Source: Deltaproteobacteria bacterium
Lineage (GTDB): Bacteria; SZUA-79; Acidulodesulfobacterales; Acidulodesulfobacteraceae
Length of the DNA: 64,000 nt
Direction: 5' to 3'
Assembly (NCBI GenBank): GCA_023489335.1
Contig: JAMDCP010000011.1
Location: 1-64,000 of the forward strand
In this document: piece after piece, positions 1 through 64,000 of the stretch
Layout: the number at the start of each line of letters is the position of its first letter
How positions within the stretch are numbered: the first letter of the stretch is position 1
The notes under the pieces: generated by a model
What the model was told of the DNA's origin: nothing
The model's database searches: none
The model's input: the letters and a program-made list of their open reading frames with translations, nothing else
Made by a program: the position numbers and the translations under genes

Positions 1-1
1 G

Positions 2-547
2 TTGGTTAAAGAAAAGAAATTCGACCTGAATAAAGATATTTTCTCTAAACTTAACTACCTCGTGTCTAATGGAGAAGCCCTTATTCCCGGAGAATTCAGG
101 ACAGGCAGGGTAACGATAGGCGGAACCGAACATATGCCTCCGGAACCGGATAAACTGCCCGGGGTTTTCGAAGAAGGACTTAAGGATATAAGGGGGATAG
201 AAAATCCGGTTACCCGCGCCCTGGTTTTTTTCGGATTCGGCAGCATAAACCAGTTCTTCTGGGACGGCAATAAAAGAACGTCTCGGCTTATGGCCAACGG
301 CGTATTAATAGAAAACGGCTATCCCGTATTAAACATTAAAGCCGAAGACAAGTTGGAATTTAACAGAGAAATGATAAAATTCTACGACTCAGGGGATTAC
401 AACACCCTTTTATCCTGGCTGACGCCGTATTACCGGCAGGAAGCTCTGAAAATAGGATTTGCCTGTCCGGCGCCTGCAAAAAAAGACGCCTTTACCAAGG
501 ACTTAAATAACCGGCTTAATAAGGGCAAAGGCCCCAAGCTGGGGTAA
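2..547 (+). CDS. Fic-family protein, probably N-truncated by the window edge, degenerate catalytic motif
   Basis: Residues 32-48 hold the flap-like FRTGRV...PPEP stretch of Fic proteins and residues 84-95 the Fic core QFFWDGNKRTSR. Fic enzymes transfer AMP or other nucleotide moieties to target proteins and need the His of HPFx(D/E)GN; here that position is Gln84, so activity may be lost or changed. The first visible start is TTG at position 2 and many Fic proteins are longer, so the true start may lie left of the window. The C-terminal tail KDLNNRLNKGKG is shared with the nucleotidyltransferase gene at 934. Next gene follows after 4 bp, suggesting one operon. Family assignment is firm; substrate unknown. 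Confidence 0.8.
   Translation: MVKEKKFDLNKDIFSKLNYLVSNGEALIPGEFRTGRVTIGGTEHMPPEPDKLPGVFEEGLKDIRGIENPVTRALVFFGFGSINQFFWDGNKRTSRLMANGVLIENGYPVLNIKAEDKLEFNREMIKFYDSGDYNTLLSWLTPYYRQEALKIGFACPAPAKKDAFTKDLNNRLNKGKGPKLG
483..532 (+). repeat. 50-bp direct repeat, copy 1 (3' end of the Fic gene)
   Basis: Matches 1631-1680 at 48 of 50 bases and is in the same reading frame there, encoding the common tail DAFTKDLNNRLNKGKG in two otherwise unrelated proteins. Base-level identity is too high for convergence, so recent duplication or gene conversion is likely. Confidence 0.9.
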
Positions 548-560
548 TCAGGTGTGGATT

Positions 561-929
561 ATGGAAAAATTATACAGGCTTAAAGATTTGCCGCAGACGA
601 TAAACAGGATCCATTTTTGGAGTTATGATAAAGACAAAGCCGAATTACCCGCTGAAATCCTTATAGAACATATTTTAAAGTACGGCGCACTGGAAGAGAT
701 ATTTACCCTTTTTAATCTCATGGATGCCGACGAATTCATGGATATCTATAAAAATAAAGTAAGACCGATATTTGAAGGCAAAGGTGTTCCGGCCTTTTTT
801 GATTCGTTATCCGAATCCGAACAAAAAACCTATATGCGGAATAATTTAGATAGAAGCCCCGGACTCGTCAAACTTTTAGATATTATTCTACCTACAATAT
901 ATAAAATTAGGGAACAAAAGAGGAGTTAA
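561..929 (+). CDS. Small partner protein of the AbiEii-like gene (DUF6922-like)
   Basis: About 122 residues, soluble, no signal peptide. The N-terminal part (HFWSYDKDKAELP, then ILKYGALEEIFTLF) resembles small proteins, which I recall as DUF6922, commonly encoded directly upstream of AbiEii/MNT-type nucleotidyltransferases; an antitoxin role would be inference. An in-frame GTG at 552 is an alternative start; I prefer ATG 561 because AGG sits 8-10 bases before it. The downstream nucleotidyltransferase starts 4 bases after the stop, so the two are almost certainly cotranscribed. Confidence 0.65.
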   Translation: MEKLYRLKDLPQTINRIHFWSYDKDKAELPAEILIEHILKYGALEEIFTLFNLMDADEFMDIYKNKVRPIFEGKGVPAFFDSLSESEQKTYMRNNLDRSPGLVKLLDIILPTIYKIREQKRS

Positions 930-933
930 TACT

Positions 934-1695
934 ATGTGGCTGCCTGAAACTGAAAATCTTCTTAAAGAATTCTCAACCTATAAGGAAGTTAACGATTTTG
1001 CCTTTTGCGGCGGTTCCGCGCTTTCTTATTATTTAAAACACAGATATTCCGAAGATGTAGATTTTTTTTCTTTCTCGTCGTCATTCACGCTGGATAAAAA
1101 AAATATAAACAGGCTTATTGATAAATTAAAAAGCAAAGGTTATAAGGTTTCAAATACTTTAGATGAAGAAGAACAGATGGATTTCTATATAAATAAAACA
1201 AAAACGACATTCTGTTCTTACCCTAAATTTAGCAGCTTATTAGAGGAAAACAGCAAACCGTTATTTGGAAACATAAAGATTACAGATATCGGTACTTTAA
1301 TAGCAATGAAAGCCGATGCCTCGAAAAGCAGGGAGAAGATAAGGGATTATTACGATTTATACGCCGTATCTAAGGAATTAGGATTTAAGAAGATAATAGA
1401 CGAATCCCTGAAAGCGGACCCTAATTTCAACGTAAAATTATTTATAAAAAGGCTCGTCGAAATGGACGATAAATTAAGGGATGTTTTCATAGAAGATTAT
1501 TTAAAGCCAAAATACAGTATCAATAAAGTAAGCATAAGGCTCTACTTTGAGAAGGAAGCGGATAATTACATTGCAAAGGAATATATGAAAACTATTAATA
1601 ATAATCTTTCAAAAGAAATTCCGCCTCAGGAAGACGCCTTCACTAAGGACTTAAATAACCGGCTTAATAAGGGCAAAGGCGGCCCGAAGCGGTAA
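934..1695 (+). CDS. AbiEii/AbiGii-type nucleotidyltransferase (toxin-like)
   Basis: Residues 24-45 carry the nucleotidyltransferase signature: GGSAL (26-30) followed by SEDVDFF (39-45) with metal-binding D41 and D43. This is the AbiEii/DUF1814 pattern of type IV toxin-antitoxin and abortive-infection systems, whose members transfer nucleotides to RNA or protein targets. The helical C-terminal half contains KADASKSREKIRDYYDLY, typical of the family. GAGGAG lies 9 bases before the ATG. The last ~20 residues copy the tail of the Fic gene at 2-547. Family confident; target unknown. Confidence 0.85.
   Translation: MWLPETENLLKEFSTYKEVNDFAFCGGSALSYYLKHRYSEDVDFFSFSSSFTLDKKNINRLIDKLKSKGYKVSNTLDEEEQMDFYINKTKTTFCSYPKFSSLLEENSKPLFGNIKITDIGTLIAMKADASKSREKIRDYYDLYAVSKELGFKKIIDESLKADPNFNVKLFIKRLVEMDDKLRDVFIEDYLKPKYSINKVSIRLYFEKEADNYIAKEYMKTINNNLSKEIPPQEDAFTKDLNNRLNKGKGGPKR
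1631..1680 (+). repeat. 50-bp direct repeat, copy 2 (3' end of the nucleotidyltransferase gene)
   Basis: Partner of the copy at 483-532, with two mismatches. After it the tails diverge (PKLG versus GPKR, then stop). Confidence 0.9.
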
Positions 1696-2164
1696 CGGGG
1701 TTTTGGCCGTTGGGGGTTTGGGCATGAAACCAGCGATAGGCAGTCGGATTTTAAGTATAGGGTTTATCTGGAAGAAAGTTGATCAAACTACCTATTCGCT
1801 ATTTCTCGAGCCTTAAAACGCAAATTTGGAAGGATTTATTTAACGAAAAACCCGGAAATCAGGTTTTTTAAGGTTTCTAACCCCATTCCCGATTTTCTTG
1901 GGAGAGTTTGAGAGGGTAGCTTTTGTCGCCAAAAGCGAGCCCTCTCGATATATTTTTATATTCGCATAAAAACCCTGGCCGTCTGACTAAAAATCAGACG
2001 CTCGGACTGTGAATTTTTTTTTAGTGCAACGATTTTGCAACGGTAGGAGGCAAAAAAGCCAAAAATTAAGCGGAATTTACGGAATTGGCGGAATAGCTCA
2101 AAGCGTTTAAATAACTGCAAGAGCAGGCGGAAAGTCGGTTTAGTTAAATTAATATAATTTTTTT
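1696..2164. other. Non-coding, hairpin-rich stretch before the tRNA-Thr fragment
   Basis: No convincing gene. It opens with a copy of the element leader motif (1808-1837), then shows GAGAGGG (1910-1916) pairing with CCCTCTC (1940-1946) around an inner GCTTTT/AAAAGC stem, and a CGTCTGA/TCAGACG hairpin (1980-2000). The order, leader motif then hairpins, resembles the minus-strand region 26865-26460. A structured RNA is possible but unproven. Confidence 0.5.
1808..1837 (+). repeat. Leader motif copy A
   Basis: Contains GAGCCTTAAAACGCAAATTT followed by GGAAGGATTT; related to copies at 26821-26865 (minus), 27849-27883, 29240-29275 and 30942-30976 in the tRNA-Lys element. It is the only copy outside that element and is closest to the minus-strand copy. 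Confidence 0.75.
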
Positions 2165-2209
2165 CGTAATCAGCGGGTCGTAGGTTCGATTCCTATCGCC
2201 GGCTCCATT
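2165..2209 (+). repeat. tRNA-Thr(CGU) 3'-half fragment, att-like repeat (left)
   Basis: Reads from an anticodon-like CGTAA through variable loop, T-arm (GTAGG TTCGATT CCTAT), acceptor strand CGCCGGC, discriminator T and CCA ending at 2207. No pairing 5' half (GCCGGCG) precedes it, so it is not an intact tRNA. The last 27 bases (2183-2209) are identical to 7150-7176. This is the product expected when an element integrates at a tRNA 3' end. Confidence 0.8.
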
Positions 2210-2470
2210 ATTTACCTGCAAAACTTCAATGTTTCAATGATTCCGCATTTTTAGTTTCAGTTTACCATTATTTTAATCCAAGCTAAAATTTTATTTTTTA
2301 TCTTTGTTTGGCGGCTGGATACTTTTGGCGATTTTGTTAGTTTTGAATATATTACAAAGTCCATTTAAACCCATGTTGCCTTGGCATACATAATAATACA
2401 TTATGAGAAATAAATAATTTTTATGATATAATAATTCCTTAGATAAATTTTAATAATAAGGGGTTCAATT

Positions 2471-3787
2471 GTGGTTAAAACCCGTCATAAGATAATTATC
2501 GGGGACTCAAGAATCATGAAAGAGTCTGAAGATGAAAGTATTCACCTTATTATTACATCCCCTCCTTACTGGCAATTAAAAGACTACGGAATAGCCGAAC
2601 AGATAGGTTTTAACGACAGCTACGAAAGTTATATCAATAATCTTAATCTTGTTTGGAAAGAATGTTACAGGGTTTTGCATAAAGGCTGCAGACTATGCAT
2701 AAATATAGGCGACCAGTTTGCAAGGGCAGTTTATTACGGAAGATACAAGGTAATTCCTATAAGGACGGAAATTATCAAGTTCTGCGAAACAATCGGATTT
2801 GATTATATGGGGGCCATTATATGGCAAAAGGTTACTACGTCGAATACCACCGGCGGGGCAACAATAATGGGGTCATTTCCTTATCCGAGGAACGGTATTT
2901 TAAAATTGGACTACGAATTTATTTTAATCTTTAAAAAAGACGGTACCCCACCGAAACCCGCAAAAGAAAATAAAGAATTATCGAGGCTCACGAAAGACGA
3001 ATGGAATTCTTATTTTCAGGGGCACTGGAATTTTGCAGGAGCAAAGCAGGATGCCCATATAGCAATGTTTCCTGAAGAATTGCCTAAAAGATTAATAAAA
3101 ATGTTTTCTTTTGTGGGAGATACCGTGCTCGACCCATTTCTCGGAAGCGGAACTACATCTTTGGCGGCAAAAAATTTGAATCGCAACTCCGCCGGATATG
3201 AAATTAATCCTAATTTTATAGATACGATAAAAAACAAACTCGGCATTAACCATTCAACTATAAAACAAGTTAATAACGCCGCCGATTTCAATATTATCAA
3301 TGGCAGCCGTAATGACCCCTCTGTTTATCAGGAAATGATAAATAGACTGCCCTATATTTTTAAAGACCCGCACAAATTCAATAAAAAGGTTGACCTTAAA
3401 AAGTTACAATTCGGTTCCAAGATAGATAAAAATAGCGGGGAGCGTGAGGAATATTTTACGGTAAAAGAGGTAATAAGCCCTGAATTTATAAAACTAAATA
3501 AAGGATTAACGATAAAGCTGCTTGGCATCAAACAAAATCCGATTGTTAACGGTAAGGCTTTGGCATACCTTATAGATAAATTAAAAGGGCAAAAGGTTTT
3601 TTTGAGATACGATAGCTTAAAGTATGACAATGAAAATAATCTGCTATGTTATCTTTACCTGCAAAATAAAACCTTTATTAACGCCCATCTTATAAAAGAA
3701 GGATTGGTTGCCGTGGATACGGAGGCCGATTTTAAATATAAAGAAAGGTTTATTAACCTAAATAGGGGCGGTCATGCCGAAAAATAA
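2471..3787 (+). CDS. DNA methyltransferase (N4-cytosine/N6-adenine, TSPPYW type) with C-terminal SNase-like domain
   Basis: Motif IV TSPPYW (residues 29-34) precedes motif I DPFLGSGTT (from Asp221), the permuted beta-class order of AdoMet-dependent amino methyltransferases; TSPPYW is common in N4-cytosine enzymes. Residues ~325-430 look like a staphylococcal-nuclease fold (IKLLGIK, KALAYLIDKLKGQKVFLRYD, INAHLIKEGL) but the usual catalytic Arg positions appear lost, so it is more likely a structural or binding module. Start is GTG with AAGGGG upstream. It overlaps the following endonuclease gene by 14 bases, so it is the protective half of a restriction-modification pair. Confidence 0.85.
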   Translation: MVKTRHKIIIGDSRIMKESEDESIHLIITSPPYWQLKDYGIAEQIGFNDSYESYINNLNLVWKECYRVLHKGCRLCINIGDQFARAVYYGRYKVIPIRTEIIKFCETIGFDYMGAIIWQKVTTSNTTGGATIMGSFPYPRNGILKLDYEFILIFKKDGTPPKPAKENKELSRLTKDEWNSYFQGHWNFAGAKQDAHIAMFPEELPKRLIKMFSFVGDTVLDPFLGSGTTSLAAKNLNRNSAGYEINPNFIDTIKNKLGINHSTIKQVNNAADFNIINGSRNDPSVYQEMINRLPYIFKDPHKFNKKVDLKKLQFGSKIDKNSGEREEYFTVKEVISPEFIKLNKGLTIKLLGIKQNPIVNGKALAYLIDKLKGQKVFLRYDSLKYDNENNLLCYLYLQNKTFINAHLIKEGLVAVDTEADFKYKERFINLNRGGHAEK

Positions 3788-4499
3788 AAAAGAAAAATAT
3801 TCGAAAGAGTTCGGCAAAAAAGAAAAGGTTCTTAATTACACCTGCCAGACTTATCAGCTGTCAAGGCCGGATAAAGTTGGGGCGGTTATGGCGCTAATAA
3901 GGGAATGCCAGCCTAAATCTTTTGAAGATTGGGAACGCTGGTATTTTGAAAATGCTTATACGGAAAGCAGGAGTAAGAGTAAGACGAGAACCAAAATCAC
4001 GAAAGAGGAACTTATAGAGCTTGGCGAAAGGTTGTATGTTAAAATTAAAGAAATTGTTATACCGGAATGGGAAGAAGCATTCAGCCAACTAACCCTTCAG
4101 GATTGCACTGACTATATTTACAATCTGACAATCTGCAGGACATATGACGGCTTTTTGACGGAAAAGTCCGTAGTAAACGACAATTTGGCTAAAAAATTTC
4201 CAGAAGTTAATTTTCTTGAATCCGACCCCCAACTTGACCATGCCGGAGATATAGATTACCTTGGTTGGGTTGGAGATAAAGCTTTTGGCATACAGATAAA
4301 ACCAGTAACGTCCAGGGCAAACTTCGGCAACTATTCGGCTTCGGAAAGAATGAAAGCAAGTTTTAAAGAATTCGAGAGAAAATTCGGCGGTAAGGTTTTT
4401 ATCGTTTTCAGTATCGACGATAAAATTGAGAATAAGGAAGTACTTCTGGAAATAAAGGCGGAAATTATAAGGCTAAAATCGGGTGGAAAAAAGGTATAG
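3774..4499 (+). CDS. Type II restriction endonuclease, MjaI-like
   Basis: About 241 residues. Residues 159-176 (DIDYLGW...FGIQIK) give a PD-(D/E)xK-like core with D159/D161 and Q174-x-K176 in place of E-x-K, a known variant. The LNYTCQTYQLSRPDKVG opening and KPVTSRANFG after the core resemble the MjaI family, whose founder cuts CTAG; specificity here is inference. It overlaps the methyltransferase stop by 14 bases, the tight coupling usual for modification and restriction genes. Confidence 0.65.
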   Translation: MPKNKKEKYSKEFGKKEKVLNYTCQTYQLSRPDKVGAVMALIRECQPKSFEDWERWYFENAYTESRSKSKTRTKITKEELIELGERLYVKIKEIVIPEWEEAFSQLTLQDCTDYIYNLTICRTYDGFLTEKSVVNDNLAKKFPEVNFLESDPQLDHAGDIDYLGWVGDKAFGIQIKPVTSRANFGNYSASERMKASFKEFERKFGGKVFIVFSIDDKIENKEVLLEIKAEIIRLKSGGKKV

Positions 4500-5117
4500 T
4501 TATTATTTTATACTATCTCCAATATAAATATTTGAACTTGCTATAATTCATAATTTCCAATCTTTGTAATGAAGAAAAAATGCGATATAAATACATGTGA
4601 TGCGATAAAGGAAATTAACCGATTCGTAACTGAAACCGACAAGAGGGAAATAAAGGATTGGAAGAATATCGCGGGACGGCTTATAGTATACGCTGGTAAA
4701 AATCCTAATTCTCCTTCTTGTTAAAAGATATAAAAACTGCAAAAAAGAATTACAATGGACAAAAGAGCTTTTCGGAGGATATGAAACTATGACAACGTGC
4801 GTATTCCGGTCTAACTGGACGGGTTAATCCCTTTATATTTTTTATATAATACCGTTAATTTTAAGTCAATAAAAATAATCTATTATTAATATCTAATGAA
4901 GGATTTTAAAGGGGGGTGCCCCTCCTAAACCGCAGGTTAATCGCTAAAAGCTATTTTCGCAACGGAACGTTGCTGTCTTGGGCAAAAGATTATTTTTTCA
5001 TTTCGTCTTTTTTATCACTACTGCAAAATAAGAATTTTAAAAAATCGGAGCAGGTAAAGAACAGGTGTGATAAAATAGGATTATGGAAAACTGGCTAAAC
5101 GAAAAAGGGAGAAGGGT
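4500..5117. other. 618-bp stretch with no confident gene
   Basis: AT-rich and mostly without open frames. Holds one short ORF at 4569-4724 and a weak 60-codon frame at 4916-5098 that lacks any recognisable start signal. Probably decayed island DNA between the restriction-modification pair and the nuclease gene. Confidence 0.5.
4569..4724 (+). CDS. Possible 51-residue protein, unknown
   Basis: An ATG-started frame of 51 codons, charged, with Cys residues near both ends, ending NPNSPSC. The central part (EINRFVTETDKREIKDWKNI) looks helical. No clear Shine-Dalgarno and no recognisable family; it may be a remnant of a longer gene. Confidence 0.25.
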   Translation: MKKKCDINTCDAIKEINRFVTETDKREIKDWKNIAGRLIVYAGKNPNSPSC

Positions 5118-6986
5118 ATGAAGCGGACAGAAGATGAAATTCGAGACCATCTCGCCACTAATTTAGATTTGATTGAACCCGGCCTGGTGCTTATCGAAAA
5201 AGAGTTGCTACTTAAAAATGATAAGGGCGCGAAGGGGTTTTTGGATATTTTCTGCAGGACTGCGGATGGTAAATATCTAATAATTGAGGTGAAGCGCAGC
5301 GATGCAGCTGCCCGCGAGGCGGTTCAGGAACTTCTAAAGTATATTGTTCTCTTAAGACAAAATATCTTGGTGAAGAATACCGAGATTCGCCTAATGGTCG
5401 CGTCTACGGATTGGAATGAACTACTCGTGCCATTTTCAGAATTTGTGAGAGGGTCCCGCTATGACTGCACAGGTATTCGACTTGAGCTCGGGTCAGACGA
5501 GCTTACCGTTTCTACCAGCCATGTCGAACTCGCGCCTGAGGATAAGCCGCGTCGTATAAGCAGGCGGCATTTTATCTGGAAGTATGATAGTGAGAAGAAA
5601 GCTAAAGCCGCCATACCTTTAATTGCTAACTACATGCAGGTCGCAGGATTACAGGACTTCGTGTTAATAGTGCTGGCGATTAATAGCGAACATAACCTCG
5701 TAACGCGCTTAGTATACTTTGCACAACAGGAACTCACCTTAGATCGATATATGGAATTGATCCGCACTCGCTTTTCTCCGAAAATCGTTGCTGAATTTGA
5801 GGAATATATTGGCGATATGAGCGAATATGATGATAAAGTCAGCGAGGCAGCTGACAAAGTTTGGGAAGATTACGAAGATATTGATTCAATATATAGTAGT
5901 ACTTGTGCTATTGATGCTCAGATCGCTCACCCTGAAAAAGCGAAATTTTGGTTTAGCCCTGATAATTCGACTCCCGTGGGGGTCTTCCGCTTCGGCCGTT
6001 TTAATGATTCAAATATAACTGACGATACGATCATTAAAGAGATAATTGGCGATGACGGCGCGTCTTTTTATCACGGAGAAGTAGCAGCGCGAGTAGAATC
6101 CAAAGCTGAAATAGCGGCACTAAAGGCTACAGCAGACAATCTTTTTTATTTTAATCCGATTTGGTGTTCCGCAGTTCATGCCATGTGTGAATATGCAGTC
6201 AATACCTCAGCGGATTCAATCCAGATGCAAGCATTTTCTAATGACGATATCTTGCAAACGGTTGCAGGTATCGTTATTGGCTATCCTGGCTATGTGCCAT
6301 ACATTAAGTTTGAAATCCAGAGAAATGAAGAGGTTGAGCAGATCTTTGGGATAATCGAATGGGATGGTATGGAGCCGGATTTCGAAAATATCCTCAAGAA
6401 ATATTTCAACGGTGATTCGTTCCAGTATTTTATGCTCCGGCATTTTGGGGAACACCGTGCACTTAATGCCGATCTCATGGATGAGATGGGTCTTGCCTAC
6501 GCACTGGGAAGGATGGGAGAAGATGGGCTGATTCCGGTTCGGGTGTTGCCGTCAAGCATTGAGGACGTTCGGGGCCCTAAGCGCCAGCCTCTTGAATCTT
6601 TCCCTTCCGCAAATTCAATGTTTATGGCCAGTTTAATTCAAATGTTTCTCAGGCATGAGCAAGAATTTACGAGGCTTTATGAGCTGGTTACGTTAATGCT
6701 TTTCGAGGAAAAACTAGAGGGACTCAAAGATGTCAGTGAAGATGCGGAATCAAATTACTGGATCGGGGCTGTAGAGCGGTGCGATGTATGTAAGCGAGAC
6801 ATGACATCGGTGCGCTTCATGATAGATAGCCCTGTAGGTCCAGGCGGACCATGGGGATGCATGTGTGCTGTATGCTTTAATCAAGCAGGGGGGCAAATCG
6901 GCTGTGGGTCGGGACAACTCTACGAGAAAGACGATATTGGCTGGCGCTTGGTCGGAGGTGCGTGCGCAGTTCAAGATGAAACTTAG
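5118..6986 (+). CDS. NucS-like PD-(D/E)xK nuclease-domain protein with C-terminal Cys cluster
   Basis: Residues 1-130 match the DUF91/NucS C-terminal nuclease pattern: RTEDEIRDHLATNLDLIEPG, then D43 and E57-V-K59 as the metal-binding D...ExK core. The ~400-residue middle is unrecognised. Near residue 554 onward are CDVC, a Gly-rich GPGGPWGCMCAVC and a further Cys, suggesting a zinc-binding site. AGAAGGG lies about 6 bases before the ATG. Its codons and base composition look less AT-biased than neighbours, suggesting transfer. Sitting inside the tRNA-Thr repeats beside a restriction-modification pair, a defence role is plausible but unproven. Confidence 0.65.
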   Translation: MKRTEDEIRDHLATNLDLIEPGLVLIEKELLLKNDKGAKGFLDIFCRTADGKYLIIEVKRSDAAAREAVQELLKYIVLLRQNILVKNTEIRLMVASTDWNELLVPFSEFVRGSRYDCTGIRLELGSDELTVSTSHVELAPEDKPRRISRRHFIWKYDSEKKAKAAIPLIANYMQVAGLQDFVLIVLAINSEHNLVTRLVYFAQQELTLDRYMELIRTRFSPKIVAEFEEYIGDMSEYDDKVSEAADKVWEDYEDIDSIYSSTCAIDAQIAHPEKAKFWFSPDNSTPVGVFRFGRFNDSNITDDTIIKEIIGDDGASFYHGEVAARVESKAEIAALKATADNLFYFNPIWCSAVHAMCEYAVNTSADSIQMQAFSNDDILQTVAGIVIGYPGYVPYIKFEIQRNEEVEQIFGIIEWDGMEPDFENILKKYFNGDSFQYFMLRHFGEHRALNADLMDEMGLAYALGRMGEDGLIPVRVLPSSIEDVRGPKRQPLESFPSANSMFMASLIQMFLRHEQEFTRLYELVTLMLFEEKLEGLKDVSEDAESNYWIGAVERCDVCKRDMTSVRFMIDSPVGPGGPWGCMCAVCFNQAGGQIGCGSGQLYEKDDIGWRLVGGACAVQDET

Positions 6987-7149
6987 TGATGATGCTGCAG
7001 ACGACGGGTTGAAATAATAGAGTGGACACGATTGGGTGTCCGCCAATTGCTTGAGCCGGTGGCCTGTTCTATGATTTTTCGATGCATGATAATTAAAAGG
7101 AAAGGAAATGCCTTAGATTAAAAGGCAGGGTAAAAGGATCAGCTACCAA

Positions 7150-7176
7150 GGTTCGATTCCTATCGCCGGCTCCATT
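7150..7176 (+). repeat. tRNA-Thr 3'-end att-like repeat (right)
   Basis: Perfect 27-base match to 2183-2209, covering T-arm, acceptor strand and CCA; the sequence just upstream does not match. With the left copy it brackets about 5 kb of DNA-modification and nuclease genes. No integrase lies between them. Confidence 0.8.
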
Positions 7177-7275
7177 TGAATAAGAATAATTTAAATGGTA
7201 TAATATCGGTATTATGACGCGCGCATCTTTAATTAGAAAAATTCGAAGAGATATTCCCCTAAAAAATATAAATAT

Positions 7276-7746
7276 ATGAAATATATTTTTGGATATTTTC
7301 TACGCGGAATTTTTATTTGTTTTCTTTTACTTGTTTCTTTCGGTATTTCATATGCAAATGGTCATGCATATAATTTAGCGTCCGCAAAAAATAACGGCGC
7401 CTGCGCCAATGCCGAAAAAGAATTAGAAACAATGAAAATTTCCTTCACAAAAAAGGAATTTTTAATCGGGGTCAAAGAAAACAATCTCCCCGTAGTCAAG
7501 CTTTTTTTATGCGCAGGAATGGATCCGAATGCGAGCGATGCAAAAACGGGCAACACTGCTTTGATATATGCTTCTTTAAACGGAAATGTCCAGATAGTCA
7601 GGCTGCTGCTTTCATATAACGCAAATATAAATGCAAAATCGAATAACGGCTTTACCGCTATGGCGGCAGCCGTATTTTCCGGTCATGCAAAGGTAATGAA
7701 CCTCTTAAAAAAAGCCGGAGCAAAAACAAATTCGTCTCAAAAATAA
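7276..7746 (+). CDS. Exported ankyrin-repeat protein
   Basis: A 156-residue protein with an N-terminal signal-like segment (hydrophobic residues ~8-26, then SYANG), implying export. Residues ~60-150 form about three ankyrin repeats: DAKTGNTALIYASLNGNVQI and SNNGFTAMAAAVFSGHAKVM are clear. Ankyrin proteins mediate protein-protein contacts; no partner is visible. It begins ~100 bp after the right tRNA-Thr repeat, so it is probably host chromosome. Confidence 0.8.
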   Translation: MKYIFGYFLRGIFICFLLLVSFGISYANGHAYNLASAKNNGACANAEKELETMKISFTKKEFLIGVKENNLPVVKLFLCAGMDPNASDAKTGNTALIYASLNGNVQIVRLLLSYNANINAKSNNGFTAMAAAVFSGHAKVMNLLKKAGAKTNSSQK

Positions 7747-7793
7747 ACGGCATGGGACAAGAAAATAATAATTAACTATCCCCAAGGTTTCAA

Positions 7794-7833
7794 AATATTC
7801 AGGCTGCGGCGGTTAAACCCCAGCCTGAATATT
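7794..7833. terminator. Inverted repeat after the ankyrin gene
   Basis: AATATTCAGGCTG and CAGCCTGAATATT form a perfect 13-bp stem with a 14-base loop. There is no strong T-run on either side, so it may be a weak terminator or another structured element. It lies between the ankyrin gene and the small minus-strand ORF at 7853. Confidence 0.45.
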
Positions 7834-7852
7834 ATCGCCGGAATCTCTGATT

Positions 7853-7909
7853 TTATTTCTTCTTTGTCGACGGTTTTTTTGTTTCTTTCTTTGTCGGCTT
7901 GTTTGCCAT
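7853..7909 (-). CDS. 18-residue Lys-rich peptide
   Basis: Reads MANKPTKKETKKPSTKKK, nine Lys in 18 residues, with a strong Shine-Dalgarno (AGGGGGTGAT) ending about 6 bases before the ATG. The near-perfect ribosome-binding site is the main argument that it is translated; such tiny basic peptides can bind nucleic acid. It is isolated, with a hairpin just downstream. Confidence 0.5.
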   Translation of the reverse strand: MANKPTKKETKKPSTKKK

Positions 7910-8007
7910 TGTATATCACCCCCTGTTAATTATTATAATTATTATATATATCAAATATTAATATTAGGCAATAAAAATCGTTTATTGTTTTAATATTTTT
8001 TAATAGA

Positions 8008-8024
8008 AAGGGGTCTGACCCCCT
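8008..8024. repeat. GGGGTCTGACCCC palindrome (REP-like)
   Basis: A compact palindrome of the GGGGTC-TGA/CCCC kind often seen scattered through genomes as a REP-like element. Only one copy was noticed here and no transposase lies nearby. Confidence 0.4.
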
Positions 8025-8158
8025 ATATTTTCTGTATTTTATTCTCTTGACGATAGCCCAACCTTTCACTAAAATAGTATCTGATTGTGGGAGTAATTTA
8101 CTAAAATCGATTTTCTGAAAATTAAACTTATGTGATTAAAATAATACATAATACATAA

Positions 8159-8848
8159 ATGTCAAAAAAAATATTTAATATCTTTTCTTCCATTGCGGAT
8201 GTATATGATGTTGTAGGGCATCTATTCAGCTTTGGGATTGACGGATTATGGCGAGAAATGACCGCCAGAGAGGCTTTGATAGAAAAAAGCAGTTATAAGA
8301 TACTCGATGTGGCAACCGGTACTGGTTCTATTGCAATAGATATTGCCAAAAAGGCAAAAAAGGCAAAAAAACAGGTCGAAATTACGGCTGTGGATTTTAA
8401 CAAAGATATGCTCAGGCTCGCCGAAGAAAAAATTAATAAAAGAAAGATTAACAATATATGCATTAAAGCCGAAGATGCCATGAAACTTGACGAGCCTGAT
8501 TGTTATTATGATGTTGTTACGGCAGGATTCTTGCTTAGAAATGTCGATGATACGAAGATTTTTGCAGATGAGCTTAAAAGGGTTTTAAAAAAGACCGGAA
8601 AATTTATATTGCTGGGAATGGGAAAGCCGCAAAACAAACTGTTAAACATGTTTTTTAAGGTGTATTTTATATTATTAAGATTAGTGGGCTCCTCGATAGA
8701 TAAGACCGCGTACAGGTGGCTTACATACAGCATAATGGCATTCGATAGAAATAAGATGTTAAATATATTAAAAGACAAAGGGTTTAAAGATTTAAAAATT
8801 AAAAACCTGCCGTTTCATATCGCTTTTATAATAACGGGTATAAAATAA
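8159..8848 (+). CDS. ubiE/menG: UbiE/MenG-type quinone C-methyltransferase
   Basis: Class I AdoMet methyltransferase of 229 residues. It has the family opening (FNIFSSIADVYDVVGHLFSFGIDGLWR), motif I DVATGTGSIAIDIA near residue 50, acidic VDFNKDML and the late motif GFLLRNVDD. Members methylate demethylmenaquinone or the ubiquinone precursor at the membrane. Length is near normal for the family. No clear Shine-Dalgarno precedes the ATG. It starts a short plus-strand run followed by the glycosylase gene; quinone type cannot be told from sequence. Confidence 0.85.
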   Translation: MSKKIFNIFSSIADVYDVVGHLFSFGIDGLWREMTAREALIEKSSYKILDVATGTGSIAIDIAKKAKKAKKQVEITAVDFNKDMLRLAEEKINKRKINNICIKAEDAMKLDEPDCYYDVVTAGFLLRNVDDTKIFADELKRVLKKTGKFILLGMGKPQNKLLNMFFKVYFILLRLVGSSIDKTAYRWLTYSIMAFDRNKMLNILKDKGFKDLKIKNLPFHIAFIITGIK

Positions 8849-8885
8849 GGTTAATATATAAATATTACATGAATATAACATTCGT

Positions 8886-9548
8886 ATGCAATCCGAAATA
8901 TTAAATAGAGCCTTTTTTACCAGAAATAATGTTGAAATAATAGCGCGGGAACTTTTAGGCAAGTTTTTGCTTACGAAACAAAATTCAAAAGCAGCCCATA
9001 TTAAAGAAAGCGGTCTGACGGGGGGAATAATTACTGAGGTAGAGGCTTATCTGGGCGTAAAAGATATGGCATCCCATGCTTATAACGGACACCGTTCGAA
9101 CAGGAACGAATCTTTATATAAGGACGGAGGGATAGCTTATATCCATTTATGCTATGGAATTCACAATATGTTTAATATCGTAACTAATAAGGCAGGTGTT
9201 CCGCAGGGGGTTTTAATAAGGAGATTAATACCCGTTTACGGGATAGATATTATGAGGGAAAGAAGGGGCGGCAGCCTTAAACCGGATAACAATTTAACGG
9301 AAGGGCCCGGTAATTTAACCAAAGCGCTGGGAATCGAGATGAGGCATAATGGAGTATTAGTTTGTCAGGATGATGCCATAGAAACCGGAAATAATTTGGA
9401 TTTAGAAATCTTTCTCGAGGATAGAGGCATAAAAATCGATGAGAATATGATAGTTATGAGTCCCCGCATAGGAGTTGGTTATGCGAAAGAATGGGCAAAG
9501 AAGCCTTTAAGGTTTCATTTGGATGAAAGATTAAATTTGTTGAATTGA
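8886..9548 (+). CDS. mpg: 3-methyladenine DNA glycosylase (AAG/MPG family)
   Basis: 220 residues of the alkyladenine glycosylase fold: ARELLGKFLL near residue 20, active-site GIITEVEAY with the catalytic Glu, MASHAYNGHRSNRN, GIAYIHLCYGIHNMFNIV and LTEGPGNLTKALGI. The enzyme excises alkylated purines in base-excision repair. Full length with no sign of damage. It starts 37 bases after the methyltransferase gene. Confidence 0.92.
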   Translation: MQSEILNRAFFTRNNVEIIARELLGKFLLTKQNSKAAHIKESGLTGGIITEVEAYLGVKDMASHAYNGHRSNRNESLYKDGGIAYIHLCYGIHNMFNIVTNKAGVPQGVLIRRLIPVYGIDIMRERRGGSLKPDNNLTEGPGNLTKALGIEMRHNGVLVCQDDAIETGNNLDLEIFLEDRGIKIDENMIVMSPRIGVGYAKEWAKKPLRFHLDERLNLLN

Positions 9549-9580
9549 TTAAATAGCGCAATTTTTGGATAGCATTTCTC

Positions 9581-9627
9581 TTGACAAGGATAGTTTATTA
9601 ATAGTAAAATACAAACCAGTCGGTATG
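9581..9627 (+). promoter_or_regulatory. Promoter plus TetR-type operator of the DsrE-like gene
   Basis: TTGACA (9581-9586), an 18-base spacer and TAAAAT (9605-9610) form a sigma70-type promoter. Immediately downstream TACAAACCAGTCGGTATG (9610-9627) is an imperfect palindrome (with TA after it, 16 of 20 positions symmetric). The same 24 bases recur at 24890-24913 before the nitroreductase gene. Confidence 0.75.
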
Positions 9628-9674
9628 TATAAAGTTAATAAACTTAATTTGTTAAATTAAAAAAAGGGGGTTTT

Positions 9675-10025
9675 ATGGCAAAAGCAAAAGCTTTAATCAT
9701 TATTCTTTCGGGGGCAGACAATCCGATAAAGGTAAAATTAGGTCTTAATGTTGCGTGGAGAACAAAAAATAGCGGTGCATTCGAAGATGTTAAAGTTATA
9801 TTTTTCGGGCCGGGGGAAGATTTTATTGCAAAAACCGACGATAAAGATATTATAGAAGCATACAATCAGGTGCTTGCAAACAATATTATGCCCCAAGCAT
9901 GCGTGGCGGTTGCCGAAGGATACGGCATTGCTCCCATATTAACGGATAAAAAAATAGAACTTGTTCATGCGGGACAGGCAATTGCAGGTTTTATGGCGGA
10001 AGGCTATCAGCCGTTGACATTTTGA
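9675..10025 (+). CDS. DsrE-family protein
   Basis: 116 residues with the DsrE/DsrF-like alpha-beta pattern: KALIIILSGADNPIKVKLGLNVA, then VKVIFFGPGE and late VAEGYGIAPIL. The family includes sulfur-carrier subunits and uncharacterised cytoplasmic proteins; a Cys in NNIMPQACVAVAEG could bind sulfur. AAGGGGG sits 6 bases before the ATG. It has a sigma70 promoter with an overlapping operator shared with the nitroreductase gene, and the TetR gene follows 81 bp on, so it is probably TetR-controlled. Substrate unknown. Confidence 0.8.
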   Translation: MAKAKALIIILSGADNPIKVKLGLNVAWRTKNSGAFEDVKVIFFGPGEDFIAKTDDKDIIEAYNQVLANNIMPQACVAVAEGYGIAPILTDKKIELVHAGQAIAGFMAEGYQPLTF

Positions 10026-10106
10026 TGCCCCGGCTTTTTAATAGTTTAGGGCAATAATTATTCGGGACGGATGGCGTGTATCATATTTTTATAAGCGGGT
10101 GAGAAG

Positions 10107-10694
10107 TTGTTAAAAAGAAGCGAGATTTTGGATGCCACGTACAATTTGATGCTTAAAAAGGGTTATGAAGATACGAGCATTCAGGATATAATAGATAAAA
10201 TAAACGCTACCAAGGGCTGCCTGTATTACCACTTTAAATCAAAAAGAGATATTGCCGCCGCCGTAATTCAAGAGATAATAAAGCCTGCATATGTAAATAC
10301 ATGGGGCGATGCATATAAAGCCAAGGATCCAATTAGCGAGCTTTGTTTTGTTATCGATAAGGTTTACGGCCAAAAAGCCGAAGAGCTTGCCGAAACGGGA
10401 TGCCCCCTTGGGAATCTTGTGCTTGAACTTTCGGCTAAGGATAAAGTTTTATCAAAGCATGTAAACGAAATAATGATTTTGTGGCAATCTTTTATTGAAA
10501 AAGCTATAGAAACCGCTAAATCTTCCCGCATAATCAGGCAGGATTTAAATGCAAAAAACATATCCGGTTTTATTACAGGTTCGTTCGAGGGGTGTATTAT
10601 GCTTTCAAAATCTTCCCATAGCAAAGCTATCTTAGAGGATTGTTTTTCCACCCTTAAAGATTACCTTAATTCTTTAAGAACCGATGGCCGGTAA
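10107..10694 (+). CDS. TetR-family transcriptional regulator
   Basis: 195 residues. The N-terminal helix-turn-helix is standard TetR (RSEILDATYNLMLKKGYEDT, then KGCLYYHFKSKRDI); the C-terminal half resembles the YcdC/TetR_C_33-like ligand-binding part. Starts with TTG, spaced from GGTGAG. It is the likely owner of the palindrome at 9610 and 24896, since the first copy lies just upstream in the same transcription unit, giving autoregulation. The inducer is unknown; electrophiles would fit the nitroreductase target. Confidence 0.9.
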   Translation: MLKRSEILDATYNLMLKKGYEDTSIQDIIDKINATKGCLYYHFKSKRDIAAAVIQEIIKPAYVNTWGDAYKAKDPISELCFVIDKVYGQKAEELAETGCPLGNLVLELSAKDKVLSKHVNEIMILWQSFIEKAIETAKSSRIIRQDLNAKNISGFITGSFEGCIMLSKSSHSKAILEDCFSTLKDYLNSLRTDGR

Positions 10695-10722
10695 AATAAA
10701 AAATAAATTCAGGATAAAATAA

Positions 10723-10798
10723 AAATACCGACCAGGTCCGGGTTATTAATGACTAACGTGCTTAAAGTTAAGCATTAAATAGGCCTAAGTCGGTATTT
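10723..10798. other. Structured inverted repeat with operator-like half-sites
   Basis: AAATACCGAC (10723-10732) and GTCGGTATTT (10789-10798) are perfect inverted arms 56 bases apart, enclosing TGCTTAA/TTAAGCA. Both arms contain ATACCGAC/GTCGGTAT, also half of the TetR operator. It may be a terminator-like hairpin, a second TetR site or both. The following ~200 bases to 11004 hold no gene I can support. Confidence 0.45.
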
Positions 10799-11004
10799 CC
10801 TAAATTTGTTGTTTATCCAATCGTCTATCACTTTACTGCCGATTGCTTCAGTTCCCAATTATTAAGAAGCGGCGGGCATACCTACGCTGACGGTTTCATA
10901 TTATCAATTGTCAAGTCTCTAAGTTCGCTTACCAAAACTCTTATCCTGCATACCCGAGTTGCGCGCCACAGTTGCATAAGCAGTATGCCGGGCATACAAG
11001 AGCA

Positions 11005-11442
11005 TTACTTAACCTCTATAGCGATAGGCTTTGCCTCAGCTGCTTTCTTTAGGGTAATTTCCAGAATGCCGTCTTTCAAAGATGCTTTTGCCGAAGATGC
11101 TTCAGCATTGGAAGGAAGCTCGATACTCCTATAAAATGACCCGCATTCAATTTCCTTCCTATAGTAGTCTTCTTTCTTTTCCTCTTTTTCTGTTTTGTGT
11201 TTACCCTTTAATATGAGCCTGTTTTCGTGAACTTCAATTTTGACTTCATCTTTTGAGATACCTGGAAGTTCAGCTCTTACTATCATCGTGTCTTCCTTTT
11301 CTACCACATCGACAGCCGGCTCGATTAATCCTGGTTCATACCCCCATATTCTTTTAACGCTTGTTGGGAAAAAATCTGAAAACAACTTTTCAAAATCGCT
11401 TCTAATGTTGCTAACAGGATCCCACACAGAAACATTAGCCAT
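11005..11442 (-). CDS. Hsp20 small heat-shock protein
   Basis: 145 residues with an alpha-crystallin domain from about 45 to 138: EPAVDVVEKEDTMIVRAELP, KIEVHENRLILKGKH, FYRSIELPSNAEASSAKASL and the C-terminal I-x-V-like tail (AIEVK). Such proteins are ATP-independent chaperones forming oligomers that hold unfolded proteins. GGAGGTGG lies about 7 bases before the ATG. It stands alone on the minus strand between the TetR and TolC genes. Confidence 0.95.
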   Translation of the reverse strand: MANVSVWDPVSNIRSDFEKLFSDFFPTSVKRIWGYEPGLIEPAVDVVEKEDTMIVRAELPGISKDEVKIEVHENRLILKGKHKTEKEEKKEDYYRKEIECGSFYRSIELPSNAEASSAKASLKDGILEITLKKAAEAKPIAIEVK

Positions 11443-11646
11443 AAAATACCACCTCCAATCTTTAATTTCTTTTCATTTTAATTTATTAATTATATTTTGT
11501 AGGGTTTATTGCCCGACTCATTTTATTTATCCTTCTTATATCTCCTTCTACTTTAATAATACCACAGTTTTTACCATTTTCAAGCGGCAGTATAAAATAT
11601 TTTAAGCAGTCAATATAATTGCGCCTTGACAGGAAGAAATAAATTG

Positions 11647-11675
11647 TTGACTTATGACTTTAAAGTCATTATAAT
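11647..11675 (+). promoter_or_regulatory. Promoter with perfect palindrome filling the spacer
   Basis: TTGACT (11647-11652), a 17-base spacer and TATAAT (11670-11675). The spacer contains the perfect 16-bp palindrome ATGACTTTAAAGTCAT (11654-11669). A dimeric repressor bound there would block polymerase directly. It drives the TolC-HlyD genes starting at 11766. Confidence 0.75.
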
Positions 11676-11765
11676 AAAATTTATGCTTCAAAATATGATA
11701 TATATAATATGGCAGATAAATCTTTTAATTAAGCATTAAGTATAACAAGGATTAATATAATTAAT

Positions 11766-13172
11766 ATGAAAGACAAGCCTAAAAATAAAAAATACCGTAT
11801 TGCCCTTTCCTTAGCTTTAATTATAACACTATATTCGGTTTATTTAATGATTCCGGGCGGCAAAGCCTTTGCCTTTAAAGCAGTGGCCGGAATTGAAAAT
11901 CAGCGAAGCTCAAGGGTGCTCACTTTAAAAGAAGCCTACATCTTAGCGGCTCGTCGAAACGGCACCATTAAGGCCAATAAAGAGAGCTATTATCAATCGA
12001 CCCTTTTAAAATGGTCAGCTTTTAGCATGCTTTTGCCTAATATAGACCTTACTTATAAAGACCAGAGGATGCATTCGAATGTCCAGTCGTCCCCGTCTTC
12101 CGGCGGCACAGGCAATATTTTTGCCTTTCTTTATCCCGACTATGAATACAGTTTTACATTAGACCAGCCGCTCCTTAAGCTGGGAGCGCTTCCCGCGTAC
12201 GGGGCTGCCGAGAATACAGTTGCGCAGGCAAAAATGAACCTTAATAATGTTTCGGCGGCGACCCTTTATAATGTCGCCGCATCTTACTACACTGTTTTGA
12301 ACGACATCAGTTTAATTAATGCCGATACGAAGACATATAACGAAGCGAAGTCCCATCTTGAACTTACCGAGGCGAAACTTAAGGCGGGGCTTGCCATAAT
12401 TACCGATGTTCTTCAGGCAAAATCCCAGTTCTACGCCGCAAAACAAGAGCTTATCAGCGCTAAAAATTCACTTAAATCGGCAAAGGCTAATCTTGCCGCG
12501 ATTCTTGGCATCAGCCGCCGTTTCAAAGTCATTAAACCGGCGGAACCTGTTATTAAAAAGGCTTTATTAAAAAAATATATTTTTTTGGCTTACAAAAATA
12601 ACCCGGGCTTGAGGTCGTTAAGATATGCGCAAAAGGCTGCAAACAATGAAACGCAGTATTACGAAACCCAATATATTCCTCAGATTAATTTTCAGGCTTC
12701 TTACAGCGCCCTTTCCAATAACCATTTTATACCGGGAGGCTCCATAAATTACTGGACAGCGGGAGCAGTTTTGACTATGCCGTTATTTCAGGGAGGAACC
12801 CGTATTATATCGATTGAAAAGGCTCGTTCGGCGGCCAATCAGGCGATGTATAATATGGTTCAGTCTAAAAGGAATTTAAAGGCGCAGGTTGTTTCCGATT
12901 TTTACAATATACAGAACCTTAAATATGAAGTTACGGCTCTTGAGCACGAGGAAAAGTTTGCATCAAAAAACTATATGCTGGTCGAAGAAGAGTATAAGGC
13001 GGGGGTTGCTACAAGCGTCGATGTCGTAACCGCTTTAGCCCAGCTTACCGCCGCAAGGCATAATCTTTTGGCCGCTAATTTAAGCTATTACAAATCCGTT
13101 TTAAACCTCAAAAGGCTTATCGGTTCTTTTAAAAGGAAACTTATTAGTTTAACCGTGGATAAGTTTAATTAA
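11766..13172 (+). CDS. TolC-family outer-membrane efflux protein
   Basis: 468 residues with an N-terminal export signal (hydrophobic residues ~12-35) and two outer-membrane-efflux repeats, recognised by TLKEAYILAARRN near 50, SATLYNVAASYYTVLNDI in the first half and EYKAGVATSVDVVTALAQL near the end. It would form the trimeric outer-membrane channel of an efflux or type I secretion complex. The membrane-fusion gene follows after 53 bp. An unusual palindromic promoter precedes it. Only distantly like the second TolC at 19706. Confidence 0.9.
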   Translation: MKDKPKNKKYRIALSLALIITLYSVYLMIPGGKAFAFKAVAGIENQRSSRVLTLKEAYILAARRNGTIKANKESYYQSTLLKWSAFSMLLPNIDLTYKDQRMHSNVQSSPSSGGTGNIFAFLYPDYEYSFTLDQPLLKLGALPAYGAAENTVAQAKMNLNNVSAATLYNVAASYYTVLNDISLINADTKTYNEAKSHLELTEAKLKAGLAIITDVLQAKSQFYAAKQELISAKNSLKSAKANLAAILGISRRFKVIKPAEPVIKKALLKKYIFLAYKNNPGLRSLRYAQKAANNETQYYETQYIPQINFQASYSALSNNHFIPGGSINYWTAGAVLTMPLFQGGTRIISIEKARSAANQAMYNMVQSKRNLKAQVVSDFYNIQNLKYEVTALEHEEKFASKNYMLVEEEYKAGVATSVDVVTALAQLTAARHNLLAANLSYYKSVLNLKRLIGSFKRKLISLTVDKFN

Positions 13173-13225
13173 ACTTTATTTAAATAATATTATTATAATA
13201 ATAGGAATAAAATGGTGATACCCAA

Positions 13226-14383
13226 ATGAACGGTGATAATGAAAAAATCGGGGGTAGTGGAAACGGCGGTGTGTCCGAAGGTAATAGTAAATTTACTAAA
13301 AAAAATATTATAACCGCGTCTATTATACTTTTATTAGCCATAATAGGCGGTATTTTTGTTTTAAGATGGTATCTTTTCGGCCTCACCCATGTTTATACCG
13401 AAGACGCAGAGGTTGACGGGCATATCGTTTCCGTCAGCACCCAGGTTCCTGGAAATATAACGGCAATATATGTTTATAAGAACGAGCATGTTAAAAAGGG
13501 GGAACTTATTGCCCGCATCAGCGATTCCACCTATTACCCTGCAATGCTTCAGGCGCGTGCTAATTATAAACTGGCAAAGGCTAAACTTTTTAGCGCGGGC
13601 GCAGGCATCGGCCAGTTTATCGGAACTAATTATAATTCTTATTATCTTTCCAAACTTGCCTATAGGACGGCTTTAGCAAATTTACGCAAGGCAAAACTTA
13701 CTTACGAACTGAATAAAAGGGATTACGCAAGGGATTTAATCTTATTCAAAAAAGAATTTATTACAAAACAGCAGTTCGATTCGGTTAAAACCGCATATTT
13801 AGTGTCGAAACAGGCTTATATAGCGGCTATTTCATCGCTGGGGACCGCGAAAAGAAATTATTTTCAGTCAAGTTATATGAAAAGCAATGTGGCTGCCAAT
13901 AATCTTACGACTTTAAAGCCGCTCGAAGCGAATGTTAAAATTGCGAAAGCGGCATATAAAACAACCCTTGCCAACTATAAAAATACATTCATACATTCGC
14001 CGATAAACGGCGTTATTACCGAAAAGATGTCATTTATAGGAGAGTATATTACACCGGGAACTCCGATAGTTATGGAAAATAACCCTAAAAGGGTATGGGT
14101 TACCGCCAATGTGAAGGAAACCGTCATTGGAAATATAAAGAAGGGAGATCCTGTTGTAATTACCGTAGATTCTTTTCCGGGGAAGACTTTTAAGGGGGTG
14201 GTAAAATTCGTAGGTTCCGTCAGCACTTCAAAGTTTGCTTTAATCCCCACAAATAATCCTTCGGGAACATTCACAAAGGTTACGCACAGGCTTCCCGTAA
14301 GGATTAAAGTATTGAACGATAAAAATCATATTTTGAAGCCGGGAATGATGGTTGAGGTAACGATAAATACGGCCAAAAGATAA
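13226..14383 (+). CDS. HlyD/EmrA-type membrane-fusion protein
   Basis: 385 residues with one N-terminal transmembrane segment (~32-52), then the biotinyl-lipoyl half-motifs VYTEDAEVDGHIVSVSTQV...GNITAIYVYKNEHVKKG and a late FIHSPINGVITEKMSFIGEY, separated by a long helical hairpin. Such adaptors bridge an inner-membrane pump to TolC. EmrA-like by the VDGHIV opening. No MFS or ABC pump gene follows, which is odd for this operon type; the pump may be elsewhere or the next gene out of place. Confidence 0.88.
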   Translation: MNGDNEKIGGSGNGGVSEGNSKFTKKNIITASIILLLAIIGGIFVLRWYLFGLTHVYTEDAEVDGHIVSVSTQVPGNITAIYVYKNEHVKKGELIARISDSTYYPAMLQARANYKLAKAKLFSAGAGIGQFIGTNYNSYYLSKLAYRTALANLRKAKLTYELNKRDYARDLILFKKEFITKQQFDSVKTAYLVSKQAYIAAISSLGTAKRNYFQSSYMKSNVAANNLTTLKPLEANVKIAKAAYKTTLANYKNTFIHSPINGVITEKMSFIGEYITPGTPIVMENNPKRVWVTANVKETVIGNIKKGDPVVITVDSFPGKTFKGVVKFVGSVSTSKFALIPTNNPSGTFTKVTHRLPVRIKVLNDKNHILKPGMMVEVTINTAKR

Positions 14384-14475
14384 CAAAAACGAAAAGATAA
14401 AATAAAATTTAAAAAAGTTCGCTTAAAATTGAATAATTAACGGCTAACCAAGGAGAACCAAGGAGTTATACAATT

Positions 14476-14865
14476 ATGAAAATAAAAAGTCTGGATAAGG
14501 CGGCGCTCTTTTTCGTCATACCCGCCCTATTCTTATTCGTTTTATTAAATTTCGGTCATTTAGAGTCGGCGGATGCGCAGGGTTTCGGTAAATATATTTT
14601 TCGTTATTATAATTGTATAAACTGCCATACGGTAAACGGGATCGGCGGCACGCTGGGACCGTCGCTTTCAAACTACGGCAACGGGAATAAAAGCTACGCG
14701 TGGACGATTACCCAGATTAGAAATCCGCAGGCGCACTTTAAAACAGGTTCTAAAATTAAGATTAACGGCAAGAATTATTATGCCCTTATGCCTTCTTATA
14801 AATATATACCTGTCAAGGATGTCGAAAAATTAGCGTCCTATCTTGAATCGCTCAAAAAAAGGTAG
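14476..14865 (+). CDS. Exported monohaem c-type cytochrome
   Basis: 129 residues; hydrophobic residues ~10-25 form a signal peptide or anchor. Haem-binding CINCH is at 47-51 and the probable distal ligand Met105 lies in ALMPSYKYIP, followed by the terminal helix VEKLASYLESL. This is the class I cytochrome c pattern of periplasmic electron carriers. AAGGAG sits upstream. It follows the HlyD gene after 92 bp but no functional link is evident. Redox partners unknown. Confidence 0.9.
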   Translation: MKIKSLDKAALFFVIPALFLFVLLNFGHLESADAQGFGKYIFRYYNCINCHTVNGIGGTLGPSLSNYGNGNKSYAWTITQIRNPQAHFKTGSKIKINGKNYYALMPSYKYIPVKDVEKLASYLESLKKR

Positions 14866-14936
14866 ATGTAAATATTTAACGGCGCCAATCGTTAAAGGGG
14901 TGAAAATCGGCAGGACGCAAGTCAGGCACGGCTCGC

Positions 14937-15830
14937 TTAGTCATTGCTGTCCTGCTTGAGGATGCCGCCGTTGCCGTTGTCACCGCCCGCATTTTGTATC
15001 CTTAAATCATTTTTAAACATAAGGTTTGTCCATGGATAAGTTAAATCGATATCGTGTTCCGCAAATTTTTTGGCTATCTCGAAGTTTATATCGCTTATAA
15101 CAAAGTGCCTTCTAATCGGGGTTGCTATCCACAGAATCAGCTCGAGATTGAAAGACGAGCTTCCAAACCCGATAAACCATACCGTTGGTTTTGGCTTTTT
15201 TAAGACCTCAGGATTATTCTCGGCTATTTCAAGTAAAACCTTCCTTGCCAGATCCAATTTGGAAGCGGTTTCTTCGATGCCCAGCGGTATGTGCAATCTT
15301 ATTTTTGGGTCTTTATGCGACCAGTTTATAACATTGGAGGTTATAAAATTGGAATTTGGAACTATGATAGAAATGTTGTCCCTTGTGGTAATCGTTGTGC
15401 TTCTTGCCCTTATATCGCTGACAATTCCGTCGTAGCCCGACACCTCGACATATTCCCCTTCCTTTATCGGCTTTTCGAACAGTATAATAATGCCTGAAAT
15501 AAAATTGCTTATAATGTTTTGCATGCCGAATCCTATGCCAATCCCTATAACGCCGGCTAAAAAGGCAAGCGAGCTTAAGTTTACTCCAAGAACCTGAAAC
15601 GATATAAAAAAACCGATTATTATTATAATGTATCTGATAAATCTTGTTACTGTTTTTATAAACAACTTATTTAAGGCGGCATTCTTTTTGAATTCCTTTT
15701 TGATTATAAATGAAAATAAATAGGCGACAAGATATGCAATTATGATAATAGAGATAGACAGGACTATTGAATAAAGGCTTATTTTATCACTGCCGATATT
15801 GTATGTTTTGCTTTTAAGAAATTCGAACAT
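14937..15830 (-). CDS. MscS-family mechanosensitive channel
   Basis: 297 residues: N-terminal transmembrane helices (~18-45 and ~65-85), then the pore-lining GIGIGFGMQNIISNFISGII and the beta-domain signature FEKPIKEGEYVEVSGYDGIV, RSTTITTRDNISIIVPNS. Short MscS-like channels release osmolytes on hypo-osmotic shock. The C-terminal alpha-beta domain (GIEETASKLDLARKVLLEI) is intact; the Asn/Gly-rich tail is unstructured. Single gene, convergent with the cytochrome gene. Confidence 0.93.
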   Translation of the reverse strand: MFEFLKSKTYNIGSDKISLYSIVLSISIIIIAYLVAYLFSFIIKKEFKKNAALNKLFIKTVTRFIRYIIIIIGFFISFQVLGVNLSSLAFLAGVIGIGIGFGMQNIISNFISGIIILFEKPIKEGEYVEVSGYDGIVSDIRARSTTITTRDNISIIVPNSNFITSNVINWSHKDPKIRLHIPLGIEETASKLDLARKVLLEIAENNPEVLKKPKPTVWFIGFGSSSFNLELILWIATPIRRHFVISDINFEIAKKFAEHDIDLTYPWTNLMFKNDLRIQNAGGDNGNGGILKQDSND

Positions 15831-15961
15831 AGTTAAAATTATTAATTAAAAGATTAGTTAAAAATTAAACTGCAAAATTTAGGTTATAGTTTTCATTTGT
15901 TTTATAATTTATAATTATAATATAATAAATTATATATATAAAAAATTAAATAGCAATAAAA

Positions 15962-17047
15962 ATGGACGGAATAAAGCAAACAAAAAGAAGACCCGCCCGA
16001 ACCGTTAAGGTCGGCAATGTTTTGATTGGCGGAGGCGCGCCCGTAAGCGTTCAATCCATGACGAATACCATCACGGAAGATACGCTTTCCACCGTCCGCC
16101 AAATAAAAGAACTGGAAAGTTATGGCTGTGAAATAGTCAGGGTTGCGGTGAATACGACTTATGCCGCGCAATCCTTAAAAGACATAATAAAGCAGGTTAG
16201 CGTTCCGATAATTGCCGACATTCATTTTGACCATAGGCTTGCTTTAGCCGGGGTAGAGGCTGGGGTTAGCGGTTTAAGAATTAATCCTGGAAACATCGGG
16301 GATAAAAAAAAAGTAAAAGAAGTTGCGGCTGCCTGTAAAGCCCAAGCTATACCTATAAGAATAGGGGTAAATTCCGGGTCTTTAGAAAAGGGGATTTTAG
16401 ACAAAAACGAAGGCGATTTTGCCGCCGCAATGGTTGAAAGCGCCCTTAAACATATTAAACTGCTCGAAGACGAATCGTTTTACGATATAAAAATTTCATT
16501 AAAATCAACCGATGTTTTAACGACCGTTCGCGGGTACGAGCTTTTAGCAGGGCATGTCGATTACCCCTTTCATATAGGAATAACCGAGGCCGGAACCGTT
16601 TTTTCCGGTGCGATAAAATCCGGGGTTGGGCTTGGGATTTTGCTTTATAAGGGTTTGGGGGATACTATCAGGGTTTCTTTAAGCGACGACCCTGTTATGG
16701 AGGTTATAGCAGGTTATCATATCTTAAGGGACTTAGGGCTACGGGAAGGGGGCGTCCAGCTAATATCCTGCCCGACTTGCGGAAGGGCAGAAATAGACAT
16801 AGTTAATATCGCAAAAGAGTTCGAAAGAATCTCTTTTAAAATAAAATCCAGCATAAAGGTTGCAATAATGGGATGCGTCGTAAACGGGCCCGGGGAATCG
16901 GCTCATGCGGATATCGGCATTGCAGGCGGCAAAGGGAGGTCGGTTTTGTTTGCAAAAGGTAAAATAATCGGGAAATTCGACAATGAAGAAATATTTAATG
17001 TGTTAATTAAGGAGATCGAAAATATTACCGGAGAAAAAATCTTATGA
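15962..17047 (+). CDS. ispG: 4-hydroxy-3-methylbut-2-enyl diphosphate synthase (flavodoxin)
   Basis: 361 residues of IspG/GcpE, which reduces methylerythritol cyclodiphosphate in the MEP isoprenoid pathway using a [4Fe-4S] cluster. The TIM barrel opens with RRPARTVKVGNVLIGGGAPV and SVQSMTNT; cluster ligands C270 and C273 (SCPTCGR) and C305 (MGCVVNGPGE) are present, with the late Glu in GPGES completing the usual set. Length is typical for the bacterial short form. Its stop overlaps the proS start by 4 bases, so the two are cotranslated. Confidence 0.97.
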   Translation: MDGIKQTKRRPARTVKVGNVLIGGGAPVSVQSMTNTITEDTLSTVRQIKELESYGCEIVRVAVNTTYAAQSLKDIIKQVSVPIIADIHFDHRLALAGVEAGVSGLRINPGNIGDKKKVKEVAAACKAQAIPIRIGVNSGSLEKGILDKNEGDFAAAMVESALKHIKLLEDESFYDIKISLKSTDVLTTVRGYELLAGHVDYPFHIGITEAGTVFSGAIKSGVGLGILLYKGLGDTIRVSLSDDPVMEVIAGYHILRDLGLREGGVQLISCPTCGRAEIDIVNIAKEFERISFKIKSSIKVAIMGCVVNGPGESAHADIGIAGGKGRSVLFAKGKIIGKFDNEEIFNVLIKEIENITGEKIL

Positions 17048-18777
17048 GATATTCTAAATTTTTTATACCGTCTTTAAAAGAAGACCCGAAGGAGGCTGTT
17101 CTTAAAAGCCATAAACTGCTTTTGAGAGCGGGATACGTCAGGCAGCTTTCGGGAGGCATTTACACCTATCTGCCGCTCGGCTTAAGAAGCCTGAGGAAAT
17201 TGGAGGACATAATAAGGCAGGAAATGGATTCGGCGGGGGCGGTAGAACTTTCTATGCCTTTTGTCCAGCCTTTGGATATCTGGAGGCAGTCCGGCAGGGA
17301 CGAAGACTACGGAAAGGAATTGTTAAGGTTTAAGGACAGGCAGGACAGGGATTTTTGTCTTGCGCCAACCTATGAAGAGGTTATTACTGATTTAGCTAAA
17401 AGAAATATAAAATCCTATAAGGAATTGCCTTTAACTTTATACCAGATACACCTTAAATTTAGAGATGAAATGCGCCCAAGGTTCGGCCTTATGCGCGCAA
17501 AAGAATTTATTATGAAGGATGCTTACAGCTTTGACGCTGATGATGCCGGTCTGGATAAAAGTTATAAAGCAATGAGGAAAGCGTACGAAAGCATATTTAA
17601 GAGGCTTGGGTTTAGCTTTAAATTTATTAAAGCCGAGGCCGGGGAAATAGGAGGAACGTATTCCGAAGAGCTGATGGTTTTTTCGGAATACGGCGAAGAC
17701 AGGATAGTACTGTGCGGTAATTGCGGGTATTCCGCTTCTATAGATGACGCTGATTCCGTCTCCGATTACCACGGTCCTCTTGAGTCATGCAGGCAGCCCA
17801 GAATGACAAAGCTATTTACCCCCGGTAAAAAATCGGTTGAAGATGTCAGCGCATATCTTAAGGTGGATAAAACCTGTTTTGCAAAAACAATTATATATGA
17901 AACCGAATTGGGTTTTGTTGCCGGAATCGTAAGGGGAGATAGAGATATAAACGAGCATAAATTAAAAAAGGCGGCGGGCGTTAAAAACTTATTTCTTGCC
18001 AAGGAAGCGGATGTGGAAAGGATAACCGGCGCTCCTTGCGGCTTTGCCGGTCCGTTCGGCCTAAAGGGTATTCGCCTTATAGTCATAGATGAGGAGATTA
18101 ATAATTCGGAATACTGGATTACAGGGGCAAACGAAAAGGATACCCATATGGCGAATGTAAAGCCCGAACGCGATTTTACGCCGGACGCCGTTGCCAACAT
18201 AAGAAGCGTTCAAAACGGGGATAAATGCCCCAAATGCTCGGGCAGTTTAAGCGTTAAAAACGCGATCGAGCTTGGGCATATTTTTAAATTGGGCGATAAA
18301 TATTCAAGTATTTTAGATGCAAAATTCTTAGATGAAAAAGGAGAATTTAAATTTTTCGTTATGGGATGTTACGGGATTGGGATAGGAAGAACGCTTCAAA
18401 CGCTTATAGAGGTTTTTTCCGACGAATCGGGAATAAACCTTCCCGTGCCTGTAAGCCCGTTTACTGTTGCGGTTGTTTCGCTGAATACGGGAGATGAGGG
18501 GATAGTCAGCCTTTCCGAAAAGATTTACGGCGACCTTAAATCTTCGGGAATAGACATTCTTTATGATGACAGAAAATTATCCGCGGGGGTTAAACTTAAA
18601 GATGTAGATTTAATCGGAATACCTTTTAAAATAGTTATCGGAAATAGAACGATTAAGGATAAAAAATATGAACTGTCCATAAAAAGGGGAAATATAAAGG
18701 AGGTTTATGACGACCTTGAGAGCCTTTATAGAAGGGTAACAGAGTTATCAAAAACGGAAGGTTTCTTTGAGTTATAA
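17044..18777 (+). CDS. proS: Prolyl-tRNA synthetase, bacterial type with editing domain
   Basis: 577 residues, class II. Motif 1 region (HKLLLRAGYVRQLSGGIYTY), motif 2 (FRDEMRPRFGLMRAKEFIMK) and motif 3 (GCYGIGIGRTLQ) are complete. The INS editing domain occupies about residues 230-380 (KTIIYETELGFVAGIVRGDR) and removes mischarged alanine. The anticodon-binding domain closes the protein. ATGA overlap with ispG, a pairing common in bacteria. Confidence 0.97.
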   Translation: MRYSKFFIPSLKEDPKEAVLKSHKLLLRAGYVRQLSGGIYTYLPLGLRSLRKLEDIIRQEMDSAGAVELSMPFVQPLDIWRQSGRDEDYGKELLRFKDRQDRDFCLAPTYEEVITDLAKRNIKSYKELPLTLYQIHLKFRDEMRPRFGLMRAKEFIMKDAYSFDADDAGLDKSYKAMRKAYESIFKRLGFSFKFIKAEAGEIGGTYSEELMVFSEYGEDRIVLCGNCGYSASIDDADSVSDYHGPLESCRQPRMTKLFTPGKKSVEDVSAYLKVDKTCFAKTIIYETELGFVAGIVRGDRDINEHKLKKAAGVKNLFLAKEADVERITGAPCGFAGPFGLKGIRLIVIDEEINNSEYWITGANEKDTHMANVKPERDFTPDAVANIRSVQNGDKCPKCSGSLSVKNAIELGHIFKLGDKYSSILDAKFLDEKGEFKFFVMGCYGIGIGRTLQTLIEVFSDESGINLPVPVSPFTVAVVSLNTGDEGIVSLSEKIYGDLKSSGIDILYDDRKLSAGVKLKDVDLIGIPFKIVIGNRTIKDKKYELSIKRGNIKEVYDDLESLYRRVTELSKTEGFFEL

Positions 18778-18834
18778 AAAAATAAAAAATCCTGATTCTT
18801 GAAAATTTAAGTAAAACGGCAGAGGAGGTATGTT

Positions 18835-19305
18835 ATGATAGATTTAAATATACCGGGCATTACAAATGTTAAAATAGAAAATGTGGTATTCGATATGAAC
18901 GGAACGCTTTCGGAAAACGGATTAATAAAAGAGTCCGTTAAAGGGCTTTTAAACGAGCTTTCTAAGCATGCGGCCATATATATAATTACCTCCGATACCT
19001 TTGGAAGCGCCAACGAAGCCGTTAAAGGGATAAATGCCAAACTTTACATAATAAAAGGAGATAATTCAGCCCAAAAGAAAAAGGAGTTGGTTTATAAATT
19101 AGGGTATTCAAAAACTGCGGTTATAGGCAACGGCTATAACGATTATGCAATGTTTAAGCAGGGTGTTATAGGCATCGGAATAATGGAAAGCGAAGGGCTT
19201 GCCGTTAAAGCCGCCCTTCACTGCGATATTATTGTGACAAAAATAGAAAATGCTATAGATCTTTTATTAAATCCTAAGAAATTAATTGCCACATTAAGAA
19301 ATTAA
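18835..19305 (+). CDS. HAD-like soluble P-type ATPase-related protein
   Basis: 156 residues resembling COG4087 proteins, the soluble relatives of P-type ATPase P-domains. Motif I is FDMNGTLS with Asp20 as nucleophile and Asn22 where classical phosphatases have Asp; motif II is IITSD; motif IV is GNGYNDYAMF. The DxN pattern recalls P-type ATPase-like HADs and makes simple phosphatase activity uncertain. AGAGGAGG precedes the ATG by 7. Real activity unknown. Confidence 0.82.
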   Translation: MIDLNIPGITNVKIENVVFDMNGTLSENGLIKESVKGLLNELSKHAAIYIITSDTFGSANEAVKGINAKLYIIKGDNSAQKKKELVYKLGYSKTAVIGNGYNDYAMFKQGVIGIGIMESEGLAVKAALHCDIIVTKIENAIDLLLNPKKLIATLRN

Positions 19306-19323
19306 TTTAATGCCAGCATTAAA
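19306..19323. terminator. Palindromic hairpin after the HAD gene
   Basis: TTTAATGCCAGCATTAAA is a perfect palindrome that begins immediately after the HAD stop codon. No U-run follows, so intrinsic termination is only a guess. Confidence 0.35.
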
Positions 19324-19402
19324 TTATATGTCACCGCTCCCCTTGGAATAGCAAGGGAATGGCAACTTATGGGAAACGGGCAGACCGCCCGCTAAATTAC
19401 GC

Positions 19403-19621
19403 TCAGCCAAAACCGCTGCTGTGCCCGCCGCCGCAAGAGCCGGATGGATTATAACTTACTGAAGACCCGGAGTTTCCATAGCTGCTAAAAGAGCTGACCC
19501 TTTTAACCGGTTTTTCTGCTCCGCAAACAGGGCATTTAATATCTTCGCCCTTTTCGCTGAGCCTCTGGTAAATTTCAAATATTTTTCCGCATTTTTGGCA
19601 CCGATATTCATATATAGGCAT
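19403..19621 (-). CDS. FmdB-family zinc-ribbon protein
   Basis: 72 residues. MPIYEYRCQKCGKIFE is the canonical FmdB opening, with C8/C11 and C30/C33 making a zinc ribbon; the rest is a Ser/Gly-rich low-complexity tail ending GGGHSSGFG. Proteins of this family are widespread putative regulators with no settled function. AGGAGGAT lies 6-7 bases before the ATG. Its stop lies ~100 bp from the convergent HAD gene. Confidence 0.92.
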   Translation of the reverse strand: MPIYEYRCQKCGKIFEIYQRLSEKGEDIKCPVCGAEKPVKRVSSFSSYGNSGSSVSYNPSGSCGGGHSSGFG

Positions 19622-19705
19622 ATTTTACAATATCCTCCTTTATAGTTTAGATTTATTATTTTGGTTATTATAACACAAAACCCGCCGAAAATCTATAGCG
19701 GAGCA

Positions 19706-21124
19706 TCAATATTTGGATTTAGGAACCACCGTTAATCTTCCCGTAACAAGTTTTATGTAATATTTATCTAAAGTTAACTCGTATAACGCGTTTAAATAGC
19801 TCACCTTGGCTGCTTTATACTGGTCCAGCGTTTTATACAGATTTATTAAGGTTGTCATGCCTGCCTTATATCTATTGGCCGTAATTCTTAATGTTTCTTT
19901 GGCATTTAAAACGGCTAGTTTTGCAACATTTGTATTTATAAAATTTGTCTTATATTGCAAATAGGCTTTTCTAACCTGCATTTCAATCTTGTTTCTAAGA
20001 AGTCCCCGATATTCGATCATTGTGTTATAACGGCTTTTTGATTTTTGCAGATTATTATAATCGTATAATCCCGAAAAAATATTGAAGTGGAGCATTACGG
20101 TAAAGGCGTAACTGTAAGAATCATCCGGATGTATGGCAGGCCCGTTGCTAAAATAGTCATATCCGGCAACAAGCGTCGGCAAAAACTTTCCGTACGCCTC
20201 TTTAATTCCAAGACCCATATTTTTTTTATCAAGAAGAAGCGCTTTATAATCGGGCCTATAGGCAAACGCCTCTTTTTGCAAAGAACCTACTGACAGGGAT
20301 TTATTGTAAGAAGGCAGCAATTTAGATGTCAATTTATATTTTGCGTCAACATTCAGTCCTATCGTGATATTTAAAAAATATTTGGACAGTTTATAATCCT
20401 TTTTTGCCGTGGCAAGCTTTTCTTCCGCCTTTGCAAGCTCGACTTTCGCCCGTAAAACATCCGAAGAAACAACCTGTCCGGCATTATAAAGGTTTTCCGA
20501 CAAATTTTTATAAGCTCTGGCGGTTTTCACCATGCTTTTCATTAACTTAACATACTTATGCGCCAGAATGACGGAGTAATAAGCCTTTGCTACGCTGTAA
20601 AGCACCTTTTGCTTTGTCTCGCTTAACCCCTTTTTTAAAGATAACTTGTGAAGGCGCGCCCTTTGATAGCCAAGGTAAATTTTTCCGCCCATAAACAGCG
20701 GCTGTTCTATTTGGAATTCGGATTGATAGTTGTGAACCATTCCCGGATTATTTAAGAAATTTGGGCTGAAATAACTCTGGACATTCTGATTTGTAAGAAT
20801 TTTTTGGTTCAGAACGCTTCCAAATGCATATAACGGGTTATCCGTGTTTAAATATGTTTCGTTAAAATTAATCTTCGGAAAAAAACCGCTTAAAGCCTCA
20901 TTTTCTTCATAACCGGCTATATCAAGGTTTGCCTTTCCCAATCTAAGTATTTTATTGTACTTTAACGAGTATAAAAAGGCTTTGTTTATAGACATACCCT
21001 TTATTCCGGCTGCGCACGCGCCTTTTGAAACGGTTATTGCCGTTATAAGAATTGCGATTGGAATCAAATAAAAAATACCGCTAAAATGATTGACGGCAAT
21101 TTTCATTACTTTACATTTATTCAT
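19706..21124 (-). CDS. TolC-family outer-membrane efflux protein (second copy)
   Basis: 472 residues with a signal peptide (hydrophobic ~15-35, ending CAAG) and two efflux repeats: MSINKAFLYSLKYNKILRLG near 43 and RYKAGMTTLINLYKTLDQ near 430. It forms a trimeric outer-membrane channel. Unlike the copy at 11766, no fusion protein lies beside it; the ArsR gene is 102 bp upstream on the same strand and might control it. Substrate unknown. Confidence 0.88.
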   Translation of the reverse strand: MNKCKVMKIAVNHFSGIFYLIPIAILITAITVSKGACAAGIKGMSINKAFLYSLKYNKILRLGKANLDIAGYEENEALSGFFPKINFNETYLNTDNPLYAFGSVLNQKILTNQNVQSYFSPNFLNNPGMVHNYQSEFQIEQPLFMGGKIYLGYQRARLHKLSLKKGLSETKQKVLYSVAKAYYSVILAHKYVKLMKSMVKTARAYKNLSENLYNAGQVVSSDVLRAKVELAKAEEKLATAKKDYKLSKYFLNITIGLNVDAKYKLTSKLLPSYNKSLSVGSLQKEAFAYRPDYKALLLDKKNMGLGIKEAYGKFLPTLVAGYDYFSNGPAIHPDDSYSYAFTVMLHFNIFSGLYDYNNLQKSKSRYNTMIEYRGLLRNKIEMQVRKAYLQYKTNFINTNVAKLAVLNAKETLRITANRYKAGMTTLINLYKTLDQYKAAKVSYLNALYELTLDKYYIKLVTGRLTVVPKSKY

Positions 21125-21226
21125 ATATAGTGATAATTATATATTTAAATTTAAAACATTGCAACTAAAATAAAGAATTTATACAGGCATAGCGTAAAGA
21201 TTTTTTTTTGCGATAAAATTTAAGGT

Positions 21227-21589
21227 TTATTTTGGTAAATTCAAAGGAGGAGAATTTTTGGCTTTTGCGTCATGATTGTTGCCGGAAGAATTGCTATAAT
21301 CTTTTAAATCGTTAAATATTTTTTCGATTCTCTTATCGCTGAGCTGATAGCACATCATCACGCCGTCGCGTTTACAACTGACTATGCCTTTATTTTTAAG
21401 GGAAACAAGGTGCTGGGATACGGTTGCCTGAGGAAGTCCGAGGGTTTCCCATATATTTTTTACGCACGATTTATTGCTGATTAAAACCTCTATTATTTTA
21501 AGCCTAATGGGATGGCCAAGTGTTTTAAGGAGCTCAGCCTCGGCGACAAATGAGCTCCGCTGATTTTCAATTTCATTTTTTATATCCAT
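21227..21589 (-). CDS. ArsR-family winged-helix regulator
   Basis: 120 residues. Core of the ArsR fold: AELLKTLGHPIRLKIIEVLI, then KNIWETLGLPQATVSQHLVSLKNKGIV and MMCYQLSDKRI. NKSCVKNIW carries a Cys near helix 3 that could sense metal or sulfur species, and a second Cys precedes KRDGVMM, reminiscent of sulfide/persulfide-sensing members. Lies between the DsrE2-like and TolC genes on the same strand. Ligand not determinable. Confidence 0.9.
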   Translation of the reverse strand: MDIKNEIENQRSSFVAEAELLKTLGHPIRLKIIEVLISNKSCVKNIWETLGLPQATVSQHLVSLKNKGIVSCKRDGVMMCYQLSDKRIEKIFNDLKDYSNSSGNNHDAKAKNSPPLNLPK

Positions 21590-21713
21590 TATTTGCTTAC
21601 TTTCGTGAAAGTTTATTATAGATTAAAAAAATATTAGCTATAACTATAAAATATAAATATATACATATATGGTAATTATATTTATTTTTAAAAATTGTGT
21701 CAATAAAAAATAA

Positions 21714-21737
21714 AGCCCCTGCCGTTTGACAGGGGCT
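21714..21737 (-). terminator. Terminator of the DsrE2-like gene
   Basis: On the minus strand AGCCCCTG pairs with CAGGGGCT across an 8-base loop and is followed by TTTATTTTTTATT. Placed 64 bp after the DsrE2-like stop, it would separate that gene from the ArsR gene. Confidence 0.75.
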
Positions 21738-21800
21738 AACCCTTAATAATATTTAATTCAAGTTTAATTTTAACGGTATCGTTTTTTTTGCCGTTTATTT

Positions 21801-22271
21801 TTAAAATGCTAAGTGTATGTTGGCGCCGGCGGCATAATCTAAAAATGAAGCCGCTCCCGCATATTCAAGCCCGTCGATCATGTCTTCCTTTTTAAAGCCG
21901 AATAAATCCATCGTCATCTGGCAGGCTATTAACTTAACGCCTGTTTCCTGGCATAAAGAAATAAGTTCCGGAATGGTCGCAACCCCATTTTTTTTAATCA
22001 TTGATTTCATCATAGAGGTAGCCATAGCGGTCATGCCGGGCAGCGCGCCGATAATATTAGGAACGGGCATCGGCATTGCAGGATTGCCAAGAGGGGCGAC
22101 TTTAAGGGTATCTCCCGCATCTTTTTTGAGAATTTGCAATCCGTAAAAAGTAAAAAATATGGCGCTCTCTATATCGAGCGTCGCGGCGGTTGAGGCAAGA
22201 ATAAGCGGTGGATATGCCATGTCAAGCGTGCCGTGAATGGAAATTATAGCCATTTTTTTTTGATCAGCCAT
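21801..22271 (-). CDS. DsrE/DsrF/DrsH-like (DsrE2-type) sulfur-related protein
   Basis: 156 residues matching the DsrE2 group: KMAIISIHGTLDMAYPPLIL, IESAIFFTFYGLQILKK, the Pro/Met-rich AMPMPVPNIIGALPGMTA and LIACQMTMDLFGF with conserved Cys117; Cys107 lies in SLCQE. DsrE2 proteins are thought to carry persulfide, often with TusA/Hdr-like sulfur oxidation systems. GAAGGAGAAAG upstream of ATG is a clear ribosome-binding site. None of the usual partners is in the window. Confidence 0.85.
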   Translation of the reverse strand: MADQKKMAIISIHGTLDMAYPPLILASTAATLDIESAIFFTFYGLQILKKDAGDTLKVAPLGNPAMPMPVPNIIGALPGMTAMATSMMKSMIKKNGVATIPELISLCQETGVKLIACQMTMDLFGFKKEDMIDGLEYAGAASFLDYAAGANIHLAF

Positions 22272-22692
22272 TTTCTTTCTCCTTCTTTAAGGTTTAATTG
22301 AATTTTTTAATAAAATAAACGAAATTAGTTAAATTTATATGGATTAGGCCGATACTCTAAACCTATTCAAAATTTAAATTTAAAGATAAAATGATTTATT
22401 AATTTAATAAAATAAATCGAAAATTGTCAATAGTTAAATTGTAATCCCTTATAAATTCATAAGAAATAACTTATATTAAATTTTAAATTAATTTTTTATT
22501 AAAATAATATAAAAAAACATAATTTATACCCTGTTTTTTGTTTTAAAAGCATTGTTTTAGCTAAAATTATGCCTTAAATTTGACAAATCATAAAAAGTGT
22601 GGTAAATTTTATACAAAATATAAAAAAGTTTATTTGTTTTGCAAAAAATAATATTCATTAACATTTATTTTAGATAATTTTGAGGGAAAATA
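22272..22692. other. 421-bp AT-rich divergent intergenic region
   Basis: Separates the DsrE2-like gene (leftward) and the transglycosylase gene (rightward). No ORF. It contains TTGACA (22580-22585), 17 bases, TAAATT (22603-22608), a fair sigma70 promoter about 85 bp before the transglycosylase start. Confidence 0.5.
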
Positions 22693-23688
22693 GTGAAGAT
22701 AGTTAAAAAAATTTTTAAAAATTTGGTGTTGGTTCCGCCGGGCGCACCGTCCGCCGTTGCTCCCCGAGCCGGTCTTGTGTCCCGTTTTCGCATATCCACC
22801 TTTAACTTTTTTAGGAAAATTAAATTTAAGTATTTTTTGCCTTTTTTTGTAGTAATTTCCATATTAGTTTCCGTGGCTTTATTTTCTTATTATTATGTAC
22901 TTCCGATGTATTACAGCCTGTTAAAAGAACACCATGAAATAAAAGTTCTTAAAAATAAAATTCGCATAGATTATGAAAAAACCCAGATTTTAAAGATTAT
23001 AACCTCGTTCCATTCGGGACTTCCTCTTGCGGAAGAAAAAAATATTTCCGACCTTATTTTTAATATCGGAAAAAAATATGCGATAAATCCTGCCTTAATT
23101 TTAGCGGTTATCAGGGTTGAAAGTTCGTTTAACAATTTTTCGTATTCCGATATGGGCGCCGTGGGTCTTATGCAGGTTAAGCCAATCACAGGGCTTTATC
23201 TAATTAAAAAGTATAAGATTAAGTCCAAAGAATTTAATTATAATACGAAACACATAGAATACCTGCCTGTTAATTATTTATATAATCCTTCCTTAAACAT
23301 CAGGATCGGGGCAAGATATTTATTAAGTTTATTGTATGAATTTAAAAATTTAAAGCTGGCGCTGTTTGCTTATAACGCCGGTCCGACCGTTATTTTTAAA
23401 ACCATAAATTCAAATCAATTAAATTTAAAAGAAGAAGGAAGTATTTTAAATAAGTTGGAAAGCACAAATCAATTATTCTCTGATTTTTATTACGGATACT
23501 ATAAAAGGATCAAGAAATATTTCAAGGATTATAATAAAAAGATATTTAAAAATGACGGCAATTTAAAGGTTAGCTGGAAACATAAATCTTTGTTGGATAA
23601 CAGCAATGATAAATATTCAAAAGGCGGAAAACCGGCCCAGGTTCATGTTGCACCCATTAATTACAATCCTGTGCTGGTCGAAAAATAG
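22693..23688 (+). CDS. Membrane-anchored lytic transglycosylase (SLT domain)
   Basis: 331 residues, GTG start with GAGGG seven bases upstream. A transmembrane anchor lies at about residues 50-72. The SLT/lysozyme-like domain (~125-270) shows ILAVIRVESSFN with catalytic Glu143, GAVGLMQVKP, NIRIGARYLLSLL and ALFAYNAGPT. Such enzymes cleave peptidoglycan glycan strands to anhydromuropeptides during growth or complex assembly. The basic C-terminal tail is unrecognised. Single gene. Confidence 0.92.
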   Translation: MKIVKKIFKNLVLVPPGAPSAVAPRAGLVSRFRISTFNFFRKIKFKYFLPFFVVISILVSVALFSYYYVLPMYYSLLKEHHEIKVLKNKIRIDYEKTQILKIITSFHSGLPLAEEKNISDLIFNIGKKYAINPALILAVIRVESSFNNFSYSDMGAVGLMQVKPITGLYLIKKYKIKSKEFNYNTKHIEYLPVNYLYNPSLNIRIGARYLLSLLYEFKNLKLALFAYNAGPTVIFKTINSNQLNLKEEGSILNKLESTNQLFSDFYYGYYKRIKKYFKDYNKKIFKNDGNLKVSWKHKSLLDNSNDKYSKGGKPAQVHVAPINYNPVLVEK

Positions 23689-23710
23689 CGGATAGCGGGA
23701 AAATTTATAT

Positions 23711-24685
23711 TTAAATAAAATCGGGGTTATGGTTTTTTACATATCTCAATGATTTTATAAAGGATATTACCATTATAAAAGAAATAATAAAGACGACCAA
23801 AAAAAATCCTACCCCAAGACTATGAAGATTATGAACCTTAATAGGGGTTATAATACCTGTCTGAATTAATTTAGGAAAGGCAAATTCCAGTATCGCAACA
23901 AATACAAAAGTCAAGCCGCCCCAGAAAAGGGTAAGTCCCGATGTTCTTTTGGCAATGTATTCTATACCCTTTTTGGGAATATCCAAAACTTCCATAAACC
24001 TTCCTATAAGCATACCGACAATTATTTGCGTTACCATAGTCCCAAATCCAAACAAAAGCCCCGGTAAAAATCCAAAATAAGCATTCGGCATTTTAGGGGC
24101 AAGGACGGTATATACGATAATGGCAAATGCCCCCGTGCCCCATCCCGCAATAAATCCGTGTATCAATACCATATATATCGGGATAGGCTTATGTTTTTTA
24201 TTAACCGCCGATTCATTTCCGGGTTTAATATTATTAAAACTATTTCTGTCTTTTAGATGTGCAGGATGTGGTTTCCCATTCGAGTTTTTTAGAATTAAAA
24301 AATTTAATAAATTCATTACGGCGTGTTCTATCCCTTCGAATAATTCAAAATTTTTCCCAATGCCGATTATATAAGCTCCGGCGTACGACATAACAATTCC
24401 GACGAATATATATACGACAGGGATGACATCCGGTTTTGTCAATATATTTCCAAGGGCAAAGTATGACAGTTCGGATGCGAAGGCTCTTTGAAGCGTAAAT
24501 GCAAGCGAAAAAAGAAGTCCGGTTTTAAACCCGCCCATCGTGCTGTAACTGCCTATGGAATAACTGAAAGTAATCGGCCAGGTATGTTCATCGGGGGTAA
24601 ATCCGTGAATAATTCCTAAAAGAAATGCGGTAAGCAGTATAGAAAACATGGATGAAAAACTTTGAGGATCCCAGAGATTTATCAT
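23711..24685 (-). CDS. UreH/NiCoT-like polytopic membrane protein, putative metal transporter
   Basis: 324 residues with about six to eight transmembrane helices. The first helix carries HGFTPDEH (H27, D32, H34), reminiscent of the HX4DH nickel/cobalt-binding motif of NiCoT and UreH-like families. A second HGFIAGWGTGAFA motif opens the C-terminal half, suggesting an internal repeat. The loop between halves is basic and hydrophilic. Cation transport is inference; metal unknown. No urease or hydrogenase genes are nearby. Confidence 0.65.
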   Translation of the reverse strand: MINLWDPQSFSSMFSILLTAFLLGIIHGFTPDEHTWPITFSYSIGSYSTMGGFKTGLLFSLAFTLQRAFASELSYFALGNILTKPDVIPVVYIFVGIVMSYAGAYIIGIGKNFELFEGIEHAVMNLLNFLILKNSNGKPHPAHLKDRNSFNNIKPGNESAVNKKHKPIPIYMVLIHGFIAGWGTGAFAIIVYTVLAPKMPNAYFGFLPGLLFGFGTMVTQIIVGMLIGRFMEVLDIPKKGIEYIAKRTSGLTLFWGGLTFVFVAILEFAFPKLIQTGIITPIKVHNLHSLGVGFFLVVFIISFIMVISFIKSLRYVKNHNPDFI

Positions 24686-24867
24686 ATAAGCATATTAGAT
24701 TATAGAGTTGCAAACATCCTTGTTTTTATATAAATTATGGTATTATTTTTATGCTATAATCATATCAATAACATTATAATATAAAGTCAATGCAAAACAA
24801 AGCGTATTTACATCCAAAAATATTAATTATAAAAGCATGGGCAACAATTTTGGGATTTTGGCAAAAC

Positions 24868-24913
24868 TTGCAAAAACAGCTTGCCTATGGTAAAATACAA
24901 ACCAGTCGGTATG
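24868..24913 (+). promoter_or_regulatory. Promoter plus TetR-type operator of the nitroreductase gene
   Basis: TTGCAA (24868-24873), 17 bases, TAAAAT (24891-24896), then TACAAACCAGTCGGTATG (24896-24913), identical to the operator before the DsrE-like gene at 9610. The 24-base identity including the -10 region strongly suggests common control by the TetR at 10107. Confidence 0.75.
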
Positions 24914-24971
24914 AGTGGAATTCAATAAATTTAATTTTTGCAAATCAATAAAATAGGTAAGAGGTTTTTTT

Positions 24972-25634
24972 ATGGAACTGCAAGGTTGTATTTTGACCCG
25001 GTCATCAAAAAGGGACTTTAAGGATATTCCCGTTCCGAGGGATGTTCTTGACAAATTATTGGAGGTTTCTTTAAATGCCCCGTCATGGGCTAATTCTCAG
25101 CCATGGGAAATCGCCGTTTCAACCGGCAGGACAAGCGAATTTATTAAAGAAAAGATTTATAAGCTGGCATCGGAGGATAATCCAGGAAATCCCGATTATC
25201 CGTTTCCTGAGTTCTGGCCTGAAAGGCAGGCTAAGAATATGTTTGAAACCGGCAAGCGCAGGTATGAAGCTCTCGGCATTACAAGGGATGATAAAGCAGG
25301 GCGCAGAGAAATAGCCCTTTCGAACTATCTGTTTTTCGGCTCTCAAACGGCAATATTTATTTATATGGACCAAAAATTGGGACACTGGTCAACCCTCGAT
25401 TGCGGAATGTTAATTCAAAATATCCTTTTGGCAGCACACGATTTGGGTCTTGGAGCCTGTCCGCAGGCTTATTTGGTCAGGTATCCCGATATATTAAGAG
25501 AGGCTTTCAAGCTGCCCTGCAGCAAAAAATTTGTGCTGGGAATTTCCATAGGCTATTATAAAAAGGATAGCGCTATTAATAATATTAAGACCTCGAGAAT
25601 AAGTTTGAAAGATGCGGTAAGATATTACGAATAA
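24972..25634 (+). CDS. Nitroreductase-family flavoprotein
   Basis: 220 residues. FMN-binding pattern: TRSSKRDFKDIPVP, then NAPSWANSQPWEIAV, a central CGMLIQNILLAAHDLGLGAC and GISIGY near the end. These enzymes reduce nitro groups, quinones or similar electrophiles with NAD(P)H and flavin. AGAGG lies upstream of the ATG. Its promoter carries the same operator as the DsrE-like/TetR unit 15 kb away, suggesting a shared response to redox-active compounds. Actual substrate unknown. Confidence 0.9.
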   Translation: MELQGCILTRSSKRDFKDIPVPRDVLDKLLEVSLNAPSWANSQPWEIAVSTGRTSEFIKEKIYKLASEDNPGNPDYPFPEFWPERQAKNMFETGKRRYEALGITRDDKAGRREIALSNYLFFGSQTAIFIYMDQKLGHWSTLDCGMLIQNILLAAHDLGLGACPQAYLVRYPDILREAFKLPCSKKFVLGISIGYYKKDSAINNIKTSRISLKDAVRYYE

Positions 25635-25687
25635 TTTGCGAAATGACCCCGCAAAGCGATAAAGCATTTACATATCTCAATTTAAGA

Positions 25688-25734
25688 AGTGGTGAGCCGC
25701 GCGGGAGTCGAACCCACGACCACCTGATTAAAAG
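25688..25734 (-). repeat. Left attachment site, tRNA-Lys 3'-half copy
   Basis: 47 bases matching 33955-34001 with one mismatch, spanning from just past the CCA end to the anticodon loop of tRNA-Lys. Beyond 25734 the sequence diverges, so it cannot make a tRNA. It marks the far end of the integrated element. Confidence 0.92.
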
Positions 25735-25957
25735 CTATTTAAAAGGTTTTACGGAAATTCAATAATAACAAGCAACGGCAGACAGACGCTTACTTTTCTG
25801 AATTTTATATTTTATCTTAAATTAACGTCTTTATTACTGTTTTTTAAAAAAAACTTTACCGATTCTTTACCGCATGAAGTGAAATTGACTTTTGCATTAA
25901 TACGTAATAATATATAATAAAAGGTAAAAAAATCATTTTAAGGCAAAGGCTAATTTT
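25735..25957. other. Left end of the integrative element, non-coding
   Basis: No gene. It contains the 28-bp repeat at 25847-25874 that also occurs at the right end inside the integrase gene; the stretch leads into the HicB start at 25958. Confidence 0.5.
25847..25874 (+). repeat. 28-bp terminal repeat, left copy (candidate integrase arm site)
   Basis: Identical to 33884-33911. Its core is a tandem CTTTACCG-ATT-CTTTACCG, the spacing expected of paired arm-type sites of tyrosine integrases. It lies 113 bp inside the left att core. Confidence 0.6.
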
Positions 25958-26161
25958 ATGGAAAAAATTAAAGCTACATTTATAAAAGGTAAAAAATATT
26001 GGGTTGTTTATACCGATGACATTCCTGGTGCGATGTCTCAAGGAAAAACAGTAGAAGAAGCGGAAAAAAATTTAATAGATGCCATTATGGAACTTAGAAA
26101 AGCCGATACGTCTTCCGTCATAAAAGAAAAAGAAATAATCATACAGGAAGTGTTTGCTTGA
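25958..26161 (+). CDS. hicB: HicB-like antitoxin
   Basis: 67 residues of the HicB partial RNase H-like fold: KATFIKGKKYWVVYTDDIPG, then TVEEAEKNLIDAIMELRK. HicB proteins neutralise HicA mRNA interferases. The HicA gene begins inside its stop (4-base overlap). Order antitoxin then toxin is one of the two known arrangements. It may help keep the element in the cell. There is no separate DNA-binding domain visible. Confidence 0.88.
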   Translation: MEKIKATFIKGKKYWVVYTDDIPGAMSQGKTVEEAEKNLIDAIMELRKADTSSVIKEKEIIIQEVFA

Positions 26162-26343
26162 AGCGAAAAGACTTAATCAGGCACTTAGAAAGGCACGAAT
26201 GTATTCTTTTAAGGGAAGGCTCAAACCACAGTGTTTATGTTAATCCGCTTAATGCCAAAAAAGCTCCTATTCCAAGACACAAAGAAGTTGAAGATTTTTT
26301 GGCAATAAAAATCTGCAAGGAATTAGAAATACCATTACCTTAA
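26158..26343 (+). CDS. hicA: HicA-like mRNA interferase toxin
   Basis: 61 residues of the dsRBD-like HicA fold: KRKDLIRHLERHECILLREG, then SNHSVYVNP with the catalytic His, and IPRHKEVEDFLAIKICKEL. HicA cleaves mRNA when free of HicB. Uses a TTG start overlapping the hicB stop by 4 bases, which would keep toxin synthesis low. All key parts are intact. Confidence 0.9.
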   Translation: MKRKDLIRHLERHECILLREGSNHSVYVNPLNAKKAPIPRHKEVEDFLAIKICKELEIPLP

Positions 26344-26459
26344 AGCAAAAAAAACTTTCTAACCCGCCTTAAAACGCCTTACAGGAAGCCGAAAAGCTTA
26401 TAATTTTCCTTGAAAAACCGATAAAGTGATTTTTGCCGGTTCTCCGGAAAAACGAAATG

Positions 26460-26486
26460 ACGCAAACGAAACCGTTTCGTTTGCGT
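26460..26486. repeat. 27-base perfect palindrome
   Basis: ACGCAAACGAAA and TTTCGTTTGCGT flank CCG, a 12-bp perfect stem and the strongest hairpin of the array; a short GTCCG/CGGAC stem follows directly. Confidence 0.8.
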
Positions 26487-26820
26487 GTCCGCCCCGGACG
26501 GATAGTAAAAAGTTATTAACAGGCAAATCCTAAACGGTTAATCAACAGGCTTAAAGCCTGTATGATAAACCTGAATTTGCCCGGTCGATTTACTCACAGG
26601 TTTTTATAACGGCAAAAAGCGTCGTTAAAAAACCTGACGATTTTTCATCCTGACCCAAAAGCCGGCCAGGATAAAAAATCTTGACTAAATCTTTAATAAC
26701 TTTTCGGCGCCGGCGGGCTAAATCTTTTTTTGAACGATTAAAAAATTAAGTGAACTGCGGCGGTTCACCCTCAAAGGCTCTTGAAATCTCAAAACTTGAT
26801 AAAAAAACTGAACCCGGGAC

Positions 26821-26865
26821 ATATTTTAAAAATAAATCCCTTCTAATTTGCGTTTTAAGGCTCGG
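26821..26865 (-). repeat. Leader motif copy B (minus strand)
   Basis: On the minus strand it reads CCGAGCCTTAAAACGCAAAT, then TAGAAGGGATTT and an AT-rich end. Closest relative of copy A at 1808 and oriented into the hairpin array rather than towards a gene. Confidence 0.8.
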
Positions 26866-26901
26866 AAAAAGAAATTAGGGTATAAATGTATAGGATAGAA
26901 T

Positions 26902-26938
26902 AAAGCCGGTTGCCTTAATGGCAAGCACGGCTTTTTTT
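26902..26938 (+). terminator. Strong rho-independent terminator
   Basis: AAAGCCG-GTTGCC, loop TTAAT, GGCAAG-CA-CGGCTTTTTTT. The T-run is on the plus strand, but the position 27 bp beyond the XRE stop suggests it may end that minus-strand gene too. Confidence 0.75.
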
Positions 26939-26964
26939 ATGGCAGATATGATTTATGCTAAAGT

Positions 26965-27498
26965 TTATATTTCATCTTTTTTTAAAAGGGAATGAAAAAA
27001 GTTTAAGCTATTATTAAAGGCTGAAACTAATTTTTTATCGCCGAAGAAATAAATTGCTTCTACCATTTTGATTTTGGCGGCGATTAAATTATTAAAGTCT
27101 TCCATGGTTTTGCCGGTATTAGTAGAAAACGATTTAGTATCATGAAAATTAGATAAAGTATCATAAAAATTAATATCTTTGTCGGTGTAATTATCACCGA
27201 ACATTTTTTTATAATATAAATCAAGCCACGAATCGATCGATACATCTAATAATTTAGCGATTGAAAATAAATTTTCAATCGGTATTGTGATTTTCCCTGT
27301 TTCATATTTAGAGTATGTTTGATAATTAATATTTAAATATTTTGCTATATTTACTGGAGATAAATTTAATTCTTTCCTTCTTTCCCTAATAAGTTTACCT
27401 ATTATCTCATTAAATACATTACCAGTTTTTAAATGAGATTTTGCTTCTTCCTTCGGACTTTGTTTCTGTTTTTTAATGTTATTATTTAATTTTTTCAT
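26965..27498 (-). CDS. XRE-family helix-turn-helix regulator
   Basis: 177 residues. The HTH (about residues 30-85) reads GKLIRERRKELNLSPVNIAK, then NINYQTYSKYETGKITIP and LFSIAKLLDVSIDSWLDLYY, a Cro/CI-like domain. The C-terminal half is helical and unrecognised. Divergent from the excisionase-like gene at 27645, with an AT-rich control region (27499-27644) containing direct repeats of ATGTATTATAAATATATA. It is the likely master repressor of the element. Confidence 0.88.
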   Translation of the reverse strand: MKKLNNNIKKQKQSPKEEAKSHLKTGNVFNEIIGKLIRERRKELNLSPVNIAKYLNINYQTYSKYETGKITIPIENLFSIAKLLDVSIDSWLDLYYKKMFGDNYTDKDINFYDTLSNFHDTKSFSTNTGKTMEDFNNLIAAKIKMVEAIYFFGDKKLVSAFNNSLNFFHSLLKKDEI

Positions 27499-27644
27499 AC
27501 ATTCCCATTGTAAATTAATTATTTTATTATTTTAGCATATATTTTTTTGTTGACATATATGTATTATAAATATATATTAATATGTATTATAAATATATAA
27601 ATCAATAATTAAAATTTAATTTAAGAAAAAGAGGTGATGAGGTT
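27499..27644. promoter_or_regulatory. Divergent control region of the element
   Basis: Between the XRE gene and the excisionase-like gene. Contains TTGACA (27551-27556) and two tandem copies of ATGTATTATAAATATATA, which could be the XRE operator overlapping promoter sequence. Confidence 0.55.
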
Positions 27645-27836
27645 ATGAAAAAAATAGAAAATATGAAACCCGGATATATAGATTTAAAGCAATTATCAGA
27701 TTATACAAGCATAAGCAGACCTCAGGTTTATAATTTAATAAAGCAAAAAAAAATACCGCACATTAAGTTAGGCGCAAAATATGTATTTAAAATATCAGAT
27801 ATTGACGAATATATGGACAAAAACAGGCAGGTATAA
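27645..27836 (+). CDS. Excisionase-like MerR/Xis-type HTH protein
   Basis: 63 residues of the DNA-binding excisionase (helix_turn_helix_17) type: DLKQLSDYTSISRPQVYNLI, then KKIPHIKLGAKYVFKISDID and EYMDKN. Such proteins bend DNA for excision or regulate element genes. GAGGTGATGAGG precedes the ATG. First gene rightward of the control region. The last codons and the leader that follows (ACAGGCAGGTATAAAACC) are duplicated at 29201. Confidence 0.85.
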   Translation: MKKIENMKPGYIDLKQLSDYTSISRPQVYNLIKQKKIPHIKLGAKYVFKISDIDEYMDKNRQV

Positions 27837-27883
27837 AACCTTAATGACCCTTAAAACGCAAATTAGAAGGTTTTTTAAAATAT
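27823..27883 (+). repeat. Leader repeat copy C
   Basis: ACAGGCAGGTATAAAACC, then CCTTAAAACGCAAATTAGAAGG and an AT-rich end, placed before the gene at 27907. Its first bases are the 3' end of the excisionase-like gene. Confidence 0.85.
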
Positions 27884-27906
27884 ATTTTATATTAAAATAT
27901 TAAAAA

Positions 27907-28245
27907 ATGATGAAAATGAATAACGCCGATAATCTAACATTTGAAAATATGCCGGTCGATTTTACCCTGATAGACAACTTACTACAGACAAGGCGGCTTT
28001 CTTTTGAAGAAGTGGGGTTATATTTTCTGTTATGGGCAATTTCCGATAAATCGATAATATTCCATAACATAACAGAATTGGCGAAGCTCGGAAACTGCGG
28101 AACAGACAAGCTTAAGGGGTTAATGGATAAACTTATAGAGAAGAAATTATTAATAAAATACCGTAGAACCCAGCGGATTTATTTTTTTAAAGTTTTGCTT
28201 CCGGACGAAAATTACGAAAACGCTAAAAGGGAATTTTTAAAATAA
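27907..28245 (+). CDS. Small winged-helix protein, replication-associated
   Basis: 112 residues; FEEVGLYFLLWAISDKSIIF, then NITELAKLGNCGTDKLKGLM and KLIEKKLLIKYRR form a winged helix like the N-terminal domain of replication initiators and DnaD-like proteins. The same layout (AEELGLYIIL...LVDLTKIGKKKL...LIAAKLLLRK) starts the next gene, so the two are paralogues. Stop and next start overlap by one base. Function in element replication or control is inference. Confidence 0.6.
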   Translation: MMKMNNADNLTFENMPVDFTLIDNLLQTRRLSFEEVGLYFLLWAISDKSIIFHNITELAKLGNCGTDKLKGLMDKLIEKKLLIKYRRTQRIYFFKVLLPDENYENAKREFLK

Positions 28246-29201
28246 TGGAAACAGCGCAAAATTCACAAATAAAATTCACTAATAAAATCAAAACTCCGTT
28301 TACCTGGGTCGAGAACGATTTAATCCGGTCTAAGTCGTTATCAGCGGAAGAATTAGGCTTATATATTATACTGCGGTCTTTCGGAGAAAATATATATCCT
28401 TCCGTAGATTATTTAGTGGATTTAACAAAAATAGGCAAGAAAAAATTATATTTTGACCTTAACCAGTTAATCGCCGCAAAATTATTGCTAAGGAAGCAGA
28501 CGAAAAAAGGCAAAGTATTTTCAAGCGTAGAATATCGGATTTTATCACTGAACGATAATTACGAAGAAATTTATAAAGAATTTATCGGGGAAGAACCTCT
28601 AAATCCACAAACCCTTGATAATAGCCAATCTCGTTCGTGTGGTCATTTAAGGCACGCTCAAATAAGGCACGCCTTAAATGACCACCATAATAAGAATAAT
28701 GTAAAGGATAAAGAAGAATCATTAAAAGAAAAAGAACCACACACACAAAAAGAAGAAGTCGTGTGTGAAGATGAAATTTCAAAAATCAAAAAAACAAAAA
28801 TCTTTCAAAATTCCGACCCGGGACAAATCAGAAATTTAATAAAAAATAACGGAAAAAAGGCGGTAATTGCGGCGGAGTATATCGAGAAAGCATTTTCCGG
28901 ACAGACGATTAGGAATCCGGTCGGACTTTTAATTCGGACCCTCGAAAGGGGGTCATACTCCGAATTTCCACATGGAAATAATATTAATGGCTTCAAAGCG
29001 GATTTACAAGGGCTTAATGAAAAATACAAAGGCTTTTTGGTGTTTAAGGGCGAAAGAATAAAGGAAATATTAAATATCGGCGGCAGGATAGCGTTTTATA
29101 CCGATAATTGCCTAAGGGAAATAGTTTATACGCCGGCTAAAAGCCATAACGAATTTGAAAGTTATTTGAAAAATAAGCAAGAAGCTAATAATACATCTTA
29201 A
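28245..29201 (+). CDS. Winged-helix protein, probable element replication initiator
   Basis: 318 residues. N-terminal winged helix (~25-105) as in the preceding gene; a low-complexity charged linker (~125-180); then a C-terminal helical region (IRNLIKNNGKKAVIAAEYIE, NPVGLLIRTLERG) resembling replication proteins of plasmids and ICEs. A perfect 15-bp inverted repeat lies inside the linker coding region (28639-28685). It has no obvious catalytic motif. Best guess: initiator or primosome-like loader for the excised circle. Confidence 0.55.
   Translation: METAQNSQIKFTNKIKTPFTWVENDLIRSKSLSAEELGLYIILRSFGENIYPSVDYLVDLTKIGKKKLYFDLNQLIAAKLLLRKQTKKGKVFSSVEYRILSLNDNYEEIYKEFIGEEPLNPQTLDNSQSRSCGHLRHAQIRHALNDHHNKNNVKDKEESLKEKEPHTQKEEVVCEDEISKIKKTKIFQNSDPGQIRNLIKNNGKKAVIAAEYIEKAFSGQTIRNPVGLLIRTLERGSYSEFPHGNNINGFKADLQGLNEKYKGFLVFKGERIKEILNIGGRIAFYTDNCLREIVYTPAKSHNEFESYLKNKQEANNTS
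28639..28685. repeat. 15-bp inverted repeat inside the initiator gene
   Basis: GTGGTCATTTAAGGC (28639-28653) and GCCTTAAATGACCAC (28671-28685) are perfect arms around 17 bases that again contain AAGGCACGC. Placement within a replication gene fits an internal origin, but that is inference. Confidence 0.8.
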
Positions 29202-29276
29202 CAGGCAGGTATAAAACCATTAACAGCTTTTAAACAAGGGCTTAAAACGCAAATTAGAAGGGATTTTAAAATATAT
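29201..29276 (+). repeat. Leader repeat copy D
   Basis: ACAGGCAGGTATAAAACC, then GGCTTAAAACGCAAATTAGA, AGGGATTTTAAAATATATTT, before the EexN-like gene. It repeats the codons and stop of the excisionase-like gene, showing it was copied from copy C. Confidence 0.85.
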
Positions 29277-29310
29277 TTAGCATTAACATATCAAAAAATG
29301 AGGTGAGATT

Positions 29311-29607
29311 ATGAAAAAATTGTTTTTAATCGCAGGGGTAATTTTTACGGGATTAGCATTATCCGGGTGCGCTAAAAGCAATCCGGCTAATAATTATCAT
29401 TCCTATAAATATTATGAAAAGCATAAAAAACAGGCTAAAGCTACTTTAGACGCATGTCAGAAAATACCAGCGTCTGTGAGACAATCAGAAAAATTTAGTC
29501 TTTCAAAGGCTTATGAAAACTGTTTAAATGCCCAAAATGTTGTCTATCATGAAGGCGATATTTTAAATAAAAAACTTTTTAATGCTATGAGACGGGGGGA
29601 GAGATGA
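29311..29607 (+). CDS. EexN-like lipoprotein (putative entry exclusion)
   Basis: 98 residues with a lipoprotein signal: basic start, hydrophobic core and lipobox LSGC with Cys20. The mature part (YHSYKYYEKHKKQAKATLDA, C..., YENCLNAQN) resembles EexN proteins of conjugative elements, which block redundant DNA entry. GAGGTGAG precedes the ATG. It overlaps the following VirB6/TrbL-like gene by 4 bases, a neighbour pairing also seen in conjugation operons. Family call is moderate. Confidence 0.6.
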   Translation: MKKLFLIAGVIFTGLALSGCAKSNPANNYHSYKYYEKHKKQAKATLDACQKIPASVRQSEKFSLSKAYENCLNAQNVVYHEGDILNKKLFNAMRRGER

Positions 29608-30695
29608 AAAAATTAATTTTATTATTAATGATTTTGACTTTTGCAATAACTGCGGGTATAGCGCAAAAGGCTTATGCGGATACGGGACAAACTAATATCA
29701 CAATTAAGCAATATCCGCAAATAGGGGTAAGCGCCACTATACCGGCAACATTCGGGAAAATAATGAATAAAAATATCATCCCGCTTGTTAAAAACGAGAT
29801 ATTGCCATTTTCATTCTTAATGTTTTTATTTGCTATGGCTATAAGGTTATATCTTAACGAAGAAAAAGGGTATATGAAGGAAATTTTTTATATGATATTC
29901 ATCATATCTATTTTGGTTATGTATAATACTATTTTTCTTTGGCTTAACTCCGTCATCGAAGGCATAGCCCACGGAATTATGCCGACAAGCGAATTAAGAT
30001 TATTTCTAAAAAATATTTTTAACTGGAAACATCCGTTCATAGATTTTTTGGCTCTATCAATGGGGGCTTTTGCTTCTACCGCCGCATTAACATTGGCTTC
30101 AATTGCGGTGTGGATTTTAGAATGGCTACGGTATATACTCCTTGCTTTTTTATATCTAATTGGGCCGATAACGATTTCTCTTTCTATGATACCGCCTTTA
30201 AGACCTTTTCTTAAAGCTTGGATAAAGGACACTATCGAAGTTATGAGCTGGATTATAGTTTCGGCGATATTATTTCAAGTTTTTAATACTGTATTATCTA
30301 TAGGCAATACATATCCGTCTTTGCAAAATTTAGACCCTATGGCTGTAGCCGGAATTTACACCTTTTTAGTGATTCTTATAATTTTAACGCCGTATCTTAC
30401 GAGCAAACTTTATCAAGGCGGAATGGGGGCTTTAGGCTCTATCGCAAGCTATGCGACAATATCCATGATAACCGCCGGAGCGTCTGCGGGATTAGGAGCG
30501 GCGGGAGTAAGCGGCGGCGGTCTTGCCGGTAATATTGGTGCTAAACTTGCCGGAAGAGGCGGAGCGGGAGCGGCAAGCTCGACTGCGGCAAGACACGCGG
30601 CGGCTTCAAGCAATACCGGCGCAAGGCATGCCGCAGAAGCGGCAGGGGGCAGAAAATCAAGACCGTATGGAAGAAGGGGGAGCGATGAAGAATAA
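29604..30695 (+). CDS. TrbL/VirB6-like conjugal transfer membrane protein
   Basis: 363 residues with a signal-like first segment and about six transmembrane helices (e.g. FSFLMFLFAMAIRLYL, IFYMIFIISILVMYNTIFLW, VAGIYTFLVILIILTPYLTS), ending in a long Ala/Gly-rich tail with RHAA repeats. This layout matches VirB6/TrbL, an inner-membrane channel part of type IV secretion systems. It is the only T4SS-like subunit in the element, which is odd and may mean it swaps into a helper's machinery. Confidence 0.72.
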   Translation: MKKLILLLMILTFAITAGIAQKAYADTGQTNITIKQYPQIGVSATIPATFGKIMNKNIIPLVKNEILPFSFLMFLFAMAIRLYLNEEKGYMKEIFYMIFIISILVMYNTIFLWLNSVIEGIAHGIMPTSELRLFLKNIFNWKHPFIDFLALSMGAFASTAALTLASIAVWILEWLRYILLAFLYLIGPITISLSMIPPLRPFLKAWIKDTIEVMSWIIVSAILFQVFNTVLSIGNTYPSLQNLDPMAVAGIYTFLVILIILTPYLTSKLYQGGMGALGSIASYATISMITAGASAGLGAAGVSGGGLAGNIGAKLAGRGGAGAASSTAARHAAASSNTGARHAAEAAGGRKSRPYGRRGSDEE

Positions 30696-30891
30696 AATTA
30701 ACTATCTTAAGGAAAACCGGGTTAACATCATATCTATTTTTATAATAGGTTTTATTTTATATTATTATTTTATTAAAAATTATAATGACGCATTAGGCTA
30801 TATTGTTTTGGGAATTGCCATAAATATAGTAGATTTGGCGCATAAGCATTTTAAGGCGAAAGAAAACAAGGGGGCTGATAAGCAAAATTAG
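30685..30891 (+). CDS. 68-residue single-helix membrane protein
   Basis: Starts at ATG 30685 with AAGGGGG upstream, overlapping the TrbL/VirB6-like gene by 11 bases. One or two hydrophobic stretches (IISIFIIGFILYYYFI and ALGYIVLGIAINIV) then a charged end. No family recognised. The overlap and spacing suggest it belongs to the same transfer-related operon. Confidence 0.6.
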   Translation: MKNKINYLKENRVNIISIFIIGFILYYYFIKNYNDALGYIVLGIAINIVDLAHKHFKAKENKGADKQN

Positions 30892-30898
30892 CCCCCTT
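30868..30898 (+). terminator. Hairpin at the end of the transfer operon
   Basis: AAGGGGGCT and AGCCCCCTT form a perfect 9-bp stem that overlaps the last codons of the small membrane gene. The bases that follow are AT-rich but lack a T-run. Confidence 0.5.
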
Positions 30899-30907
30899 AA
30901 ATCTTAA

Positions 30908-30976
30908 TCAGGTAATAAACCTTAACGGCTTTTAGACAAAGGCTTAAAACGCAAATTAGAAAGGATTTTAAAATCT
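30908..30976 (+). repeat. Leader repeat copy E
   Basis: CAGGTAATAAACCTTAACGG, then GGCTTAAAACGCAAATTAGA and AAGGATTTTAAAAT, before the gene at 31010. Resembles copy D over nearly 70 bases, and the bases before the start codon (AACAAATCAAAAGAGGTGA) also resemble those of copy D. Confidence 0.85.
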
Positions 30977-31009
30977 ATTTTTGAATTAACAAATCAAAAG
31001 AGGTGATAA

Positions 31010-31303
31010 ATGAAAACAGAAGTAAAGCATAACGGTTTCGAGGAAGAAAGCTACAGGGTAATAATCAGGGCGGACAATATTGTCCTTAATTTCATAGCGG
31101 AAACAAAAAAAGAGCTGGTAGAAAAAATAATATTTATTTCTAAAGCTTTGGTTTTGCCGGAATTGCCGGTAAAAAAAGATGAGGACGGATACGACATCGA
31201 GGATGAGGAATATAAGCGCAAGATTTTTGTTTCCGTAATAGAAAGAGATTTAACGGCGGTTATCTTTCCTATATGCGATTTAGCGTATTGGTATAAAAAT
31301 TAA
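31010..31303 (+). CDS. Unknown 97-residue element protein
   Basis: Soluble and acidic in the middle (KKDEDGYDIEDEEYKRK), with beta-like N-terminal half (SYRVIIRADNIVLNFIAETK). No family recognised. AGAGGTGAT precedes the ATG and a leader repeat lies just upstream, so it is probably expressed with the rest of the element. A 25-base palindrome follows its stop. Confidence 0.6.
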   Translation: MKTEVKHNGFEEESYRVIIRADNIVLNFIAETKKELVEKIIFISKALVLPELPVKKDEDGYDIEDEEYKRKIFVSVIERDLTAVIFPICDLAYWYKN

Positions 31304-31308
31304 ATAAT

Positions 31309-31333
31309 GAGTGCGGAAACAGTTTCCGCACTC
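31309..31333. repeat. 25-base perfect palindrome after the 31010 gene
   Basis: GAGTGCGGAAAC and GTTTCCGCACTC with a single central A. It lies between two element genes and has no T-run; an attenuator, protein-binding site or transfer-related hairpin are all possible. Confidence 0.8.
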
Positions 31334-31362
31334 GAGTAAAAAATTATGTAGGGAGCGTAATT

Positions 31363-31539
31363 ATGAAAATTAAAAAAGAAGACATCGATAAAGTTCTTAA
31401 AATAAGCGATTTTTTCGAGGAATTTAAGTTTAAATATGACGACGACGGCATATTTGATTTATCAAAAAGTATCGAATCGGAGATTGACAGATTATTAGTT
31501 CTATTTGAGGAAATAAATAAAAAAAAGGAAATTAAATAA
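31363..31539 (+). CDS. Unknown 58-residue acidic protein
   Basis: Starts MKIKKEDIDKVLKISDFF and ends EEINKKKEIK; predicted all-helical and charged. AGGGAGCG precedes the ATG by 6-7 bases. Its stop overlaps the next start (TAATG), so it is translationally coupled to the replication-relaxation-like gene. No family recognised. Confidence 0.6.
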   Translation: MKIKKEDIDKVLKISDFFEEFKFKYDDDGIFDLSKSIESEIDRLLVLFEEINKKKEIK

Positions 31540-32249
31540 TGGGCGCATATAAAAGGGTTGATTTTAGCGATAGGGATAAACAGATATTGGTTTATTTATA
31601 TAAACATAGATATGCTGATTTTACGGCTTTAAATATAATAAATCCGGTAAGTATAACCTTATACAAAAGGTTAGAAAAATTTATTAAATTCGGGTATGTA
31701 AAAAAAATCGATTCGATAAATATAAAAATACCGGTTTATGCTATTACGGGGCGGGGTAAGCACTGGTTAGCCCAGAATATGCCGGTGGAATTTAAAAAAC
31801 CCGTTTTAAGTAAAATTAAAACATCGTCAATCTATAACTTCAATCATCACCTTCTTATCGCAAAAACGGGCGCATTATTAACGAGCCGAAACATCGATTA
31901 TGAAATAGATTTAACTTGCAAGGCGCAATATCCCGAACTTAAAATTATCCCTGATGTTGTCATTAAAAAAGATGACGGTTTAATCGGTTTTGAAATCGAA
32001 CTTGAATATAAAAATGTTTCAAAGTATGCAAAGAAATTGTCGCAGTTGCAGACGAGCAGAGATATAAAAAAGTTAATATATTTGACAAGCGGAAACCCGG
32101 AAACTCTAAAGAAAAAAATCATGCAAATTGACAGATATGAAGCAGGGGGAACATTAGAAGAAAGACTTATAAGAAATCAGACGAAAGAAAAAATAGAATA
32201 TATTAAATTTAATGAATTTATACAGGACATTGACAAGTATTTATCCTGA
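31539..32249 (+). CDS. Replication-relaxation-like protein
   Basis: 236 residues. An N-terminal winged helix (DRDKQILVYLYKHRYADFTA, YKRLEKFIKFGYVKKI) is followed by a domain with NFNHHLLIAKTGALL and IPDVVIKKDDGLIGFEIELE, matching the Replic_Relax/MobC-like family found in integrative and mobilisable elements, where such proteins help open DNA at an origin. The D...ExE stretch also recalls PD-(D/E)xK folds. Probably acts on the element's origin. Confidence 0.65.
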   Translation: MGAYKRVDFSDRDKQILVYLYKHRYADFTALNIINPVSITLYKRLEKFIKFGYVKKIDSINIKIPVYAITGRGKHWLAQNMPVEFKKPVLSKIKTSSIYNFNHHLLIAKTGALLTSRNIDYEIDLTCKAQYPELKIIPDVVIKKDDGLIGFEIELEYKNVSKYAKKLSQLQTSRDIKKLIYLTSGNPETLKKKIMQIDRYEAGGTLEERLIRNQTKEKIEYIKFNEFIQDIDKYLS

Positions 32250-32650
32250 AAAAGAAAATAAAAAACACATACAAAAGGCAATCAAAATGCAGGCGGAAAT
32301 ATTGCAAAAAGAACGACAAAAGAAAATAAATTATCCGGCGGATAACAAAAAGATGATAAAAAATACCTTTATAATTTCTATGAAATTTAATTATAAGGGT
32401 ATTTATGGAAATTTAACGGCGGATAAAAACCCAAGAACCCCCGCCTTTCCCCACTCTCACTTAGTAGGGTGGTCGGGAGGTTTGAAAAGCCAAACTTCCC
32501 GACCACCCTACTAAAAGCGTGTGAGAGTGGGGAAAGGCGAAAGACAAAAGCAAAGGCAAAGACAGAGGCAAAAACCAAAGACAAAAGCAAAGACGAAATA
32601 CGAAAGGCAAATTGAAAAAAACTTATTAAAAACTTCTTAAAAAAAATATT
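32250..32650. other. Non-coding region with giant hairpin and purine-rich repeats
   Basis: After the replication-relaxation gene no convincing gene appears. It carries a 96-bp near-perfect hairpin (32443-32538), then about 65 bases of purine-rich short repeats (AAAGAC, AAAGGC, AAAGCA units). The placement beside the relaxation-type gene fits an origin of transfer or replication. Confidence 0.5.
32443..32538. repeat. 96-bp near-perfect long hairpin
   Basis: Left arm starts GCCTTTCCCCACTCTCAC and right arm ends GTGAGAGTGGGGAAAGGC; inside, TAGTAGGGTGGTCGGGA pairs with TCCCGACCACCCTACTA, with a small loop around AAAAG and a short asymmetric bulge. About 40 bp of stem in all. Confidence 0.92.
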
Positions 32651-32842
32651 ATGCTGATAAAAATTAAAGATGTTGCCGGAATGTTATCGATGAACGAAAA
32701 CAGCATTTACAAACTTGTCTATCGTAAAGCCATTCCTTATACAAAAATAGGCGGGGCTTTAAGGTTCGATAAGGATAAAATTATTACTTGGATTAATCAA
32801 AACAGCTATGATATTATTAATCCGAAAAGTAAGCGTTTGTAA
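32651..32842 (+). CDS. Excisionase-like HTH protein next to the integrase
   Basis: 63 residues with the excisionase-type HTH: KIKDVAGMLSMNENSIYKLV, then KAIPYTKIGGALRFDKDKII and TWINQ. Lies 23 bp before the integrase gene, the usual place of Xis. The element has a second such protein at 27645; this one is the better candidate for directing excision. Confidence 0.85.
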   Translation: MLIKIKDVAGMLSMNENSIYKLVYRKAIPYTKIGGALRFDKDKIITWINQNSYDIINPKSKRL

Positions 32843-32865
32843 ATGTCGTTTAAGGGGGTGAACGA

Positions 32866-33951
32866 ATGGGCATTTACAAAAAAGCTAACAGCAATAATTT
32901 TATGATGAGTAAAACCGTAAACGGTTTAACTTATTTTAAATCTTCCGGCACAAATTTAAAAATGGAAGCCAGGGCAACTTTCGACCGCTGGGTCATCGAG
33001 CTTAAAGAACAAATCCGGACCGGCAAGCCGGTTAGACAGGAACGAGAACCTATAAATAATTATACTTTCTCGGAGCTTGCAGATAAGTATTTGGAATTTA
33101 CGGACGGACGGCTTAAATCCTTTTACGATACCTCATTATTCGTTAAAACATTGCTTAAGCGATTTAAGGATACTCGGTTAACCGATTTTTCAATGCAGGA
33201 TTTAGAGGTTTTACAATCAGACTGGATTAATCAGAACTTTAGTATAGCTTATGCTAACAGGCTGACGGCTATATTAAAAAGAATGTTTACTAAAGCTTAC
33301 GATTGGGAAATGATAAACGAGGACATCTTGAAGCGGGTCCGGAAAGCAAAACAGCTTAAAGGGGAAAATAAGCGGTTAAGGTATTTATCCGAAGATGAGG
33401 CGCAGAGGCTTATTAATAACTGCGACAATCATTTAAAGCCTATCGTTATAACGGCGTTAAATACCGGCATGAGAAAATCAGAAATTCTGGGACTTACCTG
33501 GGACAGGGTCGATTTAAAAAACAGGGTGATTCTCCTGGACAAAACCAAGAACGGCGAACGCCGGGAAATACCTATAAATAATATTCTTTATAATGCCTTT
33601 TCCGGAGTAGTTAGAAATCTTAAAACTGAATACGTTTTTTATAATCCGGAAACTTTAAAGCCGTATTATGATGTTAAAAGGAGTTTTACGGCCGCTTTAA
33701 GAAAATCGCATATTCTTGATTTTCGTTTTCACGATTTAAGGCATACGTTCGCAAGCTGGTTGATAATGGGCGGAATAGATTTAACGACCGTTAAGGAGCT
33801 GTTAGGACATAAAGACGTCAAGATGACTTTAAGGTATTCTCATTTGGCGGCAAGTCATATATCTAATGCCGTCAAGGTTTTAGAAAAAAACTTTACCGAT
33901 TCTTTACCGCAGGAACAAAAGCAAAAAAACGAATGTCTTGAAAGTGTTTAA
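32866..33951 (+). CDS. int: Tyrosine recombinase / integrase
   Basis: 361 residues. N-terminal SAM-like core-binding domain (~70-150), then a complete catalytic domain with R203 (NTGMRKSEIL), H289 and R292 (HDLRHTFASW), H315 (LLGHKDVK) and nucleophile Y324 (LRYSH). It would integrate the element at tRNA-Lys; the gene stops 5 bp before the tRNA CCA end. The 3' end of the gene contains the right copy of the 28-bp candidate arm site. Start ATG follows AAGGGGGTG. Confidence 0.95.
   Translation: MGIYKKANSNNFMMSKTVNGLTYFKSSGTNLKMEARATFDRWVIELKEQIRTGKPVRQEREPINNYTFSELADKYLEFTDGRLKSFYDTSLFVKTLLKRFKDTRLTDFSMQDLEVLQSDWINQNFSIAYANRLTAILKRMFTKAYDWEMINEDILKRVRKAKQLKGENKRLRYLSEDEAQRLINNCDNHLKPIVITALNTGMRKSEILGLTWDRVDLKNRVILLDKTKNGERREIPINNILYNAFSGVVRNLKTEYVFYNPETLKPYYDVKRSFTAALRKSHILDFRFHDLRHTFASWLIMGGIDLTTVKELLGHKDVKMTLRYSHLAASHISNAVKVLEKNFTDSLPQEQKQKNECLESV
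33884..33911 (+). repeat. 28-bp terminal repeat, right copy (inside the integrase gene)
   Basis: Identical to 25847-25874, same orientation, with tandem CTTTACCG units. It lies 44 bp from the right att core. Confidence 0.6.
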
Positions 33952-33954
33952 AAT

Positions 33955-34001
33955 AGTGGTGAGCCGCGCGGGGGTCGAACCCACGACCACCTGATTAAAA
34001 G
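33955..34001 (-). repeat. Right attachment site, within tRNA-Lys
   Basis: 47 bases shared with 25688-25734 apart from one mismatch. It comprises the tRNA 3' half up to the anticodon loop, the usual crossover region for tyrosine integrases, and integration has kept the tRNA intact. Confidence 0.92.
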
Positions 34002-34032
34002 TCAGGTGCTCTACCTGCTGAGCTAGCGGCTC
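33957..34032 (-). tRNA. tRNA-Lys(UUU)
   Basis: 76 bases including encoded CCA. Acceptor GAGCCGC pairs with GCGGCTC; D-arm GCTC/GAGC; anticodon stem CCTGA/TCAGG with loop CTTTTAA (anticodon TTT); T-arm GTGGG TTCGACC CCCGC. Discriminator A. The cloverleaf is complete, and it is the insertion target of the adjacent element. Confidence 0.97.
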
Positions 34033-34098
34033 AAAAAAGTTTGTATATTCGGAAGACCGGTTAAACTTTAAAATTTAACTTAATTTATCAGGCATCTT

Positions 34099-34245
34099 TT
34101 AAAGTTGCAAAGGAAGTATTTTGGTTAAATCAGGGAAAGAGTAGTTTAGCCCCGTTGCGGCAAAAATGCCCAGCCCGACTATAACGATAATGCTGATAAC
34201 AACCACAACCCACATTACTCTGACAAAATGTTTGTTGTCCTCCAT
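34099..34245 (-). CDS. 48-residue single-pass membrane protein
   Basis: Starts MEDNKHFVRV, then one long hydrophobic helix (residues ~11-31, MWVVVVISIIVIVGLGIF), then NYSFPDLTKILPLQL. GGGAGG lies 6-7 bases before the ATG. No family recognised; small proteins like this often sit with respiratory complexes. A run of 11 G/10 A lies ~140 bp upstream. Confidence 0.6.
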   Translation of the reverse strand: MEDNKHFVRVMWVVVVISIIVIVGLGIFAATGLNYSFPDLTKILPLQL

Positions 34246-34382
34246 TTGGTTCCTCCCTTAACTTAATAAATTTATTAATTATTAAAATATTGCAGTTTTT
34301 ATCCTAAGTATATTAACAAAAATATATCAAAATAGCAATATGTTAATTTCATTTTTTTCATTAATTTATTTTTTATTGAATT

Positions 34383-34403
34383 AAAAAAAAAAGGGGGGGG
34401 GGG
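34383..34403. repeat. Homopolymer tract A10-G11
   Basis: Ten A followed by eleven G on the plus strand (C11-T10 on the coding strand of the genes around it), upstream of the small membrane gene. Such tracts slip readily. Around 34424-34460 are TAGCCCC/GGGGCTA and nearby ACCTTAGC/GCTAAGGT inverted repeats. Confidence 0.85.
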
Positions 34404-34521
34404 AGGGATTAACAAATACCTTAGCCCCTAAACCTAAGATTTTTTAAAGGCAAAGGGGCTAAAATCTGTAATGTTGTCTATAAGATTTGCTAAGGTTAAA
34501 TAGGTTTTGTAAACTTTGCTA

Positions 34522-34854
34522 TTAACCCCATTTTTGTTTGTTGATATGGACTGCTATCTCTGCTTTTGACATTTGCCTGACTTCCCATGCAGCTTTTTTT
34601 GCTTTTTGAAATACATTAAGGCATCCGGGGTCAAGGTTGTCTTCGATGCCTTCCTCCGCAACTTTCAGCGCCTTTGTAAGAAGATGGGTTAAATCCATGT
34701 GCAATTGATTTGTTTTTCTGGAACGGTCGATAATTTGCTCGATATCGGCAGCTACCCGCTCGAATTTTTCTTTTGGCGCCCCGCACCTTGGGCAAACATC
34801 GGGCGCCGAGTCGCCGTCATGGATATAACCGCAAACGGAACATTTCCACTTCAT
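34522..34854 (-). CDS. Rubredoxin-like domain protein with helical C-terminus
   Basis: 110 residues. A rubrerythrin-type rubredoxin knuckle opens it ([16 protein letters not shown]5/C8 and C21/C24 in [11 protein letters not shown]), then a helical domain of about 80 residues ([20 protein letters not shown]). It may pass electrons to or regulate a redox partner. GGAGGTAT precedes the ATG. Differs from the two classical rubredoxins at 52982 and 53324. Confidence 0.85.
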
Positions 34855-35102
34855 AAGATACCTCCATAATAAAATTTATTTAAGTTTTAATTTAGGTTAG
34901 ATTACTTGCTATTATTTTGATTTTAACATAAAAAAAATAAAATGCAAGATAAATTTAATAATAATTATTAGATAATATTAATTATTGTCAATTTAATTTT
35001 TTTAATTTGATAATCCTGGCTAACTTTAAAAATACATTAATTGACAATATATAATCCAAAAGGTATAATTAATAAGGCTTTATGAGGCATAGGCGGGGTT
35101 AT

Positions 35103-35711
35103 ATGAACTTTAATATTTATTTAATCGGCGATAAAAATTTCTTTGCGAGCGAAAAAGATTATTTAGAGGCTTTAAATAAATGTTTTGACAGCGGGATAAA
35201 AGCTTTTCAACTAAGGCAAAAAGATGTCGGCGTCAGAGAATTTATCGCATTGGGAGAAAAGATTAAAAAAATAATTGATAGATACAGGGATGTGAAGCTT
35301 TTTGTAAATGACAGGGTCGATGTAGCGTCGGCTCTTGATGCGTATGGTGTTCATTTAAACAAAAATAGCATTCCGATTAGCGCCGTTAAAGAAAAAATCA
35401 AAAATCTTAAGGTATTTTATTCTTCCCACTCTATCGAAGAGATAATAACGGCACAGGATGCCGGGGCGGATGCTGTAACATTCAGCCCAATTTTTAAAAC
35501 TAAAAATCAGGATTTCGAACAGGGGACGGATTTGCTAAAGAAGGCGGTAAATTTGGCGCATATTCCTGTTTTTGCGCTGGGCGGCATTAACGGGGGCAAT
35601 ATAAGTAAGATTAGGGATGCAGGGGCTAAATACATTGCGGTTCAATCAGGAATTCTCAAGGCAGACAATATTTATGATGCCGTTAAATTTTTATCTAATA
35701 ATTTAAATTAA
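35103..35711 (+). CDS. thiE: Thiamine phosphate synthase
   Basis: 203 residues of the ThiE/TenI TIM barrel: IKAFQLRQKDVGVREFI, KLFVNDRVDVASALDAYGVH, GADAVTFSPIFKT and VFALGGINGGN for phosphate binding. ThiE joins HMP-PP and thiazole phosphate. Start chosen at ATG 35103 after GGCGGGG; an in-frame ATG at 35082 would add seven residues. thiC follows 132 bp on. TenI-like thiazole aromatase is the alternative. Confidence 0.88.
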   Translation: MNFNIYLIGDKNFFASEKDYLEALNKCFDSGIKAFQLRQKDVGVREFIALGEKIKKIIDRYRDVKLFVNDRVDVASALDAYGVHLNKNSIPISAVKEKIKNLKVFYSSHSIEEIITAQDAGADAVTFSPIFKTKNQDFEQGTDLLKKAVNLAHIPVFALGGINGGNISKIRDAGAKYIAVQSGILKADNIYDAVKFLSNNLN

Positions 35712-35843
35712 ATATATAAATTAAATATATAAAATATATTAATATTTATCCTGTTTTTATCCCGTCATCCCTTACCCCCCCGCTCTTAAAAGGTTTATAA
35801 AAAATGCAAAGAATGATATAATATAAAAATCGGAGGAAAATAT

Positions 35844-37142
35844 ATGAATCAAATGAATCAAATAGAATCTGCCAAAAATAATATAATAACAGATGAAATG
35901 AAATATTGCGCTAAAACGGAAGGTGTTTCAGCCGAAGAGATTCGCATGGATATAATGAACGGCCATACCGTTATAACGAAAAACCGCGCCAGAAACATAA
36001 AACCGCTTGCGATAGGCAAAGGTTTGAAAACAAAAGTAAATGCAAATATCGGTTCGTCCGGGGATAATTATAATATCGAAACGGAATTGGAAAAACTGTT
36101 TACGGCAATACATAGCGGGGCGGATGCCGTTATGGACTTATCCACGGGAGGAAATATTGTGGAATTTAGGCGCGAGATAATTAAAAACTCGTGCGTGCCC
36201 GTAGGAACCGTTCCGTTATATGAAGCATTCCAGCCCGCAATAGGGGCCGGCGCCGCAGATTTTGGTTCAGGTATAAATAAATTTGACCCGGAGTACCTTT
36301 TTGAAGTTATCGAAAGGCAGTGCGAAGAAGGCGTCGATTTTATTACCGTTCACTGCGGGTTAACATTGGAAGCCGTGAGAAAGATGAACCGGCAGACAAG
36401 AATTATGGGAATAGTTTCAAGGGGAGGATCCCTGATTGCTTCGTGGATGATAAGAAATAACAGGGAAAATCCGCTTTATGAAGAATATGGCAGGCTTTTA
36501 AAGATTGCAAAAAAAAATGATGTTGTGTTAAGCCTCGGCGACGGATTAAGGCCGGGAAGCCTTGCCGACGCAACGGATAGGGCTCAGATTTCGGAACTGA
36601 TTACGCTTGGAGAGCTTCAGAAAAAGGCTTTAGAAGAAGGCGTGCAGGTTATGATAGAAGGCCCCGGGCATGTTCCGTTAAATCAGGTGGAGACAAACAT
36701 AAAATTGGAAAAAAGCCTTTGCAACGGCGCCCCGTTTTATGTTTTAGGACCGCTTGTGACGGATATAGCCCCTGGCTACGATCACATCACAAGCGCTATA
36801 GGCGGCGCAATAGCTGCCGGCGCTGGCGCCGATTTCTTATGTTATGTTACCCCTGCGGAGCATCTGAGGCTTCCATCGGCGGCGGATGTTAAGGAAGGCG
36901 TTATCGCGGCTAAGATTGCGGCGCACGCCGGAGATATTGCGAAAGGCGTGAAAGGCGCAATGGAAAAAGACATCGATATGAGTAAAAATAGGCGCGCGAT
37001 GAATTGGGAAGCCCAGTACGAAAGCTCGATAGACCCGGAAAAAGCAAGAGAGATGAGGGCTTCTTTGCCTCTTAAAGACGACAAGGTTTGTTCCATGTGC
37101 TCCTCTTATTGCTCTATAAAATTAAATGCCTCTTTTAAATAA
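35844..37142 (+). CDS. thiC: Phosphomethylpyrimidine synthase
   Basis: 432 residues, the short form of ThiC, a radical-SAM enzyme turning AIR into HMP-P. Conserved GADAVMDLSTGG, FITVHCGLT, SRGGSLIASWMI, VMIEGPGHVPLNQ and C-terminal CSMCSSYCS cluster-binding Cys are all present. GGAGG lies 8 bases before ATG. No TPP riboswitch is evident in the ~130 bp upstream. With thiE here and thiD at 51432 most of the pyrimidine branch is in the window. Confidence 0.96.
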   Translation: MNQMNQIESAKNNIITDEMKYCAKTEGVSAEEIRMDIMNGHTVITKNRARNIKPLAIGKGLKTKVNANIGSSGDNYNIETELEKLFTAIHSGADAVMDLSTGGNIVEFRREIIKNSCVPVGTVPLYEAFQPAIGAGAADFGSGINKFDPEYLFEVIERQCEEGVDFITVHCGLTLEAVRKMNRQTRIMGIVSRGGSLIASWMIRNNRENPLYEEYGRLLKIAKKNDVVLSLGDGLRPGSLADATDRAQISELITLGELQKKALEEGVQVMIEGPGHVPLNQVETNIKLEKSLCNGAPFYVLGPLVTDIAPGYDHITSAIGGAIAAGAGADFLCYVTPAEHLRLPSAADVKEGVIAAKIAAHAGDIAKGVKGAMEKDIDMSKNRRAMNWEAQYESSIDPEKAREMRASLPLKDDKVCSMCSSYCSIKLNASFK

Positions 37143-37201
37143 AAACAAGCTCAGATTACCGCCTCTATTATTATAATAAATATTTTACATTAAACTAAAA
37201 A

Positions 37202-38179
37202 ATGGATAAATTTGATTATAGCCCCTTAGACAAAATTGACGCGCGGGATTTTTTTTCTTTATTAATCAAGGAAATTCAAAAAACAAACGATTTAATTTCG
37301 GGAATATATAGCAGTTATAAATCGCGCGATTTAAGCAAACAGGGTTACGAGTTTGAGATGATAAAATATGCCCCCGAAGATTTTGAAGGCTACGGCTCTT
37401 TTAAATTTTTTAAGGTAAACAATAAATGTATTTTAAAACCTATAACCAATCTTTCCCCTAAAGGTATTTCAGGGTCTAAATCCTTGTCTTTGGCCGATTT
37501 CATCGGGATAGATAATGTAATAAAGGATGTTTTTCAAAATACGATTAAATTTGCATCGGGTAAATCCGCCAACAATGTGCTTTTATGGGGCGACAGGGGA
37601 ACGGGGAAGTCTTCCCTTATCAGGGCTATTGCGAAATCTTTCGGCGAAGAGCCGTACATAAGCAAGGTCAAATTTATCGAGATTGTGGAAGACACCGCCG
37701 AATTTATCTATGAATTAATCACCATTATTAAAACAAAACCTTATAGGTTTGTATTAATTTTTGACGATATTGCCTTCGATGCGGATTCCCTGTTTTACAA
37801 AAAGCTTAAGTCCATTCTCGACGGCGGATTAGATGAACTTCCGGAAAATATAATTATTTACGCCACATCCAATAAACGCCATCTTACGACGGAAAAATTT
37901 TCAACGGGCGCGCCGAATGAAGATTTTATTCATCCTGAAGAAGAGGTTGAAGAAGGTCTTTCTTTAAGCGATAGATTTGGTTTGACGTACGGGCTTTACA
38001 GCTTTGACCGGGAAGTTTACCTTAAAATAGTAGAAATGTACTTAAAGAAATATGATATTAAAATCTCTAGTATTGACATGGGTCAAATAAGAAAAGACGC
38101 AATTAATTTTGCAATCATAAAAGGCTCGCGTTCTGGCAGGACTGCAAAACAGTTTGCTATAAGCTTAATAAAGGATTAA
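37202..38179 (+). CDS. DUF815-family AAA ATPase
   Basis: 325 residues. Walker A GDRGTGKSS near residue 135, Walker B VLIFDDI near 187, sensor-like IIIYATSNKRHL, matching the DUF815 family of single-domain AAA proteins. Such ATPases are widespread in bacteria with no defined role. N-terminal part is helical (RDFFSLLIKEIQKTNDLISG). Follows thiC after 59 bp on the same strand but a functional link is not expected. Confidence 0.9.
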   Translation: MDKFDYSPLDKIDARDFFSLLIKEIQKTNDLISGIYSSYKSRDLSKQGYEFEMIKYAPEDFEGYGSFKFFKVNNKCILKPITNLSPKGISGSKSLSLADFIGIDNVIKDVFQNTIKFASGKSANNVLLWGDRGTGKSSLIRAIAKSFGEEPYISKVKFIEIVEDTAEFIYELITIIKTKPYRFVLIFDDIAFDADSLFYKKLKSILDGGLDELPENIIIYATSNKRHLTTEKFSTGAPNEDFIHPEEEVEEGLSLSDRFGLTYGLYSFDREVYLKIVEMYLKKYDIKISSIDMGQIRKDAINFAIIKGSRSGRTAKQFAISLIKD

Positions 38180-38244
38180 TCTCAACCTTCGCATGCCCGC
38201 TTGCCTTGCCCCATAGGCTTAGTTTTTCGTTTTTAGCAAGATAT

Positions 38245-38289
38245 ATTGTTTCGTATGTTTTGAAAAGCATGTCTTTTCAGCGAAACAAT
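38245..38289. other. Nested hairpin before the GGDEF gene
   Basis: ATTGTTTCG (38245-38253) pairs with CGAAACAAT (38281-38289), enclosing TGAAAAG/CTTTTCA (38261-38267 and 38273-38279). A two-storey stem about 100 bp before the diguanylate cyclase start; leader element or terminator of the DUF815 gene. Confidence 0.45.
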
Positions 38290-38390
38290 GCGGGATGGAA
38301 AAAATTTAAAAAATTGCTGTTGCAATAGTTTTAATAAAATTATAAAAAGATAGTTAGTTTCATAAAAATAACAAAATAATACGCGTTTTT

Positions 38391-40628
38391 ATGTCCGATA
38401 TCGAATATTCAACTGGCTTTAGGCCCAAAATGAGCATCAAAAAGAAACTTGTGCTTTCATTTTCTTTAGCCGTTTTATTGCCACTGACGCTTCTTGCAAT
38501 TGCCAACACATTTATTTTTAAGGAGCAAACAAAAAAAGCGAGCTTAAATAAAGTTAAAATCACATTAAACGGCGCCCAAAGAATTTATTATTCCCAGGGA
38601 AACCGGCTCAAGGATGCTTTCTTAATAAGTTCGTATAACCCCTATTTAATTAATGCAATTACGCGTAAAGATATTCCTTTTATAAACAGTTTAGTTAAAT
38701 CTTACAAGGATGCTTTTGGTTTTGCAAGCTATATAGGAATTACCGATAACAGAGGCAGTCTCTTAGCCTCGACTTCCGGCGCTCTTGGATTTAAGCCGTC
38801 TTTGGGCGGAATGATTTTTAATGTTTTTCATACAGGTTTTCCTGTTGTTAAAACCGCTATAATTAGAAAGATTGTGTTGACAAGAATGGGCATTAAGATT
38901 GCGCACGACGAGTCTAATATGTTTTTGGTTACCGTCGTTCCGTTTATACATAACGGCAAGGCAATAGGTTCGATATTCGGACTCATTAATTTAAACGACA
39001 ACGCTTACTTACCGGAAACAATTTATAATGAATACCGCCTAAATACGGCTGTTTTTGCCTCCGTGTTTAATACGCAGGTATGTCTTGCAACATTAAAAAT
39101 CCCGGGAAATGTTTTTGGGATAGGTTCAAAACTTCCCGATTACATACATAGAAAAATTCTTGGCGGGAAAAATTTTATCGGAGAGATGAACTATGGCGGC
39201 AAGGATATTTTTGCCGCCTTTCACCCTATAAAAAATATAGACGGTAAGGTGATAGGTTCTATCGCCGTTTTTATTTCAAACAAAGAATACCTGTCTATTT
39301 TCAGGAAAACCGCTTTTTATGCCGTGTTAGTTATTATTATAGGTTTAATTATGTCCTTCATTATATCTTATTTTGCTTCGAAAGATACCCTGAATCCGAT
39401 ATTTGCCATAACGAAGGCTATAAAAAATTTTACCGAAGGAGACCTTGATACAAAACTTGCAATAAAAACAAACGATGAATTTGAAAGTATCGGCAAGGGC
39501 TTTACCGAAATGGCCGAAACCGTCAAGGATAGGGAAGAAAGGATGCGGAAATATAATATCTTTTCCGATTTTATAGTCGGCTCGTTGGATTTCGAGAAGA
39601 TAATATCTTCCGCTTTAAACATTTTAGAGGAGTTATTAAATCTTTCATCCGGCATTATATATATTTATGAAAAGGAACCTGTCTTAACCGGCCAAAACGG
39701 CAATATCGGTACATACGGCGATAATTCGGAAGGCTTTTTAATTCCGTGGAAATTTTACGGCATAAGAAAATTTGTTGCCAATAAAATAAAGGCAGATGAG
39801 GGAATTCCGGGGCATTGTCTTTTAAAAAAGAAAACTGTATGGTTTCACGATATTCCGGAAAATGCGGTTATTTTAAAAGATGAGCTTTTGGAGAACGGCG
39901 GAGCCGGAAAAGCGATAGATTACGGTTTTTGCGAAGTATTTCCAAAGGATATTGCATGGTTTCCCCTTTATGTAGGGGACGCAAATATCGGCGTTTTAAC
40001 CGTTTCAAGCATTCACGGTTTCGATAAGGAAGATATATCATTTTTAGAACATGCCGCAAAAGAGCTTTCGGTAGCCTTAGATAATTCAAGATTACATGAA
40101 AAACTTAATGAACTTAGCATAACGGATGAGCTTACGGGGCTTTATAACAGGAGAAAACTAAATGAAGCGCTGGAAATAGAATTCGATAAAGCTAAAAGAT
40201 TCAATAACAATCTGTCAATATTAATGATAGATATCGATAATTTTAAGCCTATCAATGATTTTTACGGGCATAAGGTTGGAGACATAGTTCTGGCAAAATT
40301 AGGAAGTCTTTTAAAGAAAAATACAAGGAATATCGATATTGCCACAAGATACGGGGGAGAGGAGTTTGTGGTAATTTTACCTCAAACCGATTTTAAAAAT
40401 GCGCTCGAAGCGGCGAAAAAGATAAAAAAGATGGTACAGGATTTCAAATTTACCCCGCTCGAAAAAGAGATTACCGTTTCAATCGGCGTTGCTTCATTGC
40501 CGGATGAGGACATTAAGAGCGTTGACGACATGTTAAAAGTAGGGGATGATTTTCTTTATGAGGCAAAAAACAGCGGGAGAAACAGAATTGTAGGCTACTA
40601 CTCAGGCAAGAAGGTTGAAATCGATTAA
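38391..40628 (+). CDS. Membrane sensor diguanylate cyclase (Cache-like, HAMP, GAF, GGDEF)
   Basis: 745 residues. Transmembrane helices at ~20-45 and ~307-327 bracket a periplasmic Cache-like sensor; then HAMP (LNPIFAITKAIKNFTEGDLD), a GAF-like domain (~400-570) and a C-terminal GGDEF domain: ITDELTGLYNRRKLNEALE, RYGGEEFVVILP with the GGEEF active site near 655, and VSIGVAS. It should make cyclic di-GMP. Inhibitory RxxD five residues before the GGEEF is not apparent. Signal unknown. Confidence 0.93.
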   Translation: MSDIEYSTGFRPKMSIKKKLVLSFSLAVLLPLTLLAIANTFIFKEQTKKASLNKVKITLNGAQRIYYSQGNRLKDAFLISSYNPYLINAITRKDIPFINSLVKSYKDAFGFASYIGITDNRGSLLASTSGALGFKPSLGGMIFNVFHTGFPVVKTAIIRKIVLTRMGIKIAHDESNMFLVTVVPFIHNGKAIGSIFGLINLNDNAYLPETIYNEYRLNTAVFASVFNTQVCLATLKIPGNVFGIGSKLPDYIHRKILGGKNFIGEMNYGGKDIFAAFHPIKNIDGKVIGSIAVFISNKEYLSIFRKTAFYAVLVIIIGLIMSFIISYFASKDTLNPIFAITKAIKNFTEGDLDTKLAIKTNDEFESIGKGFTEMAETVKDREERMRKYNIFSDFIVGSLDFEKIISSALNILEELLNLSSGIIYIYEKEPVLTGQNGNIGTYGDNSEGFLIPWKFYGIRKFVANKIKADEGIPGHCLLKKKTVWFHDIPENAVILKDELLENGGAGKAIDYGFCEVFPKDIAWFPLYVGDANIGVLTVSSIHGFDKEDISFLEHAAKELSVALDNSRLHEKLNELSITDELTGLYNRRKLNEALEIEFDKAKRFNNNLSILMIDIDNFKPINDFYGHKVGDIVLAKLGSLLKKNTRNIDIATRYGGEEFVVILPQTDFKNALEAAKKIKKMVQDFKFTPLEKEITVSIGVASLPDEDIKSVDDMLKVGDDFLYEAKNSGRNRIVGYYSGKKVEID

Positions 40629-40685
40629 TAATATCTTTCTGCAGCGTCTTTGGGCGGAAATAGGCTGGCGGAATAGTATGTCCAT

Positions 40686-41675
40686 ATGAAAAAATATTAT
40701 CTTGGAGCGGATATCGGCGGAACGAATCTTCGGCTCGGCATCGTGGATGAAAGCGGTGTCGTGATAGATGAAGATTTTAAACCTTTCCATAGCGAATTTC
40801 TTAACGAGACGCCGGTCCGGCGGGCCTCGCCTTCAAAACAGGTTAAATTCATAACGGAAAATTTAAAATGTTTTCTAAAAAAAAATACGAGATACGCTAT
40901 TTATGGAATCGGCGTCGGTATTGCCGGGCAGATAAATGAAAAAACGGGGGATGTTTTATTTTCCCCTAATTTAAATTGGCGCAATGTTCCCTTAAGAACG
41001 ATATTGGAAAAGGAGACGGGACTCCGCGCCATTGTCGTAAACGATTTAACCGCTATTACTTACGGCGAATGGAAATGGGGGGCTGGAACCGGCAAAGACA
41101 ATCTTGTGTGTATTTTTGTCGGCACTGGAATAGGTTCGGGGATTGTAACGGGCGGCAGGTTGATTTCCGGCTGTTCAAATGCCGCCGGCGAGCTCGGGCA
41201 TATTGTAATAGTTTCCGGGGGCAGAAAATGCACATGCGGCAATAACGGCTGTCTGGAAGCTTATGCGGGCGGATGGGGGATCGCAGAGATTGCAAAGGAA
41301 ATGGCTTTAAAGGACAGGGCCGGTTTTAGGGAAATTATTAAGATAGCGGGGGGCAGGGGCAATATTAGCGCCGAAACTATTGCTAAAGCGTATTATAACG
41401 GAGACGATAATGCAATTAAGATTGTTAAAAAAACAGGGTTTTACTTAGCGGACGGGGTTATAACCGTTGTAAATTTAATAAATCCCTGTATGATAATATT
41501 AGGCGGCGGCGTGATAGAGGGTATTCCAGATTTATTCGATATTACCGTAGAAGAGGTTAACAAAAGGGCGCTTAAAGCTTCTACATCGCATCTTAGAATA
41601 GTAATGCCCGTGCTTGGCAAAAACGTGGGCATTGTGGGCGCCGCAGGTATAGCAGCAGGATTAAAGCGCGGTTAA
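40686..41675 (+). CDS. ROK-family sugar kinase (glucokinase-like)
   Basis: 329 residues: phosphate-binding GADIGGTNLRLGIVDE at the N-terminus, catalytic VNDLTAITYGEW, IFVGTGIGSGIV, ELGHIVI and the zinc-binding CTCGNNGCLEAYAGG. ROK kinases phosphorylate glucose or other hexoses. All motifs are intact. Immediately convergent with dnaB (12 bp between stops). Sugar specificity cannot be read from the sequence. Confidence 0.9.
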   Translation: MKKYYLGADIGGTNLRLGIVDESGVVIDEDFKPFHSEFLNETPVRRASPSKQVKFITENLKCFLKKNTRYAIYGIGVGIAGQINEKTGDVLFSPNLNWRNVPLRTILEKETGLRAIVVNDLTAITYGEWKWGAGTGKDNLVCIFVGTGIGSGIVTGGRLISGCSNAAGELGHIVIVSGGRKCTCGNNGCLEAYAGGWGIAEIAKEMALKDRAGFREIIKIAGGRGNISAETIAKAYYNGDDNAIKIVKKTGFYLADGVITVVNLINPCMIILGGGVIEGIPDLFDITVEEVNKRALKASTSHLRIVMPVLGKNVGIVGAAGIAAGLKRG

Positions 41676-41687
41676 ACTCTTTGAAAA

Positions 41688-43094
41688 TTAAAAATAGCCG
41701 TTTTCCTCGTAAGCAAGATTTTCAAAAGATGTGTATTTGTCGATATAAGAAAGTTTTACTATACCCGTCGGACCGTTTCTTTGCTTGCCGATAATTAATT
41801 CCGCTACGCCTTTGTTTTCCGTATCTTTTTTATAAACCTCTTCTCTATAAACGAACATAATCAAATCGGCATCCTGCTCTATGGCGCCGGACTCCCTTAA
41901 ATCGGCAAGCTGCGGCTTTCTATCCTGACGCGACTCGACCATCCTGTTTAATTGGGATAGGGCAATTACCGGTATATTTAGCTCCTTTGCAAGGCTTTTT
42001 AAAGAACGTGAAATATCGGCGATAGCCTGTTCCCTGGATTCAATATTAGGCGAGGCTTTCATAAGCTGGAGATAGTCGATGATTGCAATCCCTACCCCCT
42101 TTTCCCTTTTTAACCTGCGGGTTTTAGCCCTTAACTCGGTAACGGTGATACCCGCGCTGTCATCGATATAAATAGGAATATCCTCGAGCACTTCCAGCGC
42201 TTTATGTATATTTTCGATGTCGGGATTGTGAATTCTCCCCCTCCTTAGCATGGAAGAATCGATTTTTGCGGTTAAAGACAAAAGCCTTGTTGCAAGCTGT
42301 TCTTTGGACATCTCAAGAGAAAAAAACGCAACGGGAACTTTTTTTACGGCAATATTTTTGGCAATGCTGAGGGAAAGGGCGGTTTTTCCCATGGAAGGCC
42401 TTCCCGCAATAATTATCAGGTCTGAGGGTTGGAAGCCGTTGGTTAGTTCATCGAGATATTGAAAACCGCTGTGTATTCCGGTAATATCGCTATCGTCATT
42501 CTTTTTAGAGGAAAGTTTTGTAAAATAGTTGACTATTAAAGGATATACCTCGACATAATTTTTTGACGAATCCTTTTCCGTGGCATCAAAAATAGTTTTT
42601 TCCGAAAAATCGATTATGTCGTCAACATTATCACGTTGTTCATAGCATTTTTGCCTGACTTTATTGGATGCATCGATCAGATTTCTTAATATAGATTTTT
42701 CTTTTACTATTTTTGCGTATTGCTCAACATTAAAAAGGCCTGCCGGCATTTCATACAATGTCGTTAAATAGCCGCTTAAATCAAAACCCGAAAAATATTG
42801 CGAATAATCCCTTTCTTTTTGTATTGCATTTAAGATGGTTATTATATCTATGGGTTCGCCTTTTTCGCCCAATGATATAAGCACTTTGAAAATCCTTGCG
42901 TTGACCGTGTCATAAAAATCTTCAGGCATAATACTTCCCAGTACCGAATTTACCTGGGAATTATCGATCAGTATGGAGGAAATTAAAGCCTTCTCAGCCT
43001 CCAAAGAATTTGGAGGGACAATTTTAAGGTTATTACCTTCTAAGGATGGCGAGCCGTTATTATTAAAAGGTATCTTTTTATTTTTAATAGCCAT
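41688..43094 (-). CDS. dnaB: Replicative DNA helicase
   Basis: 468 residues. N-terminal helical domain (NSLEAEKALISSILIDN), then RecA-like ATPase with Walker A GRPSMGKTALS near residue 230, IAIIDYLQLM as Walker B and LADLRESGAIEQDADLIMFV. DnaB unwinds DNA at the replication fork as a hexamer. Ten bases separate it from rplI, placing it last in the rpsF-rpsR-rplI-dnaB operon. Confidence 0.97.
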   Translation of the reverse strand: MAIKNKKIPFNNNGSPSLEGNNLKIVPPNSLEAEKALISSILIDNSQVNSVLGSIMPEDFYDTVNARIFKVLISLGEKGEPIDIITILNAIQKERDYSQYFSGFDLSGYLTTLYEMPAGLFNVEQYAKIVKEKSILRNLIDASNKVRQKCYEQRDNVDDIIDFSEKTIFDATEKDSSKNYVEVYPLIVNYFTKLSSKKNDDSDITGIHSGFQYLDELTNGFQPSDLIIIAGRPSMGKTALSLSIAKNIAVKKVPVAFFSLEMSKEQLATRLLSLTAKIDSSMLRRGRIHNPDIENIHKALEVLEDIPIYIDDSAGITVTELRAKTRRLKREKGVGIAIIDYLQLMKASPNIESREQAIADISRSLKSLAKELNIPVIALSQLNRMVESRQDRKPQLADLRESGAIEQDADLIMFVYREEVYKKDTENKGVAELIIGKQRNGPTGIVKLSYIDKYTSFENLAYEENGYF

Positions 43095-43104
43095 ATTTCA
43101 GACT

Positions 43105-43548
43105 TTACTCTGGAACCACATCGACTTTAATTTCGGCTATGATTTCAGGATGGAGCTTAATCTTAACTGTTTGGATACCTAAATCTTTTATGGGACTATC
43201 CAGCATAATAGATTTTCTATCGATATTAAAGCCGATTTCCCTGAGCTTATCTTCTATATCCATAGAGGTTATGGAGCCGAATATCTTATCGTTCTCCCCT
43301 ACCTTGACGGCGATGTTAATCTCCGCTTTTTCAAGATTATTTTTAATGTCCGTAACCTCGCGAAGAATTTTCTCCTTTTTTTTGTTAATAAGCCTCTTTT
43401 CATGCTCCACCGTTTTAATGTTAACTTTGGTGGCGGGAATGGCAAGTTTTTTGGGTAATAAAAAATTTCTTCCATACCCATCCGCAACATTTACCATATC
43501 ACCCATTGCGCCTAAATCCTGAATATCTTCTTTGAGTATTACCTTCAT
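43105..43548 (-). CDS. rplI: 50S ribosomal protein L9
   Basis: 147 residues: MKVILKEDIQDLGAMGDMVN and VADGYGRNFLLPKKLAIPAT form the 23S rRNA-binding N-domain; central helix; C-domain with KIFGSITSMDIEDKL. Standard length. Between the DUF2232 gene (3 bp) and dnaB (10 bp), as part of one operon. Confidence 0.97.
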   Translation of the reverse strand: MKVILKEDIQDLGAMGDMVNVADGYGRNFLLPKKLAIPATKVNIKTVEHEKRLINKKKEKILREVTDIKNNLEKAEINIAVKVGENDKIFGSITSMDIEDKLREIGFNIDRKSIMLDSPIKDLGIQTVKIKLHPEIIAEIKVDVVPE

Positions 43549-43551
43549 ATC

Positions 43552-44574
43552 TCAGTTAGAACCCCCTTTATTTAATTCAATTTTTCTAAAATTAAACCAT
43601 ATATCGAATATCCCCATAAAAATAACGAAAATTACCAATGGATTATTAAATAAAATAATTAAGGCGTAAGTCAATGTTTTTAAAAATAAATTTAAATTTA
43701 GCTTATTAAAAAAGAAAGATATTATCGTTAATCCCTGAACTAAATAAACGGACGACGCCAGAAAAATTATATTATATCCTATAAATTTATATATGCCGCT
43801 CGCAAATATTGCAATTATAAAGCCCGATAATAAAAATAATATAAAAAAATCGGACGATTTCCATAGGGATAAATTTTCATTATTTTTAAAAAAATCCGAA
43901 GGTTTTTTCTTAGAAAATTTTCTGAGCATTATAAAACTGAACCAGAGTCCCATCCATGAAAGCGTTACGATTATGGACGGGAGGAGCAATAGTACATCCG
44001 TGAGCAATTTTAAAATTATCGGCCGCATTTTTGCAGTCGTAAGGTATGTGAAGCCTATTTGTTTATAAACACCCAGCATATTTTTTAATATAGTATTAGA
44101 ATAAAGGTTTAATAAAGAATGAATGTCGATTTTATTATAATATAGATAGCCAATCGTAATAACAAAAATTATAAAAAATACGGTTAATACAGGATAATAA
44201 ATCGATTTTGCCAGACTAATTTTTTTTGAAATTAAAATAGAAAAAATGTACGGTATTACAATAAACACTAATAACTGAATTATTAATACCAATATAAACA
44301 AGCCGTTTCCGAAATGATGGCTGAAATAACCCTGCAATTTACCGCTGTTTTGAGCGAAAGGTAAAAATAAAACTGCAAAAAATGCTGCAATAGATATCGG
44401 TATAATCGACTTTGCGCCGATAATTCTAAACAGCAATATTAAAGTAATGCTGAAATATAGATATAAAAAGGGGTTTATAATAGCATAACCCCCGGCATAT
44501 ACCCCGTCAGTTAAAAATAAAAAAAGTAAAAACGATAATAATAAACCTGAAAAAAAGGTTTTAATCTTAAACAT
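43552..44574 (-). CDS. DUF2232/YybS-like membrane protein
   Basis: 340 residues with about eight to nine transmembrane helices (e.g. [39 protein letters not shown]). DUF2232/YybS proteins are often encoded between rpsR and rplI in deltaproteobacteria and Gram-positives, as here; the [12 protein letters not shown] segment near the end fits that family. Function unknown. Overlaps rpsR by 8 bases, so is cotranslated with ribosomal proteins. Confidence 0.8.
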
Positions 44575-44842
44575 TAACAGATGTATATGGCATTATAGAA
44601 ACAATTCTCGACATTTTAACTGCTTTTGCAACTCTTCTCTGGTGATAAGCGCAATTACCCGTGATCCTTCTGGGCATTATCTTTCCCCTTTCGGTAACAA
44701 AATTTCTCAAAAGTTTGGAATCCTTATAGTCGATTTTTAAATTTCTATCGGCGCAAAATCTACACACTTTTTTTCTCATGTATGTTCTGCGCATAAAATG
44801 TGTCCCTGCCGGTTTTGCAGTTTTGTGAGGCGGCCTATTCAT
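44567..44842 (-). CDS. rpsR: 30S ribosomal protein S18
   Basis: 91 residues. [39 protein letters not shown] and [20 protein letters not shown] are the complete S18 core; the zinc-type Cys are kept. Basic N-terminal extension of ~20 residues; ATG codons inside it could also be used. Overlaps rpsF by 8 bases. Confidence 0.97.
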
Positions 44843-45227
44843 TTACCACTTCCTCCTTAACGGTTTCAAGGTTTTTTGTATATACGACGGTTTGAAATCT
44901 GATGCAGTCTTCTATAATCTTTAAATTTCTTTCAAGTTCCTGAATAAAGGGGCCCTTAGCCGAAAAATGTATTACCGCGAATTTTCCTCTATTAAAATTT
45001 TGAATATCATATGAAAGTTTTCTGATTCCCCAATCGTTAAAATCTAAAAATTCTGCGCCGTTTTTCGATATTATTTCCTTAACCTTATCCAAAAACTGGT
45101 TAAATTTTAGCTCCTCCATATCGGGATTGAGAATAACGACGGTTTCATATTTTTTGGGAAACTGATGTTCTATTTCCTTTAAAAAATTTTTCTTCTTCAA
45201 TATAAAATCCTCCTTAAAAGTAAGCAA
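44835..45227 (-). CDS. rpsF: 30S ribosomal protein S6
   Basis: 130 residues. [20 protein letters not shown], then [20 protein letters not shown] and [20 protein letters not shown] show the ferredoxin-like S6 fold. N-terminus carries a ~17-residue extension ([18 protein letters not shown]); a shorter start is possible but no better ATG is seen. First gene of the operon, preceded by GGAGGA. No ssb gene follows, unlike many bacteria. Confidence 0.95.
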
Positions 45228-45343
45228 ATATTTAAAGAAACTATTATAATATTTGAAAAATAATTTTGCAATAATTAATTTTGCATTAATTTATAAAGCA
45301 TTACAAAACGGCTTCTTTGAAAGTTTTAACGAGGAGCGTCAGG

Positions 45344-46771
45344 CTAACTTGCATTATTCACAAGCAAACATTTTTCATATGTGGATGGAGTCGATAGTAA
45401 TTTCATGGATTTCTTTAGCTTAAACATATGATTCAAAGGCATCTTGCCCGTTATGAGATATTTTATAACGAATAAGATATCGTTGGCCCTTAAATTCAGG
45501 GACTTATATGAAGCCTTGTAAAGATTCGAAAATTCTTTAAAGAATTCGGCTTTAGATAAATAAGTGTCTAAAACGGGATGAAAAAGATCAAAATAATTAT
45601 AATCGAGCATTGTCAACTTTTCCTTAAGTTTATCATACAGCTTGGTTCCGGGAAGAGGCGTAAGAACCGAAAAAGCGGGAACGCTTATCTTAAGCCTTTT
45701 TACAAAATCGATTAATTTTTTGAAATCTAAATTTGTAAAGTCGGGGGAAACTATAAATGAAGCCGTGACGGCCACATCATGCTCTTTAGCGATGTAATAA
45801 GCCTTTTCATTATTAAGGGAAGAGTTGCTTTTGTTAATGCTGCTAAGCCTTTCGTCATCGATGCTTTCAAAACCTATAAAGATATTGGAAAGCCCCAGTT
45901 CTTTCCACTGGGAAATAAGTTCGGGGTGTTTAACGATAGTATCGCTTCGTGCTTGAATTGTGTATAATTTATGAATTTTTTCCTTTTTTAGAAGCTCGCC
46001 TATTCTTTTAGCCCTTTTAACATCGCTAAAAAAGTTATCGTCGGTGACTAAAATATAATCGTCTTTAATTTCTTTAAGTTCGGCAACAACCCGTTCGGGG
46101 GACTTAGACCTGTAAGAACCCCTGTAAAAATTCCAGACGCTGCAAAAATCGCACTTAAAGGGACAGCCCCTTGCGGTTTCCAGGCAGGCTAACGATGTTC
46201 TTATGCCGAGGTAGTAATTTTTTCTATATTCACGGGTAAGATTCCTTGCAAAAAACGGAAGTTCGTTTATGTTCTTAATCAATTCGCGGGGTTCGGTCTT
46301 TATTTGATTGCCGTTCTCATTGTAAATAATGCCTTTAACCAAAGATAAGGGAGTATTCGAGGAAAAAGCCCTTATAAGTTCGACAGTGGTTTGCTCGCCC
46401 TCGCCTACAACTATTGCATCGATTTCTTTCATATTAAAATCCACAGGATAAACGGAAACATGATGTCCGCCGATAAAAACAAACCTTGCCCCATAGTCGT
46501 TTTTTACCCTTTTTGCAAGCTCTATCGTTCTATAAACATCGGGGGTAAATGAGCATGAAAAGCCAAAAACATCGGGCTTGAATTCTTTTATTACATCTTC
46601 TAAATACTTATCGGCGTCACGATTTACAGCCCTTAAATCCGCTATATGAACATTATGGCCGTCTTTCAAAAGGCTTCCGCCAATTGCTTCAAGGCCTGTC
46701 GGCTCGATTAAAGCAACATTGTTAAGTCCGATAGTGTTTTTATTATCCGGTTGAATAAGCAGTATTTTCAT
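45344..46771 (-). CDS. B12-binding radical-SAM enzyme
   Basis: 475 residues. N-terminal cobalamin-binding domain (~1-150) with DVFGFSCSFTPDVYRTIEL and VGEGEQT; then a radical-SAM domain with TARGCPFKCDFCSVW supplying the CxxxCxxC cluster ligands, YILVTDDNFFSD, IQARSDTIVKHPE and GFESIDDERL. The class includes hopanoid and other methylases or modification enzymes; layout and size are compatible with hopanoid-related (HpnJ/HpnR-type) members, but no hopanoid gene is adjacent. Specific substrate unknown. Confidence 0.85.
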   Translation of the reverse strand: MKILLIQPDNKNTIGLNNVALIEPTGLEAIGGSLLKDGHNVHIADLRAVNRDADKYLEDVIKEFKPDVFGFSCSFTPDVYRTIELAKRVKNDYGARFVFIGGHHVSVYPVDFNMKEIDAIVVGEGEQTTVELIRAFSSNTPLSLVKGIIYNENGNQIKTEPRELIKNINELPFFARNLTREYRKNYYLGIRTSLACLETARGCPFKCDFCSVWNFYRGSYRSKSPERVVAELKEIKDDYILVTDDNFFSDVKRAKRIGELLKKEKIHKLYTIQARSDTIVKHPELISQWKELGLSNIFIGFESIDDERLSSINKSNSSLNNEKAYYIAKEHDVAVTASFIVSPDFTNLDFKKLIDFVKRLKISVPAFSVLTPLPGTKLYDKLKEKLTMLDYNYFDLFHPVLDTYLSKAEFFKEFSNLYKASYKSLNLRANDILFVIKYLITGKMPLNHMFKLKKSMKLLSTPSTYEKCLLVNNAS

Positions 46772-46919
46772 TTTTAATTTTTTAAGTTAAATTTTATTAA
46801 GCCTTTAAAATTTCAAAATTATATTATATGATATGCGGCGACAAGGTGAAATCGAATATTTACAATAAAAGTATACCACAAATAAAAAAAATTACCAAAT
46901 TATATTAAATTTTTTTTTC

Positions 46920-47043
46920 TTGACAAATAAAAATAATTATATAATACTTAAAAGGGAAAATACATTACAATTTTAGTAATGTATTTTATCCTGCAAGTTA
47001 TTCCAATGAAGAAAATTTCCCTGCGGGAAAATTTTATAAGGAG
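46920..47043 (+). promoter_or_regulatory. Promoter and two-hairpin leader of the NRAMP-like gene
   Basis: TTGACA (46920-46925) and TAATAC about 16 bases on form a possible promoter. AAAATACATTAC (46957-46968) and GTAATGTATTTT (46976-46987) make a perfect 12-bp stem; a second stem around CCCTGCGGG has flanking AAAATTT/AAATTTT arms ending 5 bases before the AAGGAG ribosome-binding site. A metal-responsive operator or riboswitch is plausible but not a class I recognise. Confidence 0.5.
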
Positions 47044-47055
47044 CTCTTAAATTTA

Positions 47056-48384
47056 ATGGACAACAGGGTGATAAAAAGCATCGGCGCTAAAGAAAATATA
47101 ACGGAAAAAGGCGGAGGGGGAAAAAGAAGCAGGAAAAGACACAGATATAGATATAAAAGAATTTTTTACAGGGCGCTCCATTTTTTTAAGGTTCTAGGCC
47201 CCGGATTTATTGTTATGATAGCGGATATGGATGCAGGTTCTATCACAACGGCCGGTGTTTCGGGGGCTAACTGGGGATATAAATTAATACCGCTTCAAAT
47301 CCTTTTAATTCCTATACTTTATCTTGTTCAGTCCATGACATCGAGGCTTGGCTGCGTTACCAGAAAGGGGCATGGAGAACTTATAAGGGAGTTTTACGGC
47401 GAAAAGTGGGCCATGTTTGCCACATTAACACTTTTTCTTGTCGTCTTTTCCGCGTTAATAACCGAATTTTCCGGAATTGCCGCAAGCGGGGAAATCTTTG
47501 GAATACCGAAGGTTTATACGGTTGGAATTAGTTTTTTAATACTGCTTTTTGTGGTTTTTACCGGAAGTTACAAAAAAGCCGAGAATATAGCTCTTATTTT
47601 TTCTTTATCGGGATTCGTATTTATACCGGCTGCAATTTTTGCGCATCCCGATATTCATGAAATAATTTTTAACGGTTTATTTGCAAAGCAGCCGTTAAAT
47701 AATAAGGATTATATCTGGCTTATCGCCGCAAATGCCGGCGCCGTCATAATGCCGTGGATGATTTATTATCAGCAAAGCGCGACGGTAGATAAAAATTTAT
47801 GCAAAAAAGATGTCAGGCTGGCCGAAACGGACACTTTGATTGGCAGTATAGCAACGCAGATTCTTATGATTGCGGTAATAGTTATGACTGCGGCTACATT
47901 ATTCAAGGCGGGCATTAAACCCTCGACGGCGCAAGCAATCGGAACATCTTTAATACCTCTGGCGGGGAAATATGCGGGGCTTCTTTTTGCAATAGGGCTT
48001 TACAGTTCAAGCCTGCTTGCCGCCTTTGTGGTTTCCATGGCTTTTACATGGGCGGCGGGTGAGACATGGGGGTATAAACACAGTCTAAACCACAAATTTA
48101 AAGAGGCAAAAATTTTTTATTTCGTATATGTTGCGTTAATTTTTATTGCGGCTATGCTTGTTCTTATTCCCGGACTTCCGCTTGTCACTATAATGGTGGA
48201 TGTGGAAACATTTAACGGATTTATTCTTCCCATTGTTTTGGGTTTTTTAATAGCGCTTGCGGGAAACAAAAAAATTCTTGGGGATTATGCCTATTCAAAA
48301 CCTGCGCTTGCAGTAGTGGGACTTTTAAGCGCAGTAATGGTTATTCTCGGTATAATAACAGCTTTGCCGCATAACTGGCTTTAA
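47056..48384 (+). CDS. NRAMP-like divalent metal transporter
   Basis: 442 residues, about eleven transmembrane helices after a basic ~45-residue extension. First helix reads GPGFIVMIADMDAGSITTAG; classical Mn/Fe NRAMPs have DPGN where this has DMDAGS, so ion choice may differ (Mg-like or other NRAMP relatives). Sixth-helix region NAGAVIMPWMIYYQQSATVD matches the usual AxIMPHNL(Y)LHS site, again altered. Overlaps the convergent divIVA stop by 4 bases. Confidence 0.82.
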   Translation: MDNRVIKSIGAKENITEKGGGGKRSRKRHRYRYKRIFYRALHFFKVLGPGFIVMIADMDAGSITTAGVSGANWGYKLIPLQILLIPILYLVQSMTSRLGCVTRKGHGELIREFYGEKWAMFATLTLFLVVFSALITEFSGIAASGEIFGIPKVYTVGISFLILLFVVFTGSYKKAENIALIFSLSGFVFIPAAIFAHPDIHEIIFNGLFAKQPLNNKDYIWLIAANAGAVIMPWMIYYQQSATVDKNLCKKDVRLAETDTLIGSIATQILMIAVIVMTAATLFKAGIKPSTAQAIGTSLIPLAGKYAGLLFAIGLYSSSLLAAFVVSMAFTWAAGETWGYKHSLNHKFKEAKIFYFVYVALIFIAAMLVLIPGLPLVTIMVDVETFNGFILPIVLGFLIALAGNKKILGDYAYSKPALAVVGLLSAVMVILGIITALPHNWL

Positions 48385-49121
48385 ATGGAAAATTTGTTGA
48401 CGCCTTTCAATAATTCGTCTAAATCTTTTTCTAAATCTTTTCTTATGTTTTTTTCTTCAGGTTTGTTATCGCTATGCATCTCGTTGTCCATTTCAAAAAG
48501 TTCGTCGTGTTCCTGTTCTATATTTTCTTGAATTTTTTCGGCTTTTTGTTCGGGAGCGGATACAGGTTCCGCAGGCTCTTTTAAGTTGTTTTCATTATCA
48601 TTTTCATTATTGTTTTCAATATTACCCGCATTTTCAAATTTTGCTTGCTCCGGAATAAAAGAAATTTCGACTTTTCTTCTTGCCTCCTGTTCGATTAGAT
48701 TAATATTTGTGGAAAGCAGATTTTTTATAGAACTGATTATTATAAGTCTTTTATTTAATAAATCATTAATATTATTTACTATTTCGATATATTTTGCATT
48801 GGCGCCGCCTATTATTTTTTTTGCATCGATAAGAGCGTTATTCTTAATGCTTTCGGCTTCGGAAATTGCCGCTTTTTTTATGTCGCTTGAAACTGATTGG
48901 ACCATGAGAATCGCCTCGCTTATAGACTTATCTTTCTCCTTATAATCCGCAATCTCCTGGTTCTTCTTGACAAGCTCTTCTTTTAAGTTGTAGTATTCCC
49001 CGTAAAGCTTTTCCAAGTCTTTCGACACGATGTCAAGAAAATTTTCGACCTCGGTTACATCATATCCTTTAATCTTTTTCGAAAACTTTTGGGACCTGAT
49101 TTCTAATGGAGAAAGTTCCAT
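48381..49121 (-). CDS. divIVA: DivIVA-domain protein
   Basis: 246 residues. SPLEIRSQKFSKKIKGYDVTEVENFLDIVS is the DivIVA lipid-binding head; a long coiled coil follows (~30-160), then a low-complexity Glu/Asn tail (ENNNENDNENN). DivIVA proteins sense membrane curvature and organise division or polar growth. Upstream yggT on the same strand is a frequent neighbour. AGGGGGATGG sits before the ATG. Confidence 0.88.
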   Translation of the reverse strand: MELSPLEIRSQKFSKKIKGYDVTEVENFLDIVSKDLEKLYGEYYNLKEELVKKNQEIADYKEKDKSISEAILMVQSVSSDIKKAAISEAESIKNNALIDAKKIIGGANAKYIEIVNNINDLLNKRLIIISSIKNLLSTNINLIEQEARRKVEISFIPEQAKFENAGNIENNNENDNENNLKEPAEPVSAPEQKAEKIQENIEQEHDELFEMDNEMHSDNKPEEKNIRKDLEKDLDELLKGVNKFSI

Positions 49122-49160
49122 ACCATCCCCCTGTTTTTTAAATTCTTAAACAAATGAATG

Positions 49161-49481
49161 TTAACGTAAATAATTTGTAAACATTAAAGGCAATACATAG
49201 TAAAATTCCACATAACGCAAAATATATTGAAGAAAATATATTATTAAAATTACTATGATCGGGGATAGATCAAAAGCCATAGCCCTTCCCAACGGCAATA
49301 TTATTCTTACTTTTTCTAAAACCGGTTCAGTAATATCGTTTATAAACCGGACTATCGGGTTATATGGGTCGGGATTGACCCAGGAAAGCAGAGCTTTTAT
49401 TATGATTACCCACATATAAGCCCAGAGAATAAAATTTAAAGCGCTGAAAATAAATTGAATAAAATTATATAAAAGCCCCAT
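49161..49481 (-). CDS. YggT-family membrane protein
   Basis: 106 residues with two YggT blocks: FILWAYMWVIIIKALLSWVN, PYNPIVRFINDITEPVLEKV and RIILPLGRAMAFDLSPIIVI, i.e. two transmembrane segments. Often encoded beside divIVA/cell-division genes, as here (39 bp away). Linked in other bacteria to osmotic shock and division, function not settled. Confidence 0.9.
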   Translation of the reverse strand: MGLLYNFIQFIFSALNFILWAYMWVIIIKALLSWVNPDPYNPIVRFINDITEPVLEKVRIILPLGRAMAFDLSPIIVILIIYFLQYILRYVEFYYVLPLMFTNYLR

Positions 49482-49617
49482 AGAGTATCTTATATTTATA
49501 GTTATTATAGTTTATATTTATTTGCTTCTTTTTGCCCTTTTATTATATATTATAACAATAAATTTTACAATGTTATTAAAGATATTATTAATAAGATGCC
49601 GTCAAAATTGGAATATT

Positions 49618-51387
49618 ATGACAAATAGCGAAATCGCGGGGGTTTTCGAGCAAATTGCCGAGATTCTTGAAATAAAAGGGGAAAATCCGTTCAAGGTACG
49701 CGCTTATTTAAATGCGTCGCGCGTTATTAACCAGCTAAGCGAAAATCTTTCGGATATGTCCGGGGAAAACGGTTTAACTGATATTCCGGGAATCGGGAAG
49801 GATCTTTCCTTAAAAATAAAGGAACTTATAAAGACGGGGCATCTTGCTTATTACGATGAGCTTGTGGGTTCAATCCCACAGGGAATATTGGAGTTAATTA
49901 AGCTAAGGGGGTTGGGGCCAAAAAAGGCAAATATGCTATATGAGAATTTTCATATAAAGAGCATAGACGACCTTTATGATGCGATTTTATCGAATAAACT
50001 GGCAAAAATACATGGTTTTGGCGAAAAAACGATAGAAAATTTAAAGGAATCTATCGAAGAATACAGGACATTCAGCCAGAGATTCTTATATGTTTTTGCC
50101 CGGGAAGAGGCGGAAGCCTTTGTAAATTATTTGAAAAATACGCCCTATAAACTTGCGGATGTTATTATGATAGCGGGTTCATTGAGAAGGAAGATGGAAA
50201 CGGTGGGGGATATCGATATTGTTGCTTCGGTTAAGGGAAAAGATAATCAGGCTTTTGCGGAAAGATTTTTAAATTACGATAAGATTTTAAGGGTCGAATC
50301 CACGGGGGAGACCAAAATCAGCGTTGTTTTAAAAAGCGGCATCCATGTCGATTTGCGCATGGTTCCGGATGAGGATTTCGTATATGCGCTTCACCACTTT
50401 ACCGGTTCCAGGCTTCACAATGAGGAGTTGAGGACATTGGAGAAAAAAAACGGTTATAAAATAAACGAATACGGAATATTTAGAGATAGAGGAACAGGCA
50501 ATGCCTCCAATAAAATTAAGGTTGCAAACGAGGTCGAATTTTATAATGTTTTTGGAATGCAGTTTATTCCTCCCGAATTAAGAGAAGGCACGGGCGAGAT
50601 TGACGCCGCCTTAAAGCGCGGCATCCCGGAACTTGCCTCCGAAAAGGATTTGCAGGGTATTTTTCATGTCCATACCACATATACCGATGGAAAAGACAGC
50701 TTAGAAGATATGGTAAAGGCTTCCTTGAAAAACGGCTATAAATATGTCGGAATTTCTGACCATTCGGTTTCCGCTTATTATGCTAACGGGCTTGACAGGT
50801 CGAATTTAAAATCTCAAATTGAATATATAGACAGGTTAAACGATAAATATAAGGGCAAAATTAAAATTTTTAAAGGGATAGAATCCGACATACTGACGGA
50901 TGGCGGCTTAGATTACGACGATGAGACGCTTTCCTTGCTTGATTTTGTCATAGCATCTGTCCACTCTAAATTTAATATGCCCGAAGCCCGGATGACGGAA
51001 AGAATTATAAATGCTATTAAGAATCCATATACGACTATGATAGGGCACTTGACGGGGAGGCTGCTTTTAGAAAGAAAAGGGTATGACGTGGATGTTTCAA
51101 AAATATTGGATTACGCTTCGAAATATAGAACTATTATCGAGTTAAACGCCAATCCCAAGCGGCTTGACATCGATTGGAGGCACATTAAAGAGGCAATTTC
51201 AAAATCGGTGCTAATTGCAATAAATCCAGATGCCCACAATGTTCCAAGCATTGATTTCGCCAATTACGGAATAAATACCGCTAGAAAGGGCTGGGCAAAA
51301 AAGGCGGATATTTTAAATACGAGAAGCGCGGAAGGCGTAATGAAGATTTTTAAAGGCATAAGGGATTACAAGCTTAAGTTAAGATGA
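49618..51387 (+). CDS. polX: PolX-type DNA polymerase / 3'-5' exonuclease
   Basis: 589 residues from ATG 49618; an upstream in-frame ATG at 49522 would add a hydrophobic segment not seen in the family. HhH region (PFKVRAYLNASRVINQL, LTDIPGIGKDLSLKIKEL), pol beta palm with AGSLRRKMETVGDIDIV, and a C-terminal PHP domain (FHVHTTYTDGKDSLEDMV, ISDHS, IGHLTGRLLLER). It fills gaps in base-excision repair and proofreads by the PHP site. All active residues appear intact. Confidence 0.93.
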   Translation: MTNSEIAGVFEQIAEILEIKGENPFKVRAYLNASRVINQLSENLSDMSGENGLTDIPGIGKDLSLKIKELIKTGHLAYYDELVGSIPQGILELIKLRGLGPKKANMLYENFHIKSIDDLYDAILSNKLAKIHGFGEKTIENLKESIEEYRTFSQRFLYVFAREEAEAFVNYLKNTPYKLADVIMIAGSLRRKMETVGDIDIVASVKGKDNQAFAERFLNYDKILRVESTGETKISVVLKSGIHVDLRMVPDEDFVYALHHFTGSRLHNEELRTLEKKNGYKINEYGIFRDRGTGNASNKIKVANEVEFYNVFGMQFIPPELREGTGEIDAALKRGIPELASEKDLQGIFHVHTTYTDGKDSLEDMVKASLKNGYKYVGISDHSVSAYYANGLDRSNLKSQIEYIDRLNDKYKGKIKIFKGIESDILTDGGLDYDDETLSLLDFVIASVHSKFNMPEARMTERIINAIKNPYTTMIGHLTGRLLLERKGYDVDVSKILDYASKYRTIIELNANPKRLDIDWRHIKEAISKSVLIAINPDAHNVPSIDFANYGINTARKGWAKKADILNTRSAEGVMKIFKGIRDYKLKLR

Positions 51388-51431
51388 GCTGGATTTCGAA
51401 TCTTGGCCAAAGCCGGTGAAAAGGTGAAAAA

Positions 51432-52247
51432 ATGATAAAGGCTTTATCGGTTGCGGGTTTTGACGGTTCGGGCGGGGCGGGAATAACATCGGATACCAAG
51501 ATATTTTCGAGATTTAAAATATTCGGCCTGTCGGCGATAACCGCTATGACGGCGCAAAATCCCGATAACATCTACGGGATAATACCCGCGTCGGGAGATT
51601 TTTTCGATAAGGAGCTTAAAGCCGTTTTCGATTATTTTAAAGTTGACGCCGTCAAAACAGGTCTTATAGCCCGTGAAGAGCAAAGCCTGATATTAAGCGA
51701 ATATATAAAAAAATATATGGTTAAGATTGTCGTAATAGACCCCGTGTATATTTCAACCTCTAATAAAAGGCTTGCAATGAAGCATAGTAATTATCCCGAT
51801 TTTTTAATGCCTTTATTTAAACTTGCAACGGTTATTACTCCAAATATCATGGAGGCGGAATTAATTTCCGGAGAAAAGATCGATAATTTAAACGGAATGA
51901 AAAAGGCGGCGAAAAGAATTAAAGAAAGCATGCCCGGGATTAAAAACATTATAATAAAGGGGTCGCATATTAAGCCAGATTTGAATGATAATAAAATATA
52001 TAATGTTTTATTAGATTCGGAAAATAAATTTTTTGTCTCCATCAGCGAAAGGATTAAATTAGATAAAGAAATTCACGGCACAGGCTGCGCTTTTTCCGCA
52101 GCTTTAACGGCATATCTTGCGAAAGGTTTAAAAATAGAAGAAGCGCTTATTAAAACGGGAATGTTGGTTTCCAAATTTATAAAGGATTTCAGGAAGATTC
52201 CCGATAACAGCAGGGATAAACATATTTATATTACGGGGAATATATAG
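51432..52247 (+). CDS. thiD: Hydroxymethylpyrimidine/phosphomethylpyrimidine kinase
   Basis: 271 residues of the ribokinase fold: IKALSVAGFDGSGGAGITSD, then AITAMTAQNPD, VIDPVYISTSNKRL and the anion hole IHGTGCAFSAALTAYLAKGL. ThiD phosphorylates HMP-P for thiamine. Full length. Follows polX after 44 bp, probably by chance; thiE and thiC are at 35 kb. Confidence 0.93.
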   Translation: MIKALSVAGFDGSGGAGITSDTKIFSRFKIFGLSAITAMTAQNPDNIYGIIPASGDFFDKELKAVFDYFKVDAVKTGLIAREEQSLILSEYIKKYMVKIVVIDPVYISTSNKRLAMKHSNYPDFLMPLFKLATVITPNIMEAELISGEKIDNLNGMKKAAKRIKESMPGIKNIIIKGSHIKPDLNDNKIYNVLLDSENKFFVSISERIKLDKEIHGTGCAFSAALTAYLAKGLKIEEALIKTGMLVSKFIKDFRKIPDNSRDKHIYITGNI

Positions 52248-52257
52248 GTTAGCTGTC

Positions 52258-52932
52258 TTAGTTTACCGCTTTTTTAAGTATTTTGTTTAACCGGGGGTAT
52301 GGGCGGTATCCCACGATTTTTTTATAGAGAATGAGCCCCTTGTATATGAAAATAGTCGGGGTTCCGCTTACCTTTAACCTGCTTCCTGAAGCCATATTGC
52401 TTTTTATAAGCCTTTTGGCTAATCCGCTTTTAACGCAGGACTCTGCTTTTTTAAGATTTATAATCCCCTCTGTATGCGTTTTAAGGAAATAGTATAAATC
52501 TCCAACAGTGCTCCAATCTTTCTGGTAATGATACAGGAGGCTTCTTACCCTCAGATATTTCCCCTGAAATGCAGCGCAGTCCGCATATTCTGCTGCCTTA
52601 AAAGCGTAAGGGTGAATCAGCGTAAGGGGAAAATCGCGATATTCGATGAAAATTTTCCCTGTTTTAACATAATCTTTAATTATATAAGAAAGGTCTTTTT
52701 CTTCAAATTTTCTGCACCATGGGCATTGAAAATCCGAATACACGATAATTGTAACATTTGCGTTTGGGTTGCCTTCCTGACGATATTTATTAACGGTTTT
52801 GACAAAATTTTCATAGGAAAAACCATAAGCCTCCGTATTGGCATTGTTTAAAAATGCCAAACCAAGAAACAAAAATATTGTAATGAGGAACGGTATTTGT
52901 TTAAATAATTTGAATTTCGATATTTTAAACAT
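52258..52932 (-). CDS. DsbA-like periplasmic thiol oxidoreductase
   Basis: 224 residues with a signal peptide (hydrophobic ~13-30, ending NANTEAYG). Thioredoxin-fold domain with VTIIVYSDFQCPWCRKFEEK giving the CPWC active site, an alpha-helical insertion and SGTPTIFIYKG with the cis-Pro. Acts in disulfide bond formation or isomerisation in the periplasm. Convergent with thiD. Confidence 0.9.
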   Translation of the reverse strand: MFKISKFKLFKQIPFLITIFLFLGLAFLNNANTEAYGFSYENFVKTVNKYRQEGNPNANVTIIVYSDFQCPWCRKFEEKDLSYIIKDYVKTGKIFIEYRDFPLTLIHPYAFKAAEYADCAAFQGKYLRVRSLLYHYQKDWSTVGDLYYFLKTHTEGIINLKKAESCVKSGLAKRLIKSNMASGSRLKVSGTPTIFIYKGLILYKKIVGYRPYPRLNKILKKAVN

Positions 52933-52981
52933 GTTAGGTTTATATTAATATATTTTAATATAAAGTCAAGAAGATAAATTT

Positions 52982-53170
52982 TTATCCCGTAAAATGTTGA
53001 AAATGGGTCTTATCGGCGCCGCAAACGGGGCAAACCCAGTAGTCGGGAAGATCTTCGAACGGCGTTCCCGGTTCTATTCCTCCAATGGAATCTCCAACTT
53101 CCGGGTCATAAATATATCCGCAAACATCACATTGGTATTTAGGCAACGCAAGTTCCTCGGATTTCGCCAT
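52982..53170 (-). CDS. Rubredoxin
   Basis: 62 residues. [17 protein letters not shown] and [14 protein letters not shown] hold the two CxxC knuckles binding one iron; the [11 protein letters not shown] motif is classical. An electron carrier to oxygen- or peroxide-reducing enzymes or others. Short N-terminal extension ([11 protein letters not shown]). 153 bp from a second rubredoxin. Confidence 0.96.
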
Positions 53171-53323
53171 TAACCGTCTCCTTTTAATGCTGTATTAAAG
53201 ATAACGATAAAAATGATACCATAATAATCATCGCAATGCAAACGATAATTTAACCTTTAATCCCGCGTTAGAAAATATCAATTATCCCCCCTCCCATAAA
53301 GAGGGAGGAGAGAGAGGGTCGTT

Positions 53324-53530
53324 TTACGATATTTTTACAAAATGGGTCTTGTCCATTTTACATATCGGGCATAGCCAATCGTCGGGTATATCCTCGAAAG
53401 GCGTTCCAGGGGCGATTCCGCCCTCGGGGTCGCCCTTTTCCGGATCATAGATGTAAGGACAGGCCTCGCATAAATACTTATCTTTTTCCGCTATATTTTG
53501 AATATCGTTTTTAGTTTGTATGTTTATCAT
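53324..53530 (-). CDS. Rubredoxin (second copy)
   Basis: 68 residues: [20 protein letters not shown] and [15 protein letters not shown]. The first knuckle reads CEACPY, with Pro where rubredoxins have Gly, and the second CPICKM, with Lys for Gly; these changes could shift the redox potential. Otherwise full length. AGGTAGG precedes the start. Tandem duplication of the neighbour is the likely origin, but the copies are well diverged. Confidence 0.92.
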
Positions 53531-53677
53531 ATTGCCTACCTCTTTGTTTTAAAATGTTTTAAAATAAGCATAAGAATTAAAATAGGATATGATAATTGCC
53601 CGTTAAATCCATATATTAATTCCTACAATTAAATTATACCAAATTTCCACTGTTTTTCAAAGGCGCATTAAATGGGG

Positions 53678-55156
53678 CTACGACTCGACATAAGAAGAAA
53701 CGCCGGGAAAACTTTTGGCTTCAAATAACGCCGAGTACAGCTTAATAGCGTATATATCCGTCATGCCGCTAATATAATCGCTGCACATTACATAAAAGCC
53801 GCTTTTTCCAAATTCATCGTAAAATCCATTTTCGTATAACTCTTGAAAATCATCTGGATAAAGCTTCAAATTGTTTTTATCCGAAAATACGCAAAATAAC
53901 TTTTCTATAATGTTTTTAACCTTATACCTGTTTAACAGTATATCCTTGTTTTCCATAACAAGCCTGTATGAAATTTGTTTTAGCGCCTTGATTTCGACAT
54001 TAACCTCATTTTTCCAGATAAGATTATGTTTATATGAGTTGTCTTTAAAATCGAGCGGGATTTTTTTAATTAAATCGGTTTTGCCACGGCCGATATATTT
54101 TTCCCTGTCTTCTATATCTATGTTTAAAATAAATTTAGATATGTATCTTGAAAAAAATTCCTTTAAATCGGCTTTTACCTTAATTTGGCACATGGAAGGG
54201 TACCTGTTGCCTTCGGCATGAATCTGCGCCGGCTCGCGATTACGAAGGCTCCCTGCCGGGCTGTCGTCATTAAAAGCTTTGAATATATCCTTAAGGCCGT
54301 TAAAAAATTTATCTATCCCGGACTCTATTCCGGCTAAATCCGCGGTAAAAAACTTGCTCTGCCCCAAATATCTTTTGACTTTTAAATGGCCTTCCACGCC
54401 TATAAGTTTAGACTCGACCCCGTCTTCTAAATCGTGCGTTGCATACGCTATGTCATCCGCAGCGTTCAATATCTGGCATTCTAAGCATCTTGAAGCCTCA
54501 AAAAATTCTTCCTTAATATTTTTATTTTCATGTTTATTTATATAATGAAAATTTTTTTCTATAAATTCTATAAAGCTTTTTCCGTGAAGCCGTTCCAGTA
54601 TAAAAATATCGTTGTCGTATATAAAATGTTTTGATTTATCCGACAAAGAATAAGGCAGTTTATATTTTAATATTCCGTCAATCGTCTTTAGAGACGGATT
54701 TAGGCCGTATATTTTATTATTATCTTTGTCATAAAACTTTTTTTCGAGAAAGTTAAGTATTCTAATATTCTGGGCATTCGCCTCAAAACCGCGCTCTCCA
54801 TTGGTAATTTCTTTTAGTTTTTCATTTAAAATATATTCTCCCACATGCCCAAACGGCGGATGTCCTATATCATGGGCAAGGGAAATTGCTTCGATAAGGT
54901 CGATATCGATATTTAAACCATATTTTTTGTTTATATTAGATGCAATGGAGCGGGCTATCTGGGAAACCTCGAGCGAATGCGTCAGCCTTGTTCTATAATA
55001 ATCCAGAGTAAAAACCCCAAAAACCTGGGTCTTGTTGCGAAGCCTCCTGAATGCGCCGGAGTGAATTATCCTGTCCCTGTCTATTTGATAAGGCGTCCTT
55101 ATCCCTTCCTCTTTTTTATTATCATATTCGTATTCATAAACCCTCCCGGATTCCAT
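53678..55156 (-). CDS. dgt: Deoxyguanosinetriphosphate triphosphohydrolase-like HD protein
   Basis: 492 residues of the dNTPase HD family: DRDRIIHSGAFRRLRNKTQV, TRLTHSLEVSQIARSIASNI with HD metal ligands, EAISLAHDIGHPPFGHVGEY, and NAADDIAYATHDLEDGVES. The enzyme hydrolyses dGTP or other dNTPs to nucleoside and tripolyphosphate. Length is normal for type 1 enzymes. Single gene. Confidence 0.9.
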   Translation of the reverse strand: MESGRVYEYEYDNKKEEGIRTPYQIDRDRIIHSGAFRRLRNKTQVFGVFTLDYYRTRLTHSLEVSQIARSIASNINKKYGLNIDIDLIEAISLAHDIGHPPFGHVGEYILNEKLKEITNGERGFEANAQNIRILNFLEKKFYDKDNNKIYGLNPSLKTIDGILKYKLPYSLSDKSKHFIYDNDIFILERLHGKSFIEFIEKNFHYINKHENKNIKEEFFEASRCLECQILNAADDIAYATHDLEDGVESKLIGVEGHLKVKRYLGQSKFFTADLAGIESGIDKFFNGLKDIFKAFNDDSPAGSLRNREPAQIHAEGNRYPSMCQIKVKADLKEFFSRYISKFILNIDIEDREKYIGRGKTDLIKKIPLDFKDNSYKHNLIWKNEVNVEIKALKQISYRLVMENKDILLNRYKVKNIIEKLFCVFSDKNNLKLYPDDFQELYENGFYDEFGKSGFYVMCSDYISGMTDIYAIKLYSALFEAKSFPGVSSYVES

Positions 55157-55271
55157 AACTTACCCCTTTAGCCAGATACTCTCCACTTTAGACTTGCTTT
55201 TACATTTTATTAAATATATACTAATTCAACATTTTTAAAAAGTAAAATTTTTTTAGGTGGGAGAAATAAAA

Positions 55272-55835
55272 ATGAAAAATAAAAAAATAGCAGATGATAA
55301 GCATACGCCGGCAAAAAAGGCGCCTTCGGCAAAAGATAAAGACGCAACTACGCCTAATGAGAATGAAATTGAAAATCACCCAACCTCAACCGTGTTTTCG
55401 GATAAAGAATTAGGGGAAATAAAGGAAACCCTGACCCTCATGAAAAGGGCAATTTTTAAGGAGATAGATGCAAGCATTAAAGAGGGTTCGTCAAAAGATT
55501 CTTCCGAATACCAGGGGGATAACTATGATATTGCGTCAAACGAAAGAGATCGTGAACTTTCATATATGCTTGGAGATAGGGAAAGGAAAAAAGTAAGGGA
55601 AATAGACAACGCCCTTCTTAAAATAAAAGAAGGAACATACGGGGTTTGCGATGAATGCGGAGAGCCGATATCAAAAAAAAGGCTGAAAGTAATTCCTTAT
55701 TCCAATTTATGTATAAATTGCCAATCCCGCGCCGAAGAGGAAGGCAAGATGCAGGCAACGGAGGATTATATCGAAAACCTTAGACACTTATCCCTGATGG
55801 ACGAGGATAGCACATTTAAAGACCCGGATGAGTAA
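55272..55835 (+). CDS. DksA/TraR-type zinc-finger protein
   Basis: 187 residues from ATG 55272, after AGGTGGGAG; a GTG at 55257 would add five residues. Lys/Ala-rich tail of ~55 residues first, then the DksA coiled-coil core (SYMLGDRERKKVREIDNALL) and zinc finger CDECGEPISKKRL with NLCINCQS. DksA-like proteins modulate RNA polymerase with ppGpp. Coiled-coil tip residues DxxA are not plainly visible. Its stop overlaps the convergent ATPase gene by 20 bases. Confidence 0.88.
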   Translation: MKNKKIADDKHTPAKKAPSAKDKDATTPNENEIENHPTSTVFSDKELGEIKETLTLMKRAIFKEIDASIKEGSSKDSSEYQGDNYDIASNERDRELSYMLGDRERKKVREIDNALLKIKEGTYGVCDECGEPISKKRLKVIPYSNLCINCQSRAEEEGKMQATEDYIENLRHLSLMDEDSTFKDPDE

Positions 55836-56814
55836 AAGGAAAAAAACAGCTTGCCATTCTGTTATCCCCGACATCTTTTAGCGGGGGTTCGTTTTTTTCG
55901 CATATTTCTTTTGAAGCGTAGCACTTTTTAAAATACACACACCCCTTTTCTATCCCTTTTTCTTTGCTAATTAAGCCTGAACCCGCATTTTTTCCGTTTA
56001 AACCCGTAAAATTTAACTGTTTTTTGAAATTATAAGGCAGCATCGAATTATAAAGGATATTGGAATAAGGGTGGGCAGGTTCTTTAAAAAAATCCTGAGA
56101 CGGCGAAATTTCCATTATTTTTCCGCCGTACATAACGCAAACCCTATCCGCAATATGCCTTACTATCTTTAAATCATGGGTTATAAAGATGTAGCTCATC
56201 TTATCATGCGCCTGTAAATCCATAAGGAGATTCAACACCTGCGCCGATATGGACATATCTAGAGCGGATACGGGCTCGTCGAGAATTAGAAGCTCAGGAC
56301 TTACGGAAAGGCTTCTTGCTATTCCCACCCTTTGCCTTTGCCCCCCGGATAATTCGTAAGGATAGCTGTGTAGAATTTCTTCGCTTAACCCTACATTCTT
56401 TAATAAAGAAGCGGCAAAATCAAGCCTATCCCTTTTTTTGATAATGTTGTTCTTAACGGCGGGATAAGAAATTATCTTATATATCTTTTTTTTTGGATTT
56501 AACGACGAATACGGGTCCTGAAAAACTATTTGGATTTTTTTTCTAAAGTTTTTCTTTTTATCCTTATAATCTAATAATTCCCCATCGTAATAAATATCTC
56601 CGGAGGTCTTGTTTATTAAACCGGCAACCAATTTAGCAAGAGTCGATTTGCCGCAGCCTGTTTCCCCGACCACCGCAAAAATCTCATTTCTAAAGACCTC
56701 GAAGGTTATGTCGTCAACCGCTTTAATAACATCTCTCTTAATATCGAATACGGACTTATAATATTTATAATATTTTGAGAGATTCAAGGCATTTAAAATT
56801 ATTTCTTTCTCCAT
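55816..56814 (-). CDS. Oligopeptide/dipeptide ABC transporter ATPase, OppF type
   Basis: 332 residues from ATG 56814. Walker A GETGCGKSTLAKL, Q-loop FQDPYSSLNPK, signature LSGGQRQRVGIARSL, Walker B LLILDEP and the C-terminal oligopeptide-type Cys-rich tail (GCVYFKKCYASKEICEKNEP), which may bind an Fe-S cluster. An upstream in-frame TTG at 56910 overlapping OppD is an alternative start. No permease or binding-protein gene is present here. Confidence 0.9.
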   Translation of the reverse strand: MEKEIILNALNLSKYYKYYKSVFDIKRDVIKAVDDITFEVFRNEIFAVVGETGCGKSTLAKLVAGLINKTSGDIYYDGELLDYKDKKKNFRKKIQIVFQDPYSSLNPKKKIYKIISYPAVKNNIIKKRDRLDFAASLLKNVGLSEEILHSYPYELSGGQRQRVGIARSLSVSPELLILDEPVSALDMSISAQVLNLLMDLQAHDKMSYIFITHDLKIVRHIADRVCVMYGGKIMEISPSQDFFKEPAHPYSNILYNSMLPYNFKKQLNFTGLNGKNAGSGLISKEKGIEKGCVYFKKCYASKEICEKNEPPLKDVGDNRMASCFFPFTHPGL

Positions 56815-56887
56815 ATTTTGCTTAGTTTTATTATTTATTTTACCGGTTTCCTTTTTTATGTTAGCTTTATTTTTCCGCGCGAAGGAG

Positions 56888-57901
56888 TTATACCTTAATA
56901 CACCTGGCAAACATGCCCCTGCTTATCTCGTTTAAGGGAATGTTTTTTAAGCAATTATTATCTCTTTTAAAGCACCTGCTATAAAACCTGCACTTTCCTT
57001 CCGTAAAATCATCTTTTGTTAAATAACCCGGTATCGTAAATAGTTTTTGTTTCGGCATGTAATCCGCAGGTAAAGAAGGAACGCTATTAATTAAGGAAAC
57101 GGTATAGGGATGCAAAGGGTTATCCATAATTTCCTCCGTTTTTCCGCATTCCATCACCTGCCCTGCATAAAACACATAAATCTTATCGGATATATTTTTT
57201 GCAATGCTTAAGTCGTGCGTTATAAAAATAATTCCAAGATTCGATTCGAGTTTTATCTTTTCGATAAGGCTTAAAACCTGCAAGGATGTGGTAACATCAA
57301 GCGCCGTGGTGGGTTCGTCCGCGATTAAAAAACAGGGATTAAGCACCATGGCCATTGCAATCATAACCCGCTGCCTCATGCCCCCCGATAATTCATGAGG
57401 GTATGCGTTAAACCTTGCCTTCCCGTCGATGTTCATACGATTAAGATAGGAAATTGCAATTTCTTTTGCCTCGGGTTTGCCTATTTTTTTATGGGCAAAT
57501 ATTGCCTCGGTAATCTGTTCTCCTATTTTAATGACAGGGTTTAACGAGGTATTAGGGTCTTGAAATACAATCGACACCAACCTTCCCCTTACAGAGGGGA
57601 GATTTTTCGGATTTAGCCTCATAATGTCTAACTCCTCTTTTTCCCCGGGGCATTTTATTTTAACGGAACCGGAAACTACTTCGGAGACATCGGGCGGGTT
57701 TAATCTCATAATGGAAAGCCCTAAAAACGATTTGCCGCTCCCGGATTCCCCGACAACGGCCGCAATTTCGCCGCCGTTTACATATAAATCTACGGAATCG
57801 ACCACATTTATATGTCTGCCGGCATTTTTTTTTGGGTACAATCTTACGGTCAGGTCTTTTATTTCAAGGTTCATTGTTTTAGTTTTACCGCCATATGCCA
57901 T
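56888..57901 (-). CDS. Oligopeptide/dipeptide ABC transporter ATPase, OppD type
   Basis: 337 residues. Walker [14 protein letters not shown]-loop [18 protein letters not shown], signature [15 protein letters not shown], Walker [13 protein letters not shown] and terminal Cys-rich segment ([19 protein letters not shown]). Pairs with the OppF-type gene just downstream. An internal start nine codons in is possible. Six bases lie between its start and the argS stop, so the ATPases may be transcribed with argS. Confidence 0.9.
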
Positions 57902-57906
57902 ATAAA

Positions 57907-59895
57907 TTACATTCTTTCAAGAATCGGTATGCAAAGAAGTTTTAAAGCATTGATTAAAACTATCTTAATTGCCGCCAGCAGATAAAGGCGGGGCTTGATA
58001 TATTCGTAATCCCGGCCGAGCAGCCTGTAATTTTGATAATATTTGTTAAAAAGGGATGCCAATTCCAGAATATATGAACTTATTACGGAAGGCTCGTTCA
58101 AATTTAAGGCGCCCTGGATATTGTCCCCAAAAAGGGATATCTGCTTTGCAATATTATATATGTCGCTGAAATCTTCGTCTTCCCTGCGTATTCGGTAAAC
58201 TCCCTCGCTTTCCGCGCCCGCCGGTTTTTCCGGTAATCCCCCAAGCTTGTCGATAAGGCTGCCTATCCTTGCCGCCGTGTACTGTAGATAAGGACCCGTC
58301 TGTCCTTCGAACGATAAAACATTATCCCAATTAAAATTGACGTCGGTATTACGGCGGGTTTTGAGGTCGTTGAAAATAACCGCTCCAAGGCCGACTTTAA
58401 GCGCGATATCCTCGATTTCTTTTTGCTCATAAGACGGGTTAACTTTTGCGGTAGGCGGCATTTCCAGGCTTAATTTGTCATCTTTCGCAATCCCGGCTAT
58501 TTTTTCCATAGCCTTTGCCTTTGCCTCGTCGATGTAATCCTCCAGAAAGACTAAATTGCCCTTTCTTGTTGACATGCCGATTATTCTGCCAAATTTCACA
58601 TGAACCAGCCTGCCGCTTACGGAAGAGGCATATTTTTGAAAAATAGGGTTATTGTTTGGTATATCTTTGTTATCCCTTAATATATCAAAAATATTAAAAA
58701 GCTGGTTAAAGTGCAGTGACTGTTCCGAGCCGACAACATAAATCATTTTATCGTAATTGTATTTTGCCATTCTTAATACCGCCGTAACAATATCCCTCGA
58801 AAGATAAAGGGATGTTCCGTCGCTTTTGGCAATTAACGCCGGAGTTTTCATGTCTTTCAGGGGCACGATTATAGCCCCTTCGCTTTCGGCAGCCAATCCG
58901 CTTTTATAAAGTATTTCCACAACTTCATTAGCGAATTCGGCGCTTTGTGATTCCCCTTCGTAAACATCGAAGGAGATTCCGATTAAATTATAAATCCGCT
59001 TAAATTCTTCGATGCTTAAGCTCCTAAAAAGCCTCCATATGTCATATTGTCCGGTACCAGTTCCGCAAAAGGCGCTCTTATTTTCGGCGGTTATTTTTAT
59101 GTCCGGACATTCGTCTTCTTTTTTCTGAATATTCGCGCTGTTTTGCAAGTTTTCTAAATGCTTTTCCAGCGCCCTCCTATATTTTAATATATTTTCTTCC
59201 AGCCTTTTAAAGTTAAGCCTTGCATCTTCCTCGAGGCTTAAGTCTGTTTGAGCTTCTTTATGAATCCGCACATAGAGTCCGTATAAAGCCTTAATGGGAT
59301 CTTTTTCGAATTCGTGAAAATCGATATCGCCGTAGCGACAAAATGCGGTAATAAGTTTGCCGAACTGGGTTCCAAAATCGCCAAGATAGTTTATCTTTAA
59401 GACATTATATCCGCAAAATTCATAAATATTGGCAAGGCTCATTCCTATAACGGTTGACCTCAGGTGTCCTACTCCAAAAGGCTTTGCTATGTTCGGGGAC
59501 GAAAAATCTATGATAACCTTTTCAGGTTTGCGGGGGAGACTTCTTCCGTAATCGTTATCATGTTTTAAAACATCTTCTACGATAACCCTGATAAATTTTT
59601 CTTTATGAACAAAAAAATTGACATAGGGACCTTTTATTTCTATCTTGCTAAAAAAATCTTTTATTTGCTCAAAATTAGTCTGCGCATAATTTAGAAATTC
59701 CGAAGCGACATCCCCGGTCTTGCCTTTAAAACCATATTTAGCCAGATAATAAGAGGCGACGGAATAATCTCCGTAAGAAGCATCCGGCGGGGTTTTAATA
59801 AGTTTTTCGGCCTCTTCCCTATCAATATCCTGCTTATTTTTTTCTCTAATAAACGATGTAATAAGCGAAATTAAGTTTTCTTTAAAAGCATCCAT
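57907..59895 (-). CDS. argS: Arginyl-tRNA synthetase
   Basis: 662 residues, longer than the usual ~560. N-terminal Add-1 domain; class I HIGH-like FGVGHLRSTVIG; KMSKS-like MSTRKGNLVFLEDY; C-terminal DALR helices (SSYILELASLFNKYYQNYRL). Extra length is largely an insertion around residues 235-285 (charged, QNSANIQKKEDECPDIKI) that is absent from most ArgS. Otherwise complete. Confidence 0.95.
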   Translation of the reverse strand: MDAFKENLISLITSFIREKNKQDIDREEAEKLIKTPPDASYGDYSVASYYLAKYGFKGKTGDVASEFLNYAQTNFEQIKDFFSKIEIKGPYVNFFVHKEKFIRVIVEDVLKHDNDYGRSLPRKPEKVIIDFSSPNIAKPFGVGHLRSTVIGMSLANIYEFCGYNVLKINYLGDFGTQFGKLITAFCRYGDIDFHEFEKDPIKALYGLYVRIHKEAQTDLSLEEDARLNFKRLEENILKYRRALEKHLENLQNSANIQKKEDECPDIKITAENKSAFCGTGTGQYDIWRLFRSLSIEEFKRIYNLIGISFDVYEGESQSAEFANEVVEILYKSGLAAESEGAIIVPLKDMKTPALIAKSDGTSLYLSRDIVTAVLRMAKYNYDKMIYVVGSEQSLHFNQLFNIFDILRDNKDIPNNNPIFQKYASSVSGRLVHVKFGRIIGMSTRKGNLVFLEDYIDEAKAKAMEKIAGIAKDDKLSLEMPPTAKVNPSYEQKEIEDIALKVGLGAVIFNDLKTRRNTDVNFNWDNVLSFEGQTGPYLQYTAARIGSLIDKLGGLPEKPAGAESEGVYRIRREDEDFSDIYNIAKQISLFGDNIQGALNLNEPSVISSYILELASLFNKYYQNYRLLGRDYEYIKPRLYLLAAIKIVLINALKLLCIPILERM

Positions 59896-59949
59896 TATTT
59901 ATTTTAGCCTTTTTTGCGCGATTTTGATTTACCCCGTGAAGCGAACGAC

Positions 59950-60522
59950 CTATGCAAAGGCAAGCTCGACTATCTCACATATAATATGGGCGATTAGAAT
60001 GTGGTTTTCCTGTATTCTCGGCGTGTCCTTGGAAGGAATTTTTATTATAAAATCGCACATATTTGCCATTTCACCGCCGTCTTTTCCCGTAAAACCGATA
60101 ATCTTCATACCCAGTTCTTTAGCTTTTATAATAGCCGATATTATATTCTTTGAGTTTCCCGATGTCGATATGCCCCAAAATATATCCCCTTTGCGGCCGT
60201 TTGCCTCTAATTGCCTCGAAAATATTCTGGAAAAATCGTAGTCGTTGGCAATCGCGGTTAAATTGGAAGTGTTAACGGTAAGGCTTTCTGCGGGAAGCGC
60301 CTTTCTTTCCTTATAAAATCTCGAGACAAGTTCGGCGGCTATGTGTTGGGCGTCGGCGGCCGAACCGCCGTTCCCCGCAATAAAAATTTTTCCGCCGCTT
60401 TTATAGGCGCAGGTGATGGCTCCGGATATTTCGTTTATCGCCTTAATAATTTCCATGTTTGAGGCTGTCAGCCCCAAAAGCCTTTGTGCATCGCTGAATC
60501 TTTCGGTTATTAAATGTTCCAT
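59950..60522 (-). CDS. gmhA: Sedoheptulose 7-phosphate isomerase (SIS domain)
   Basis: 190 residues: SGGKIFIAGNGGSAADAQHI, ALPAESLTVNTSNLTAIAND, FWGISTSGNSKNIISAIIKA and GFTGKDGGEM are the GmhA signatures. The enzyme starts ADP-heptose synthesis for LPS, again indicating an outer membrane. Near-normal length. Between argS and purD on the same strand; spacing of 18 bp to purD suggests cotranscription. Confidence 0.93.
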   Translation of the reverse strand: MEHLITERFSDAQRLLGLTASNMEIIKAINEISGAITCAYKSGGKIFIAGNGGSAADAQHIAAELVSRFYKERKALPAESLTVNTSNLTAIANDYDFSRIFSRQLEANGRKGDIFWGISTSGNSKNIISAIIKAKELGMKIIGFTGKDGGEMANMCDFIIKIPSKDTPRIQENHILIAHIICEIVELAFA

Positions 60523-60540
60523 GAATATAATATTAATATT

Positions 60541-61836
60541 TTATTTTAAAAGCGATTTTCCGATATCGTTTCTGTAATATTTATTTTCAAAGTTTATATT
60601 TTTTGCGATATCGTAAGCCTTATTCACAATATCCCCCGTTTTGCCTTTAACGCAAACATTCAAAACCCTGCCGCCGTCGGTGTAATATTTTCCGTTTACT
60701 TTTTTTGTTCCGGCATGGAACAGGTAGTAATCCATGCCGTTATCCCTGCTTAGATTCGGCAAATTGCCGAACGAAATCTCATAACCTGTTTTATAATCTT
60801 TCGGATAACCCAGAGACGATAAAACAAGGCAAATAGATTTATTATCGTCAAATTCAAGTTTATAGTCTTTTAAATTTCCATCTATCACGCTTAGAAATAA
60901 ATCTATTATATCAGATTTAAGCCTTATAAGTATTGCCTGAGTCTCGGGGTCCCCAAACCTGACATTAAATTCAAGAACATAAACATCGCTGCCTTTTATC
61001 ATAACCCCGGCATATAATACGCCCTTATAATCCACGCCTTCCTTCCTAAGCCCTTCCAGAGTAGGTTCTATTATGGTTCTATTAATTTTATCCTCCAGAT
61101 CTCTTGAAACAAACGGATTAGGAGAGACAGCCCCCATTCCCCCGGTATTTTCGCCGGTATCTCCATCCAGTATCCTTTTATAGTCCATACTGGTAACGAG
61201 AGGCTTATAAGAAATACCGTCTGTAATTACCATATACGAAAGCTCAAAGCCGTCCAAGTAATCTTCGACAATGACCGTTTTTCCGCTTTCCCCGAAAATA
61301 TTTTTATTAAAAATAGAATCCAAGATACTTTTGGAACCTTCGCCGCTGCCCGAAATAAAAACCCCTTTTCCGGCGGCAAGCCCGCTCGCCTTAATAACTA
61401 AAGGATGAGGTTTTTTTATGACAAAGTTCGATGCGCCGGCAAAATCCGTAAATGACCTGTAATCCGCTGTTTTTATGGAATTCCTTTTAAGGAAATCTTT
61501 GGCATATTCTTTAGATGATTCCAAAAGGGATGCTTTTTTATTTGGGCCGAATATCTTTAAACCGTTTGCCGTAAACTCGTCAACTATCCCCAAAGACAGG
61601 GGTATTTCCGGACCTACTACCGTTAAATCTATTTTGTTATTTTTTGCAAAATTAACAAGACCGCTTATGTCATCCTGCTTGAGCATTACATTTTCGGCAT
61701 TATCCGATGTGCCGCCGTTGCCGGGAGCGCAATACACTTCGGCGCCCTTCCTTGAATTTTTAACGGCATGAATTATGGCGCTTTCCCTTCCGCCCGAACC
61801 TATAATAAGAATTTTCATAGATATGTTGTTAGCCAC
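60541..61836 (-). CDS. purD: Phosphoribosylamine-glycine ligase
   Basis: 431 residues, ATP-grasp: MKILIIGSGGRESAIIHAVK, APGNGGTSDNAENV, VVGPEIPLSLGIVDEF, VIKASGLAAGKGVFI and EFNVRFGDPETQAIL. Makes glycinamide ribonucleotide, step 2 of purine synthesis. An in-frame ATG six codons downstream (before KILIIGSGG) may be the true start. Separated from purH by a MITE/REP-like repeat. Confidence 0.96.
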   Translation of the reverse strand: MANNISMKILIIGSGGRESAIIHAVKNSRKGAEVYCAPGNGGTSDNAENVMLKQDDISGLVNFAKNNKIDLTVVGPEIPLSLGIVDEFTANGLKIFGPNKKASLLESSKEYAKDFLKRNSIKTADYRSFTDFAGASNFVIKKPHPLVIKASGLAAGKGVFISGSGEGSKSILDSIFNKNIFGESGKTVIVEDYLDGFELSYMVITDGISYKPLVTSMDYKRILDGDTGENTGGMGAVSPNPFVSRDLEDKINRTIIEPTLEGLRKEGVDYKGVLYAGVMIKGSDVYVLEFNVRFGDPETQAILIRLKSDIIDLFLSVIDGNLKDYKLEFDDNKSICLVLSSLGYPKDYKTGYEISFGNLPNLSRDNGMDYYLFHAGTKKVNGKYYTDGGRVLNVCVKGKTGDIVNKAYDIAKNINFENKYYRNDIGKSLLK

Positions 61837-61856
61837 CCTTCCTTTAACTAAAATTT

Positions 61857-62015
61857 AAAATTACGGGTAGAAATTTTTATTCTGGATTCCTGCTTTCGCA
61901 GGAATGACTCTGCGAGGATTTATCATTTTACCCGTCGGGTGTCATTCCCGCTTCAGCGGGAATCCAGTGCTCTTAAAATATTGCGATACTTTTAATGATT
62001 TCTACCTGCAATTTT
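61857..62015. repeat. MITE/REP-like element between purD and purH
   Basis: Outer arms AAAATTACGGGTAGAAAT (61857-61874) and ATTTCTACCTGCAATTTT (61998-62015) match 16 of 18. Inside, CTGGATTCCTGC...GGAATGAC (61882-61908) is inverted as GTCATTCCCGC...GGAATCCAG (61941-61967), each with its own small hairpin. The inner part resembles common GGGAATCCAG intergenic palindromes. No target duplication is obvious. Confidence 0.75.
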
Positions 62016-62025
62016 AGGGATAAAA

Positions 62026-63639
62026 TCAGTGCCTAAAATGCCTTATGTTTGTAAATATCATCGGGATATTTAATTTATCCGCCTCGCGGGTAACCTCGTC
62101 ATCCCTGATGGAACCGCCGGGTTCTATAATCCCGCTCACCCCTATCTTACCCGCATATTCCACGGAATCCTTAAATGGAAAAAATCCGTCCGAAGCCATA
62201 ACAAAACCCCTGACATCCCCGTAAGAATCTTTCATTTTTTGGTAGGCAAATTTAGCGCTGTCTATTCTCGACATCTGCCCAGCCCCGACACCCATAGTAA
62301 CGCAGTCTTTTGCATAAACTATAGCATTGGATTTGACATGTTTTGCAATCTTCCATGCAAAAATCAGGTCGTTTAATAAATAATCGTCCGCCTTTTTATC
62401 CGTAACCGTTTTAAAAGAAAGCATATTTTCCGGCGCATCGTCTTTTTCCTGAACAAGAACCCCGCCCGAAGCGCTTCGTAAAGAAAATTTCTCTTTTTTA
62501 AGAATATAATCATTAAAATATTCGATGATTATCGTATTTTTCTTGGATTTTAAAATTTCGAGGGCATCCCCTTCATAACCCGGGGCTAAAATAATTTCAA
62601 CAAAAAACGGCTTGATTTCGAGGGCGGTTTCTTTATCCACCTTCTTATTAAAACCTATTATTCCTCCATAAGATGAAATCTCGTCGGTCTTTCTTGCCTT
62701 AAGGAATGCGTCTTTTAAAGATATTTTACTTAATGCGGCTCCGCAAGGGTTGGTATGTTTCACGATTACGGAGAACCAATCGTCCGTGGCATAAAAATCC
62801 CTTATTATATTGAGAGTCGAATCTATATCTAACAGGTTGTTATATGAAATATCTTTTCCCGAGATCTTTTTGAAAGCGGGGTAATCGTCCCTCTTTTGTC
62901 CTGCCGCGGCAATCCCCTTTAAGTTTTCTTCAAACTCCGCCTCGTAAAATGCGGCTTTCTGGTGAGGATTCTCACCGTATCTTAAAGGCGATAATTTTTT
63001 AAGATTTAGATTTAACTCTCCCTTAAAAGATTCATCCCTTTTTTCTTTTTTTGAACCCAAAAAATTGGAAATTTCACTGTCGTACTCTGCCGTAAGTTTG
63101 AACGCCTCGTACGCAAACACCTTTTTAATCTCTACCGGTATTTCTTGTTTGTTTTTAAGAAATTCTATTATATCGGGGTAGTAAGCGGGGCTTGTCGCTA
63201 CCGAAACATGCCTGAAGTTCTTTGCCGCCGCCCTTATTAAAGAGACGCCGCCTATATCGATAAACTCAAGCTTTTCTTCGAATGTTATATCTTTATCTTT
63301 CATTTCTTTAAACGGATACAGGTTTACTACAACGAAATCTATGGGGTTTATATTATTTTTTTTCATATCTTCTATATGGTTTTCATTGTCCCTGATCGAC
63401 AGAATTCCTCCAAAAATAGCGGGATGCAATGTTTTCACCCTTCCATCCATTATCTCGGGAAAATTTGTTATCTCGTCTATTCTTTTTAAATCCGTGAGAC
63501 CCGAAGATTTTAATGCATTATAAGTATTTCCCGTTGCAATAACGGTATAACCGGCTATCTCTAGGTGGGTTGCAAGCTCCACAATACCTGTTTTGTCATA
63601 AACGGATATAAGGGCATATCTTTTTTTGGACATAAGCAA
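62026..63639 (-). CDS. purH: Bifunctional AICAR formyltransferase / IMP cyclohydrolase
   Basis: 537 residues. N-terminal cyclohydrolase (RYALISVYDKTGIVELATHL, RVKTLHPAIFGGILSIRDN), C-terminal AICAR transformylase (LRYGENPHQKAAFY, VKHTNPCGAA, KSNAIVYAKDCVTMGVGAGQ, FPFKDSVEYAGKIGVSGIIE). Final two steps to IMP. Complete. A second in-frame Met (MSKKRYALIS) is probably the start in life. Confidence 0.97.
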   Translation of the reverse strand: MLMSKKRYALISVYDKTGIVELATHLEIAGYTVIATGNTYNALKSSGLTDLKRIDEITNFPEIMDGRVKTLHPAIFGGILSIRDNENHIEDMKKNNINPIDFVVVNLYPFKEMKDKDITFEEKLEFIDIGGVSLIRAAAKNFRHVSVATSPAYYPDIIEFLKNKQEIPVEIKKVFAYEAFKLTAEYDSEISNFLGSKKEKRDESFKGELNLNLKKLSPLRYGENPHQKAAFYEAEFEENLKGIAAAGQKRDDYPAFKKISGKDISYNNLLDIDSTLNIIRDFYATDDWFSVIVKHTNPCGAALSKISLKDAFLKARKTDEISSYGGIIGFNKKVDKETALEIKPFFVEIILAPGYEGDALEILKSKKNTIIIEYFNDYILKKEKFSLRSASGGVLVQEKDDAPENMLSFKTVTDKKADDYLLNDLIFAWKIAKHVKSNAIVYAKDCVTMGVGAGQMSRIDSAKFAYQKMKDSYGDVRGFVMASDGFFPFKDSVEYAGKIGVSGIIEPGGSIRDDEVTREADKLNIPMIFTNIRHFRH

Positions 63640-63721
63640 ATTTTCCTTTGATTTTAAAATATTATGTAGTAGAATATAAAAAAATTTTATTAATTTTACT
63701 AATTTTAAACATTTATTTCAA

Positions 63722-63883
63722 ATGAAAAGATTGAAATTTTGGGTTTTATTATTTTTAATTTTTTTTACGATGAATTTTCTGACAGGGTGCGCGCTTTTGC
63801 TTGTCGGCGGTCTTGCGGGAACCACAGGCTATCTTGCCGCAAAGCAGGGTTATGGCGTTCAATCGCCGGTAACGAAAAAATAA
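63722..63883 (+). CDS. Small 53-residue lipoprotein
   Basis: MKRLKFWVLLFLIFF opens a lipoprotein signal with lipobox LTGC (Cys23); mature part of ~31 residues, ALLLVGGLAGTTGYLAAKQG. Resembles the many short DUF3568-like lipoproteins but too short to assign. Found directly from the sequence; no clear Shine-Dalgarno. Followed 77 bp on by purE. Confidence 0.6.
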   Translation: MKRLKFWVLLFLIFFTMNFLTGCALLLVGGLAGTTGYLAAKQGYGVQSPVTKK

Positions 63884-63960
63884 AAGCCTTGCCGCTTGCT
63901 CATTGCGCCACAGAAGGCAATTAGAATTAATAAATAATAAATAACAAGAGGGAAGACGAT

Positions 63961-64000
63961 ATGGAAGTTTTAATTATCGTAGGGTCTAAAAACGATCTGA
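63961..64000 (+). CDS. purE: N5-carboxyaminoimidazole ribonucleotide mutase, start only
   Basis: Only 13 codons are in the window, MEVLIIVGSKNDL, but IIVGSKND matches the PurE opening (xxxIIMGSxSD), and it sits beside purH and purD. AGAGGGAAG lies 6 bases before the ATG. The rest lies beyond the right edge. Confidence 0.7.
   Translation, partial: MEVLIIVGSKNDL

Follow-up and report, generated by a model that had tools for sequence, protein, structure and literature searches.

A strand-selected folded element exchanged among the integrating and conjugative elements of a bacterial phylum

The sso1 region of ICEBs1 provides a precedent for an orientation-specific set of stem-loops carried by an ICE, a type of element in which little is known of how transferred single-stranded DNA (ssDNA) is converted to duplex (PMC4595007). 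STAXI sequences, found near Ssb, antirestriction and integrase genes, are candidates for either RNA or ssDNA (PMC2864571). The folded element described here raises the same question and likewise consists of repeated structured units near mobile-element genes for DNA handling, but where STAXI are tandem pseudoknots, often with UUCG loops, it is made of multibranched hairpins with T-rich loops, lacks UUCG and has no match in Rfam. It resembles sso (ICEBs1 sso1 and pBAA1 sso) in being non-coding, in carrying several stem-loops on one strand in a specific orientation and in its occurrence on ICEs and small replicons. It differs in being larger, multibranched and strongly covarying, in having no sequence match among 72,556 plasmids and 50,697 phages (blastn distant mode), and in that priming is for this element only a candidate role. 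ERIC, REP/REPIN and NEMIS sequences are comparable as discrete, dispersed, palindromic intergenic units; the folded element, in contrast, is low in copy number, apparently enriched near mobile-element genes and selected on one strand, and its pairing is intact in diverged copies. Fold-based recognition on one strand and frequent proximity to tyrosine recombinases are reminiscent of attC, but there is no cassette array. An identity as attC was rejected because no IntI (TIGR02249) scored above cut-off in the 30 genomes of the phylum sample; inspection by eye recognised neither an R nor an L box (RYYYAAC ... GTTRRRY).

The window, by which we mean the whole 64,000-nucleotide stretch analysed, is the start of a contig from a 1.8-Mb genome; the phylum sample, defined by GTDB placement, belongs to one family throughout. 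The folded element is carried by an integrated element (25688–34032, no strand assigned) that is bounded by a 47-bp repeat of the tRNA-Lys 3′ end (25688–25734) and by tRNA-Lys itself (33957–34032). Its genes encode an AlpA-type regulator, a λ-O/DnaD-like replication initiator (phrog_270 match, E 2e-11), EexN (above the NCBIfam cut-off), a TrbL-like protein named from position with no family match, a MobC-like protein (weak match) and a tyrosine integrase. Searches of IMG/VR returned relatives of neither the integrase nor the HTH_36 protein. On the outer side of the hairpin array lie HicB-like and HicA cargo genes (25958–26343, plus strand; HicA above the Pfam cut-off, HicB weak), and on its tail side a gene for a Cro/CI-type (HTH_3) repressor (26965–27498, minus strand). 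A terminator-like hairpin followed by seven T residues on the plus strand (26899–26937) was found by eye and by inverted-repeat search and is kept in a related island of genome G011 (L068); it is absent from the list produced by the terminator scan. In that island (L068, near 4200), the array ends at a point matching window positions 26666–26674, and another gene cassette, RelBE-like by eye, takes the place of HicBA and the remainder of the array.

The initial annotation had described five stems, at 26460, 26545, 26597, 26641 and 26750, as one array. All five exist, but they do not form a single array. The stem at 26460 is a perfect 13-bp inverted repeat (26460–26486, no strand) located by inverted-repeat search outside the folded family, and no second copy of it was found. 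The short stem at 26750 (26750–26768) falls inside a 60-bp plus-strand relic of a parB-type gene (26750–26810; VNCGGSPSKALEISKLDKKT), which matches the ParB proteins of L020, L023 and L024 and is also present in L068. The unit that recurs at other loci comprises the three middle stems together with a tail and an outer stem that had been missed, and spans 26507–26731. Its minus strand is predicted to fold at −90.9 kcal/mol, compared with −50 ± 4.8 for dinucleotide shuffles (z −8.6; 0/200 as stable); the plus strand reaches only −73.8 (z −6.6), and the minus strand folded as DNA is also far beyond chance (z −8.9).

Read on the minus strand, the unit begins with a conserved, unpaired 5′ tail (26706–26731; AAAAAAAGATTTAGCCCGCCGGCGCC) that is common to most full members. 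The outer stem P1 follows, its 5′ strand (26693–26705) pairing with its 3′ strand (26507–26519) in both the minimum-free-energy and the centroid structures; P1 covaries among relatives. Within it, one branch holds two hairpins, at 26639–26680 (the 26641 stem), with a ...CCGGCUUUUGG... loop of a type common to relatives, and at 26597–26636 (the 26597 stem), with loop CGCUUUUUG, which was found by both inverted-repeat search and folding. A second branch, P-b (26520–26583), is closed by pairing of 26573–26583 with 26520–26530 in the predicted fold, and contains the inner hairpin at 26536–26571 (GGUUUAUCAUACAGGC/GCCUGUUGAUUAACC; the 26545 stem). The 3′ half of P-b can be aligned to type III members (see below). 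Against the type III alignment the window copy keeps the architecture and forms 42 of the 57 consensus pairs, while its extra hairpin module aligns poorly.

Relatives were found by searching with the tail GGCGGRCTAAATCTTTTT; at the loci recovered, the architecture, linkers and loops are conserved and the stem sequences differ. Six relatives, aligned on the structured strand with the window copy left out (alignment A3), were used to build a covariance model, R1, which recovers the window copy with a score of 54.2 bits (E 1.3e-11 across the locus set, 8.6e-11 genome-wide). In the phylum sample R1 finds about 34 copies in 19 of the 30 genomes, at 0–5 per genome; five of the 34 places counted are truncated or degraded. 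With stricter filters it gave no match in 356 genomes outside the phylum. At the gathering cut-offs Rfam, STAXI included, annotates only tRNA in the window, relaxed E-values adding nothing meaningful, and the exact tail and the exact motif B (see below) are both absent from IMG/VR. The hairpins are part of a family not described before, made up of folded, non-coding sequences that are strongly conserved and that match no known family. Four subtypes can be distinguished (Ia, Ib, II and III). Type Ib units, and likewise the ICE slot (L168 9527–9600), have a conserved C/G-run hairpin, GCTTTTGCCTTTCTCCCCCTTTGCTAAGGGGGCTGGGGGGTTAGG, immediately 5′ of the tail. At one locus (L208), inspection by eye suggested a Cas12a-like gene, together with a repeat of Cas12a type (ATCTACAATAGTAGAAATTA), 0.7 kb behind copy m12 (G027:C55).

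Conservation of pairing, which had been named as a check on the hairpins, is borne out by the six aligned relatives. RNAalifold predicts 63 pairs, of which 28 show compensatory, both-sided change. Overall 95.9% of cells are paired; the figure is 83.2% in shuffled alignments (none of 500 as high) and does not exceed 46% once the partners are slid. In nearly all members the more stable fold is that of the strand equivalent to the minus strand of the window. Among members aligned with R1, G-U pairs number 117 and A-C mismatches 21, an alignment that leans to the model; model-free alignments of the four subtypes gave G-U to A-C ratios of 37:0, 33:8, 26:2 and 14:1, or 110 to 11 in sum on the minus strand. 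This excess indicates that one single strand is selected, and speaks against a plus-strand RNA and against a cruciform in duplex DNA, since neither would give such a bias. The structure is thus on the leftward (minus) strand, as the initial annotation had guessed. A terminator or attenuator acting in the plus-strand mRNA of the surrounding operons could account for the TTTTTT at which the plus strand ends, often shortly upstream of the next start codon. We consider this very unlikely, however: read on the plus strand, the conserved wobbles turn into A-C mismatches and the fold is poorer in nearly every member, and a terminator-like stem at the T run is absent from the scanned regions. The fold, being selected on one strand, therefore works either as ssDNA, during transfer or replication, or as RNA.

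The family is distributed as discrete modules. Blocks of homology have sharp borders and unrelated flanks, extending relative to the tail from about −57 to +250 in type Ib, −80 to +179 in type III, −18 to +206 in type Ia and −3 to about +165 in type II. A single slot in an ICE holds type Ib in one genome (G010) and type II in another (G004), and is empty in relatives, including one in the genome of the window (L083; L099). In an IME, the slot behind the repressor gene has a type Ia copy in G002, and that of G003 has a type Ib copy. The slots with differing subtypes are those of m07/m22 (trb-type ICE) and m06/m09 (IME); conversely, a single subtype is also found in different slots. The sso, too, are exchanged as modules. 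A small repeat pair, TATATAGTA-N35-CTATATATAGTA, occurs in slots lacking the array (L083 near 2020–2080, L099 near 3940–4070) or directly behind it (3′ flanks of m08, m09 and m14).

At least 22 of the 34 copies have an integrase, type IV secretion system (T4SS), replication or partition gene within 9 kb, on contigs that are in many cases short. No mobile-element gene was recognised near the other 12, several of which are on short contigs. Carriers include T4SS, EexN and MobC-like genes; no relaxase was identified beside the arrays. One ICE (G010:C126) holds two copies. An ICE gene beside the array was considered as a replication gene and rejected, because it precedes the TrbL-like gene and is TrbJ-like by position, without a Pfam match. 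Within one phylum, the folded unit moves from one integrating or conjugative element to another.

Such a distribution might also be produced by a non-autonomous mobile repeat, of the ERIC, REP or MITE kind, whose fold serves its own movement only. The dispersal of discrete units among unrelated flanks is in keeping with this, as is a unit of ~355 bp that parts two genes abutting in a relative (the m11/L205 pair). We nevertheless regard a mobile repeat as improbable. Copies diverged by 10–20% still pair almost fully by way of compensatory changes; in type Ib, by pairwise counts of differing pairs, pairing was kept by both-sided changes 86 times and broken 12 times, so that these are not just repeats in decay. 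Copy number is also low, subtypes substitute for each other in one slot, and no target duplication is seen in m11/L205, the one clear filled and empty pair. The unit has an outer stem, and the genes neighbouring the copies share no transposase.

The initial annotation had also placed a leader motif at the head of the array. This motif, here called motif B (CCTTAAAACGCAAATTNGAARG; 22 bp), is real and phylum-specific: the window contains five copies at ≤3 mismatches (at 1811, 26839, 27849, 29240 and 30942) where 0.01 would be expected, and about 60 occur in 21 of the 30 phylum genomes with no control matches. The copy nearest the array is on the minus strand at 26839–26860 (CCTTAAAACGCAAATTAGAAGG), separated from it by the parB relic. 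It does not head the array, because its placement and direction differ elsewhere; in L164 it lies behind the array in convergent orientation and in L172 the two diverge, which also rules it out as the array promoter. GGATTTTTTA comes after motif B. Some copies lie 40–70 nt upstream of operon starts (27849, 29240 and 30942), and at other loci the same spacing precedes parB-like or eexN genes. Many others stand directly behind the 3′ end of a gene for a tyrosine recombinase of ~350 aa, and the motif there runs straight into an antisense gene's stop codon. Motif B marks module borders. Upstream of it lies a sub-motif, GGTTAATGGTTTTATACC, whose orientation is inverted in the three copies at operon starts in the window island.

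Motif B is also part of a second conserved block at island ends (window 1690–2020, L087 3974–4205 and L100 10805–11146), in which it is followed by hairpins (for example GAGAGGGTAGCTTTTGTCGCCAAAAGCGAGCCCTCTC) shortly before a tRNA-derived att repeat. Window positions 1811–2030 are 88.9–89.7% identical in DNA to L100 and L087, with a fold z of −4.3. The region at 1838–2000 had been taken to be of the same kind as the array; since R1 gives no match to 1811–2030 even at E 1, the two are not the same structure.

What the fold does can be weighed between DNA and RNA, and the weights that we attach to these roles and to those discussed above are matters of judgement rather than computation. The initial annotation offered two identities, an origin or a structured RNA of an undescribed kind carried by the element, and this pair comes near to what the results support. 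The sequence is indeed conserved, covarying, borne by mobile elements and unmatched by any described family. With somewhat less than even confidence, we suggest that the folded element most likely acts as ssDNA, in priming or transfer. This role is favoured because no clear promoter is apparent in the scanned regions, the loops are T-rich (53% T/U over 83 hairpin loops), none of those 83 loops is a GNRA or a UNCG loop, and the units are exchanged as modules. A passage through a single-stranded stage, to be expected of the carrier elements, would also favour it. A sigma-70-like site matching at 9 of 12 positions above the tail on the structured strand was absent from the scanned window and L214 regions; L168 has one such promoter-like match (9462–9489), within the number expected for so AT-rich a region. 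Several considerations weigh against an ssDNA role: conserved, covarying intergenic structures in bacteria are usually RNA; the λ-O/DnaD-like initiator of the window element points to theta replication and not to a rolling circle; and to these are added the lack of an identified relaxase beside the arrays, the 12 copies with no recognised mobile-element gene nearby, the two copies in one ICE and the single match in L168.

The main rival, a structured non-coding RNA of ~200–310 nt transcribed leftward from the minus strand, is possible but, in our view, rather doubtful. Its U-rich repeated hairpins would bind a protein, and it would regulate maintenance, transfer or superinfection, a mode that we hold with the same reserve. 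The strong covariation and the wobbles conserved on one strand would suit such an RNA, as would the linkers UUAG and CGUUAA conserved beside helices, the U run at the end of the last stem in types II and III, and, in three IMEs, an array strand that lies behind the repressor gene and is codirectional with it. Against it stand the lack of a clear promoter-like site positioned for transcription in the scanned regions, the differing upstream sequences of the subtypes, the absence of stable RNA tetraloops and an orientation that is commonly antisense to the flanking genes. A bolder form of this reading, which we think unlikely, is that the fold represents a class of large structured non-coding RNA new to science, passed on whole among conjugative and integrative elements across the phylum, the subtypes swapping in a slot like an incompatibility or immunity determinant.

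The sequence at 26507–26731 is a discrete, exchangeable part of conjugative, mobilizable and plasmid-like elements, selected to fold as a single strand. If it acts as ssDNA, unwinding of the carrier during transfer or replication would expose this strand, which would fold into the multibranched structure, and its repeated hairpins, with stems closing in a G·T wobble and T-rich loops, might be recognised by a protein of the host or of the element. Recognition could then lead to priming of the complementary strand or mark the strand for processing, in the manner of sso/ssi or of a transfer site. The acting strand would be DNA rather than RNA, and the conserved tail could hold a putative nic site.

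Little is known of the structured nucleic acids carried by ICEs and mobilizable islands. The role of this one is testable, because it belongs to a phylum-wide family of about 34 members in four subtypes, with a covariance model, slot swaps and empty sites. The family also carries a warning: a structure in a mobile element that shows compensatory change and strand bias need not be RNA.
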